Source of the DNA: a virus
Reading direction: 5' to 3' (one strand)
Length of the DNA stretch: 41,146 bases
Virus record (IMG/VR): IMGVR_UViG_3300044633_000362
Location: 1 to 41,146 of that record
Shown here: positions 1 through 41,146 of the stretch, one piece after another
Layout of the letters: every line of letters starts with the position of its first letter
How positions within the stretch are numbered: position 1 is the stretch's first letter
The notes under the pieces: generated by a model
The model's database searches: none
Told to the model about the DNA's origin: nothing
The model's input: the letters and a program-made list of their open reading frames with translations, nothing else
Translations under genes and position numbers: made by a program

Positions 1-164
1 TGGATGTGACGTTAACGTAACAATTCCTAACAAGGAGTTTGGTAAAATGATTCGTGAATGCCAAGAGGCGGAGCTTCGCCCCTGCACCTACGACACCAAA
101 AGCAACCCTGAGTTGGGGGGGGGGGGCGATAGCTCAATAAATTATATACTAAATGACATACAAA
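1..164. repeat. Left copy of terminal direct repeat / circular overlap
   Basis: Bases 1-126 are identical to 40983-41108. After that the two copies differ in G-tract length (12 G at 115-126 here, 16 G at 41097-41112) and at a few A-rich positions. This is either a true short terminal repeat or, more likely, overlap of a contig from a circular or circularly permuted genome. The repeat contains the ribosome binding site and start of a small gene, which fits an arbitrary breakpoint better than a dedicated non-coding end. Confidence 0.85.
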
Positions 165-325
165 TGCTCGCCAATCTCCTCATGGATATCGATGAAATCC
201 ACCGCAGTGGTCACATGGAACCAGCGGTATACGGGGCAATCGTAAGCCTCGTTGCGACACATATGGATCGCATCGCCCAAGAAGCGACACGGACGCAGGC
301 AAAGCCCGCTATGAATGCCTGCTAA
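47..325 (+). CDS. Small hypothetical protein with in-frame poly-G tract
   Basis: This 92-residue protein is not recognised. It starts at an ATG with a good upstream ribosome binding site (AAGGAG, about 9 nt away). Residues 1-25 are polar and include two cysteines. A glycine run encoded by twelve consecutive G bases follows, then a helical-looking, mildly acidic C-terminal half. With 12 G the frame stays open to 325. With 16 G, as in the right-hand copy, it stops immediately after the tract. It is the first gene after the reductase-operon terminator and probably opens the small early-gene block. The true frame depends on the real tract length. Confidence 0.6.
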   Translation: MIRECQEAELRPCTYDTKSNPELGGGGDSSINYILNDIQMLANLLMDIDEIHRSGHMEPAVYGAIVSLVATHMDRIAQEATRTQAKPAMNAC

Positions 326-709
326 ACGCTCGCTGAATGCCAGACAAAGCTACAGCAAACCTAGGTCCGCAAGGTCCTCCTCCAAAGAACCACGAGGCCA
401 AAGCGGCGAAGCTGCGCCCCAGCCGATCTCGCCCGTTCTATCGTCAACCAAAAGAGGCGGGCGATAGACCGGGGGACTGGTGGCGCGGGTGAGCACGGGG
501 GGACGCGAAAGCCCCCTCACGAAAAACGGAAGGGGCTTTCGTCGCCTGTAAAAGTGCTTCAAGTTTCCATGAACCCCCGCGTTGGTAACAGCCATACCCA
601 AACAGGCATGAGTGACGCAAGGTGCGAGGGGAGCTTGTCGTGCATTATGTCATCGAGCAAGACGACAGATGCGAGGACTAGGGCGGGCTTTAGGATTGCG
701 AGGGTGAGC
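326..709. other. Gap between convergent genes; no convincing gene
   Basis: About 380 bases separate the rightward gene ending at 325 from the leftward cluster ending at 710. A 51-codon rightward frame (337-492, proline-rich and basic) and an 83-codon leftward frame (350-601) are open, but neither has a ribosome binding site or a recognisable pattern. The one clear element is the inverted repeat at 502-543. Confidence 0.5.
502..543. terminator. Probable bidirectional terminator hairpin
   Basis: CGAAAGCCCC at 506-515 pairs with GGGGCTTTCG at 532-541 (10 bp, extendable by a G-U and a C-G pair) around a 16-base loop. The stem has A-rich and T-rich edges on the two strands, as in bidirectional terminators, but no long U tail beyond it. 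It lies between convergent transcription units, where a shared terminator would be expected. Confidence 0.55.
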
Positions 710-940
710 CTAACTAGCATCTAACGCCCCCCTAAGCTTGGCTAAGACAGCGCGGGGATTGCGAGCGTTGAAATAGGAATAACTCACGCCACCATTGTCA
801 TTGATGATGACATACAAGGTTCGATAGCGTCTACCGTCCCCCACAATGTTGGCATATCGCAAGTGCCCGATCATGGGGTACTTAAGGCCACGCTTGGCGT
901 TTAGTTGATCAACGGCTATGTCTATTTTGCATTTGCGCAT
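710..940 (-). CDS. Small hypothetical protein, last gene of leftward cluster
   Basis: Unrecognised basic protein of about 76 residues with a plausible globular composition (an RRYRTLYVIINDNGG segment suggests beta strands). ATG at 940 is preferred. An in-frame TTG at 946 would add two residues, and the ribosome binding site (GGAT) is weak for both. It is the distal member of the leftward cluster, 36 bases beyond the previous gene, and is followed by the hairpin at 502-543. Its role is unknown; leftward clusters of tiny phage genes often encode host-interaction functions, but nothing here shows that directly. Confidence 0.6.
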   Translation of the reverse strand: MRKCKIDIAVDQLNAKRGLKYPMIGHLRYANIVGDGRRYRTLYVIINDNGGVSYSYFNARNPRAVLAKLRGALDAS

Positions 941-976
941 AGTCAAGTATCCATATGTGTGGATGGTTGAGACAAG

Positions 977-1171
977 CTAGAAGCGGAGCGCATCATCAAG
1001 CGCTTGTTCATAGGTAGCGAAAGGCCCATTGGGTTCGCTATCCGGTAGACAGCCCGGAAAGCAGGGTGCCCAATGCCAGCCTGTTAGATCGGGTTCGTGG
1101 TCCTCAATCCAAAAGATTTCGAAAGAGCCGTAAGCGTTGCCGTCTTCATCAACGAAACGATGATAGCTCAT
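977..1171 (-). CDS. Small aromatic-rich hypothetical protein
   Basis: This 64-residue acidic protein is rich in Trp, Phe and Tyr. It has a WHWAPCFPGC segment and an ending resembling PxGPFATxEQALDDA, a pattern I recall from small conserved hypothetical proteins of phages and prophages of Alphaproteobacteria (memory-based, no function known). The start ATG at 1171 lies just after the stop of the upstream gene, and AGGGGG sits 8 bases ahead of it, so translational coupling is likely. It is the fourth gene of the five-gene leftward unit. Confidence 0.7.
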   Translation of the reverse strand: MSYHRFVDEDGNAYGSFEIFWIEDHEPDLTGWHWAPCFPGCLPDSEPNGPFATYEQALDDALRF

Positions 1172-1174
1172 TGT

Positions 1175-1360
1175 TCAGTCCCCCTGAGTTGCCTTGATGT
1201 CATCCCAACGCATCTCAACAGCATAGAGAGCGCGGCGAGCGTCCTTGATGTTCCGCAAATCTTCCAAAGACCATTCGCTATCATCCATTTTGCTCATCCA
1301 CACTTCTTCTAAGTGATCTTGCGCTTTCTTAAGGTTTGCAATTTGACGTGCTGTAGGCAT
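1175..1360 (-). CDS. Small helical hypothetical protein
   Basis: This 61-residue protein is predicted to be almost entirely helical and highly charged (alternating Lys/Glu/Asp, no cysteine). Its ATG lies two bases after the stop codon of the preceding 43-residue gene, and the ribosome binding site GGGGAG is inside that gene's end. The tight spacing on both sides shows it belongs to the leftward operon. No family was recognised. Confidence 0.68.
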   Translation of the reverse strand: MPTARQIANLKKAQDHLEEVWMSKMDDSEWSLEDLRNIKDARRALYAVEMRWDDIKATQGD

Positions 1361-1362
1361 GG

Positions 1363-1494
1363 CTATCTAATCTCCCCAAAGAAACTAACGATCGCTTGCC
1401 GCTTTGTGTAACCAACGTAAACGCGGGTTACTAAGTGGCCGTCGTGAATAGCGCTAATGCGCCACGTGCCTTGGATTGTGCGCTCTATTGTCAT
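1363..1494 (-). CDS. 43-residue hypothetical protein
   Basis: A short frame with ATG at 1494 and stop at 1363-1365 encodes 43 residues with an alternating beta-strand pattern (TWRISAIHDG, LVTRVYVGYTKRQA). GGGAGG lies about 8 bases before the start, within the end of the previous gene, whose TAA ends at 1498. The gene fills the gap between its neighbours exactly, which is strong contextual support despite its size. The style resembles very small conserved proteins in alphaproteobacterial phages (recollection only); function unknown. Confidence 0.65.
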   Translation of the reverse strand: MTIERTIQGTWRISAIHDGHLVTRVYVGYTKRQAIVSFFGEIR

Positions 1495-1497
1495 TGC

Positions 1498-1710
1498 TTA
1501 GACCTCCCGCCAGCCAATAGCTGCACCACACCAACGCTTGCCAGCAAACGTAAAGCGTTGCGCTTCCTCCTGATGGATTGCGGCGTCATGTGCGGCAATG
1601 CGCTTTTCCCATTGTTCCTTACGATAGACGGAGGGGAAATAGAGTTGATCACGCTCAACCCACGCTCCAAATTCCACTTCAGCAATCACGATAGCTTGCT
1701 GCATTCTCAT
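1498..1710 (-). CDS. First gene of leftward cluster, hypothetical
   Basis: This 70-residue protein starts at ATG 1710 with AGGAG 8 bases upstream. It is amphipathic, with an aromatic centre and a basic C-terminal half. No family was recognised. It is the promoter-proximal gene of the five-gene leftward operon, directly downstream of the leftward arm of the divergent promoter at 1758-1808. Expression is probably immediate-early from host RNA polymerase and controlled through the palindrome at 1776-1790. Confidence 0.65.
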   Translation of the reverse strand: MRMQQAIVIAEVEFGAWVERDQLYFPSVYRKEQWEKRIAAHDAAIHQEEAQRFTFAGKRWCGAAIGWREV

Positions 1711-1757
1711 TGCTAGATACTCCTAAAGATCGGCGCGTCATCGCTACCGATAAAAAG

Positions 1758-1808
1758 ACAGTAGCACGACAGACGACACTTGACAAGTGTAGAGTGAAGG
1801 AATATGTT
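1758..1808. promoter_or_regulatory. Divergent host-type promoters with shared palindromic operator
   Basis: Rightward: TTGACA (1780-1785), 17-bp spacer, TATGTT (1803-1808). Leftward: TTGTCA (1786-1781), 17-bp spacer, TACTGT (1763-1758), with a weak -10. Both -35 boxes lie inside the near-perfect palindrome ACACTTGACAAGTGT (1776-1790). One dimeric regulator bound there could shut off both directions. A second, slightly degenerate copy overlaps the promoter at 2578. The protein that binds is unknown; the winged-helix protein encoded at 26278 is a candidate. Confidence 0.6.
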
Positions 1809-1840
1809 TGGCCCACGATAACAAATGGAGGGCTGAGACT

Positions 1841-2020
1841 ATGGCACGTATCAAGACTACTAAGACCACTATCGCCACCACCTACCAGCTCAAGGCAGCT
1901 GAAGCAGCTAATGAGGCCCTGTGTCACCGCCTCAAGGGCAACGACTATGCAACCGCCTACTATGCGCAAATGGCTGCTGAGCTCAGCAATGCTGCCCGCA
2001 TCCTTATGCAAATCCAGTAA
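1841..2020 (+). CDS. Small hypothetical protein
   Basis: This 59-residue protein starts with MARIKTTKTTIATTYQLKAA. It has a Lys/Thr-rich basic N-terminus and an alanine-rich helical remainder. The ATG at 1841 is chosen over an upstream in-frame GTG (1808) because GGAGGG lies 7 bases before it and the upstream choice would overlap the promoter -10. It is the first rightward gene after the divergent promoter, followed 12 bases later by the next gene. No family was recognised. Confidence 0.65.
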   Translation: MARIKTTKTTIATTYQLKAAEAANEALCHRLKGNDYATAYYAQMAAELSNAARILMQIQ

Positions 2021-2032
2021 GAGGAGCTAACA

Positions 2033-2464
2033 ATGAGTGACTGGAAATTCGACGGAACGGAAGATCAGATTGATAGCCGCGAGATCATTGAGCGCATCGA
2101 GGAACTAGAAGCAGAACAAGCTGACCTTGTGGAGCGCTTGTCGAACGGCGAGATCACGGAAGGTGATATGCAGCAATTCGATAAGGAACAAGGTGCGGAG
2201 CTTGACGCTTTGCGCGCGCTTGCCAGTGAGGCCGAAAGCTCACCCGATTGGGCCTATGGCGAACAACTGATCCACGATAGCTATTTCGTGGAGTACACAG
2301 AACAACTGATTGACGATTGTTACCCTGAGGTATCGAAAGCCCTCGCAAGTAGCGAGTGGCCCATGCGACACCTTAAGCTTGATATTCAGCAAGCTGCAGG
2401 TGAGCTTAAGCAGGACTACGTTGACGTGACGTTCAACGGCAGCACCTATTGGATCAGGGGGTAA
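2033..2464 (+). CDS. Acidic early protein, hypothetical
   Basis: This 143-residue, strongly acidic protein (many Glu/Asp) starts at ATG 2033 behind a good GAGGAG site. Residues ~18-45 look like a charged coiled coil (IIERIEELEAEQADLVERL). The second half (~75-143) contains DWAYGEQLIHDSYFVEY and ends in a beta-rich DVTFNGSTYWIRG. A small acidic early protein could be a DNA mimic or antirestriction factor, but the sequence does not show this and I assign no function. It lies in the same rightward operon as its neighbours. Confidence 0.7.
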   Translation: MSDWKFDGTEDQIDSREIIERIEELEAEQADLVERLSNGEITEGDMQQFDKEQGAELDALRALASEAESSPDWAYGEQLIHDSYFVEYTEQLIDDCYPEVSKALASSEWPMRHLKLDIQQAAGELKQDYVDVTFNGSTYWIRG

Positions 2465-2466
2465 TC

Positions 2467-2574
2467 ATGAGGACCATTAGAGAGGTGAGTTACCTCACGT
2501 TACAGCTTGCTAAAGTCGTTGCGTTTGTCGCGGGGGTTTATGGGGTTACTTTTGTTGCTTTTGTCATAGGGTAA
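2467..2574 (+). CDS. 35-residue putative single-pass membrane peptide
   Basis: ATG 2467 to TAA 2572-2574 encodes 35 residues. A short charged start (MRTIREVSYL) precedes an uninterrupted hydrophobic stretch of about 22 residues (VVAFVAGVYGVTFVAFVIG), consistent with one transmembrane helix. The ATG follows the previous stop by two bases, with a G-rich ribosome binding site (GGGGG) in the end of that gene. Tiny membrane peptides in early operons can act in superinfection exclusion or membrane modification, but that is speculation. Confidence 0.55.
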   Translation: MRTIREVSYLTLQLAKVVAFVAGVYGVTFVAFVIG

Positions 2575-2606
2575 CAGTTGACAAGTGTGGAGTATTGGGG
2601 TAACTT
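2574..2606 (+). promoter_or_regulatory. Second copy of palindromic operator with host-type promoter
   Basis: ACAGTTGACAAGTGT (2574-2588) repeats the palindrome at 1776 with one mismatched pair. It carries TTGACA (2578-2583), followed after 17 bp by TAACTT (2601-2606), a poor -10. Seventeen bases are shared with the first copy apart from two positions (TTGACAAGTGTRGAGT). It lies immediately upstream of the gene at 2630, so that gene is probably co-regulated with the divergent pair. Confidence 0.5.
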
Positions 2607-2629
2607 GGGTACATCGAAAGGGGAACACA

Positions 2630-2845
2630 ATGACACGCTACGCAATCCACGCCGAACTTCACGACAGCACTTATGAAGAGAAGCCAACGCTTGAGTTTAC
2701 GAACAAGGCAAAGGCCCTTCGCGTCATGCGCTTACTTGCTAAGGACAAGCACGATTGCGGCGTGTCGCGTTGGTGCCTTGAGGCCAACGGAAGTGTCGTG
2801 GAGAGCCTGCGGACAAACTTTGATCGGATGGCGGGCTTTAGGTAA
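2630..2845 (+). CDS. Small hypothetical protein
   Basis: This 71-residue protein starts at ATG 2630 (AAAGGGG 6 bases upstream). An initial beta strand (TRYAIHAELHD) is followed by a Lys-rich helix (NKAKALRVMRLLAKDK) and two cysteines. The layout resembles small alpha/beta phage proteins of unknown function. It is the last gene before the long gene-free region, with its own promoter/operator at 2574-2606 and a probable terminator at 2907. No family was recognised. Confidence 0.65.
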   Translation: MTRYAIHAELHDSTYEEKPTLEFTNKAKALRVMRLLAKDKHDCGVSRWCLEANGSVVESLRTNFDRMAGFR

Positions 2846-2906
2846 CGGAAGGGAACATGGGTGACGTGAGTGGACCTTGGGGTAACCTGAGGTCCTTTTG
2901 CTATGT

Positions 2907-2935
2907 GTTGCAATGATGCAACGGTTCGTGTTTTT
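2907..2935 (+). terminator. Probable terminator after early genes
   Basis: GTTGCA (2907-2912) pairs with TGCAAC (2917-2922) around a 4-base loop, and a run of five T follows at 2931-2935. The stem is short and the T run is 8 bases away, so it is weak. The tail CGTGTTTTTC resembles the CGGTGTTTTTC that follows the stronger terminators at 26157 and 40926. Confidence 0.45.
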
Positions 2936-2989
2936 CTTTAAAAGCGTTATGCCCGTTCAAACATAACGAACACATACCAGCCCTAGTAC

Positions 2990-3008
2990 CTATATCAATC
3001 CGATATAG
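2990..3008. repeat. 7-bp perfect inverted repeat
   Basis: CTATATC at 2990-2996 and GATATAG at 3002-3008 flank a 5-base spacer. It lies in the gene-free region and is not followed by T residues, so a protein-binding site is more likely than a terminator. Confidence 0.5.
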
Positions 3009-3297
3009 CTAGATGTAGTATGTCCAAATGTGCGCCGTAACACAATCTCAAGTTACACAATGCCCCCAATGTCCCCCATGCTTCTACCCCATTGGCTCTA
3101 GTATCCATAGGGTTACGCAGTACTATCAACAGGTTAGCATACGTTACACAGTGCAAGCGTGGGGACTGAGGGTTGAACGCTAGGTTTCTTGGGTCCCCTC
3201 CAGCCCAAGCTAGGCCCCCAGTGACTGCTGAATGAATGACGTTCCAAAAAGTCGCTAAAGGTTGCTGTTGTTGTTGTTAGTTCGGCCTCTTGTTGCA

Positions 3298-3417
3298 GGG
3301 GGTCCCTTTCGTTCACCTTGGGTCCCCTTACGCTACCATGGGTCCCCTTTCGCCGTCTTAAGTCCCCTCAGGAGCGAAGCTCCGCTTCTTCGCAACCTTG
3401 GGTCCCATCCGCCCCAT
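3298..3417. repeat. Iteron-like array, 20-bp period
   Basis: Six consecutive 20-base units start at 3298, 3318, 3338, 3358, 3378 and 3398. The consensus is about TTGGGTCCCCTTNCGCTACC. The GGGTCCC(C) core starts at 3300, 3320, 3340 and 3400; AAGTCCCC occupies the same phase at 3360, and the unit at 3378 is degenerate. A further isolated copy is at 3189-3200. Equal spacing close to two helical turns is typical of iterons or arrays bound cooperatively by one protein. No gene overlaps. Confidence 0.6.
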
Positions 3418-3677
3418 TCGCCAAACCCGCACCCCCCGCCGCCCAAGACCCTCTAGAAAGCCCTAGGAAGGCCCGTAGACGGCCTTGCGCCATATTCCCG
3501 CTACCCACGTAGCCAAAAGGGCCTAAAGTTGCTGTACGACCTCCTGAGAGGCGTTAAGAGGCATATGGGTATTCGGGGGTATCGAGGACACCTTTTCGCC
3601 ACAATTCCCCGGCCTCGCAAGGCTACTTACGTGACTTTACGTAACTAATGGATTTCTTAAAGCGAATTTGAATAATG

Positions 3678-3700
3678 GCCCTTAACTACAACTATAGAGG
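3678..3700 (+). promoter_or_regulatory. Candidate phage RNA polymerase promoter for the late block
   Basis: GCCCTTAACTACAACTATAG here matches GCCCTTTACTACAACTTAAG at 27938 at 17 of 20 positions; these are the only two copies I found. The end, ACTATAGAGG, resembles the start region of T7 and SP6 promoters (CACTATAGGG, CACTATAGAAG). It lies about 420 bases before the first virion gene and points into the late block. I infer it is recognised by the phage RNA polymerase encoded at 27985. Confidence 0.6.
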
Positions 3701-3810
3701 AAGCCCAAGCCCCCCTAAGTAACTTAAGTTAGCTAAAGACACACTTTAGACACAATTAGACAACTTGAGGAGTCTACTAAGGTAACTAGATTATCATCAT
3801 TAGTATCAAC

Positions 3811-3942
3811 CTAAAGCTACTTAAGTAACCTAAGTAACTAAAGCTACCCAAGTCCTCTTAAAGCTACTTAAAGTGACCTGAGTTATCATCATTGTAATCA
3901 CTATGATCAAAACTCTAGTCACTTTAAGCAGCTTAAAGCTAC
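3811..3942. repeat. TTAAAGCTAC direct repeats in AT-rich leader
   Basis: The decamer YTAAAGCTAC occurs at 3811-3820, 3838-3847, 3858-3867 and 3933-3942. Related CTTAAAGTGAC, TAAGTAACYTAAG and paired TTATCATCATT motifs lie between and around them (3710-3960). The motif resembles the CCTAAAG repeats beside the T7 genome ends (known from T7), but there are fewer copies and the relation is only suggestive. It lies in the untranslated leader of the late transcript. Confidence 0.5.
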
Positions 3943-4116
3943 CCTAGTTACATTAGTTAACCTATGTAACCTTCTTATTGTCGTAACCACTTCAGTGGTC
4001 CTTCGACACCTTACGTTACCATACGTAACGCAAAGCCCTCTTTATGATCGATAGGAACCTTTGATGTTCCTCAACCCTCCCTTTTCACGTCTCCCGTTTT
4101 TTGAAGGAACCTTCCG

Positions 4117-4905
4117 ATGGCATTGGAAAGCGCCACCTACATTAGTGATCTGGTGTCTACCAATCCGACATCTTCAGATAACCTTTCGCAGGGCGATGAT
4201 CACCTTCGTCTACTTAAGTCCACCATCAAGGCTACGTTTCCGAATGTAGCTGGGGCGGTCACCCCGACCCATACGGAACTCAACTATGTCGATGGCGTGA
4301 CCTCCGCCATTCAGACCCAGCTTGACGCTAAGGCTGTCTTAGCTAGTGCAAACACGTTTACTGGCAATCAGACGATCACTGGCAATCAGACGATCACTGG
4401 CAATCAGACGATCACCGGCAATCTTACCGTCTCAGGAGCGGTCACTGGGGTTTTCCCCACTGGCACCCGCATGCTCTTCCAGCAGACTTCGGCGCCTACT
4501 GGTTGGACAAAGGACGCTACTCACAATGATAAGGCCCTGCGTGTCGTTAGTGGAACGGTAAGTTCTGGCGGTACGGTCGCCTTCAGCACTGCCTTCGCCA
4601 ATCGCACGGTCTCCGGCAACGTCGATAACACGACGGCAGGCGGAACTGTTGGAAGCACTGTGCTCGATGTGACGCAGATTCCGTCGCATACGCACACATT
4701 CACATACGGCACAAATGACGTTAATGGCGGTGGCGGGTCATATCCTATGTATAACGCAGGCTCGAGTGTTAAGACGACTGCGGCTACTGGTGGTGGAGGC
4801 GGTCACACCCACTCCTTCACCGGAACGGCCCACAATCACTCCTTCTCGACCACGCTCGACATGGCCGTCCAGTACGTCGACCTCATCATCGCGTCGAAGG
4901 ACTGA
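4117..4905 (+). CDS. Tail fibre / collar-domain protein
   Basis: This 262-residue protein starts at ATG 4117 behind AAGGAA. Residues 1-85 look like a virion-attachment region, with an HTELNYVDGVTSAIQTQLDAK segment common in phage fibres. Residues ~86-108 are GNQTIT repeats likely forming a fibrous shaft. From about residue 112 (TGTRMLFQQTSAPTGWTKD) the protein resembles tail-collar domains, with three His-x-His sites (IPSHTHTF, GHTHSF, AHNHSF) of the kind that bind metal along trimeric fibres, and Gly-rich loops. It probably takes part in host-surface binding. It is the first gene of the late block and lies 2 bases before the next gene. Confidence 0.75.
   Translation: MALESATYISDLVSTNPTSSDNLSQGDDHLRLLKSTIKATFPNVAGAVTPTHTELNYVDGVTSAIQTQLDAKAVLASANTFTGNQTITGNQTITGNQTITGNLTVSGAVTGVFPTGTRMLFQQTSAPTGWTKDATHNDKALRVVSGTVSSGGTVAFSTAFANRTVSGNVDNTTAGGTVGSTVLDVTQIPSHTHTFTYGTNDVNGGGGSYPMYNAGSSVKTTAATGGGGGHTHSFTGTAHNHSFSTTLDMAVQYVDLIIASKD
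4360..4431 (+). repeat. 18-bp tandem repeat inside fibre gene
   Basis: ACTGGCAATCAGACGATC is repeated exactly three times (4360-4377, 4378-4395, 4396-4413), followed by a degenerate fourth copy (4414-4431). Each unit encodes the hexapeptide TGNQTI. Exact identity at DNA level suggests recent expansion and possible length variation of the shaft. Confidence 0.85.
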
Positions 4906-4907
4906 CC

Positions 4908-5216
4908 ATGCAGTTGAAACCCGGCACCTTCTGTCCGCTGATCAAGGGTGAGTGCAAGGGGCTCCAGTGCAACTGGTTCACCCAAGTGCGTGGCACGAAC
5001 CCGAACACCGGCAAGGACGTCGACGAGTGGGGCTGCGCCGTGACGTGGCTCCCCGTGCTCCTCATCGAAAACTCACAGCAGCAGCGCCAGACAGGTTCCG
5101 CCGTCGAGAGTTTCAGGAATGAAATGGTAAAGGCCAACGAAACGAGCCAACAGGTTCTTCTCAAGAGCCTCCTCGTATCTTCCGCACCCCCCGATCTCAA
5201 GCTAATCTCTAGTTAA
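4908..5216 (+). CDS. Conserved-type cysteine-containing small protein
   Basis: This 102-residue protein starts at ATG 4908, two bases after the fibre stop. The N-terminal half has four cysteines (C9, C16, C21, C43) in FCPLIKGECKGLQCNWF...WGCAVTW, a likely metal-binding or disulfide knot. The C-terminal half is helical (AVESFRNEMVKANETSQQVLLKSLL) and could be a coiled coil. I recall similar small proteins beside tail genes in other phages but know no function. Its place between fibre and ejection-protein genes suggests a virion or assembly role. Confidence 0.65.
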   Translation: MQLKPGTFCPLIKGECKGLQCNWFTQVRGTNPNTGKDVDEWGCAVTWLPVLLIENSQQQRQTGSAVESFRNEMVKANETSQQVLLKSLLVSSAPPDLKLISS

Positions 5217-5233
5217 CGAAGGACTCACCCACG

Positions 5234-7243
5234 ATGGTCTTGGCAGCGTCTGGTCCCTCATCCGCTGCTGGGGCCACCATGAAGTCCGCTTCGCAATCGA
5301 ACGCCCCATCTAGCTCTGGACCCCGTGGACCTTCCGGCCCCTCGAACTCCCAGCCGCGCTCGTCTCCCGCAGGTAACTCAGGCGGAGCCCCCGGAGCCAC
5401 CTCGCGCACCTCGAACGGCGGGCTCGGCCAAGGTGGACAAGGTGTTGGCGGGGGTAACTACGGCGGTCCTTCCGGTCCCAATGGTCCTAACAGTGGTCCC
5501 TCGACCGGGGGCGGCTTTAAGGGCTCTACGACCTCCCCGCAGGCTTCCGGTAACATGGGCTACAAGGGTGGCCCCCCGAACGCTGCCGCTGCGAGGGCTT
5601 CGGCGGCTCTTAACGCTGGCCTTAATAGCGGAGCTACGCCCCTTGGTGGCGGCCTTAGGGGACCAACCGCAGGCGCTCTGAACACCTCGCAGGCAATTGG
5701 TGTCGGTAGCGGTGTTGTACGTTCGCCGGGTGGCGCTGCCTTAGGTAGCTTCAGGACGGCTTCGGAGCCTGTGGTTCGGAATTACACATCCGGTCCTGTC
5801 AGTCCAGACACCGCGTACCAGATGCGCTTTAACCCCGGCACTACGGCTAACATTGACCGTATCGTGGGTGCCAAGGTTGTCGGAATGAACCCCGGCGTAA
5901 GGTGGGGCAGCAATCCCGACTACGGACAGATCGGTAACCTCTATAACCAGACTATCTCCGGTGAGGCTGCGTTTAAGGGACCTAAAGCCACTCTCGACCA
6001 GATGTCGGTCGCAAACACCATCGCAAACCGTATGCGTATGGCAAGCGAGGGTGTAGGCCTCCCCGGTAACTTCCCGCCCAACGCTACCTACAATCAGGTT
6101 ATGCGGGGCTTCGATGCCAACGGGCTCCGTGGTACAGACACCTTCGTCGATAACTACAACACTCAGGGTATGGGCCGTCAGATTTCCTACGGCACCACCG
6201 CCCTTGGGTCTCTTTCGCCCAACGCGGGCCTCAATCAGGCCAAGACGAACCCCGCAGTTGCTCAGGAGATGGCTGACTACTACGGTACGTCACCTCAGAA
6301 TGTCACGAACGTTGCTAACGCCACCCATTATTACAATGCTGGTGTCGTGACGCCTTCGTGGGCCAAGAACCTTAGTGATGTCGGTAAATTCGGAAGCCAT
6401 CGCTTTGGCACCGCTGACGTCTCACCTCAGAAAGTTGCCGATCTCGGTTACCGTGCGGCATCGATGGGTAGCGGAAGTCTCCTCGATAGCATTCGGCAGG
6501 CGATGGCTCCCACGACCGACTTGTTTACCAAGACAAGCCGCGAGGACATCGCACCGCCGCCTTCGCAGACCTCCGTACCCTCGTGGTATCAGGGTGACTA
6601 CACAGGCCCCACGGTAACTCGTGGTCCCCTTGGTGACGTTGCGCCCACCGTTCCGTCGAACCGTCAAAGTACGTACACGGGGCGTCCCGTTACGGTCCCT
6701 AGTAACCAGCAATCGACCTACACGGGTCCCGTAGCTCCTCCGTCCAACACCATTGAGGGTGTGATGAAGGATGAAGCCTACAGCTACCCTGTGAAGCCTT
6801 ATGGTTCTAAGACGGCAAGTACCGTCGATGGCGTGTTTGATGTTGTTCCGGGCCTAGGGGTGATCAATAGGGGCTTTGGGCTCTTCGGAAAGTCTGCTGG
6901 GCAGAACATTGTGAACGAAGAGAACAAGCTCGCCAACATGACCCCCGAGCAGCGAGAGCGCTATCGTTCCTATTGGTCTGATAAGCGCGCTAACTCTGCC
7001 GGAAGGGGCGATGAGTCCCGTGGCAGTCGTTACGAAAGCACGGCCCTCCAAGCGTATCGCAATTCCTCCACCACCGCTACCAACAAGTCTCCCTCTGGGA
7101 ACAATGTGTCGGGCGGTGCTTGGGAAGCCGACGCAAAAGCTTACGGCTACTCTGCGGACCAGTTGAAGGACCCGGAGACCCGTGGGCTCATTAAGCAACT
7201 TTGGGACATGGGGTTCATCCCCAAGACAGCCCCCGCAGCATAG
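5234..7243 (+). CDS. Virion ejection protein with SleB-like wall hydrolase domain
   Basis: This 669-residue protein starts at ATG 5234 (GAAGGA upstream). Residues 1-180 are low-complexity Gly/Pro/Ser. Residues ~235-395 resemble the SleB/CwlJ hydrolase family of peptidoglycan lytic enzymes: ISGEA with E244 in the place of the catalytic glutamate, SVANTIANRM, then NATHYYNAGVVTPSWAKN (H365) and GSHRFG (H389). Residues ~430-560 are Pro/Thr-rich with repeated RQSTYTG/QQSTYTG units. The C-terminus contains a DPETRGLIKQLWDMGFIP segment. A likely role is local wall digestion during DNA entry. It is followed by the nozzle-like gene and lies in the virion block. Confidence 0.65.
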   Translation: MVLAASGPSSAAGATMKSASQSNAPSSSGPRGPSGPSNSQPRSSPAGNSGGAPGATSRTSNGGLGQGGQGVGGGNYGGPSGPNGPNSGPSTGGGFKGSTTSPQASGNMGYKGGPPNAAAARASAALNAGLNSGATPLGGGLRGPTAGALNTSQAIGVGSGVVRSPGGAALGSFRTASEPVVRNYTSGPVSPDTAYQMRFNPGTTANIDRIVGAKVVGMNPGVRWGSNPDYGQIGNLYNQTISGEAAFKGPKATLDQMSVANTIANRMRMASEGVGLPGNFPPNATYNQVMRGFDANGLRGTDTFVDNYNTQGMGRQISYGTTALGSLSPNAGLNQAKTNPAVAQEMADYYGTSPQNVTNVANATHYYNAGVVTPSWAKNLSDVGKFGSHRFGTADVSPQKVADLGYRAASMGSGSLLDSIRQAMAPTTDLFTKTSREDIAPPPSQTSVPSWYQGDYTGPTVTRGPLGDVAPTVPSNRQSTYTGRPVTVPSNQQSTYTGPVAPPSNTIEGVMKDEAYSYPVKPYGSKTASTVDGVFDVVPGLGVINRGFGLFGKSAGQNIVNEENKLANMTPEQRERYRSYWSDKRANSAGRGDESRGSRYESTALQAYRNSSTTATNKSPSGNNVSGGAWEADAKAYGYSADQLKDPETRGLIKQLWDMGFIPKTAPAA

Positions 7244-7260
7244 TTATAAGGAACGTCATA

Positions 7261-8970
7261 ATGCCAATTGTACCGATCCGTAACCTCGGTCAGATTGGTG
7301 TCATTACTGACGTAAACGCCTACGACCTTCCGCCTAACGCGGTCTCTATGGCGAACAACGCCCGCTTCGATGACGGAAAGATCAAACGATCCTTCGTGTT
7401 TCGAAGTGTACTCAACACGTCTTCAGAAACTCCGGTCTTCACGTTTACCTACTCAGTTCCCAATGGCTACGACAAGATCGGCATTGCAGATCGTAATGGG
7501 CGCGTGTGGTTCTATCAAAGCGGAAGTGAGATGGATGTCACACAGGTGGATTGGTTTCCGCAGACCACCGTCTCGCTTATCGCCAACGACTATAACGCTC
7601 TCGGCATCGATTTTACCTCGAATGATTACGCAATCCGCATAGGTGACGAAGCGGAGTCACTGTCTGATGAGCCGTACACCTTTACGTACCTTCAGGGCGT
7701 AGGTTACCTCAACAGGTCTGACCGTGTTCCGTGGTATTACGCTGATGGCTCTTCGCAGTTTGCGAACCTTCCGAATTGGAATAGCACATGGCGCTGTAAG
7801 TCTCTTAGGGCGTACAAGGACTACCTTGTGGCACTCAACGTGACCAAGGGTTCCACTCAGTACCCCACGATGGTCAAGTGGTCGGACATTGCTCAGTACA
7901 ACGCTGTGCCCGGATCGTGGGACGCAACGCTGACGACGAACTCCGCAGGTGAAAACACGCTTGCCGAAATGAAGACCCCGATCCTCGATGGTCTTCCGTT
8001 GCGCGACGTTTTCATTCTGTACAGCCAAGAGCAAGTCTGGATGATGGAGGAAACGGGGGATGCCCTCGTGTTCCGCTTCCGCAAACTCTTCGAGAACGTA
8101 GGTATCATTAATACCAATTGCTGCATCGAGGTCGATGGTCGTCATTACGTCTTTGGCTTTGACGATATCTACGTCCACGATGGCAACAGTGTCGAAACGA
8201 TCCTTGATGGTCGCAACTGGCACTACGTCTATGGCAACTTGAACAAGGCTGAGACCAGCAAGTTCTGGGTCCAGCATAACCCATACTCCTCCGAGATCAT
8301 GTTCGCGTACGTCTCTGGGGATGCTAACGCTAACTTCATAGCCACAAGCTACCCAAACCGCGCCGCTGTCTACAACTACAAGAACCAAACGTGGTCCTTC
8401 GTAGACCTTCCGCTGGCTTCACGTCCAACTTCCGCTAACTTCTCGACCTCAACGACTTGGGCAAACGCCACGGGTTCTTGGGAAGCGACGGGTGGCACTT
8501 GGTACGGCCAAGACGAAGGCGGCGATGACGTTCTGTTCATGGCGGGTGTCGCCAGTGCCGCTAACGGACTGACGGCCTCACGCCTCTACGGCTACGAAGA
8601 GCCAAACGGAGGTGTCCTTCCGTTCGGTATCAACACTGAGGCTACCAAGCCAATGTTTGTCGAGCGGATCGCCATTGATCTGGACGACACCGGGGAAGAA
8701 CTGAGGGCCTACAAGGTCATCAAGAGCATCTACCCACAGGTCGAGGTGCGGTCACCTACGCAGACCATCGACTTCAAGTTTGACGGTGTGGAGTTCCCCG
8801 GATCGTCCGTCACTTGGTCTACCCAAGTCAGCTTTACGCCTAACTCTGGATACAAAGTAGATACCCGAGAGAACGGACGTTACCTAGCGTGGCGAATGGA
8901 AAGCACGGACAACAACGACTTTGAGGTCTCAGGGTTTGACCTTGATGTCGTCACGACCGGAAGGCGCTAA
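7261..8970 (+). CDS. Tail nozzle/hub-like structural protein
   Basis: This 569-residue protein starts at ATG 7261 behind AAGGAACG; an upstream TTG in frame would run into the previous gene. It is mostly beta-strand, with aromatic repeats (VYNYKNQTWSFVDLPL, VWFYQSG) suggesting a beta-propeller. Its opening, DVNAYDLPPNAVSMANNARFDDGKI, is a pattern seen at the start of tail hub/nozzle proteins of short-tailed phages (recollection). By position and fold style it would be the tail nozzle (P22 gp10-type role) at the tip of the short tail. No enzymatic motif was seen. It sits 5 bases before the next gene. Confidence 0.6.
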   Translation: MPIVPIRNLGQIGVITDVNAYDLPPNAVSMANNARFDDGKIKRSFVFRSVLNTSSETPVFTFTYSVPNGYDKIGIADRNGRVWFYQSGSEMDVTQVDWFPQTTVSLIANDYNALGIDFTSNDYAIRIGDEAESLSDEPYTFTYLQGVGYLNRSDRVPWYYADGSSQFANLPNWNSTWRCKSLRAYKDYLVALNVTKGSTQYPTMVKWSDIAQYNAVPGSWDATLTTNSAGENTLAEMKTPILDGLPLRDVFILYSQEQVWMMEETGDALVFRFRKLFENVGIINTNCCIEVDGRHYVFGFDDIYVHDGNSVETILDGRNWHYVYGNLNKAETSKFWVQHNPYSSEIMFAYVSGDANANFIATSYPNRAAVYNYKNQTWSFVDLPLASRPTSANFSTSTTWANATGSWEATGGTWYGQDEGGDDVLFMAGVASAANGLTASRLYGYEEPNGGVLPFGINTEATKPMFVERIAIDLDDTGEELRAYKVIKSIYPQVEVRSPTQTIDFKFDGVEFPGSSVTWSTQVSFTPNSGYKVDTRENGRYLAWRMESTDNNDFEVSGFDLDVVTTGRR

Positions 8971-8975
8971 CGACG

Positions 8976-9284
8976 ATGGCTTATGACATCCAAGACCTTG
9001 TGGTCATTCCGTATCGACGCGCCCCACAGCCGCTTTTGTCTCACGGGAAGTCTCCCGAAGACATCGAGCGCTCCCACAAGAACCTTCACGTTTACCTTGC
9101 GACCGAGTTCCGCAAGCTTGAGCAAACGCTCGCAACCCTCGTCAACGCAGCCCCTCAGGTCGCCTTTAAGGAACCGAGTGAGCTGATGATCGGGATGATC
9201 CGATACGCCAAGGCACCTTGGGACCCTTTGGGGACCGGAGATGCGTGGGTCTATTGGGACGGTTCTGCTTGGACCGCATTGTAA
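8976..9284 (+). CDS. Small virion-block protein
   Basis: This 102-residue protein begins MAYDIQDLVVIPYRRAPQPLL with a ribosome binding site (GGAAGG) in the end of the preceding gene. A central helix (SPEDIERSHKNLHVYLATEFRKLEQTLATLV) is followed by a short aromatic C-terminus ending AWVYWDGSAWTAL. The helix-plus-beta-tail form recalls small tail-assembly or fibre-adaptor proteins. Its function is not known; its position between nozzle-like and ejection proteins suggests a tail role. Confidence 0.6.
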   Translation: MAYDIQDLVVIPYRRAPQPLLSHGKSPEDIERSHKNLHVYLATEFRKLEQTLATLVNAAPQVAFKEPSELMIGMIRYAKAPWDPLGTGDAWVYWDGSAWTAL

Positions 9285-9300
9285 CACAATATCTTTTTTT
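9278..9300 (+). terminator. Weak hairpin plus T-run
   Basis: ATTGT (9278-9282) and ACAAT (9286-9290) can pair across a 3-base loop, followed by seven T (9294-9300). The stem is only 5 A/T-rich pairs, so it would at most attenuate transcription between the genes at 8976 and 9315. Confidence 0.3.
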
Positions 9301-9314
9301 GAGGAATAAGAACG

Positions 9315-10370
9315 ATGGGTCTTTGGGACACCGTAGCCAGCGTGGGGTCAACCCTAGTCGGTGGCCTTCTCGGAGGCTCAAGCGGTTCAAACGCTAACAA
9401 CGCTTCGGCAAAAACCACGACAGCCCCTTGGAAAGTACAGCAGCCGTATCTCCTTGGCGGCTTTTCGGACGCTGCCAGTGCCTACAACTCTCTTAAGTCG
9501 CAGCCGTTCTATCAGGGCGATCTGTACGCTGGCATGACGCCAATACAGAACCAAGCCATCGCTGGTACGCAGAACTTTGCGACCGGGGCAGGGACTGAGA
9601 CGGCCTCGAACATGCTTGGGGCATCCAACGCTTCTCTCAATGGCGCAGGCGGCCAGATGATGGCTGGCGGGGCCTTGATGGGCTTTGATCCCGGCAACGC
9701 TACGGCAGGCAACATCTACGATGCCTCTCGCTACGCTGATAACCCCTACATGAGTGGGATGATCGACGCGGCGTCCCGTGACGTTACGCGCAATCTTACC
9801 GAAGATGTCCTCCCCGGCATTAACCGCCTTGGGTCAGCGACGGGTAACACCAACTCCTCGCGTACGGGCGTTGCTGAAGGTATTGCCCTTCGAGGCGCAC
9901 AGGACCGCCTTGGTGACATTTCCGCAGGTATGCGTGGCGATGCTTATCAGCAGGGCCTTTCGCTGGCTGAGAATGCCCGTGGTTCTAACATGAACGCCCG
10001 CCTCAACTCCCTCACGAACGCTGGTAACATCTACGGCAATGCGTTCGGTCAGGGTCTTCAGGGCACCGCAGCGGGTCTCACCGCAGGCTACAATAACCTC
10101 GACGCTCTCAGCAAGGCAGGCGCTCTGCAACAGCAGGACCAGCAGGGCCAGATGAACGCGGACTTTGCCAAGTGGCAGGGCGGCGACCAGCGGTCCTTCG
10201 ATCTTCTCGACCGCTACATGCAGGCTGTCGGCGGCTCCTATGGTTCCACCAAAACTTCTACCGCAGACAACGGTCAGCCTACGTGGATGAACACGCTTCA
10301 GGGTGCCGTTGGCGGCGCTTCGGCAGGCTTGGGCCTCTACGGGCAGTACAAAGACATATTCAGTAAATAA
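9315..10370 (+). CDS. Internal virion / DNA ejection protein
   Basis: This 351-residue protein starts at ATG 9315 (GAGGAA upstream). It is rich in Gly, Ala, Asn and Ser. An N-terminal hydrophobic glycine segment (VASVGSTLVGGLLGGSSG) and a C-terminal one (LQGAVGGASAGLGLYGQY) flank a long helical centre with many Asn/Gln. These are typical of small ejection proteins that insert into the host envelope (P22 gp7/gp20-type role), although no residue-level match can be claimed. It is the second of four probable ejection-protein genes before the terminases. Confidence 0.55.
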   Translation: MGLWDTVASVGSTLVGGLLGGSSGSNANNASAKTTTAPWKVQQPYLLGGFSDAASAYNSLKSQPFYQGDLYAGMTPIQNQAIAGTQNFATGAGTETASNMLGASNASLNGAGGQMMAGGALMGFDPGNATAGNIYDASRYADNPYMSGMIDAASRDVTRNLTEDVLPGINRLGSATGNTNSSRTGVAEGIALRGAQDRLGDISAGMRGDAYQQGLSLAENARGSNMNARLNSLTNAGNIYGNAFGQGLQGTAAGLTAGYNNLDALSKAGALQQQDQQGQMNADFAKWQGGDQRSFDLLDRYMQAVGGSYGSTKTSTADNGQPTWMNTLQGAVGGASAGLGLYGQYKDIFSK

Positions 10371-10384
10371 CGGAGGCATCTTCG

Positions 10385-11683
10385 ATGGCCGCAATCTATG
10401 ATGCCCTCGGCAACTACATGGGGGACGATGGTCTACCAGAACCCGGCGCTCTCATGCAGCCGCCCCCGGTAGCACCGCCCGCTGGCACCGCGCCACTTGC
10501 GGGTACGGCGGCTCTGTCCGCACCTGTGGCCCCCGCGATGCCCCAGATGCCCCCGCCCGCTTTGGAGCAGCCTACGGACGTTATGGGCTATGGTCTTCCT
10601 GAGGGTGTCCTTGGTCCTAGTACCTACGCCGAACCCGTCATGGGCGAAGGGGCACTCATGGCGGCTAACGCTCCTGAGGGTGCCCTTATGCAACCCCAGC
10701 AAGACAACGGTATCTTTAGTTTCCTTAACAAGCCGGGGGCTTCTGATAGCCTCGTGGCGTTTGGCAGTGCAATGCTGCGGGCTCCCACGTTCGGTGAGGG
10801 TCTCGCCAATGCAGCGGACGCTGTGACGACGGTTGCCCAGCAGTACCGTGAGCCGACCCCGCGTGAGATTTCGCTTGCCCAGATGCGCGGTAAGCTCGCA
10901 AGGTCCGCAAGCGGTCAGGATGTCCCTGCGTATCAGAAGGGCGACATTTGGTATGCCCCCGGTGGCGGGGCGTATCGTGAGGTCTTCGATCCGACCTCAG
11001 GTTCCAAGTTTATGAATATCCAAACGGGACAGATGGTCCAGATGCTTCCTGAGGGTTCTCAGCAGCGTGTGGACAGCGGTATGGGCGAGCGTTCGCGTGA
11101 TGAGCAGAAGATGCTCACGGGCGTGCGTGACTCAGCCGACAAGGCATTCTCTAACCTCCAGCTTTACGATGACCTTGAGTCCCTGATACCGACCTCCGGT
11201 ACAGGCCCCGATGTTGTCTCGCAGGCCAAGCGTGGCTTTGTGCAGGCTACGGGTATTGACCTTGAAGGTGTCGATCTTAGCGACATGCAGGTTGTTAACT
11301 CGCTTGTACGCCAGCTTGAGCTTCAGATGGCAGAGTCCCAGCGTGGCCTTGGTCAGCTTACCGAAGCCGAGCGTGACATCATCCGTCAGTCGCTTGTCAC
11401 TCTCGACACCAATCCGCAGGCCATTCGCCAGATCATTGGAACGCTCCGTGGTCGTGCTGAAAAGGCACAGCGTCTGTACGGTGAGTGGATGGACATGCCG
11501 AGCGATGTCAAACAGTCCCAATACAATGGGTCGTTTGAGAACTTCTCTTGGTATTGGAAAAAGTCAAACTCGGGCTCTCGTGGCTCAACCGGAGGTGGAC
11601 CTGACGTTGGCGCGGTCCAAGACGGATATCGATTTAAAGGCGGCGATCCCGCTGCTGAAACCAGTTGGGAAAAGGTAAACTAA
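10385..11683 (+). CDS. Internal virion / ejection protein
   Basis: This 432-residue protein starts at ATG 10385 (GGAGG 9 bases upstream). Residues 1-95 are Pro/Ala-rich and disordered. A conserved-looking block, NKPGASDSLVAFGSAMLRAP, follows at ~115. The middle and C-terminus (~240-390) are helical with Gln/Arg/Leu-rich stretches (VVNSLVRQLELQMAESQRGLGQLTEAERDIIRQS), followed by a Gly-rich tail. It abuts the next gene with no gap (stop at 11683, ATG at 11684). Context suggests DNA ejection or an internal core; no enzyme motif is visible. Confidence 0.55.
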   Translation: MAAIYDALGNYMGDDGLPEPGALMQPPPVAPPAGTAPLAGTAALSAPVAPAMPQMPPPALEQPTDVMGYGLPEGVLGPSTYAEPVMGEGALMAANAPEGALMQPQQDNGIFSFLNKPGASDSLVAFGSAMLRAPTFGEGLANAADAVTTVAQQYREPTPREISLAQMRGKLARSASGQDVPAYQKGDIWYAPGGGAYREVFDPTSGSKFMNIQTGQMVQMLPEGSQQRVDSGMGERSRDEQKMLTGVRDSADKAFSNLQLYDDLESLIPTSGTGPDVVSQAKRGFVQATGIDLEGVDLSDMQVVNSLVRQLELQMAESQRGLGQLTEAERDIIRQSLVTLDTNPQAIRQIIGTLRGRAEKAQRLYGEWMDMPSDVKQSQYNGSFENFSWYWKKSNSGSRGSTGGGPDVGAVQDGYRFKGGDPAAETSWEKVN

Positions 11684-14041
11684 ATGGGCGCTCCGTGGGA
11701 AATGTACCAGCAGAACGCGGCCCCGGCCTCTAAGGGGCCTTGGTCGAAGTATGGGTCTGGTGGAACTCCTGCGGAAGCTTCCGCCCCTCCTAAGCAGATC
11801 AATTACCAAGATGCTACTGACGACCCAACGTGGATCAAGAACGCCCGTACCCTCTACAAAGAGGTCAACAAGGCGGACCCCAAGGATGACTTTGAGGCCA
11901 CAAACTTCCTCAAGGACTACCTGTACGACTTCAACTATCGTCTTGCAGGCTCCGACAAGGTGGGTCTCCGTAACACCTTTGGTGTCGCGAGTGACGTGGG
12001 TTCCTTCAGTCCCGAAGGTAAGCAGGCGTTCCTCGATGCCCAACAGCAGTTCGAAGGTTTCGACACTACGCTTGCTGGCGTCCTTGAAGCTGGACAGCGC
12101 GTTATCACTGACCCCACGACCTATCTGGGTCTCGGGGGCGGTACGGTTGTCAAGCAGGGCGTCAAGGAAGGTATCAAAGAGACCGCAAAGCAGGGCCTGA
12201 AGAGAGGCTTGGTACGCGGTATTGGTACTGGCGTTGCTGAAGGTGCCGTGTACGCAGGTGCTTCCGATCTCGGCCAACAGCAGGCTCAAGTCAACGCAGG
12301 TGGACAGGAAGCCATCGACTACGGTCAGCTTGCGACTAACGCAGGAATTGGCGCAGGTGTCGGTGGTGCCGTAGGTGGCGTTGTAGGTGGCGGTATTGGC
12401 TATAAGGCCGAACGTAACCCCACAGTACAGGCCGCTAGGCGCATCGTTGAGGACCCCGAAGTAGCATCACGCGGCGCTGAAATCACCATGCGTATGGCCG
12501 ATCTTCAGGACTCAGTGCAGAAGCTGTCTCCAGAAGCGTTCGTTGGCAAGGAGCAGGTTAACGCTAACCTTGCGCCGCTCAAAGGTGACGTAAAGAGTGC
12601 CATTGATCAAATGGGGCTCGACAAGAACACCGCCCGCAAGTTGAAGGAAGGTCTAGACAAGGCGTCTGGCATTTCCGAAGAGGATATTACAAAACTCCGG
12701 TCCATGCCGGGGGGCAATGCGGTCGCTGAGAACATTATGTTCCTGCGACAGGCTAACGCCATGACACGTCCTATCCCTAACGACGGGCTAATCCCGAAGA
12801 TGGGGCGGTTCGCACTCGACAAGATCAGCCCCGCTCCGTGGCTCACGGACCCCATCAAGTCGGTTCTGTTTCCCGCACGTATTTCAGGCGAACTTCGTGT
12901 TGCAAACCTTACACGGGACCGCAAGATCGCTGAAGAAATCCTCCGTCTACAGGGGCCGTCAAAGGCCACCAGTGGTCGCGAGTGGTTGCTTGATCAGGGC
13001 CTGAAAATGGCAAAGGTCAGACAGGAGCTTCGGGCGAAGCAAGCGGCTTTGGATGAAAAGGCCAAGGCAGACTTTGAGCTTCGTCGTGATGCGCGGAAAG
13101 CTGAGGTTATCAAGAAGCGTGCTGATGCAGATCAAGCGCGGAGTGACAAGCTTAAGAAAGCCTCTGAAGCAAAGGCGGCTAAATCGGCGGTTACTGGCGT
13201 ACCTGAGTTGGACAATTGGTTCTCCGATCCTCTGAACAGGGCGACCCTAGACGCCACGCGCACTCGTATGACAGCGGGTGCAGCATTTGATCGCCAGCGT
13301 AACCAATCGTTCCAGCAGAACGTCAAGACCAACACAGGGCTTGGAAAGCAGCAAAATGCTGAGACCGCCAAGCAGGAACGTGAGGTCGCAAGCTCCTTCG
13401 AGGAAGCTCTTTCTCGCGTGAACTCCAAGATGGCGTTTGAGAATAAGCTCAACCAACAGCGTATGAGCCAGCTTAAAATCGAAGAGAAGGCCCTCGCAGA
13501 AGCACAAGCGTCAGTGTCGGTGGCTAAGGGCAAGGAAGGCAGGGCCTTCGATCAGGCTTTACGTAAGACCACGGCAAAGATGAAATCTCTGGCAGCGCTA
13601 GAGAAGTTCAAGCAACGTGAGTTGGCGCGTCAGGTAAAGGCTGCTCAAGCTGGTGAAGAGGCGAAGCCCATTAGGTCTCGCAAGTTCACCACGTCAAAGG
13701 AACAGCCGAAAACGTCTGGAGACCGTAAGGAAACTAGCCGGAATGAAGATACGCCGCGCTCTGGGGGTTCCGAAGTCAGAAACCCCATCTCTTATCAGGC
13801 GGGCACTGACACTATTCTGGATTTCCAGCGTAGGGCTCTTGATGCCGCAGAGCGTCAACCGGATAAAAAGGTCGGGCAGCTCCTTAAGAGAGCCGTAGAA
13901 GACATGGTTCTTGCTAAAAATGACCAACAGAAGCGCCAAGCAGCTTACGACAAGGCAGCAGATGCTGCTCTTGAACTCGGCGGTGAGGCTTTGGATTTCA
14001 TTGACGAGAACCTGTACTTCCTCGTGAAGAAATACCAGTAA
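11684..14041 (+). CDS. Large internal virion / ejection protein
   Basis: This 785-residue protein starts at ATG 11684, directly after the previous stop. A disordered N-terminus is followed by a globular region (~45-190), then a glycine/alanine/valine segment (~210-240, IGAGVGGAVGGVVGGGIGY) that could span a membrane. A very long Lys/Glu/Gln/Ala-rich C-terminal half (~430-660) is probably coiled coil. This architecture fits a protein stored in the capsid and ejected to form a trans-envelope channel. No lytic transglycosylase motif was noticed; the wall-hydrolase role probably belongs to the protein at 5234. Confidence 0.6.
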   Translation: MGAPWEMYQQNAAPASKGPWSKYGSGGTPAEASAPPKQINYQDATDDPTWIKNARTLYKEVNKADPKDDFEATNFLKDYLYDFNYRLAGSDKVGLRNTFGVASDVGSFSPEGKQAFLDAQQQFEGFDTTLAGVLEAGQRVITDPTTYLGLGGGTVVKQGVKEGIKETAKQGLKRGLVRGIGTGVAEGAVYAGASDLGQQQAQVNAGGQEAIDYGQLATNAGIGAGVGGAVGGVVGGGIGYKAERNPTVQAARRIVEDPEVASRGAEITMRMADLQDSVQKLSPEAFVGKEQVNANLAPLKGDVKSAIDQMGLDKNTARKLKEGLDKASGISEEDITKLRSMPGGNAVAENIMFLRQANAMTRPIPNDGLIPKMGRFALDKISPAPWLTDPIKSVLFPARISGELRVANLTRDRKIAEEILRLQGPSKATSGREWLLDQGLKMAKVRQELRAKQAALDEKAKADFELRRDARKAEVIKKRADADQARSDKLKKASEAKAAKSAVTGVPELDNWFSDPLNRATLDATRTRMTAGAAFDRQRNQSFQQNVKTNTGLGKQQNAETAKQEREVASSFEEALSRVNSKMAFENKLNQQRMSQLKIEEKALAEAQASVSVAKGKEGRAFDQALRKTTAKMKSLAALEKFKQRELARQVKAAQAGEEAKPIRSRKFTTSKEQPKTSGDRKETSRNEDTPRSGGSEVRNPISYQAGTDTILDFQRRALDAAERQPDKKVGQLLKRAVEDMVLAKNDQQKRQAAYDKAADAALELGGEALDFIDENLYFLVKKYQ

Positions 14042-14053
14042 AGTGAGAGCATT

Positions 14054-14548
14054 TTGATCAACGCAATCGACGTCTTGAGGGTTCTTGAGTCATTCAAGGC
14101 CCTCAAGGCCACTAACGAAATCCCCAACGACACAAAGAAGCGCATCGCAGGCGAGCTATTATCGCTCGTTCCCTCTGAACTCATGGTTCCCACGGCAAAA
14201 GTTACCGCTGAAACCGTTCGAGACCTGTTGAAAGCTTATATCACCGATGGAAATACCTCCAGAGAAGCCAGAACTACCGGAGGAGCCCCCGAAGCGGAAG
14301 CGCGGAAGGCCCCGGAAGGAACCAGCGCCCCCAAAGAAGCCCAAGAAGCGGGTGTTGGGGCGAAAGAAGTCCCCGAAGTCTCTCAATCCGTGCGCCCGCC
14401 GAACCAGCAAGAAGTGGCAGGGACCGGGGATCGGGATCGTGTCCAAGAGCAAGCTCAACGAACTCTGGGCAGACCCGGAGTGGCGGGCAAAGAAGCTCGA
14501 AGCGATGAAAAGCGTAAAGGGCAGGGGAAGGCCCCACGGCGTCCCTGA
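14054..14548 (+). CDS. Hypothetical protein overlapping the small terminase gene
   Basis: TTG at 14054 begins a 164-residue frame behind GAGAGC. Residues 1-70 (INAIDVLRVLESFKALKATNEIPNDTKK...) look like a genuine helical domain. From ~71 the frame continues through 302 bases of the small terminase gene in another register, and the translation becomes Glu/Ala/Gly/Pro-rich without clear structure. Three readings are possible: real dual coding, a frameshift that fuses the N-terminal domain to the terminase (a +1 shift near 14240), or a sequence error. The N-terminal part is likely real; the C-terminal part is doubtful. Confidence 0.5.
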   Translation: MINAIDVLRVLESFKALKATNEIPNDTKKRIAGELLSLVPSELMVPTAKVTAETVRDLLKAYITDGNTSREARTTGGAPEAEARKAPEGTSAPKEAQEAGVGAKEVPEVSQSVRPPNQQEVAGTGDRDRVQEQAQRTLGRPGVAGKEARSDEKRKGQGKAPRRP

Positions 14549-14867
14549 TGGTTACCGAAAGGTCATCATAGAACCGATCCGTGCGCGGATCATCGAAGAG
14601 AACAAGCTTATCGTGAGGTACATGGTGGCAACCAATCAGTTTAATCCCGACAACAACGTGTCGGAACAGGCGTTCGAGACGCTGCTTGAGGCCATTCGTG
14701 TCCCCGGCGCTCTCAAGGACCGCATCAGTGCCGCAAAGGCGCTGCTCGAATACACCCAGCGCAAGCCCGCTGCTTACAGCGAAGTTACGCTTAACAAGGC
14801 CGAGACATTCCTTGAGGCTGTCTTAGAGGAGGCGAAGAGTGCGGAAGGAACTTCTGGAGGTTCGTAA
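14247..14867 (+). CDS. terS: Terminase small subunit (putative)
   Basis: This 206-residue protein starts at ATG 14247. Residues ~15-46 are a Pro/Lys/Arg-rich tail with an AT-hook-like core (KRKRGRPRKEP) that should bind DNA; a second GRGRPHG lies near 92. The C-terminal ~100 residues are helical (NVSEQAFETLLEAIRVPGALKDRISAAKALLEYTQRKP). Its position directly before the large terminase, with a 29-base overlap, supports the small subunit, which selects phage DNA for packaging. The ribosome binding site is weak and the start lies inside the upstream frame, so translation is probably coupled or frameshift-dependent. Confidence 0.65.
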   Translation: MEIPPEKPELPEEPPKRKRGRPRKEPAPPKKPKKRVLGRKKSPKSLNPCARRTSKKWQGPGIGIVSKSKLNELWADPEWRAKKLEAMKSVKGRGRPHGVPDGYRKVIIEPIRARIIEENKLIVRYMVATNQFNPDNNVSEQAFETLLEAIRVPGALKDRISAAKALLEYTQRKPAAYSEVTLNKAETFLEAVLEEAKSAEGTSGGS

Positions 14868-16410
14868 GCGTCTGCTTACCGAATATCCCTTCTACGCACG
14901 TAACGCTCTCAAAATCAGAACCAAAGACGGCGACATCAAGCCCCTCGAACTCAACCCAGCCCAGCGCATGCTTCAAGATGCGATTGACGCTGAGATGTCC
15001 GAGAAGGGCTACGTCCGTATCATTGTACTGAAAGCCCGCCAGCAGGGCCTCTCGACAGCCATTGGTGGCTATCTCTACTTCTCCGTGTCACAGAGTAAAG
15101 CCCGCAAGGCGATGGTCGTTACGCACCACGCCGACAGTACGCGGGCTCTGTTCGACCTCACAAAGCGCTATCACGACAACTGCCCTGAGGCCCTTAAGCC
15201 TTCCACGAAGTACTCTTCGCGGCGAGAGTTGTCATTCGATATCCTTGATAGCTCGTATGTCGTAGCGACCGCAGGCGGTGATAGTATTGCCCGTGGTGAG
15301 ACCATCAGTCACCTTCACGCCTCTGAGTTGGCCTTCTGGCCCGTGAGTAACGCGAAGGAGAACTGGAACGGTCTTATTCAGGCTATTCCGAACTCCAAGG
15401 GCACCGCTGTGTTCGTCGAGAGTACGGCCAACGGTGTCACAGGTATCTTCTATGACCTTTGGAAGGGCGCAGTCGAAGGGACCAATGGGTTTCGTCCTGT
15501 GTTCATCCCGTGGTTCGTAGACCCCGGATATCGTGAGACTGTCCCTGAGAACTTCGAGCGCTCCCCAGACGAGGAAGACCTAGCGGCCAAGTACGAGCTT
15601 GACGACGAACAGTTGATGTTCAGGCGGCGTAAGATCGCCCAGAACGGCCTCGACCTATTCCGTCAGGAGTACCCCGCAGAACCCGACGAAGCTTTCCTCA
15701 CGACAGGTAGGCCCGTGTTCAATACCCAACAACTTACCGACCTGTTGGGCAAGACCCGTGACCCTGTGGCACGTCTCGCCCTTGAGGGTGACGAGTGGCT
15801 TCCCAATGTACGGGGCGAACTCGTGACGTACTACCAGCACGACCCCGGCGAAAGCTACACCATAGGTGCTGACGTGGCGATGGGTGTGCGTAATGGTGAC
15901 TACTCCGTGGCACAGGTCCTTGATAGCAAGAAGCGTCAGGTCGCTACGTGGCGCGGTCAGGTACACCCGGACTACTTTGCAGACATCTTGCGGGCTTTAG
16001 GTGACTTCTACAACACGGCACGGATCATCGTGGAGAACAACAGCCACGGTATCTTGACGTGTACGAGGCTTGGCAAAGACTACGCCTACGAAAACCTCTA
16101 CTACACCACAGAGGTCGATAAGATCACGGAGCGCGAGAGCACGACTTTCGGCTTCCGCACGACCGTTAAGACCAAGCCCCTTGTGATTGACCAGCTACGT
16201 GCAGCCATGCGCGAGGGCGAGATCGAGCTTAACGACAAGACCACCATTCGAGAGATGCTGACGTACATCGTGACCGAAAGTGGTTCGATGGAAGCCGAGA
16301 AGGGCAATTTTGATGACACGGTGATGAGCCTCGCGCTCGTAAACCATATCCATGAAGGGCGCTTCACGCCTGTTGACGTAACTGACGATTTTTACATTGA
16401 GGCAATCTGA
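14839..16410 (+). CDS. terL: Terminase large subunit (packaging ATPase/nuclease)
   Basis: This 523-residue protein starts at GTG 14839 with AGGAGG upstream. The N-terminal ATPase has the deviant Walker A KARQQGLST (65-73) and a Walker B-like segment, ISHLHASELAFW. The C-terminal RNase H-fold nuclease has acidic residues at D345 (IGADVAMG), E399 (IIVENNSHG) and D492/D493 (NFDDTVMSLAL). The protein pumps DNA into the procapsid and cuts concatemers. The sequence resembles P22/Sf6-style headful terminases more than T7 gp19, though only by eye. It lies between terS and portal. Confidence 0.88.
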   Translation: MRKELLEVRKRLLTEYPFYARNALKIRTKDGDIKPLELNPAQRMLQDAIDAEMSEKGYVRIIVLKARQQGLSTAIGGYLYFSVSQSKARKAMVVTHHADSTRALFDLTKRYHDNCPEALKPSTKYSSRRELSFDILDSSYVVATAGGDSIARGETISHLHASELAFWPVSNAKENWNGLIQAIPNSKGTAVFVESTANGVTGIFYDLWKGAVEGTNGFRPVFIPWFVDPGYRETVPENFERSPDEEDLAAKYELDDEQLMFRRRKIAQNGLDLFRQEYPAEPDEAFLTTGRPVFNTQQLTDLLGKTRDPVARLALEGDEWLPNVRGELVTYYQHDPGESYTIGADVAMGVRNGDYSVAQVLDSKKRQVATWRGQVHPDYFADILRALGDFYNTARIIVENNSHGILTCTRLGKDYAYENLYYTTEVDKITERESTTFGFRTTVKTKPLVIDQLRAAMREGEIELNDKTTIREMLTYIVTESGSMEAEKGNFDDTVMSLALVNHIHEGRFTPVDVTDDFYIEAI

Positions 16411-16412
16411 CG

Positions 16413-18443
16413 ATGGCGAAGTACAAGAAGATGACCGACGACGAGATACTGGTCGCTATCGAAAAGGGCGTCAGGCAGGCGGTCGGTTATCACGACTCAA
16501 AGCTGTCCCGCGAGCGTCAGGATGTCCTTGAGTACTTCCACGGGGAGCGTCCGAAACCCCAGCACGCAGGTAACTCCCGCTACGTCTCGATGGACGTCTA
16601 TGACGCTGTAGAGAGTTCCAAGGCGGTACTGCTGGAAACATTCGCTGCCGGAAACCAGATCGTAGAGTTCGTCCCCAACGGACCCGAGGATACCGTCCCG
16701 GCGCGTGTAAGCTCCCTGTACACCGACTACGCTATCCATAGCCAGAACAACGGATACAGGGTGTTCTCGGATGTCATTACTGACGGTCTTCTTGCCCGCA
16801 TTGGTATCGCTAAGGTCTATTGGGACAAGCGCGAAGAGAAGGTCGAGGAGGAGTTCGAGAAGCTTCCGGTTGAGCAGTTCGACATGCTTATCTCGCAGCC
16901 TGACGTCGAGCTTGAGGAATACGAACTTGACGAAGACGGCCTTGTGTCCGGTGAAATCTGCCGTATCAAGGACACCTCTCAGGTCTGCATTGCGACCATT
17001 CCACCCGAAGAGTTCCTGATCAACAGTGGTGCCAAAGACATCGATGATGCCTTATTCGTTGCCCACCGTGTCGAGAAGACCCGTAGTGAACTCGTTGCCG
17101 AAGGGTACGACAAGAAGATCGTAGAGAAGCTTTACGACGACGAAGCGAACTTCTACGACGAAGAAAGGGACGCACGTCTTCGGGAGATCGAAGATGATAG
17201 CATTGGCACCGCCGACTACCTTCAGGATCAAGTCCGCAAGGTCACTGTGTATGAGTGCTACGTCACTCTCGACATCGAAGGTACTGGCGAAGCGCGTCTT
17301 TGGAAGATCATTAAGGCAGGCGGTCAGGTCCTCGACAAGGAAGAGGTAAACCGCAAGCCCTTCGTAACCTTTGTCCCCCTTCCGATCCCCCACAGCTTCT
17401 ATGGCTCCAACTTCGCCAAGAAGATCATTCCGATCCAGAACGCTCGCACGGTTCTCATGCGTGGCATCTTGGATCACACCGTCATCACGAATAACCCACG
17501 CTATCAGGTCGTCAAGGGCTCACTGGTTAATCCTCGTGAACTTCTCGACAACCGCATTGGCGGCGTGGTGAACGTAACGCGACCTGACGGCATCATGCCC
17601 CTCGTTCAGGCATCTTTGAACCCCTTCGTGTTCCAAACCATTCAGTTGCTGGACGAAGACAAGGAAGATACCACGGGTATCTCCAAGTTGTCGCAGGGTC
17701 TCAACAAGGACGCCATTTCGAGCCAGAACAGCGGCGCTATGGTCGAGCAGCTTGTTGGCCTTAGCCAGCAACGCCAGAAGATCGTCGCTCGTAACTTCGC
17801 GAACCACTTCCTTGTCCCGTTGTATCTTGAGGTCTACCGCCTCGTGATCGAGAACGAAGACAAGAAGAAGATCGTGGAGCTTGCAGGCGAGTGGATGGAG
17901 ATCACTCCGTCCCGTTGGTCCGAGCGCCTTGATGTCCAAGTGGCCCTCAAGCTTGGCTACGGTGAGCAGGAGAACGAGGCCAAGAAGTACCTTGGGCTTC
18001 ACCAGATGCTTACCGCTGACCCCGGCGTCCAGCCGCTCTACACCGTCGAGAAGCGCTTCAACATGCTTCGGTCGTTCCTAGAGAAGTCAGGCGTCAAGAA
18101 CGTCAGTGACTACCTCTTATCACCTGAGCAAGTGCAGCCTCCTCAGCCTGACCCAATGCAGGTCATGCAGATGGAGATGCAGAAGAAGCAGATGGAGCTT
18201 CAGGAGCGTCAGGTCATGGTGGCCGAGATGAAGGCTTCCGAGAGCGCCAAGATGGATCAGATGGCTCACGACCTCGACCGCATGAAGACCATGATCGACC
18301 TCATGGTCAGCCAACGCGACATCGAGCGCAAGGAGTTCGATAGCACCACCCGTGCCGAGATCGGTAGGGCGGAGCTTGAGATACTCAAGTCGCAGGAGCC
18401 TCTGGAAACCAAGCAGACACAGATCGTGTCTCCTAACGCATAA
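16413..18443 (+). CDS. Portal protein
   Basis: This 676-residue protein starts at ATG 16413, two bases after terL. It resembles P22-type portal proteins: an N-terminal wing with DVLEYFHGERPKPQ, many acidic loops, and the characteristic central run IPIQNARTVLMRGILDHTVI followed by VNPRELLDNRIGGVVNVTRPDGI. A Met/Gln-rich coiled-coil segment (~575-660) forms the C-terminal barrel-like tail. It forms the dodecameric DNA channel at one capsid vertex, binds the terminase and later the tail adaptor. The family differs from the T7 gp8 connector expected beside a T7-type replication block. Confidence 0.85.
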   Translation: MAKYKKMTDDEILVAIEKGVRQAVGYHDSKLSRERQDVLEYFHGERPKPQHAGNSRYVSMDVYDAVESSKAVLLETFAAGNQIVEFVPNGPEDTVPARVSSLYTDYAIHSQNNGYRVFSDVITDGLLARIGIAKVYWDKREEKVEEEFEKLPVEQFDMLISQPDVELEEYELDEDGLVSGEICRIKDTSQVCIATIPPEEFLINSGAKDIDDALFVAHRVEKTRSELVAEGYDKKIVEKLYDDEANFYDEERDARLREIEDDSIGTADYLQDQVRKVTVYECYVTLDIEGTGEARLWKIIKAGGQVLDKEEVNRKPFVTFVPLPIPHSFYGSNFAKKIIPIQNARTVLMRGILDHTVITNNPRYQVVKGSLVNPRELLDNRIGGVVNVTRPDGIMPLVQASLNPFVFQTIQLLDEDKEDTTGISKLSQGLNKDAISSQNSGAMVEQLVGLSQQRQKIVARNFANHFLVPLYLEVYRLVIENEDKKKIVELAGEWMEITPSRWSERLDVQVALKLGYGEQENEAKKYLGLHQMLTADPGVQPLYTVEKRFNMLRSFLEKSGVKNVSDYLLSPEQVQPPQPDPMQVMQMEMQKKQMELQERQVMVAEMKASESAKMDQMAHDLDRMKTMIDLMVSQRDIERKEFDSTTRAEIGRAELEILKSQEPLETKQTQIVSPNA

Positions 18444-18463
18444 ACATCAAATGGAGAGCAACC

Positions 18464-18745
18464 ATTTCTAACGAACTCAGCGATGACGAACGGGTACTGG
18501 TAGAGCTTGGTATCCAAGCCCAGCACCTGTTGTCATCTGAAACATTTAGCAACGCAGTCAACACGCTCAGTGAGCAGTTCACCAATGCCATCTTGTCCAC
18601 AAAGCTGGAAGAGACGCCTAGGCGCGAACGGCTCTACATGATGCACAGTTGCCTCAACGAACTCGTCGGCATCCTCAAGTCCCGCGCAGCCGCGAAGGAC
18701 CAGATTGAGATGAAGCTTAACGACGAACCATATAACGAAGGATAA
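18464..18745 (+). CDS. Small protein with likely ATT start, between portal and scaffold
   Basis: The open frame runs from an ATT at 18464 to a stop at 18745 (93 residues). No ATG or GTG exists in frame upstream of residue 50. GGAG at 18453-18456 is correctly spaced (7 bases) for ATT 18464, while the alternative TTG at 18530 has no ribosome binding site. An ATG at 18451 is out of frame and stops after six codons. The product is helical with an acidic start (SNELSDDERVLVELG) and is probably a virion-assembly protein by position. No family was recognised. Confidence 0.6.
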   Translation: MSNELSDDERVLVELGIQAQHLLSSETFSNAVNTLSEQFTNAILSTKLEETPRRERLYMMHSCLNELVGILKSRAAAKDQIEMKLNDEPYNEG

Positions 18746-18751
18746 CCATTT

Positions 18752-19771
18752 ATGACCTCTATCCCTGCGGACGAGGCTAACGAAGAAGTTGGCGCACTCA
18801 GCCCGAGTGACGCCGAAGACGCTTTCCTTAATCGTTGGAAATCGGACGCTCCCGAGCTATCCGACGACGATGAAGGGGCAACCGAAGCCGATGATGACGA
18901 TCTTGAGACCGTCGAAGCTTCGGACGAGGACGACCAGACCGAAAGTGACGATGAGTCCGACGAGGACCCTGAAGAGACCCCCGACGACACCAAGAAGAAA
19001 GACCCGAAGTACGTCGAAGACGACGACGCTGTGGTCAAAATCAAGGTAGGCGACGAAGAGCTTCAGGCATCCATCAAGGACCTCAAGCGCCTCTACGGTC
19101 AGGAAGCCGCCCTCACCAAGAAGTCTCAAGAAATCGCGCTGAAGCGCAAGGAAGCTGAAGATACGGGTGCCAAGCACCTTGTTGGTCTACAGAAACTCTA
19201 CGAACGGGCTATGGAACGTTACAAGCCCTACGCAGAAGTAGACATGCTCGTGGCATCCAAGTCGCTGAGTAACGAAGAGTTCGCGGCTCTACGTTCCGAA
19301 GCCTCTCGATCCTACGAGGACGTTCAGTTCCTTCAGACCGAACTCGATGGGTTCGTTCAGGGCCTTGAGGGCCAGCGCCAAGCAATGATCCGTGAGCAAG
19401 CCAAGAGTGCCATTGAGGTCCTTAAGGACCCCGAGAACGGCATTCCTAAGTGGTCTCAGGAAACCTACGACGACATTCGTAACTACGCCATCCGCAACGG
19501 TATGCCCAAGGATATTGTGAACCAGATCGTTGATCCGGTCATCATCAAGACCCTGTGGAAGGCGATGAAGTACGACAATGGCAAGACCGTAGCTACCGTG
19601 AAGAAGACCAAAGCTCCCAAGAAGGTCTTGAAGTCCAAGTCGTCCAGTGAGACCCAGCGTTTCACCAAGACTGACGGGCATAAGGCCATTAGCAAACTTA
19701 GAAGCTCCGGGTCGCGTGACGATGCCGCAAGTGCATTCCTCAGTCGCTGGGGAGTGGACAAAGGCGATTAA
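18752..19771 (+). CDS. Capsid scaffolding protein
   Basis: This 339-residue protein starts at ATG 18752. The first ~90 residues are extremely acidic (long Asp/Glu runs), then a lysine-rich helical centre (VGDEELQASIKDLKRLYGQEAALTKKSQE) and a basic C-terminus. Both ends carry a similar motif (DAFLNRWKSD near 28 and SAFLSRWGVDKGD at the end). High charge, coiled-coil character and location between portal and capsid genes match scaffolding proteins, which direct procapsid assembly and then leave. No protease motif was seen. Confidence 0.75.
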   Translation: MTSIPADEANEEVGALSPSDAEDAFLNRWKSDAPELSDDDEGATEADDDDLETVEASDEDDQTESDDESDEDPEETPDDTKKKDPKYVEDDDAVVKIKVGDEELQASIKDLKRLYGQEAALTKKSQEIALKRKEAEDTGAKHLVGLQKLYERAMERYKPYAEVDMLVASKSLSNEEFAALRSEASRSYEDVQFLQTELDGFVQGLEGQRQAMIREQAKSAIEVLKDPENGIPKWSQETYDDIRNYAIRNGMPKDIVNQIVDPVIIKTLWKAMKYDNGKTVATVKKTKAPKKVLKSKSSSETQRFTKTDGHKAISKLRSSGSRDDAASAFLSRWGVDKGD

Positions 19772-19810
19772 CAAAACGCCCCCTAATCATACTTAAGGAA
19801 TTTTATAACT

Positions 19811-20725
19811 ATGGCTACTTACACCACCTACGATCAGGTCGGTAAGGCTGAAGATGTCAGCGATATCATCAGCAACATTTCACCGACTAAAACTCCGTTT
19901 TCTTCAGGCTTGAAGTCCGAGAAGATTTCTGCCCGTACTTTCGACTGGCAGGAGGACAGCCTTCGCGCTGTTCAGGTCAACTCGCAGACGGAAGGCTTTA
20001 CGGCCTCCGATGCGACCCTCACCGCAACGACCCTCCGCTCTAGTGTCGCTCAGATTCTTGAGAAGACCATTAAGGTCTCGGCAACCGCTGACGCGATCAA
20101 GACCTACGGTCGAGCCCGTGAAACTGCCTACCAGCTTTCGAAGGCAGGCGAGGAGCTAAATCGCGACCTCGAACACGCGATGGTCGGCCTCGCGCAGGCT
20201 TCCGTGACGGGTAACTCCACCACGGCTCGTAAGATGGCTTCGGCTCTCAACCAGATCGACGCCGCTGCTACGGTCATCACCGACAGCAACACGGGCACCA
20301 CGGGCAATCAGGCGGGTCCTCTGACTGAAGCCAACGTGCTTGAGCTTCACCAGAAGCTTTACAACGAAGGTTCCGATCCCTCGATCCTCATGGTCAAGCC
20401 CGCTGACTCGCGCATCGTCGCTGGTTTCACGGGTGTGGCTAACGCTCGCTCGCGTGTGATCAACGATGCTTCCACGACCCTCGTAAATAGCATTGAGGTC
20501 TACATCAGCCCCTTCGGCCAGCTTAAGGTCATGCTTAATCGCTTCATCAAGTCTGACCATGCGCTGATGTACGATCCCGACATGTGGCGTAAGGCTACGC
20601 TGCGTCCGTGGTCGCGCACGATGCTTGCGAAGGACGGCGATAACGAGAAGCACCTCATTGTCGGTGAGTACTCGTTGAAGCACATGAACTACAAGGGCTC
20701 CGGTAAGATCACAAACCTTACCTAA
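19811..20725 (+). CDS. Major capsid protein (SU10/DUF5309-like)
   Basis: This 304-residue protein starts at ATG 19811 behind AAGGA. It resembles the DUF5309 / SU10-type major head proteins (HK97 fold): an early SPTKTPFSSGLKSEKISARTFDW segment, a Thr/Ala-rich centre (KTYGRARETAYQLSKAGEELNRDLEHAMV) and the terminal VGEYSLKHMNYKGSGKITNL. It would form the icosahedral shell. It lies downstream of the scaffold and before a structured terminator (20744-20846), so it probably ends an abundant transcript. It does not resemble T7 gp10. Confidence 0.82.
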   Translation: MATYTTYDQVGKAEDVSDIISNISPTKTPFSSGLKSEKISARTFDWQEDSLRAVQVNSQTEGFTASDATLTATTLRSSVAQILEKTIKVSATADAIKTYGRARETAYQLSKAGEELNRDLEHAMVGLAQASVTGNSTTARKMASALNQIDAAATVITDSNTGTTGNQAGPLTEANVLELHQKLYNEGSDPSILMVKPADSRIVAGFTGVANARSRVINDASTTLVNSIEVYISPFGQLKVMLNRFIKSDHALMYDPDMWRKATLRPWSRTMLAKDGDNEKHLIVGEYSLKHMNYKGSGKITNLT

Positions 20726-20743
20726 AGCCACCTCTACGTTTGG

Positions 20744-20846
20744 CGGAAGGGCCGGATGACACGCCGGATACCCAACGTGACGAGGGGAAGCGTAATGCTC
20801 TCCTACGTGTAACCCCTCGCTCCCTTCCGACCTTACGCTCTCTTTT
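20744..20846 (+). terminator. Nested-hairpin terminator after capsid gene
   Basis: The outer stem CGGAAGGG (20744-20751) pairs with CCCTTCCG (20822-20829). The inner stem CGAGGGG (20781-20787) pairs with CCCCTCG (20813-20819). A direct GCCGG repeat lies between. TCTTTTTATC follows at 20841. The position directly after the major capsid gene matches the T-phi terminator of T7, which follows gene 10 (known), but the structure here is different. It probably gives partial termination, boosting capsid relative to downstream genes. Confidence 0.6.
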
Positions 20847-20867
20847 TATCTTCTTAAGGAACCGCAA

Positions 20868-21140
20868 ATGGACCCGTACAAAATTATTGGCACTAGTGTC
20901 GTAGCGATCTCAGGTTCGTCTGCGGCTTCCCCGGCCTTCACGAACCAGACGACCATCGTCCGTGTCGTATCGACCACCGATTGTTTCGTTCGCTTCGATG
21001 CGACCCCCACGGCCACTACGACACAGATGCTTCTTCCGGCGAACGTGGTCGAGTACTTCCGTGTAACCCCCGGCCACAAGATCGCAGGTATCCAGAGAAC
21101 CGCAGCAGGCGTCCTCTATGTAACCGAGATGACTAGGTAA
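20868..21140 (+). CDS. Small beta-rich virion protein
   Basis: This 90-residue protein starts at ATG 20868 (AAGGAACC upstream), immediately after the structured terminator. It is Thr/Val/Ala-rich and largely beta (AAGVLYVTEMTR at the end; TTDCFVRFDATPTATTTQMLLPANVVEYFRV in the middle), like a small jelly-roll or Ig-type domain. Proteins of this size right after the capsid gene are often head decoration or stabilisation proteins. Function inferred from position only. Confidence 0.6.
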   Translation: MDPYKIIGTSVVAISGSSAASPAFTNQTTIVRVVSTTDCFVRFDATPTATTTQMLLPANVVEYFRVTPGHKIAGIQRTAAGVLYVTEMTR

Positions 21141-21143
21141 GCA

Positions 21144-21470
21144 ATGACATTCCCATTCCCTCGCCCTTTTCCGGGGCCAGTGTTCTTTGGATCGTCAATT
21201 GCAATAGACCTTCTGGCAAATGAACTCGACGGGTTCACCATTGATTTCGTCGCAAACACTTGTGCCGTCAAGATTACCTCTGACGCTGAGAAGCTCCTGC
21301 TTCTGTTGGGGGACGAGTGGAATGGTCTTGCAATGGACTTCACTACAAACCTCTACGCCTCGGTGTACTCCAGTAATGCTGAAGAACTACTCGGCAACGG
21401 GCCAAACTCTGCGGAGCTACTAGCAATGACAATTGATTTTAACGATAACTCTTATGTGGTGAGTGCATAA
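21144..21470 (+). CDS. Small hypothetical virion-block protein
   Basis: This 108-residue protein starts at ATG 21144 with AGGTAA upstream. It has a hydrophobic proline-rich start (TFPFPRPFPGPVFFGSS) and three related segments of the form LDGFTIDFVANTCAV, WNGLAMDFTTNLYAS and LLAMTIDFNDNSYVV, each followed by a Ser/Ala-Glu-x-Leu motif. It therefore appears to be a threefold internal repeat of about 30-35 residues. It lies directly before the large receptor-binding-type protein, so a head-fibre or tail role is plausible; no family was recognised. Confidence 0.6.
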   Translation: MTFPFPRPFPGPVFFGSSIAIDLLANELDGFTIDFVANTCAVKITSDAEKLLLLLGDEWNGLAMDFTTNLYASVYSSNAEELLGNGPNSAELLAMTIDFNDNSYVVSA

Positions 21471-21471
21471 C

Positions 21472-23688
21472 ATGACGACTCTTACCACTGGCAAGGCCAG
21501 CGAGTTCATCACGTTCTCGCGCACATCGAACGCCACCCTCACGGACAGCGACGGCAAGATCAAGTGGGCTCCCCACAACCTCCTGCTGGCGTCTGAGCAG
21601 TTTGATGCTGCATCGTGGACTAAACTTAATAGTGGCAGCACAACCCCCACGGTTACTGCTAACGCAGCCGCAGCACCAAACAGCACCATAACTGCTGATC
21701 AGCTTGCACTAGGTGCTATTTCGTCAAGTAATCAGTTGTCCCTTGTTTACGCCTCACTGACCACTGAAGCAGTTCAGTACACAATCTCCGTTTGGCTGCG
21801 CACTGTTTCTGGCACGGCAACGGTATATCTCAATGGTCAGGGCTCTGCATATGGAACACCAGTCGCTTGCGCCCTGACGACATCATGGCAATCGTTCAGC
21901 GTTACTTTTACTGGCAACGCTGGCACATCATTTGTTTTGATTGGGCCTGACAGTCGGACTGGCTCTGGTCAGCCTACGTCACAGGCTGCCGCAACTGTCT
22001 ACGCATGGGGCGCATCGCTGACGCGCAGCGACCTCGGCGGCATGAAGGCGAACACCTCCGCGTATCCGATGTATAACCCGACAACGGCGAAGAACCTCGC
22101 TGGCTTCACCGAAGACTTCTCCGGCACGGGATGGGTGCGGACGGGTTTGCTTGCATATGGATCAGGCTCTGTAGCAAATGCAGTAGTTGCGCCGAATGGT
22201 CTTCAGACGGCTGACCTGTTGGTTGAAAGCACCTCCACCGGGTATCATTCCCTCTATCGGTCATTCACATCGGTTGCCAATACTCCCTACCTGTGGTCGG
22301 CGTATGTTAAGCCTGCGGGGCGCACGATTGTGCAGATAGCGGCTCAAGCTACTGGCAACGTGCACATCGTTGAGTTCAATCTGACTGGTTCTGGAACAGC
22401 CACAACTCGCTCAGGCTCTGGCACGGCAGCCATTACCGCACTGTCGGATGGCTGGTATCGCGTATCAACCATTGCAACGGCCACAGGTTCCGGCACTGCA
22501 TACTGGCAGGTAGACCTCTGCAGCGCCGCGAACACGAACTCCTACACCGGAGACGGCACCTCTGGCATCTACCTCTGGGGCGCACAACTCTCCGACAGCG
22601 CATCCCTCGACACCTACGTGCCGAACTACGGAGCCGCACCGACTGCCGCTGCGTATTACGGGCCAAGGCTGGATTTCGATCCGGTGACGCTGGCTGCAAA
22701 GGGGCTTCTCGTTGAGGAGTTGAGGACCAACGGCCTTGTGTATAGCAACGACTTTAATCAAACCGCTGCATGGGCAAAAGCTGCAAGCGGTTCCGGCGTC
22801 CTGCCTGTTGTGACCTCAGGCTTTACCGATCCAAATGGCGGCACTACGGCGTGGCGCATCCAGCTTGATGCTGGCTCTAATGGATCGGGCGACTATTCGT
22901 TTTTGCGCCAAGGCCATGGGTTGGCGGCTCCTTTCGCTCGTTCTATCTGGGCAAAGAGCAACACGGGCTCCGCACAAACTGTTACGTTTGTTGCGCCATC
23001 GGCCTTTCGGAAAGTGACAATCCCGACTACGTGGACAAGGATCGAACAGATTGAACCCGGTGCTGGCGCTGCACAGTTTGATATCTCGGTGGGAGGCACT
23101 GCCGCAACACCTGCCACGGCAGACATTCTTGTTTGGAATGCACAGGCAGAAACAGGCTCCTTCGCCACCAGCTACATCCCAGTAGGTTCCTCAACCGCTG
23201 GAGCCACCCGCAATGCTGATCTTGCCAGCGTCAGCACGCAAGCGTTCCCGTATAGTGCGACTGAGGGGACGTTGGTTGCGAATGGTAGCCCGTTACCCAG
23301 TGTAGCAAATACTAATAATGTGATTGCTGAACTAGGTGACGGAGGGGCCACTAACATCTTTGAAATTTACCGTGTTTCAGGAGGCACCAATGGGGCTCTT
23401 TACGTAGCGAGCGGCGGTGTTGTGTCTACTATAACTGTAAGCAATGCGTTCCCCGCTAATGCTGCATCAAAGATGGGTGGCGTTTATAAGGCTAACGATT
23501 TCCAAGCGGCTGCCAATGGAACACTTGGAACGCCCGTCACAAGCGGCGCTGTCCCAACGGCTGCGTCCAACCTTTACATTGGAAAATACGGTGGACTACT
23601 TACCAACCAGTGGAACGGCCACATCCGCCAGATCACGTACCTACCGCGCCGCATCAGCAACACCGAACTCCAGACGAGGACCAGCTAA
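21472..23688 (+). CDS. Receptor-binding / spike-type protein with carbohydrate-binding-like modules
   Basis: This 738-residue protein has ATG 21472, preferred over GTG 21463 because GGTGAG lies 8 bases ahead. It shows at least three beta-sandwich modules of carbohydrate-binding or LamG-like style. Two related modules begin NLLLASEQFDAASWTKL and NLAGFTEDFSGTGWVRTG, and a third begins GLVYSNDFNQTAAWAKA. Each has a YTISVWLR / YLWSAYVKP / ARSIWAKS strand. The C-terminal ~150 residues resemble a concanavalin-like fold ending HIRQITYLPRRISNTELQTRTS. It is likely a surface adhesin mounted on head or tail. Confidence 0.65.
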   Translation: MTTLTTGKASEFITFSRTSNATLTDSDGKIKWAPHNLLLASEQFDAASWTKLNSGSTTPTVTANAAAAPNSTITADQLALGAISSSNQLSLVYASLTTEAVQYTISVWLRTVSGTATVYLNGQGSAYGTPVACALTTSWQSFSVTFTGNAGTSFVLIGPDSRTGSGQPTSQAAATVYAWGASLTRSDLGGMKANTSAYPMYNPTTAKNLAGFTEDFSGTGWVRTGLLAYGSGSVANAVVAPNGLQTADLLVESTSTGYHSLYRSFTSVANTPYLWSAYVKPAGRTIVQIAAQATGNVHIVEFNLTGSGTATTRSGSGTAAITALSDGWYRVSTIATATGSGTAYWQVDLCSAANTNSYTGDGTSGIYLWGAQLSDSASLDTYVPNYGAAPTAAAYYGPRLDFDPVTLAAKGLLVEELRTNGLVYSNDFNQTAAWAKAASGSGVLPVVTSGFTDPNGGTTAWRIQLDAGSNGSGDYSFLRQGHGLAAPFARSIWAKSNTGSAQTVTFVAPSAFRKVTIPTTWTRIEQIEPGAGAAQFDISVGGTAATPATADILVWNAQAETGSFATSYIPVGSSTAGATRNADLASVSTQAFPYSATEGTLVANGSPLPSVANTNNVIAELGDGGATNIFEIYRVSGGTNGALYVASGGVVSTITVSNAFPANAASKMGGVYKANDFQAAANGTLGTPVTSGAVPTAASNLYIGKYGGLLTNQWNGHIRQITYLPRRISNTELQTRTS

Positions 23689-24185
23689 TGAGCATCGAAA
23701 TCTTCGCATGGTGTTCGACCCGCGAACTATTCGTGGCGGGCATGACCACGACAGCACTGCCTGACGGCTCAATGCTGGCAACGCTCTCAGAGGACGGCAA
23801 TCTGATCCCGCATCAGGGCGTCATCATTGACGAGATCGGCCCGATCACCAAGACGCCTGCCGTGCTGGACGAGGATGGCGATGTCATCACGCCTGCGGTT
23901 GTCATCGAGGGCCATCACGTTAACCTCGTTGCCATCGACCCCATCGTGGCCGTGCTCATGATGGGACCGCCCGACGAGGCGCCCAACCCGACAGTGCTTC
24001 CGCAGTACGACGAGGACGGCAAGCTGCTGGGCGTGTTCGAGAGGACCAACATCCTCAGCCTCATTCCCGACCTAGTGTGGACGCCGATCCCCGGCCCCGG
24101 TGTTCCGGGCGGCTACGAGGGGCCGAACGGGGTGTGCCTGTTCGATCCGGCAGTTGTTCATGACCGCGCGAGGGTGTGGCTGTAA
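23688..24185 (+). CDS. Virion-block protein of unknown function
   Basis: This 165-residue acidic protein has an ATG (23688) overlapping the previous stop by one base. It is beta-rich, with regularly spaced Asp/Glu turns (LSEDGNLIPHQG, LDEDGDVITPA, YDEDGKLLG) and a Pro/Gly-rich C-terminal part (WTPIPGPGVPGGYEGPNG). Position after the adhesin and translational overlap suggest a partner such as a fibre-assembly or attachment protein. No known family was recognised. Confidence 0.6.
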   Translation: MSIEIFAWCSTRELFVAGMTTTALPDGSMLATLSEDGNLIPHQGVIIDEIGPITKTPAVLDEDGDVITPAVVIEGHHVNLVAIDPIVAVLMMGPPDEAPNPTVLPQYDEDGKLLGVFERTNILSLIPDLVWTPIPGPGVPGGYEGPNGVCLFDPAVVHDRARVWL

Positions 24186-24186
24186 G

Positions 24187-24483
24187 ATGACGAAAGTAAC
24201 ACTACGCGATGTCGAATGGGACATCGACGCCAACATGGATGGTCTTCTGGTTCGAAAGGATCAGGAGATCACCTCCGACTTCCTAGACACTCTTGCCGAT
24301 GATCGTCTCGCCTCCAAGGCTCCGTCCAACGATTTCCATAAGATCGCTTCGATCCCCGTGGTTGTCGTTGAGAAGTGGCTTCGCGAGGGTTTCGATGTGT
24401 TCCGCGAGGACGCAAGGGCCATCATCAAGAAACTTCAGAACGAAGACCTCACGGCGTTCATCGCCACGACCAAGAAGGTGTAA
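24187..24483 (+). CDS. Small virion-block protein
   Basis: This 98-residue protein starts at ATG 24187, one base after the previous stop. It is soluble and alpha-helical, with WLREGFDVFREDARAIIKKLQNEDLTAFI and a Lys-rich end. The gene lies between the adhesin pair and the head-tail adaptor. It could be a head-completion or assembly factor, but no motif identifies it. Confidence 0.6.
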   Translation: MTKVTLRDVEWDIDANMDGLLVRKDQEITSDFLDTLADDRLASKAPSNDFHKIASIPVVVVEKWLREGFDVFREDARAIIKKLQNEDLTAFIATTKKV

Positions 24484-24486
24484 GGT

Positions 24487-25089
24487 ATGAACTACGGCCA
24501 GATCAGAACTCAGTTCAAGGCTATTCTTAATCGTTCGGACTGTAGCGATGCGCTGGCCGATACCTTCATGAGCCAAGGTCTCCTCCGCTCCCAGCGCTTC
24601 CTCCGTATCCCTGCGAACGAAGAGCAGGCCACGGAGGTGGTCGCTGGTGGCTTCACCGCATTCACGCTGCCCACTGACCTCATGGAGATCATCAGTGTCG
24701 TTGTGGATGATCGTGTCGTCCAGTACCTGCCCGTGCGGGCGTGGACGGACGTTCCTATCGCTACCAGCGGTGTCCCTGAGTACTTCACGCGGATTGGTAC
24801 GGCCCTCAAGTTCAAGCCGATCCCTTCGACGGGCGCGAGCATCGTTGTGGACTACTACGGCTCCTTTGAGCCTTTCACGAGTGACGCAACGACCACCAAG
24901 CTCTCGACGGTGGCTTCCGATGTCGTGGTGTACGGGGGTCTCTCCTACGCCAGCGACTACTTCCTCGATGAGCGCAAGGGCATGTTCGAGGAACGTTACC
25001 TTGGCATCATCGCTGACCTTCAGTCGCAGGGTTATGACAACGACGGCCCCGCGCAGATTGGGGCTGCTTACGCTCTAGAGGGGTACTGA
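24487..25089 (+). CDS. Head-tail adaptor protein (SU10-adaptor-like)
   Basis: This 200-residue protein starts at ATG 24487. The opening MNYGQIRTQFKAILNRSDCSDALADTF, with an Arg-rich RSQRFLRIP helix, and the later TLPTDLMEIISVVVDDR and KLSTVASDVVVYGGLSYASDYF segments, recall the phage adaptor family (SU10 adaptor, functional analogue of P22 gp4 and T7 gp11), which sits under the portal and mounts the tail. It lies downstream of the capsid region, separate from the portal gene. Confidence 0.65.
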   Translation: MNYGQIRTQFKAILNRSDCSDALADTFMSQGLLRSQRFLRIPANEEQATEVVAGGFTAFTLPTDLMEIISVVVDDRVVQYLPVRAWTDVPIATSGVPEYFTRIGTALKFKPIPSTGASIVVDYYGSFEPFTSDATTTKLSTVASDVVVYGGLSYASDYFLDERKGMFEERYLGIIADLQSQGYDNDGPAQIGAAYALEGY

Positions 25090-25304
25090 TGATGCCGGAG
25101 TACGAGCGTGAACTTGGAGAGATGTCCGCCAAGATCACCATCCTTGAAATAACAGTGTCAGAGATGCGTCAGGACCTCAGGACCGTCAGGGACACCCTCA
25201 CAGAGGCCAAAGGTTCGTGGCGTACCCTCGTGGCCGTTGCGGGGCTTTCGGCTTCCTTGGGGGCCTTTGTGGTCAAGCTATTCCCGTTTATCCCCCGCCT
25301 ATAA
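25089..25304 (+). CDS. Membrane-anchored coiled-coil protein, possible lysis accessory
   Basis: This 71-residue protein has its ATG (25089) overlapping the adaptor stop. Residues 5-45 form a heptad-rich coiled coil (ELGEMSAKITILEITVSEMRQDLRTV). Residues ~48-68 are a single hydrophobic segment (LVAVAGLSASLGAFVVKLFPF). Coiled coil plus C-terminal membrane helix matches XhlA-type holin-associated proteins. It lies 9 bases upstream of the endolysin gene, so a lysis role is likely; an alternative is a pinholin-like protein. Confidence 0.55.
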   Translation: MMPEYERELGEMSAKITILEITVSEMRQDLRTVRDTLTEAKGSWRTLVAVAGLSASLGAFVVKLFPFIPRL

Positions 25305-25313
25305 GGAAACCCC

Positions 25314-25709
25314 GTGTCACTGGTACTTAACAAGGCATCCGAAGCAAAGCTTAAGGGTGTTCATCCCGACCTCATTAGGGTCATCCGCCGTACCTTGAAG
25401 GATTGGAAGCACAAGGACCTTGGGTTCATCATTACGTGTGGTGTTCGCACCCTTGAGGAACAGAAGGTACTGTTAAAGCAAGGGGCGTCCAAGACGCTCC
25501 GCTCGAAGCACCTGAAGCAGAAGGATGGCTTCAGCCACGCCTTCGATATCGCTGTGACGGCCAATGGAGCCGTGACGTGGGCTTGGCCCTTGTACGACAA
25601 GGTGTCCAAGAACTTTCTCAGTGCCGCCAAGGCCGAAGCCGTAAAACTCACTTGGGGGGGCCAGTGGACGAGTTTCCGCGATGGGCCTCACTATCAACTC
25701 GAACCATAA
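25314..25709 (+). CDS. Endolysin, L-alanyl-D-glutamate peptidase (M15-type)
   Basis: This 131-residue protein starts at GTG 25314 (AAGGAAA upstream). Its pattern matches phage M15/VanY-type endolysins: G43-V-R-T-L-E-E-Q-K, SKH (H66), SHAFD (D78) and GPHY (H126) would be the zinc ligands and base region. Such enzymes cut the L-Ala-D-Glu bond of peptidoglycan stem peptides and cause lysis. No signal peptide is evident, so export should depend on a holin. A short insertion lies between H66 and D78. T7-type amidase lysozyme is absent from this genome. Confidence 0.8.
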   Translation: MSLVLNKASEAKLKGVHPDLIRVIRRTLKDWKHKDLGFIITCGVRTLEEQKVLLKQGASKTLRSKHLKQKDGFSHAFDIAVTANGAVTWAWPLYDKVSKNFLSAAKAEAVKLTWGGQWTSFRDGPHYQLEP

Positions 25710-25723
25710 TTGGAGATGCACTC

Positions 25724-25900
25724 ATGATGAGTGGAGAACAGATTTGGGGTATCGTGAGAACGATCCTCGCAGCCGCCGCAGGCTGGGGCGCAGCTAAGGG
25801 CTACATCGATAACGAGACGGCCATGACCATCGTGGGTGCCATTGGTACGATCTTCGTTGCCGTGTGGTCGTGGCGGTCCAAGAAGGCCGTGCCTGCATGA
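25724..25900 (+). CDS. Putative holin
   Basis: This 58-residue protein starts at one of two adjacent ATGs (25724 or 25727). Two hydrophobic segments (IWGIVRTILAAAAGWGAA and MTIVGAIGTIFVAVWSW) are separated by a short polar turn (KGYIDNET), and the end is Lys/Arg-rich (RSKKAVPA). A small protein with two membrane helices and a basic tail beside an endolysin is a typical holin. The style resembles small putative holins of cyanophage and alphaproteobacterial phages (recollection). The paired starts could give two forms, as in lambda S, but this is not shown. Confidence 0.7.
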   Translation: MMSGEQIWGIVRTILAAAAGWGAAKGYIDNETAMTIVGAIGTIFVAVWSWRSKKAVPA

Positions 25901-26151
25901 CGTGGCTAGAGGTCGCCCTCGTTGTCGGTGTCCTACTTGGCGCTGGCTGCGGGGCGGCTCTGGTTGTCCGTAGCCCAACGTTCTGGCTGGACCTTGGGAA
26001 AGCCGCCGTCATCGCCGCACTCCCTGAGATCGCACGGGTCCTCACGACACGCATGTCACCCAACGAGGAACGCGAGATGCGAGAGGCATACCGCGCGGGC
26101 CGGGGTGACGAGTGGGAGCGCAAGCGGCGAGGGGCACCACCAAAAGGTTAA
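25897..26151 (+). CDS. Spanin-like or lysis accessory membrane protein
   Basis: This 84-residue protein has its ATG overlapping the holin stop (ATGA). Residues 1-25 form an N-terminal membrane anchor with a cysteine (VALVVGVLLGAGCGAALVV); the surrounding residues do not match a lipobox well. A second moderately hydrophobic segment (LGKAAVIAALPEIARVL) precedes a highly charged C-terminus (NEEREMREAYRAGRGDEWERKRRG). This resembles an inner-membrane spanin by size and place, but no outer-membrane partner was found. It is the last gene of the late operon, just before a strong terminator. Confidence 0.5.
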   Translation: MTWLEVALVVGVLLGAGCGAALVVRSPTFWLDLGKAAVIAALPEIARVLTTRMSPNEEREMREAYRAGRGDEWERKRRGAPPKG

Positions 26152-26156
26152 CACAT

Positions 26157-26197
26157 CGATCACGTATCAGTAGTTTGCTCTACGTGATCGGTGTTTT
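26157..26197 (+). terminator. Strong rho-independent terminator of the late block
   Basis: CGATCACGTA (26157-26166) and TACGTGATCG (26181-26190) form a perfect 10-bp stem with a 14-base loop, followed by GTGTTTTTC. It lies 6 bases after the last lysis gene and closes the late operon. The GTGTTTTTC tail matches the terminator at 40926. Confidence 0.85.
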
Positions 26198-26201
26198 TCT
26201 G

Positions 26202-26230
26202 TTGCCATACATAGAAACTCTCACTATGTT
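26202..26230 (+). promoter_or_regulatory. Host-type promoter of the lysogeny module
   Basis: TTGCCA (26202-26207), 17-bp spacer and TATGTT (26225-26230) lie directly after the late terminator and 48 bases before the regulator start. The -10 is identical to that at 1803. It separates regulator and integrase expression from the late genes. Confidence 0.55.
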
Positions 26231-26277
26231 GATTGCTGGAGATGGAGTATGGACCAACAGCAACAATGGTGAGTCAA

Positions 26278-26637
26278 ATGGAAGACGCAGACAGACAGGC
26301 CCTACAACGCCTGTACTATGCACTGGGAGAGATCAAAGGCATCGCAGCCCACATGCCCGTGGGACAAGTCATGGCGTTGCTTCTGGTATCCCTTCACGAG
26401 AACAAGCCGATGAAGGAGCTTGCGTCTCTCGCGGACACCAACATCTCGACCATCAGTCGCCAATTGATTGACTTAGGTGCGCGTAATCGTCGCATGGAGC
26501 CGGGGTACGGCCTGATCGACCAGCGCCAGAACCCGATGAACCTCCGAGAGAACCAATACACCTTGACGCTCAAAGGGACCCATCTGATCAAAGGCATCCT
26601 CAAGCAACTCACGCGCAAGACCGGGAGCGTGGCATGA
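26278..26637 (+). CDS. Winged-helix regulator, MarR-like, paired with integrase
   Basis: This 119-residue protein starts at ATG 26278, chosen because GGTGAG lies 5 bases ahead; other in-frame starts (26233 TTG, 26242 and 26266 ATG) have poorer sites. Residues ~44-67 form a clear helix-turn-helix (KPMKELASLADTNISTISRQ) and ~85-105 look like the wing (NQYTLTLKGTHLIKG), as in MarR-type proteins. It overlaps the integrase gene by four bases, so the two are co-expressed. It could repress early promoters, control integration, or act as excisionase-like factor. No CI-type repressor was found elsewhere, making it the best candidate lysogeny regulator. Confidence 0.65.
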   Translation: MEDADRQALQRLYYALGEIKGIAAHMPVGQVMALLLVSLHENKPMKELASLADTNISTISRQLIDLGARNRRMEPGYGLIDQRQNPMNLRENQYTLTLKGTHLIKGILKQLTRKTGSVA

Positions 26638-27818
26638 GCATCTATCCCCTGAAGCGCAAAGGCAAGCACACGGGCAAATGGCGTGTCGAAATCCAAGTGA
26701 GCGGCAGGCGGGCGAGGGGTGTCTTTGCGTCCCTTGAGGAAGCCCGCGCTGCTGAAGCCAACTGGACCAAGGGCCTGCCTGAGGTCGCTATTGTCAGGGA
26801 GAGCCGCAAGGGTCCCCCTAAGACCCTCAAGGACATCTACAGCGAGACCGCAGGTGCCCTGTGGTACGGCAAGGTCTACCGCCAGATCGCAGAGCAGCGC
26901 CTGTGGCGGGTCATGGAGATCATTGGGGTCAACACCCCGGCTGAAGCTGTGACCACTACGGACCTCGATAAGGTCGTGGAGACCCTACGGGGCGAACGCC
27001 TGAGTGGTTCGACCATCAACAAGTATCTATCCGCCTTCCACAAGCTCATGGAGTGGGCGCGGACCCGCAAGTTCATCACGACCCTTCCGCACTTCCCCAG
27101 TGAGGACGAGGACAATGGTCGCATCCGGTGGCTGACGCCCCATGAGGAGCGTGTGCTTCTGAATTTGGTCCCTGAGGACATCAAGCGGATGATCCGGGTG
27201 GCGATCCGCACCGGAATGCGGCGTGGGGAGTTCTACACGCTCCAGAAGCAAGATGTTGTCTATCGCTGGGTCCGGTTGTGGGAGACCAAGACCGACGAGC
27301 CGCGTTCGGTCCCCATCGGTGACCAGACTGAGGCCGACCTTGTGTGGCTCCTTGACCACGGAATGCCGTCTCGGGACAAGCTGAGGTACTGGTGGGACAT
27401 TGCCCGCGACAAGATGAAGCTCAGTAAAGACCCGTGGTTTACTTTCCACGTTACTCGCCACACCTGTGCAACTCGCTTGGTCGAGGCCAATGTACATCTG
27501 AGGACTATCCAGAAGTGGCTTGGGCACAAGAATATCGAGACAACATTGAGGTACGCCCAGCTTTCGGAAGGTGTTCTTGCGGCGGCTTTAACCGCACTGG
27601 AAAATTATCCGGGTGGGGTTATGGACATCTCCCCACGCGGGGGGTACATGGAAAAAACCGCTGATACGGGGCTGTCTTTGGACAACCCTAAGTCGGTAGA
27701 AAGCAACCCTAGATACGGCCAGATCGATGGAAACGTGCGCGGGCGTGGTGAAATTGGCAGACACGCAGGATTTAGGTTCCTGTGGGGCGACGAGCAATCT
27801 CAAGAAGATACCGAGTGA
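26634..27818 (+). CDS. int: Tyrosine recombinase (integrase)
   Basis: This 394-residue protein starts at ATG 26634, overlapping the previous stop. It has an N-terminal arm-binding-like region (KRKGKHTGKWRVEIQVSGRRARGVF), a core-binding domain (~65-150) and a catalytic domain with R196 (TGMRRGEF), H272/R275 (HVTRHTCATRL), H298 (GHKN) and the nucleophile Y307 (TLRYAQ). It inserts and excises the genome at attP. About 85 residues follow the nucleophile, and the last ~27 are encoded within and beside the tRNA-Leu-like sequence at 27739-27790, so integration would alter the extreme C-terminus. Confidence 0.92.
   Translation: MSIYPLKRKGKHTGKWRVEIQVSGRRARGVFASLEEARAAEANWTKGLPEVAIVRESRKGPPKTLKDIYSETAGALWYGKVYRQIAEQRLWRVMEIIGVNTPAEAVTTTDLDKVVETLRGERLSGSTINKYLSAFHKLMEWARTRKFITTLPHFPSEDEDNGRIRWLTPHEERVLLNLVPEDIKRMIRVAIRTGMRRGEFYTLQKQDVVYRWVRLWETKTDEPRSVPIGDQTEADLVWLLDHGMPSRDKLRYWWDIARDKMKLSKDPWFTFHVTRHTCATRLVEANVHLRTIQKWLGHKNIETTLRYAQLSEGVLAAALTALENYPGGVMDISPRGGYMEKTADTGLSLDNPKSVESNPRYGQIDGNVRGRGEIGRHAGFRFLWGDEQSQEDTE
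27739..27790 (+). other. attP: attP core: 5' half of a tRNA-Leu(TAG) gene
   Basis: Starting at 27739 the sequence reads as the 5' part of tRNA-Leu: acceptor strand GCGGGCG (27739-27745), D-arm with AAATTGGCAGA, and a 5-bp anticodon stem CAGGA/TCCTG around the loop TTTAGGT with anticodon TAG at 27773-27775. After about 27785 it no longer follows a tRNA and no acceptor 3' half exists, so this is not a functional tRNA gene. P-SSP7, a T7-like cyanophage, is known to carry a 42-bp host tRNA-Leu match directly downstream of int. The exact core length needs a host sequence. Confidence 0.8.
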
Positions 27819-27823
27819 ACTAA

Positions 27824-27838
27824 GCCCTCTTTGGGGGC
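27824..27838 (+). other. Compact hairpin between attP and RNA polymerase gene
   Basis: GCCCTC (27824-27829) and GGGGGC (27833-27838) can form a 6-bp stem (one G-U) with a TTT loop, 6 bases after the integrase stop. There is no T tract, so intrinsic termination would be poor. In a prophage it would lie between the interrupted host tRNA gene and the phage RNA polymerase gene. Confidence 0.35.
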
Positions 27839-27937
27839 ATTCGGATACGTATAAACACTGTACAAATGCATATGGTCTGGGGGTGTCGAGTGTCCAAACA
27901 GTAAGAGCTTGAAGTTACAGTCCGATTTCGAAAAGTA

Positions 27938-27961
27938 GCCCTTTACTACAACTTAAGCAGA
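27938..27961 (+). promoter_or_regulatory. Candidate phage RNA polymerase promoter upstream of its own gene
   Basis: GCCCTTTACTACAACTTAAG matches the element at 3678 (17 of 20 positions). It lies 24 bases before the RNA polymerase ATG, so it would make expression autocatalytic and drive the replication operon up to the terminator at 40926. In T7 the polymerase gene is read by host polymerase (known); no convincing host-type promoter was seen in the 27819-27984 leader. Confidence 0.55.
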
Positions 27962-27984
27962 GACGACGGACGGAGAGAGACGAA

Positions 27985-30486
27985 ATGGCGACACTCGAAG
28001 ACCAGCTAAAGCTAGAGACCCTTAGTCTTACTGAAGGTTACAATAGGTACGTAAGGAGCGAGAGTAGACTTAAGGAAGACCAAGGATATGCAGCTACTAG
28101 CTCAGTATCTCAGGTCATCAGAGATGCTATTCCTCAGGTAGCTCTCGACATCGAAAGGTTCCTTAAGGCTGACTATAAGGGTCGTTACCCTGATGGTCAT
28201 AGCTACCTAAAGGACCTTGAGGTTACCTTAAGTGCCTATATAGGTCTTTCGTGTGTCTTCAACTCCATTGGTCGCCAAAGCACCCTTCTTCAGACCTGCA
28301 TTGACGCAGGCCGTTTTGTCGAAAACGAACTGTGGGCGAAAGCTCTCAAGTCTCACGATAAGACTTTGTACGAGCGTTTGGTCTCAAGGGTCCTCAAGAC
28401 CCACGGCAACATCGTGTATCGCAAGAAAGCGATCAGGGCGACAGCCGCCAAGGAAGGCTTCAAGTACGAGAGCCTGCCTAACGATGTCAGGGCGAAGATC
28501 GGGGAACCTCTGGTTAACGCAGTCCTTAAGGCCTGCCAAGACGTCTTTGAGTTGTACGAGGACCGCAAGGACAACTTCGTAGGTCTCACTGAAGAGGCCA
28601 GCAGTTACCTTACGGAGCTTCGGGAACTTGAGGCATGGATGCACCCTGCATTCAAGCCCATGATCATCCCCCCGAAGCCTTGGGTATCCTACGAGACAGG
28701 GTGCTACCACAGCGAGGCCCTGAGCAGGTACGTAAAGCTCGTAAGGACCCACTCCAAGGAACACAGGGCTCTCGTCTCCAAGGCTATCACGAGTGGCCTC
28801 ATGCAGCCCTGTCTCGAAAGTATTAACACGATCCAAGCGACACCTTGGGCCGTCAATCAACGGGCTCTGGAGGTCGTCCAGTGGGCGTGGGAGCAAGGGG
28901 TTACCCTCGACAGCTTCCCGCCTCGCTTTGCGCTCCCAAAGCCCCCTAGGCCCGTGGATTGGGATACACTTGAGGACAGTCGCAAGAAGGCATGGCGGAT
29001 CAAGGCGTCCAAGGTAGCCGAAAGGAACCGGGGCATCGTTGGTGAAGCTATGGTCATCAATCAGGACCTAGCGACCGCTAACGAGATGCTTCAGTACCCC
29101 GAGTTCTACCTTCCGTACTCGATGGACTTCAGGGGCAGGGTGTACGCCATCCCTCACTTCTCGATCCAAAGGTCGGATTACGTTCGGGCGCTCTTCAAGT
29201 TTGCCACAGGTGTCCCTCTGGGTCCTGACGGTCTCTACTGGCTTGCCGTCCACGTTGCTAACACTGGAGACTTCGACAAGCTATCGAAGCGCCCTTTGGA
29301 CGAGCGTGTCCGTTGGGTGACGGAGAACACCGCCATGATCGAAAAGGTCGCCAAAGACCCCTACGGCACCTTCGATATCTGGAGGAAAGCTGACGCTCCC
29401 TTTCAGTTTCTCGCCGCCGCAATGGAGTGGGAAGAAGCTATCAAAGACCCGGAGGGTTACGTCAGTCACCTTCCGATAGCTCTTGATGGTTCTAACTCCG
29501 GTCTACAACACTACTCTGCAACCATGCGCTCGATGGAGGGCGCTCTGGTGAACCTCGTGGCCTCTGAGATACCCTCAGATGTCTATCAGGTTGTGTGCGA
29601 CAAAGCAAAAGCTATCGTCGAGGCGGACGCAGCAAAAGGTGAAGAAATTGCTAAGATCGTCCTGAGAAACGAAGTGTCACGGTCAATCGTCAAGAGGAAC
29701 GTGATGACCTTCGCGTACTCAAGTGAGCAGTACGGGTTCGCCCAGCAGCAACGCGAGGACCTTATGAGGCCATTGAGCCTTGAAGTTCTCGAAGGTCGCC
29801 TTGAGGAACACCCATACGGGGCTGACCACGGCTTCGCAGCGTCTCTGTATATCGCGAAGGTCGTGTGGACGGCGGTGAACGAGGTTGTCAAGGACGCATC
29901 GCTGGGAATGAAGTTCTTCCAGAAGTGCGCCCAAGTCCTTGCCCACGAAGCTAAAGCCCTTGTGTGGTTTACGCCTATTGGTCTCCCGGTTCTTCACAAG
30001 TACGTCAACTACCAAGTGAAACAGGTGAGCCTGTGGCTCTACGACAAGCGGCTCTCCGTTGGCGATGTCAACAAGGAGGACCGTATTGAGGACGGTAAGG
30101 TCATCAAGTGGGTGAGGTCGCGTGTGCGTCTAAAGCCCACTGAAGTGATCAACAAGGACAAGCAGAAGTCGGCGGTCGCCCCGAACATCATCCATAGTCT
30201 CGATGCGGCTCATCTGATGCTAACAGTTCTTGAAGCTCACGAAGTCGGTATCAACCACTACTCGCTTATTCACGATAGTTTTGGTACTCACGCTGGGAAC
30301 ACCACACGGTTCTTCCAGATCATCCGTGAGACCTTCGTGCAGATGTACGAGGAGTATGACCCCTTGGAGGAAATCCATAGCGCCACGATCAAAGCGGCGG
30401 ACGACAAAACCAAAGTCCCCCGACCCCCAGTACGAGGTCCCCTTGATATTCGGGGGGTTATCAACAGTCTCTACGCCTTCGCGTAG
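27985..30486 (+). CDS. Single-subunit DNA-directed RNA polymerase (T7 type)
   Basis: This 833-residue protein (T7: 883) starts at ATG 27985 behind GGAGAGAG. All key motifs are visible: MDFRGRVYAIPHF, ALDGSNSGLQHYSA with the catalytic D501 (T7 D537), VKRNVMTFAYSSEQYGF with K570 and Y578 (T7 K631, Y639), NIIHSLDAAH, and LIHDSFGTH with D764 (T7 D812). It transcribes phage genes from dedicated promoters; the two matching elements at 3678 and 27938 are the candidates. It is the first gene of the replication operon, downstream of int and attP. Confidence 0.96.
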   Translation: MATLEDQLKLETLSLTEGYNRYVRSESRLKEDQGYAATSSVSQVIRDAIPQVALDIERFLKADYKGRYPDGHSYLKDLEVTLSAYIGLSCVFNSIGRQSTLLQTCIDAGRFVENELWAKALKSHDKTLYERLVSRVLKTHGNIVYRKKAIRATAAKEGFKYESLPNDVRAKIGEPLVNAVLKACQDVFELYEDRKDNFVGLTEEASSYLTELRELEAWMHPAFKPMIIPPKPWVSYETGCYHSEALSRYVKLVRTHSKEHRALVSKAITSGLMQPCLESINTIQATPWAVNQRALEVVQWAWEQGVTLDSFPPRFALPKPPRPVDWDTLEDSRKKAWRIKASKVAERNRGIVGEAMVINQDLATANEMLQYPEFYLPYSMDFRGRVYAIPHFSIQRSDYVRALFKFATGVPLGPDGLYWLAVHVANTGDFDKLSKRPLDERVRWVTENTAMIEKVAKDPYGTFDIWRKADAPFQFLAAAMEWEEAIKDPEGYVSHLPIALDGSNSGLQHYSATMRSMEGALVNLVASEIPSDVYQVVCDKAKAIVEADAAKGEEIAKIVLRNEVSRSIVKRNVMTFAYSSEQYGFAQQQREDLMRPLSLEVLEGRLEEHPYGADHGFAASLYIAKVVWTAVNEVVKDASLGMKFFQKCAQVLAHEAKALVWFTPIGLPVLHKYVNYQVKQVSLWLYDKRLSVGDVNKEDRIEDGKVIKWVRSRVRLKPTEVINKDKQKSAVAPNIIHSLDAAHLMLTVLEAHEVGINHYSLIHDSFGTHAGNTTRFFQIIRETFVQMYEEYDPLEEIHSATIKAADDKTKVPRPPVRGPLDIRGVINSLYAFA

Positions 30487-30499
30487 TTTCCTGAGGCTC

Positions 30500-30682
30500 T
30501 TGGAAGACCCCAACGATGAAGTGAGGAAACTCACCCTCATCATGATGGCCCAAGGGCTTGCATATCAACACATCAATAAGACCCTTGTGATCGCTGCCGA
30601 GACCATTGGCATCGACGCGAGGGTTGTTGCTGACGAGTGCGTTCGTCAGCTTAACGAAATGCTTTCACTGGAGAGACATTAA
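30500..30682 (+). CDS. Small helical protein after RNA polymerase
   Basis: This 60-residue frame starts at TTG 30500 (GAGG 5 bases upstream); GTG 30521 and ATG 30542 are alternatives. The product is helical with an HTH-like pattern (AYQHINKTLVIAAETIGIDARVVADECVRQLNEML). The frame upstream of the polymerase stop is open but overlaps that gene and is a shadow. It could be a small DNA-binding or polymerase-modulating protein by position; no family was recognised. Confidence 0.5.
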   Translation: MEDPNDEVRKLTLIMMAQGLAYQHINKTLVIAAETIGIDARVVADECVRQLNEMLSLERH

Positions 30683-30683
30683 A

Positions 30684-30956
30684 GTGGAATACATCACTCA
30701 GGTTTCCGTCAAGGAGACCAATCAGGACGGCTATGGTTTCGAGTGTACCGTAGCCGTAGACCCCGGCATTAACGACATGGTGACTTTCGATATCTCGTGG
30801 CTGCACCAAGACGACGAAGGCACCCTTGAGGCGTTGGAAAGCGTGGGTGTCCTTATGACCCCTGAGGCTGCTCGGCACATCGCAGAGCGTCTTCAGCAGT
30901 GTGCGTACCTCGCTGACAAGGCTTCTCATACTCCCGCAAACGAGGTGCTGTTCTAA
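30684..30956 (+). CDS. Hypothetical protein upstream of SSB
   Basis: This 90-residue acidic protein starts at GTG 30684 with GGAGAG at a good distance. It is alpha/beta: an N-terminal beta half (YITQVSVKETNQDGYGFECTVAV) and a C-terminal helix (TPEAARHIAERLQQCAYLADKA). It overlaps the SSB ATG by one base. No family was recognised. In T7 several small host-modifying genes lie in this interval between genes 1 and 2.5 (known), but no specific match is apparent. Confidence 0.6.
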   Translation: MEYITQVSVKETNQDGYGFECTVAVDPGINDMVTFDISWLHQDDEGTLEALESVGVLMTPEAARHIAERLQQCAYLADKASHTPANEVLF

Positions 30957-31459
30957 TGGCTAAGATCACGTTCGTATCCCCCGTGGGCACGGCCCGCTAT
31001 CCGCATATCACGACACCTGACAACACGGGACAGTATGCAGATGGCAAGTTTAAGACGAAGCTCGTCGTACCAAAGGGTGACGCAGCGCCGCTCGTTGAGC
31101 ATCTGAAAGCCTTGGCGAAGGAACACAAGGTCGCCAAGCTTCCGTTTACTGAAGAGGACGGCGATGTCGTGTTCAACATCAAGTCCAAGTTCAAGCCCCT
31201 TGTGTTTGACGCAAAGAACCACGAGGTCAAGAAGGTGGACCTTCGTGTCGGCGGTGGCTCGAAGCTCCGTGTGGCTGGCATTGTGTACCCCTACGAAAAG
31301 GGCCTTTCGCTTCAGATGAAGCAGGTGCAGGTCCTTGAGCTTCAGGACGGCAGCGATGCCATGTTTGAGGCAGCGGAGGGTTCATTCGACGCTTCCGAGT
31401 TCGAGACGAGCGACACTGGTTCGTCGTTCGAAGCAGCCCCTGATGGCTTGGATATCTAA
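30956..31459 (+). CDS. Single-stranded DNA-binding protein (T7 gp2.5-like)
   Basis: This 167-residue protein starts at ATG 30956. The pattern is like gp2.5-type SSBs: an OB-fold start (KITFVSPVGTARYPHITTPD, KFKTKLVVPK), VVFNIKSKFKPLVFDAKNHEV, GGGSKLRVAGIVYPYEKG, and a strongly acidic C-terminal tail (DASEFETSDTGSSFEAAPDGLDI) as needed for contacts with polymerase and helicase. It coats single-stranded DNA during replication and recombination. T7 gp2.5 is 232 residues, so this is a shorter version. The gene order RNAP-SSB-endonuclease-primase is that of T7. Confidence 0.8.
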   Translation: MAKITFVSPVGTARYPHITTPDNTGQYADGKFKTKLVVPKGDAAPLVEHLKALAKEHKVAKLPFTEEDGDVVFNIKSKFKPLVFDAKNHEVKKVDLRVGGGSKLRVAGIVYPYEKGLSLQMKQVQVLELQDGSDAMFEAAEGSFDASEFETSDTGSSFEAAPDGLDI

Positions 31460-31916
31460 GCGCCGCCACACGCCGCGTTTAGAGTCTCGATATCGGTCAC
31501 GATTTGAACAACGGGTGGCGGAAGCTCTTGAGGGGCTACAGGTTGCTTACGAGTACGAGAGTTTCAAGATTGAATATGAAGTTCCGTCTCGTGTCAGCAA
31601 GTACACTCCCGACTTCCGCCTGCCCAACGGTATCATTGTAGAAGCGAAGGGGCTGTGGGATGCCGCAGATCGCGCCAAGCATCTGTGGATCAAGGCGCAG
31701 CATCCACACCTCGACATCCGCTTCGTGTTTCAGAACTCCCGAAACAAGCTCTATCGCGGCTCCCCGACTACTTACGCCATGTGGTGTGACAAGTGGGGCT
31801 TTAAGCATGCCGACAAGGTTGTCCCAATTCATTGGATCAAGGAGACCCCCCAAGATGGTCGAACTACGTCTGACACCTCAGGCCAAGCGCATCCTCCTGC
31901 ACCTCGAAAAGCATAA
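31443..31916 (+). CDS. Endonuclease I, Holliday junction resolvase (T7 gp3-like)
   Basis: This 157-residue protein (T7: 149) starts at ATG 31443, overlapping the SSB end by 17 bases. The active-site set is complete and spaced as in T7: E22 (RFEQRVAE), D57 (YTPDFRLPNG), E67 and K69 (VEAKG), with EYESFKIEYEVPSR between. It cleaves branched DNA and helps degrade host DNA and resolve concatemers. The C-terminal ~20 residues (GRTTSDTSGQAHPPAPRKA) are disordered and overlap the next gene by 62 bases. Confidence 0.88.
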   Translation: MAWISKRRHTPRLESRYRSRFEQRVAEALEGLQVAYEYESFKIEYEVPSRVSKYTPDFRLPNGIIVEAKGLWDAADRAKHLWIKAQHPHLDIRFVFQNSRNKLYRGSPTTYAMWCDKWGFKHADKVVPIHWIKETPQDGRTTSDTSGQAHPPAPRKA

Positions 31917-32073
31917 GACGATCACCCCCCTCGAAGCCTTCGGTGTCTACAGCATCTTTAGGCTTGCTGCCCGTATCTGGGAGCTTCGCCGGATCGGCAA
32001 GGCGATCACCACAGTGTACATGAAGGACGAGAATGGGAAGCCTTATGCACGTTACGTCCTCGCGAGGGCATGA
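31855..32073 (+). CDS. Small helix-turn-helix protein (HTH_39-like)
   Basis: This 72-residue protein starts at ATG 31855. It matches the phage helix-turn-helix type seen in many phages: LTPQAKRILLHLEKHKTITPLEAFGVYSIFRLAARIWELRRIG, followed by a beta wing (KAITTVYMKDENGKPYARYVLA). It probably binds DNA, with target unknown. It overlaps endonuclease I by 62 bases and the primase-helicase start by about 40, so the three genes are translationally interlocked. Confidence 0.75.
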   Translation: MVELRLTPQAKRILLHLEKHKTITPLEAFGVYSIFRLAARIWELRRIGKAITTVYMKDENGKPYARYVLARA

Positions 32074-33652
32074 AGATGGTCACAGATCGACAAGTAACCT
32101 TGTGCGCCACGAGCCATGTCCATCCTGCGGCTCCCGTAACAACCTCGCCCGATACACAGACGGCCACGGATGGTGCTTTGGATGTGGTCACTATGAAAGC
32201 GGAGATACAATGGGCACTAGCGTTGCTAAAGAACAAGGAGGTGTTCTCAGCAACCTCAGTACTGGAACGGTTACAGCAATACCTAACCGCCGTCTCGACG
32301 AAGATACCTGCCGCCTCTTTAATTACCAAGTCGGTGGCGATGGGGACAATCGGTTTCACATTGCCCCTTACCGTGATCGACATGGACGCATAGTCTCTCA
32401 GAAGATACGGAAGCGGGGCAAGGAGTTCTCCTTTGAGGGCGACACGAAGGCCATAGGTCTCTTTGGGGATCACCTGTGGTCCTCTGGTAAGAAGATCGTG
32501 GTCACAGAGGGGGAGATCGATTGTATGTCGGTTTCGCAGGCTCAGGGAAACCGCTGGCCGTGCGTCTCGATACCCAACGGTGCCCAAGGTGCCGCCAAGG
32601 CCATTCAGAAGTCATATGACTACCTCAATACCTTCGAGGAAATCATCTTGATGTTCGACATGGACGATCCGGGGCGCAAGGCATCTATCGAGTGCGCTGA
32701 GATACTTCCAGTTGGTAAGGTAAAGATCGCCAGCCTTCCGTACAAGGATGCCAACGAGTGTCTGGTCAACGGAAGACCTGACGCAATCATCTCGGCCATC
32801 TGGAACGCAAAGCCCTATCGTCCTGACGGTATCGTAAGTGCGAAGGAGCTTAAGGACCTCGTGATGCAAGACGATGGTCCTATGGGCTTCCCGTATCCCT
32901 TTAGCCGTCTTAACGAGATCACTCGTGGCATCCGCTCCTCTGAGCTTGTGGTGATCACAAGCGGCAGTGGGATGGGCAAGACGACCTTCGTTCGTGAGGT
33001 AGCCTACGCCCTCCACAGGGACGGTAAGAAGGTCGGGATGATCATGCTTGAAGAGAGTAACAAGCGAACCCTCCAAGGGCTTGTGGGTCTCCACCTTAAC
33101 AAGAACATCCTTGTGGACCGTTCGCTCTCTTCCGATACGGAGATTAGCAGTGGATTTGATGAGCTATTCGGCAGCGATGATATCGCTCTGTATGACCACT
33201 TTGGCAGTACTGATGTTGATAACATCCTCAACCGCATTCGATACATGGCCCGTGCTTTGGGCTGCACTCACGTTATCGTTGATCACATTAGCATCCTCGT
33301 TAGTGGCATCGCTTCTGGAGATGAACGGAAACTGATCGATATGGCAATGACGAAGCTGCGGACCCTCGTACAGGAAACGGGGATCACCTTGTTTGTCGTA
33401 AGTCACCTTAAGCGCCCCGAAGGCAACCTAGGCCACGAAGACGGGGCGAAGGTCCACCTAGGGCAGCTTAGAGGTTCCCACGCCATCGCACAGCTTGCTG
33501 ATATATGTGTGGCTCTCCAGAAGCCTGACGCAGACGCAGTGGACAGCACGGAACTCCGGGTCCTTAAGAACCGCTTCACGGGCGAAGTGGGTAACGCAGG
33601 GACCATCTTTTACAATCGAGAAACAGGACGCCTGACGGAGGGTGTCTTCTAG
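32033..33652 (+). CDS. DNA primase-helicase (T7 gp4-like)
   Basis: This 539-residue protein (T7: 566) starts at ATG 32033 (AAGGA upstream); ATG 32045 is also possible. The zinc finger has C29/C32/C48/C51. The TOPRIM primase domain shows VTEGEIDC (E159) and FDMDDPGR (D209, D211). The helicase domain has Walker A GSGMGKTTF (K316), a Walker B-like CTHVIVDHISIL, and the conserved VSHLKRP and LRGSHAIAQLAD motifs of hexameric RecA-type helicases. It unwinds DNA at the fork and makes primers for the DNA polymerase encoded downstream. Confidence 0.95.
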   Translation: MGSLMHVTSSRGHEDGHRSTSNLVRHEPCPSCGSRNNLARYTDGHGWCFGCGHYESGDTMGTSVAKEQGGVLSNLSTGTVTAIPNRRLDEDTCRLFNYQVGGDGDNRFHIAPYRDRHGRIVSQKIRKRGKEFSFEGDTKAIGLFGDHLWSSGKKIVVTEGEIDCMSVSQAQGNRWPCVSIPNGAQGAAKAIQKSYDYLNTFEEIILMFDMDDPGRKASIECAEILPVGKVKIASLPYKDANECLVNGRPDAIISAIWNAKPYRPDGIVSAKELKDLVMQDDGPMGFPYPFSRLNEITRGIRSSELVVITSGSGMGKTTFVREVAYALHRDGKKVGMIMLEESNKRTLQGLVGLHLNKNILVDRSLSSDTEISSGFDELFGSDDIALYDHFGSTDVDNILNRIRYMARALGCTHVIVDHISILVSGIASGDERKLIDMAMTKLRTLVQETGITLFVVSHLKRPEGNLGHEDGAKVHLGQLRGSHAIAQLADICVALQKPDADAVDSTELRVLKNRFTGEVGNAGTIFYNRETGRLTEGVF

Positions 33653-33667
33653 AAGGTAATCACATAC

Positions 33668-34024
33668 ATGATCACAGCGCTAGTTTTAGCGGCTGTTCTT
33701 AGTTCCTCAAGTCCCAAAACGGATCGCGAGGCTCCTGAGGACTGCTTCTTAGCCCAGAGTTTTAAAGATGACCTCCGCAAAGCCGGGGGTTTTTTATTGA
33801 TCGAAGCGGAACGCGAGGTGACCATTCGTTACCTTGCATCACTGGTAACGCTTGGCATCAAAGCGCCACCCCTCGACATCGGAACAATAGCTTCGATGTT
33901 GATCATAACTAATCCACAGGCCCCAGACATGGTGCTTATCGCTCTTATCGACAGCGATGGTCTGATCTGTGTTGCAGCTAACATCCCAAGGTCAATTCAC
34001 GATGCAGTCCTCAGAGGAGCTTGA
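33668..34024 (+). CDS. Hypothetical protein with hydrophobic N-terminus
   Basis: This 118-residue protein starts at ATG 33668 (AAGGTAATC upstream). The first ~14 residues are hydrophobic (ITALVLAAVLSSSS), like a short signal or anchor. The rest alternates helices and strands with two long hydrophobic runs (RYLASLVTLGIKAPPLDIGTIASMLII and MVLIALIDSDGLICVAANI). Its end overlaps the next gene by 23 bases. It lies between helicase and polymerase, where T7 carries small nonessential genes. Function unknown. Confidence 0.55.
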   Translation: MITALVLAAVLSSSSPKTDREAPEDCFLAQSFKDDLRKAGGFLLIEAEREVTIRYLASLVTLGIKAPPLDIGTIASMLIITNPQAPDMVLIALIDSDGLICVAANIPRSIHDAVLRGA

Positions 34025-34196
34025 GACAACGATGGAGAAGATGCGTATCCTTAATAGGCTTGCAGATGCCTTGGAAACAGCACGACACGCCTTCGTGCAG
34101 AGCCCCAACCACAAGACATCCCTCGCAATGCAGAACATCAATAAGCAGCGCGAGGCTATCAGACGCACGCTTCCCAAGCTGCGTGAGGTAGCGTGA
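34002..34196 (+). CDS. Small helical protein upstream of DNA polymerase
   Basis: This 64-residue protein starts at ATG 34002 (ATG 34032 is an alternative). It is entirely helical and charged: MQSSEELETTMEKMRILNRLADALETARHAFVQ, then KQREAIRRTLPKLREVA. It overlaps the DNA polymerase GTG start by four bases. A small helical partner of the replisome is possible but nothing in the sequence identifies it. Confidence 0.55.
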   Translation: MQSSEELETTMEKMRILNRLADALETARHAFVQSPNHKTSLAMQNINKQREAIRRTLPKLREVA

Positions 34197-35974
34197 GGTT
34201 CGTCTTTGACGTCGAAACAAACGGTCTCCTAGAAACCCTTACCACGATCCACTGCCTTGTGTGTCTCAATGCCGATACCGACGAGATACACAGCTTTGGA
34301 CCTTCCGATATCCCTGATGGTCTTAAGCTTCTCCAAGGTGCTTCCGAACTCATTGGTCACAACGCGATCAAGTTCGACCTCCCCGCGATCACCAAAGTCT
34401 ACCCCTCGTTCACGTATGATGGCTTAGTGACGGACACCCTTGTCCTCACAAGGTTGATCTACAGTGACCTCAAGGGCGACAAGCAGGACGGTATCCGCCT
34501 TGCGACCGGACAGATCACCAAGGAGGTCTACGGCTCCCACAGCCTTAATGCGTGGGGACAGCGTATTGGTCTGCACAAGATGGAGTACAGCGGGGGGTGG
34601 GACAGTTTTACCCCTGAGATGCTTTCGTACTGTGAGCATGATTGCCGTGTAACCCTTGCTCTCTACAAGTTCCTCAAGCTCGATAGCTACTCCAAGCCAG
34701 CCATCGACCTCGAACATGATGTCGCAAAGCTCTGCTTCCAGATCGAACAGAACGGATGGCCCTTCGATGTACGCGGGGCCACCGAACTGTACGGTAGGTT
34801 AGCTAAGAGGCGTGAGGAACTTAAAGCCTACCTACGAGGGCTGTTCGATCCTTGGGAAGAGGTCGATAGGGTCGTTACGTACAAGCGTGACAACAAGAAG
34901 CTTGGCGTCAAGTCCGGGGACACAAAGACCTTCTACAAGACCGTAGAGTTCAACCCAGCGAGCCGTCAGCACATCGAGAGGTGTCTGAGGGCCAAGTACA
35001 GGTGGAAGCCGCAGGTCTTTACGCCCTCAGGGCAGGCGAAGGTGGACGAAGAGGTTCTGGCGAAGCTGGAGTACCCTGAGGCCAAGAAGCTGGCTGAGTT
35101 CTTCCTTGTGGAGAAGCGGGTCGCGGCGGTGGCCGAAGGGGACCAATCGTGGATCAAACTAGAACGTAATGGAAAGATACATGGCAGTTACAATACCAAC
35201 GGCGCTGTCACTGGACGAGCTACACACAGCCATCCAAACATCTCTCAGGTCCCTTCAGTATCCGCCGAGTTCGGTCGGGATTGCAGGGCACTTTTCCACG
35301 TACCCAGTGGATGGAAAGCTGTCGGCGCAGATTACAGTGGACTTGAGCTTCGATGTCTCGCCCACTACATGCACCACTTCGACGGAGGGGCCTACGCCCG
35401 AGAAGTCGTAGAGGGTGATGTACACACGGCCAATCAGAAGGCCGCTGGGTTACCGACACGCAACAACGCGAAGACATTCATCTACGCCTTTCTATATGGC
35501 GCGGGTGACGAAAAGATCGGGAAGATCATTGGCAAAGGCCGCAACGAAGGCCGGGAGTTGCGAGAGCGCTTCCTAGGGGCGACACCCGCCATCGCCAATC
35601 TCAAGAAGCAAGTCGGACAAGCGGCATCCAAGGGCTACCTAAAGGGGCTCGACGGTCGCCGTCTGCCTATCCGTAGCGAACACGCAGCGCTTAACACACT
35701 CCTCCAGAGTGCGGGAGCAATCCTGTGCAAGGCTTGGATCGTGGAAATCGACAACTCCCTCAAGGAACAAGGACTACGACACGGATGGAACGGAGATTAC
35801 GCATTTCTGGGATGGATTCACGATGAAGTCCAGATCGCCGTCAAAGACGGTTACGAAGAAACTGTCGGCCAAACCTGCCTCAGAGTGGCCGAAGAAACTG
35901 GACACCGCTTCCAGTTCAAATGCCCCCTTGCCGCAGAGTACAAAGTTGGAAGCAATTGGGCCGAAACGCATTGA
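34193..35974 (+). CDS. DNA polymerase, family A (T7 gp5-like)
   Basis: This 593-residue protein (T7: 704) starts at GTG 34193. The 3'-5' exonuclease has FDVETNG (D6, E8), TDTLVLTRLIYSD and YCEHDCRVTLALY, so proofreading should be active. Polymerase motif A is GADYSGLELR (D380), motif B RNNAKTFIYAFLYGAGDEKIG, motif C IHDEVQI (D544). It ends GSNWAETH, close to the T7 terminus GPNWAICH with its conserved final His. The thumb insertion that binds thioredoxin in T7 is much shorter here (roughly 215-260), so processivity may depend on another factor. Confidence 0.95.
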   Translation: MRFVFDVETNGLLETLTTIHCLVCLNADTDEIHSFGPSDIPDGLKLLQGASELIGHNAIKFDLPAITKVYPSFTYDGLVTDTLVLTRLIYSDLKGDKQDGIRLATGQITKEVYGSHSLNAWGQRIGLHKMEYSGGWDSFTPEMLSYCEHDCRVTLALYKFLKLDSYSKPAIDLEHDVAKLCFQIEQNGWPFDVRGATELYGRLAKRREELKAYLRGLFDPWEEVDRVVTYKRDNKKLGVKSGDTKTFYKTVEFNPASRQHIERCLRAKYRWKPQVFTPSGQAKVDEEVLAKLEYPEAKKLAEFFLVEKRVAAVAEGDQSWIKLERNGKIHGSYNTNGAVTGRATHSHPNISQVPSVSAEFGRDCRALFHVPSGWKAVGADYSGLELRCLAHYMHHFDGGAYAREVVEGDVHTANQKAAGLPTRNNAKTFIYAFLYGAGDEKIGKIIGKGRNEGRELRERFLGATPAIANLKKQVGQAASKGYLKGLDGRRLPIRSEHAALNTLLQSAGAILCKAWIVEIDNSLKEQGLRHGWNGDYAFLGWIHDEVQIAVKDGYEETVGQTCLRVAEETGHRFQFKCPLAAEYKVGSNWAETH

Positions 35975-36233
35975 TAGCAGCCTTAAGCAAGTCCTGCACA
36001 CCGTATGGACCTGTCAAGTTACCACCAAGTCGGACTTCGCCCGCGAGAACGCCGACTACATCGCTATGGCAGCGTCTATGGGCCTCATTAGTACACGCAT
36101 TATGTCGAACGTCTACGGACGCCAATGGCAAGTCACCGCAAAAGGACTCAACGCTCTTGAGACACATTATGGCATCAAAACAACCGAAGACCACGACGAC
36201 GAAGCCCGCCGACAACCTCTCCTCCCCCTCTAG
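35970..36233 (+). CDS. Small winged-helix protein without ATG start
   Basis: The open frame downstream of DNA polymerase encodes about 87 residues resembling a winged helix: LKQVLHTVWTCQVTTKSDFARENADYIAMAASMGLISTRI, then RQWQVTAKGLNALETHYGI as wing. No ATG or GTG is available at the beginning. Candidates are ATT 35970, which overlaps the polymerase stop, or TTG 35946 inside the polymerase gene. Neither has a clear ribosome binding site. Probably a DNA-binding regulator; start uncertain. Confidence 0.5.
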   Translation: MDSSLKQVLHTVWTCQVTTKSDFARENADYIAMAASMGLISTRIMSNVYGRQWQVTAKGLNALETHYGIKTTEDHDDEARRQPLLPL

Positions 36234-36471
36234 TCGCCTAGTGATCGTAGAGTGGCATGATGCAGCGGTGAGTATCGGATGGGACGAAGGTCAGTCGGAC
36301 GCAAAGATCGAACAGGTGTCCAGCGTGGGGTGGCTGTTGGCAAAAGGCGACACAGAGGTCGTTCTAGGGGCCGACATCTCGACAGCGGCGGAAGGCGTCA
36401 TTCATACCAATCGCCGCATTGCGATCCCCGCGTCTTGGATCAAGAGCATCAAGGATATCAAAGCACCATGA
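36169..36471 (+). CDS. Hypothetical beta-rich protein
   Basis: This frame encodes about 100 residues from ATG 36169, overlapping the previous gene by 65 bases. GTG 36241 (77 residues) is an alternative that would remove the overlap. The first ~25 residues (Lys/Thr/Pro/Ser-rich) are disordered. The rest (LVIVEWHDAAVSIGWDEG, EVVLGADISTAAEGVIHTNRRIAIPASWI) resembles a small beta-barrel seen in other phage replication regions (recollection). It ends two bases into the MazG gene start. Function unknown. Confidence 0.6.
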   Translation: MASKQPKTTTTKPADNLSSPSSRLVIVEWHDAAVSIGWDEGQSDAKIEQVSSVGWLLAKGDTEVVLGADISTAAEGVIHTNRRIAIPASWIKSIKDIKAP

Positions 36472-36812
36472 TGGGACTGAACGACTACCAAAATGATGCC
36501 CGCAAGACCGCTATCAGCGCCAACCCGGAACATATGTCCTTTGGTCTACTTGAGGAAGCCGGGGAGATCGCAGGTATCTTTAAGCGCATCTACCGTGGCG
36601 ATCTGGACTACATGGACATGGAGGACGGCCTTGGGTTCTCCCCGTTCACCTATGATCGTCTGAAGGGCGAGCTTGGTGATGTCCTCTGGTACGCCGCGAT
36701 GCTGGCAGATGTCCTTGGGATGACCCTTGAGGATGTCGCCAAGTACAACCTCGCGAAACTCCAGCGGCGTAAGGCCAAGGACATGATCCACGGCTCTGGG
36801 GATGACCGATGA
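36468..36812 (+). CDS. MazG-like nucleotide pyrophosphohydrolase
   Basis: This 114-residue protein starts at one of two adjacent ATGs (36468, 36471). It has the MazG-type metal-binding pattern: LLEEAGEIAGIFKR (ExxE) and LKGELGDVLWYAAML (ExxD), with an all-helical layout. Enzymes of this family hydrolyse (d)NTPs or related nucleotides to monophosphates and are common in phages, where they may recycle host nucleotides or alter (p)ppGpp signals. It overlaps the glutaredoxin gene by four bases, forming a nucleotide-metabolism group with that gene and the reductase. Confidence 0.75.
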   Translation: MMGLNDYQNDARKTAISANPEHMSFGLLEEAGEIAGIFKRIYRGDLDYMDMEDGLGFSPFTYDRLKGELGDVLWYAAMLADVLGMTLEDVAKYNLAKLQRRKAKDMIHGSGDDR

Positions 36813-37051
36813 CGATGGTTGTCCTTACGGCCCCTGACTGCCTTTGGTGCGACAAGGCCAAGCGTCTTCTTGATGAACTCCAGTACCAGTACGTCGAACT
36901 CGATATCACTGAGCACGAGGGGCTGCGACTGTTCATGGATGCCCTAGGTATCCGCACGGTCCCCCAAGTTTTCAATCGTCACGTCCGTCTCGGTGGGTAC
37001 ACCGAGTTAACCGCCGTTTACGGAGAGCCCCGTGAAGCTTTTAAAGAGTAG
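36809..37051 (+). CDS. Glutaredoxin-like redox protein
   Basis: This 80-residue protein starts at ATG 36809. The thioredoxin fold is evident: TMVVLTAPDCLWCDKAK with the dithiol motif C11-L-W-C14, then RTVPQVF with the cis-proline and a GGYTEL glutathione/substrate loop. It is a plausible electron donor for the ribonucleotide reductase encoded at 39164, as NrdH/glutaredoxins are for other reductases. The four-base overlap with MazG and 20-base overlap with the next gene show co-expression. Confidence 0.82.
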   Translation: MTMVVLTAPDCLWCDKAKRLLDELQYQYVELDITEHEGLRLFMDALGIRTVPQVFNRHVRLGGYTELTAVYGEPREAFKE

Positions 37052-37670
37052 CCACATTGTTATCCTTGGGACACATCCCGAGACCCTAGATGCGTTCGAT
37101 CCATCCGTCCACGCCGATGACGAGGTATGGGGCATGGCACACCACGCCAAGACCCGCCTCTTCGCCACGAAGGCGTTCGAGGCCCACAGCCCTGAGATCG
37201 TGTGGGAGCATGGCGGTAACGGCCATGTTGATCGTCTCAAGGCCCTTGCGTCCGAGATGCCCCTTTATACGATGTACGAGTGGCCCATGAGCCTTGGTCG
37301 TTACCATAACACGGTGACCTCCGATCAGCTTGCAAAGCTAGGTGTCGTTCGTAACCGTCCCGAACCGTTCATCGAGAGCAGCATTGGGTACATCTTGGCT
37401 ATGGCGCTCGCCAAGTGGGACAACGATTTCGTGAGTGACATCTCGCTCTACGGAATCAACATGGACGGCAGCGATGAGTACACCTACCAGCGGCCCAATG
37501 TTGCGTACCTGATCGGTAAGGCCGAAGGACTGGGTATCAACGTTCACCTCCCGCAGGCTTGTGGTCTCTTAAGCAGCCAGTGGACCGCAGGTGTCTATGG
37601 TCACCCAAAGAACATTCGCGACATCAACTATTACTTGAGGCCCGAAGGGGCTCCCATTTATGCAGGTTGA
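37032..37670 (+). CDS. Conserved-type phage protein, Rossmann-like
   Basis: This 212-residue protein starts at GTG 37032 (GGAGAG upstream). It opens with a strand and turn typical of Rossmann-like folds (SSHIVILGTHPETLDAFD). Further segments include WGMAHHAKTRLFATKAFEAHSPEIVWEHGG, and SDISLYGINMDGSDEYTYQRPNVAYLIGKAEGLGINVHLP, which resembles DUF115-like or glycosyltransferase-associated proteins found in phages. No catalytic residues can be assigned. It lies between glutaredoxin and two GC-rich small genes. Confidence 0.6.
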   Translation: MKLLKSSHIVILGTHPETLDAFDPSVHADDEVWGMAHHAKTRLFATKAFEAHSPEIVWEHGGNGHVDRLKALASEMPLYTMYEWPMSLGRYHNTVTSDQLAKLGVVRNRPEPFIESSIGYILAMALAKWDNDFVSDISLYGINMDGSDEYTYQRPNVAYLIGKAEGLGINVHLPQACGLLSSQWTAGVYGHPKNIRDINYYLRPEGAPIYAG

Positions 37671-37693
37671 TCTCATCGACCACATGGGTAGCG

Positions 37694-37909
37694 ATGACTG
37701 ACATCACAATACCGCGCGCTGCACTAGAGGCTGGGATCACGGCTCTCGCAGAGGGAGAAGAAAACGCCTACACCACCCGCGACGAAGACTTCGCCGCCGC
37801 CATCGCCGCAGCCCTCGCGGCGTGGCCGGGGATGCGCATCTCGTGGCTGGCCTCAAACGATGGCGCGATTGTCCTCCCACTGCCGCAGCAGGCCAGCGAT
37901 GACCAGTAA
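37694..37909 (+). CDS. Small GC-rich hypothetical protein
   Basis: This 71-residue protein starts at ATG 37694. An N-terminus (TDITIPRAALEAGITALAEGE) is typical of small conserved hypothetical proteins in Alphaproteobacteria and their phages (recollection). An alanine-rich helix (FAAAIAAALAAWPG) and a beta end (ISWLASNDGAIVLPLP) follow. Codon use is visibly more GC-rich than in neighbouring genes, suggesting recent acquisition. It overlaps the next gene by 11 bases. Function unknown. Confidence 0.6.
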   Translation: MTDITIPRAALEAGITALAEGEENAYTTRDEDFAAAIAAALAAWPGMRISWLASNDGAIVLPLPQQASDDQ

Positions 37910-38168
37910 GCTGAACGTGAAGGGGCCTGCCGTACACTCGGATGGACACAATCCCGAGCGGGATGATCCCGGCACACAAGCGGCACCGCAGCCCGACAAT
38001 GACCCGAGCGGGTTAGCGGAACGCCTGTTGCGGCTGGCGCAGCAGTTTGAGGACCAGCACGCCCCTATGACGATGACGCTGCTGCTGAGAGATGCGGCGA
38101 ATAGGCTGTCCAATCACCGCACGGGGACTTTAAAGGAACACAATGACACACCTACTAATCGACGGTGA
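37899..38168 (+). CDS. Small GC-rich hypothetical protein
   Basis: This 89-residue protein starts at ATG 37899. It has a disordered polar first half (HSDGHNPERDDPGTQAAPQPDNDPSG) and a helical second half (LAERLLRLAQQFEDQHAPMTMTLLLRDAANRL). GC content is high, as in the preceding gene, which sets this pair apart from the flanking T7-like genes. It overlaps the exonuclease start by 26 bases. No family was recognised. Confidence 0.55.
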   Translation: MTSKLNVKGPAVHSDGHNPERDDPGTQAAPQPDNDPSGLAERLLRLAQQFEDQHAPMTMTLLLRDAANRLSNHRTGTLKEHNDTPTNRR

Positions 38169-38880
38169 CCTACTGCTCTACCGTGCCGCAAGTGCCTGCG
38201 AGACTGAAGTTGACTGGGGTGATGGCCTTTGGGTCCTCCACGGTAACCTCACGGAAGCTATCAACCTCGTTGAGCAGGCTATCGCTTCCATCACGACATC
38301 GCTGGGGGGCACTGAGATCACTCTATGCCTAAGCGACCGCAACAACTTCCGTAAGACACTCACCGACACCTATAAGGCGGGCCGTAAGGGCACTCGTAAG
38401 CCTGTGGTCTTCGGTAACCTGTTCAATTGGTCTGTCGAGAACCTTAAGCCTGTCATTAAGCCAACGCTCGAAGCTGATGACACCATAGGTCTACTTGCGA
38501 CACATCCCGACTTCAAAGGGATTGTCGTAAGCGAAGACAAGGACATGCAAACGCTTGCGTGTACGCTCTACAAGGGTGGACAGTTGACAACCATCACCTC
38601 CGAGATGGCGGATCGTTTCTGGATGATCCAGACGCTCACGGGAGATGCCACCGATGGATACAAAGGTGTCACGGGTGTCGGGCCGAAGACCGCAGAGAAG
38701 CTCCTGACCGGAAAGACACTGCGAGAGAACTGGCCGCATGTCGTGAATGCCTACAGGCGCGTCAAAATGACTGAAGAAGACGCACTGCTGAGCGCGAGGC
38801 TCGCACGCATCCTTAGGCATGGTGATTACAACGAAGAGACACAGGAGGTACGGCTTTGGAGCCCTTCGATGATTACGTAA
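38143..38880 (+). CDS. 5'-3' exonuclease (T7 gp6 / flap-nuclease-like)
   Basis: This 245-residue protein starts at ATG 38143 (AAAGGAA upstream). The FEN-type pattern is visible: HLLIDGDLLLYRAA with D8/D10, LCLSDRNNFRK, YKAGRKGTRKP, LEADDTIGLLA, VSEDKDMQTLAC, and a C-terminal helix-hairpin-helix-like GDATDGYKGVTGVGPKTAEKLL. It should degrade DNA 5' to 3', removing primers and host DNA. T7 gp6 is longer (300 residues). The gene overlaps the following one by 25 bases. Confidence 0.85.
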   Translation: MTHLLIDGDLLLYRAASACETEVDWGDGLWVLHGNLTEAINLVEQAIASITTSLGGTEITLCLSDRNNFRKTLTDTYKAGRKGTRKPVVFGNLFNWSVENLKPVIKPTLEADDTIGLLATHPDFKGIVVSEDKDMQTLACTLYKGGQLTTITSEMADRFWMIQTLTGDATDGYKGVTGVGPKTAEKLLTGKTLRENWPHVVNAYRRVKMTEEDALLSARLARILRHGDYNEETQEVRLWSPSMIT

Positions 38881-39164
38881 CCGTGGATGATCTCAAAGCC
38901 TTTGAGGAAGCTTTCGACAATCGCAAAGCCGACCTCGTGAAAACTCCGGGTCACTATACGCACTATCAGATCGAACCGATGACCTACGTCATGAGGAACC
39001 AAATGGAGTTCTGGCGCGGGAACATCGTGAAGTACGCGAGCCGCGCGGGTCACAAGCAGTACGATGGAATGAGCAAGGTCGAGAGTGAGATCACGGACCT
39101 TAAGAAGGCCATTCGATACGCAGAGGCACGGATCAATCACCTGAGGGGAGAGCAGACGCTTTGA
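38856..39164 (+). CDS. DUF3310-type protein (T7 gp1.7 nucleotide kinase-like)
   Basis: This 102-residue protein starts at TTG 38856, supported by a very good GGAGGT site 6 bases ahead. The C-terminal two thirds match the DUF3310 pattern: HYQIEPMTYVMRNQMEFWRGNIVKYASRAGHKQ, then KVESEITDLKKAIRYAEARI. T7 gp1.7 of this family phosphorylates dGMP and dTMP (known). It probably belongs to the nucleotide-supply group and lies directly before the reductase, whose ATG overlaps its stop. Confidence 0.75.
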   Translation: MEPFDDYVTVDDLKAFEEAFDNRKADLVKTPGHYTHYQIEPMTYVMRNQMEFWRGNIVKYASRAGHKQYDGMSKVESEITDLKKAIRYAEARINHLRGEQTL

Positions 39165-40909
39165 TGAACACAACGATGGAGCACAACAAGAAGATGGGAC
39201 CTACCCTTCCGATATCCGACGAAATCCACACCATGAAGTATCGTCAAGAAGGCGAAAGCTTCCGAGAGGCAATGACCCGTATCGCGGATGCCCTCAAGGA
39301 CTCGGACGAACACTTCCATGCCTTCCGTGACATCCTGTTGGACATGCGTTTCCTCCCTGCGGGTCGTGTACAGGCTGCTATGGGTGCCGCGCGTCAGGTT
39401 ACACCGTACAATTGCTTTGTGTCCCCTACGATCCCCGACAGCATGGATGGTATCATGGATACCGCCAAGTACGCCGCAGAGACCATGCGTCTCGGGGGTG
39501 GCATTGGGTACGACTTCTCGACCCTGAGGCCCAAGGGCGACATCATCAGCAAGACAGGAAGCTCCGCTAGTGGCCCTGTAAGCTTCATGCGTATCTTCGA
39601 TGCCGTGTGTGGCACTGTGGCGTCTGCGGGTCACCGTAGGGGCGCACAGATGGGTGTGTTGCGTGTGGACCACCCTGATATCGAAGAGTACATCAGGGCC
39701 AAGCAGAACACGACAAACCTCACGAACTTCAATGTGTCGGTAGGCATCACCGATGAGTTCATGGAAGCCGTAGCGAACGACACGCTCTTCAGTCTGACGT
39801 GGGGTGGCCGCAAGTATCGGTCGATACGGGCTAAGGCCCTGTGGGACCAGATCATGCGGTCTACGTGGGATTGGGCAGAGCCGGGTGTTCTGTTCATCGA
39901 CACGATCAACACCTACAACAACCTGTGGTATTGCGAAGATATCGCAGCCACTAACCCTTGTGCCGAACAGCCTCTCCCGCCGAATGGCGCATGTCTCCTT
40001 GGTAGCTTCAACCTCGTAAAGTACCTGAAGCTAGACCGCAGGTCTGGCGACCCGCTAGACGGTAACGACTTTGTGTTCGATTGGGATCAGTTCCTTGCGG
40101 ACATACCTGTGGTCGTAAGGGCGATGGATAACATCGTGGACCGTGCGCTTTACCCCCTCGAAGCCCAGTACAACGAAGCGCAGGCGAAGAGGCGCATGGG
40201 TCTCGGGGTCACTGGGGTTGCTAACGCTATCGAAGCACTAGGGTATCCATATGGTTCCGGTGAGTTCTGCGATGTGCTTGAGGCAATCCTGAGTGACTTT
40301 ACGAACGCCTGTTACCTCACGAGCGCAAGGCTCGCGAAGGAAAAGGGTAGCTTCCCGCTGTACGATGAAGCGAACTACCTCGCAGGGAACTTTGTGGAGC
40401 GTCTGGACCCCGGTGTTATCGAGATCATTAAGACCAACGGGTTGCGTAACTCCCACCTGACATCCATCGCTCCTACAGGCACCATCAGCCTGACCGCCGA
40501 TAACATCAGCAGCGGGATTGAACCTGTGTTTAGCTATGGTTTCGACAGGACCATTCAGACACCGGAAGGGCCTCGCGTTGAGCATGTGTCGGACTATGGA
40601 CTTCGGGTACTGGGGGTACGTGGGAGAACGGCGGACAAATGTTCCATCGATGACCACCTGTATGTCCTTGCGGTGGCTTCCAGATGGATGGATAGCGCGG
40701 TCTCCAAGACGTGTAACGTAGGTGATGACGTGGGCTTTGAGGAGTTCAAGGACATCTACCTGAGGGCCTACAAGATGGGCGCTAAGGGCTGCACGACCTT
40801 CAGGGCGTCCGGTAAGCGAATGGGCATCCTGAATGTCACGGCACCGGAGGAGGGCGAAGGGGCGGCTTGCTATATTGACCCTGAGACTGGGAAGAAAACT
40901 TGCGAGTAG
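39164..40909 (+). CDS. nrdJ: Class II (B12-dependent) ribonucleotide reductase
   Basis: This 581-residue protein starts at ATG 39164. It has the active-site loop NPCAEQPLPPNGACLLGSFN (C266, E268), the first active-site cysteine context PYNCFVSP (C84), the STIAPTGTIS-type loop (TSIAPTGTISLTADNISSGIEP), KRRMGLGVTG and a C-terminal Cys pair. No small subunit gene and no glycyl-radical motif is present, which fits adenosylcobalamin-dependent NrdJ. It reduces ribonucleotides to deoxyribonucleotides for phage DNA synthesis and needs host B12. It is shorter than many cellular forms. Last gene of its operon. Confidence 0.9.
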   Translation: MNTTMEHNKKMGPTLPISDEIHTMKYRQEGESFREAMTRIADALKDSDEHFHAFRDILLDMRFLPAGRVQAAMGAARQVTPYNCFVSPTIPDSMDGIMDTAKYAAETMRLGGGIGYDFSTLRPKGDIISKTGSSASGPVSFMRIFDAVCGTVASAGHRRGAQMGVLRVDHPDIEEYIRAKQNTTNLTNFNVSVGITDEFMEAVANDTLFSLTWGGRKYRSIRAKALWDQIMRSTWDWAEPGVLFIDTINTYNNLWYCEDIAATNPCAEQPLPPNGACLLGSFNLVKYLKLDRRSGDPLDGNDFVFDWDQFLADIPVVVRAMDNIVDRALYPLEAQYNEAQAKRRMGLGVTGVANAIEALGYPYGSGEFCDVLEAILSDFTNACYLTSARLAKEKGSFPLYDEANYLAGNFVERLDPGVIEIIKTNGLRNSHLTSIAPTGTISLTADNISSGIEPVFSYGFDRTIQTPEGPRVEHVSDYGLRVLGVRGRTADKCSIDDHLYVLAVASRWMDSAVSKTCNVGDDVGFEEFKDIYLRAYKMGAKGCTTFRASGKRMGILNVTAPEEGEGAACYIDPETGKKTCE

Positions 40910-40925
40910 TAAATTACATATGAAT

Positions 40926-40966
40926 GCCGATCCCTGCGAAACCAAACGTGGGGATCGGTGTTTTTC
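40926..40966 (+). terminator. Strong rho-independent terminator of the replication operon
   Basis: CCGATCCC (40927-40934) and GGGATCGG (40951-40958) form a perfect 8-bp stem followed by TGTTTTTC. It lies 18 bases after the reductase stop. An open frame with an in-frame ATG (40924) runs through this hairpin and is not a gene. Confidence 0.85.
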
Positions 40967-40971
40967 GATAC

Positions 40972-41000
40972 TTGCCCTTAAGTGGATGTGACGTTAACGT
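40972..41000 (+). promoter_or_regulatory. Weak host-type promoter candidate for the first early gene
   Basis: TTGCCC (40972-40977), 17-bp spacer and TAACGT (40995-41000) precede the small gene that starts at 41029 (left-end copy 47). The -10 lies in the perfect 10-bp palindrome ACGTTAACGT (40991-41000, also 9-18). Matches to consensus are modest. Confidence 0.35.
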
Positions 41001-41146
41001 AACAATTCCTAACAAGGAGTTTGGTAAAATGATTCGTGAATGCCAAGAGGCGGAGCTTCGCCCCTGCACCTACGACACCAAAAGCAACCCTGAGTTGGGG
41101 GGGGGGGGGGGGCGATAGCTCAAAAAATTATATAATAAATGACAAA
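40983..41146. repeat. Right copy of terminal direct repeat / circular overlap
   Basis: This repeats the left end (1-126 identical), then carries 16 G instead of 12 and four small differences in the final A/T-rich 30 bases. The differences cluster after the homopolymer, as expected for poor sequence quality or real tract variation. The repeat shows that the reductase-operon terminator leads directly into the early gene at 47. Confidence 0.85.
41029..41146 (+). CDS. Partial second copy of the poly-G gene, frame-shifted
   Basis: The first 22 codons are identical to those of the gene at 47. With 16 G the frame continues into five Gly, Arg and a stop (41116-41118), giving a 29-residue product. 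This is the same locus read across the circle junction rather than a separate gene. The difference decides whether the full 92-residue protein is made. Confidence 0.5.

Follow-up and report, generated by a model that had tools for sequence, protein, structure and literature searches.

The 41,146-bp virus record IMGVR_UViG_3300044633_000362, analysed here over its full length (the window), carries a tyrosine integrase gene (int) directly upstream of a gene for a T7-type single-subunit RNA polymerase (RNAP), and the attachment site (attP) overlaps the end of int. The order regulator-int-attP-RNAP is best explained as the lysogeny module of a temperate T7-like phage (Autographiviridae with an integrase) of Alphaproteobacteria; sequence matches suggest that the host order is probably Hyphomicrobiales. 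It is likely, taken as a whole, that integration through this module rebuilds a host tRNA-Leu gene at attR, that a hairpin insulates the RNAP gene, and that the altered integrase tail is a by-product of the position of attP in int. Within this explanation, the core matches the tRNA-Leu(TAG) gene of candidate hosts, the target is single-copy, and the same junctions occur in relatives.

Lysogeny module and attachment site

The ends of the window are joined within a contig of a close relative, L002; the genome is therefore circularly closed, and int-attP-RNAP is the order of the free phage. All features of the module lie on the + strand. A small transcriptional regulator (26233-26637; phrog_9665, transcriptional regulator, E=1.8e-17; no Pfam match, to MarR or any other family, at E 0.001) stands directly 5' of int and occupies the position of the MarR genes in P-SSP7, LUZ100, HTVC200P, and RHEph01. 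The integrase gene (26634-27818) encodes 394 aa (PF00589, E=2.6e-20; PF02899; phrog_1); attP is located in it, the regulator being the preceding gene, and no attP lies inside a repressor gene. The first gene to the right of attP is that of the RNAP (27985-30486; 833 aa; PF00940, E=5e-99; PF14700), whose best phage matches are the RNAPs of BB8 and LUZ100. An Rfam scan of the region gave just one sub-threshold match, inside the RNAP gene, a consensus promoter and terminator scan found nothing at the int/RNAP junction, and ARAGORN called no complete tRNA in the whole window. In a nucleotide search among phages, the tRNA half described below was the sole match (Oenococcus and other phages).

The attP core (27739-27784) is the 5' half of a tRNA-Leu(TAG) gene through the anticodon stem-loop, on the same strand as int and present once in the window. 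These 46 nt are matched exactly by 28 genomic contigs, mostly of Hyphomicrobiales including Aestuariivirga, and ARAGORN calls a tRNA-Leu(TAG) at all 28. The match begins at the first base of the tRNA except in L017, where it begins one base into the call, which ends at the contig edge; identity continues past the core, to 48-50 nt, in 27 of the 28. An exact match of this length in so many tRNA genes excludes chance, and its taxonomic distribution points to the likely host range. The preliminary description had proposed that the core is the 5' half of a tRNA-Leu embedded in the last codons of int, and with bacterial counterparts found in 28 contigs this claim stands. It had also set the half 195 bases upstream of the RNAP gene; the placement is right, the distance being 200 nt from the end of the half. 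The same 46-nt half, followed by a different 3' half, is present in L006 (positions 501-669), a MAG contig labelled Nanopelagicales, in which a tRNA-Leu(TAA) begins 1 nt past the end of the tRNA-Leu(TAG).

The tRNA-Leu(TAG) pattern is single-copy in all ten candidate-host genomes examined. The CUA codon is read only by tRNA-Leu(TAG). By these decoding rules, the single-copy gene is probably essential to the host.

Comparison with L002 delimits the site further. A 125-nt block (27660-27784) comprising the P arm and the core is identical in both phages. No other identical run in the 2 kb compared is as long (longest runs under permutation: median 63, 95% point 94, maximum 155), and identity breaks sharply at 27785, the right edge of the core. 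Candidate arm-type integrase sites, all kept in L002, are TTTGGACA (27677-27684), the direct repeat CAACCCTA (27683-27711, with copies at 27683-27690 and 27704-27711) and, in the putative P' arm, TGTCCAAA (27891-27898), which is preserved amid an otherwise variable stretch. The copies at 27677 and 27891 form an inverted pair on either side of the core. Such a build would be expected of a tyrosine-integrase attP with its left arm inside int.

Integrated forms in relatives and the fate of the tRNA gene

Profile scans of viral contigs yielded three further phages with the overlap, L004 (int 43%, RNAP 57% identical to those of the window), L121 (54% and 63%), and L122 (45% over the matched part and 46%), each of which carries a tRNA-Leu(TAG) 5' half within the int reading frame. 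In an integrase tree, the window and L002, L004, L121, and L122 form one side of a branch with support of 100/99. A protein scan of the genome contig collection with the integrase of the window found no relative. In another T7-like phage, L149, a tRNA-Leu(TAA) 5' half lies downstream of int, after approx. 4035, apparently inside a small ORF; an overlap between attP and a gene may thus have arisen there in another way.

One of these relatives appears in the integrated state. The int ORF of L122 (421 aa) runs through a complete tRNA-Leu(TAG), and the record begins precisely at the RNAP start codon and ends at the int stop codon, with the attL flank trimmed off; such a cut is typical of a provirus taken out of a host contig along gene boundaries. 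From this cut it follows that RNAP comes first, that int with the rebuilt tRNA comes last, and that the integrase tail is host-derived. The chromosomal prophages G119, G715, and G1093 were picked by their T7-type RNAP. In G119, of which 10 kb remain, the 5' half of a host tRNA-Leu(TAA) precedes RNAP by 191 nt, and the rebuilt tRNA is located past int; in G715 and G1093, a truncated host tRNA-Leu 5' half is followed by a terminator and RNAP, and int is located approx. 40 kb away at the opposite end. These elements bear out the geometry that the preliminary description had foreseen: int and RNAP stand at opposite prophage ends in L122, G119, G390, G715, and G1093; the joined sequence is a full tRNA next to int in L122 and G119; and the host promoter with a truncated tRNA points toward RNAP in G119, G715, and G1093. 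A change of the integrase C-terminus, likewise foreseen, is observed in L122 and predicted for the 28 host tRNA genes. Moreover, L150 (IMGVR_UViG_3300042691_011516) and L153 (IMGVR_UViG_2855413562_000001), records without a T7-type RNAP, encode the same 379-aa integrase (around 4120-4640) and present two states, a tRNA-Leu(CAA) 5' half versus a complete tRNA-Leu(CAA); L153 and L150 are a natural attP/attR (before/after) pair with one integrase. In L153, a second complete tRNA-Leu(CAA) occurs approx. 360 nt further on.

Neither the window phage nor L002 was found integrated in the genome contig collection, and a search for the RNAP family of the window in approx. 1250 genomes of Alphaproteobacteria and other Pseudomonadota revealed no integrated copy of either. 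In the family of Aestuariivirga (69 genomes), a search for T7-like RNAPs returned two prophages, neither of them close. Six genomes (G141, G996, G848, G685, G618, and G166) contain an RNAP and no usable int/att pair. G105 was ruled out as an example because the repeat there corresponds to the 3' half of a tRNA-Tyr; its T7-like prophage (L078-L080) lies at this tRNA-Tyr, whose 3' half it uses on the other strand, and contains a tRNA-Leu(TAA) as well. Contig 9 of G002 (L141-L143) and contig 16 of G278 (L064-L066), each a T7-like prophage, have identical stretches of 14-15 nt at their very two ends (AGACTCAAAATCTG; GCCTAACGAAGTGTT), as if the assembly had broken at att owing to a coexistence of integrated and excised forms; the G002 prophage lies at a tRNA-Leu(CAA). 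The tRNA-Leu gene may not be the sole target of the module, as HTVC048P (L089, 2300-2619) carries an antisense tRNA-Cys(GCA)-like 5' part between int and RNAP.

Among the phages compared, the split tRNA gene appears to be saved in two ways. The window clade, P-SSP7, G119, and L149 carry a 5' half. A whole tRNA-Leu in the module together with a core of approx. 11-15 nt is found in G390, G715, G1093, G002, G302, L123, LUZ100, HTVC200P, HTVC119P, RHEph01, Pasto, and Limnohabitans phage YIMV22061, and each of these 12 phage tRNAs has the anticodon of its core (six TAA, four TAG, two CAA), the core being defined by a repeat at both ends in G390, G715, G1093, and G002 and inferred from the spacer in the other eight. 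The exact-match statistic is weak for single whole-tRNA phages (8 nt in LUZ100; RHEph01 within shuffles), and the case for replacement therefore rests on the anticodon agreement and the integrated cases. Because int and RNAP flank attP, any integration in the anticodon loop must leave the promoter of the host tRNA gene, together with its 5' half, on the RNAP side.

The whole-tRNA way corresponds to the known tRNA-dependent lysogeny (Guerrero-Bustamante & Hatfull 2024, PMC10865867) and has been noted for the T7-like pelagiphages uv-Fonsiphage, HTVC011P, and HTVC025P (Chen et al. 2019, PMC6811365). In the LUZ100 study, the tRNA-Leu was interpreted as having been left behind by imprecise excision (PMC10134795); the anticodon agreement favours a replacement rather than such a leftover. 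The presence of a half or whole tRNA-Leu beside int in many temperate T7-like phages is thus explained by a loss that must be made good, and the tRNA is part of the lysogeny module, not baggage. The cultured proteobacterial phages LUZ100 and RHEph01 are testable cases of tRNA-dependent lysogeny.

Hairpin, integrase tail, and rival explanations

A hairpin, GCCCTC-TTT-GGGGGC (27824-27838), directly follows the int stop codon. In the window it is weak (z=-1.1, no better than many shuffles) and has no T-run; its counterpart in L002 is strong (dG -20 kcal/mol, z=-4.7), with a poor T-run. Terminator-like T-run hairpins are located 28-51 nt past the core, before RNAP, in P-SSP7, G715, G1093, LUZ100, and RHEph01, and a terminator has been mapped after int in LUZ100 (PMC10134795). 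Judging from this shared position, the hairpin is most likely an int terminator in the free phage and an insulator of RNAP in the prophage, and insulation is more likely than a switch. The comparison thus points to this one hairpin as the barrier needed to shield the phage RNAP gene from a strong host promoter.

An element shared by almost all of the 27 host upstream regions, TGCTATAGA or a close variant of it, or TGCTATAG(A), occurs approx. 45 nt upstream of the tRNA and would face RNAP in a lysogen. Upstream of the tRNA half itself, a simple consensus scan found no promoter above background in the window, L121, L122, and L004, and a TATAAT- or GATAAT-like box is present at this position in P-SSP7 and in L150/L153. 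In the window clade, the rebuilt tRNA may therefore be processed from transcripts extending through int.

On integration, the acidic tail of the phage-form integrase (..GDEQSQEDTE and stop; 27785-27818) would be replaced by host-encoded sequence. When the int gene of the window was joined in silico to the 28 host tRNA genes, the frame stayed open through the 3' half in 27, and the predicted lysogen form has 387-445 aa where the stop falls within the stretch examined. The tail DEQSQEDTE (net charge -5) gives way to a host-derived one, for example NPWGFKSLRPHQ.. (+5 in the one case calculated), and the tail predicted for a lysogen of the window (GRGEIGRHAGFRFLWGNPWGFKSLRPHQ..) is similar to that of L122 (GRGGTGRRAGFRFQYRKMWGFESLRPHQ..). 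The AlphaFold model, which has a shallow alignment and a mean of 62, shows an integrase ordered to about residue 323 and then a C-terminal extension of approx. 70 residues that overlaps attP; pLDDT is under 50 for residues 302-394 and roughly 20-40 for 324-394. In L121, a different frame of the tRNA half is used (..AGVVKLADTQDLGS..); the peptide that the half encodes is therefore not conserved, and tail sequence varies across the clade. A conserved, functional int tail was dropped as unproven once this frame was seen.

In the explanation preferred here, attP would use the anticodon stem-loop of the single-copy tRNA-Leu(TAG) gene, whose 5' half the phage carries in the int frame. Integration would cut the host gene, leaving its promoter and 5' half at attL before the phage RNAP, and at attR the 5' half brought by the phage would join the 3' half of the host gene to restore the tRNA, collinear with int. 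The hairpin after int would end int transcripts in the free phage and, in the prophage, would block host tRNA transcription from reaching RNAP; transcripts running through int would provide the rebuilt tRNA. The altered integrase tail would be mainly a by-product of the int/attP overlap rather than a tuned switch.

The preliminary description had regarded the arrangement as a built-in switch. In its full form, integration would alter the integrase through its C-terminus, as in Mx8, and would put RNAP under the host tRNA promoter, thereby setting the choice between lysis and lysogeny. The Mx8 precedent (PMC6070905), the shift of the tail from -5 to about +5, and a frame that stays open in nearly all hosts speak for it; however, the changed part begins approx. 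75 residues beyond the catalytic Tyr307 in a region predicted to be disordered, the frame differs in L121, relatives with the same attP position have no overlap, and a hairpin or terminator, in the window at the terminator position, lies between core and RNAP. The switch is thus unsupported, and we regard it as improbable. An Mx8-like change of activity through the new tail is possible, and the predicted disorder makes altered activity or specificity doubtful. A more modest alternative, that int lost its stop codon by neutral drift and ran into attP with nothing beyond ordinary integration at a tRNA site, fits the unconserved tail, and the invariance of the 125-nt block at the DNA level between the window and L002 is as expected of attP itself. 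Yet the overlap is retained in five phages of one clade at 42-94% integrase identity, in each spanning the entire core, a length that drift by itself would not easily preserve; drift alone is a reasonable possibility but would not be our expectation.

Phages do acquire tRNA pieces, and the half could in principle be a mere relic that an imprecise excision left in the phage, the origin suggested for the LUZ100 tRNA-Leu (PMC10134795). A relic is very improbable here, given that the half ends at the anticodon arm every time, at an edge that is the crossover point seen in prophages, that whole phage tRNAs match the core anticodon in every case, and that integration at such sites has been shown for P-SSP7 and S-TIP37 (PMC8776855). 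Beyond the preferred explanation, it may tentatively be suggested, as something we consider rather unlikely, that integration amounts to a promoter exchange: the only tRNA-Leu(TAG) of the host would lose its promoter to the RNAP end and become the 3' part of the int transcript, survival of the lysogen would need transcription of regulator and int, and a single hairpin would hold the host promoter off RNAP, its failure starting lytic growth.

Comparison with known systems

Among the closest known systems are the cyanophages P-SSP7 and S-TIP37, T7-like phages with the order regulator-int-attP-RNAP and an attP formed by the first half of a host tRNA-Leu, for which integration by int and attP has been shown experimentally (Shitrit et al. 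2021, PMC8776855). The P-SSP7 core, from tRNA-Leu(TAA), lies approx. 100 nt past the int stop codon, with a promoter-like TTGTTA-16-TATAAT before it and a T-tailed terminator behind it, whereas the window core lies inside int and has no such promoter. The preliminary description was correct in calling the P-SSP7 layout comparable, although the core is outside int in P-SSP7. In tRNA-dependent lysogeny and in pelagiphages, as here, an essential tRNA is split on integration and the phage compensates (PMC10865867, PMC6811365); pelagiphages use the same tRNA-Leu(TAG), adjoining trigger factor (PMC6811365). Those phages combine a core of approx. 10 bp with a whole phage tRNA, whereas the window shares 46-50 nt with its hosts, lacks a whole tRNA of the same isotype by ARAGORN, and would have the gene rebuilt.

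We know of no T7-type RNAP reported behind the attP of the Myxococcus phage Mx8, which, to our knowledge, is not T7-like. Mx8 resembles the window in having attP inside int, integration making a new int 3' end (PMC6070905), as is observed in L122 and predicted for the window. The effect of recombination on the integrase has been tested in Mx8 (PMC6070905). LUZ100 shares a MarR-int operon followed by a terminator and then RNAP (PMC10134795) and differs in its short core and in a whole tRNA-Leu(TAA) located antisense upstream of int. The integration-dependent immunity of mycobacteriophage BPs also involves a gene restructured by attP/attB recombination (PMC4557955), the repressor in BPs and the integrase in the window.

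The suggestion that the consequences of such an arrangement are little described therefore holds only in part, since tRNA-dependent lysogeny, Mx8, and uv-Fonsiphage already cover some of them. With the P-SSP7-type attP, the attP-in-int of Mx8, and tRNA-dependent lysogeny as precedents, the window presents a P-SSP7-type attP moved into int. What is new is the combination, in a supported clade, of an overlap between int, attP, and the tRNA half with a rebuilt tRNA that has no recognisable promoter and is probably fed by int transcription.
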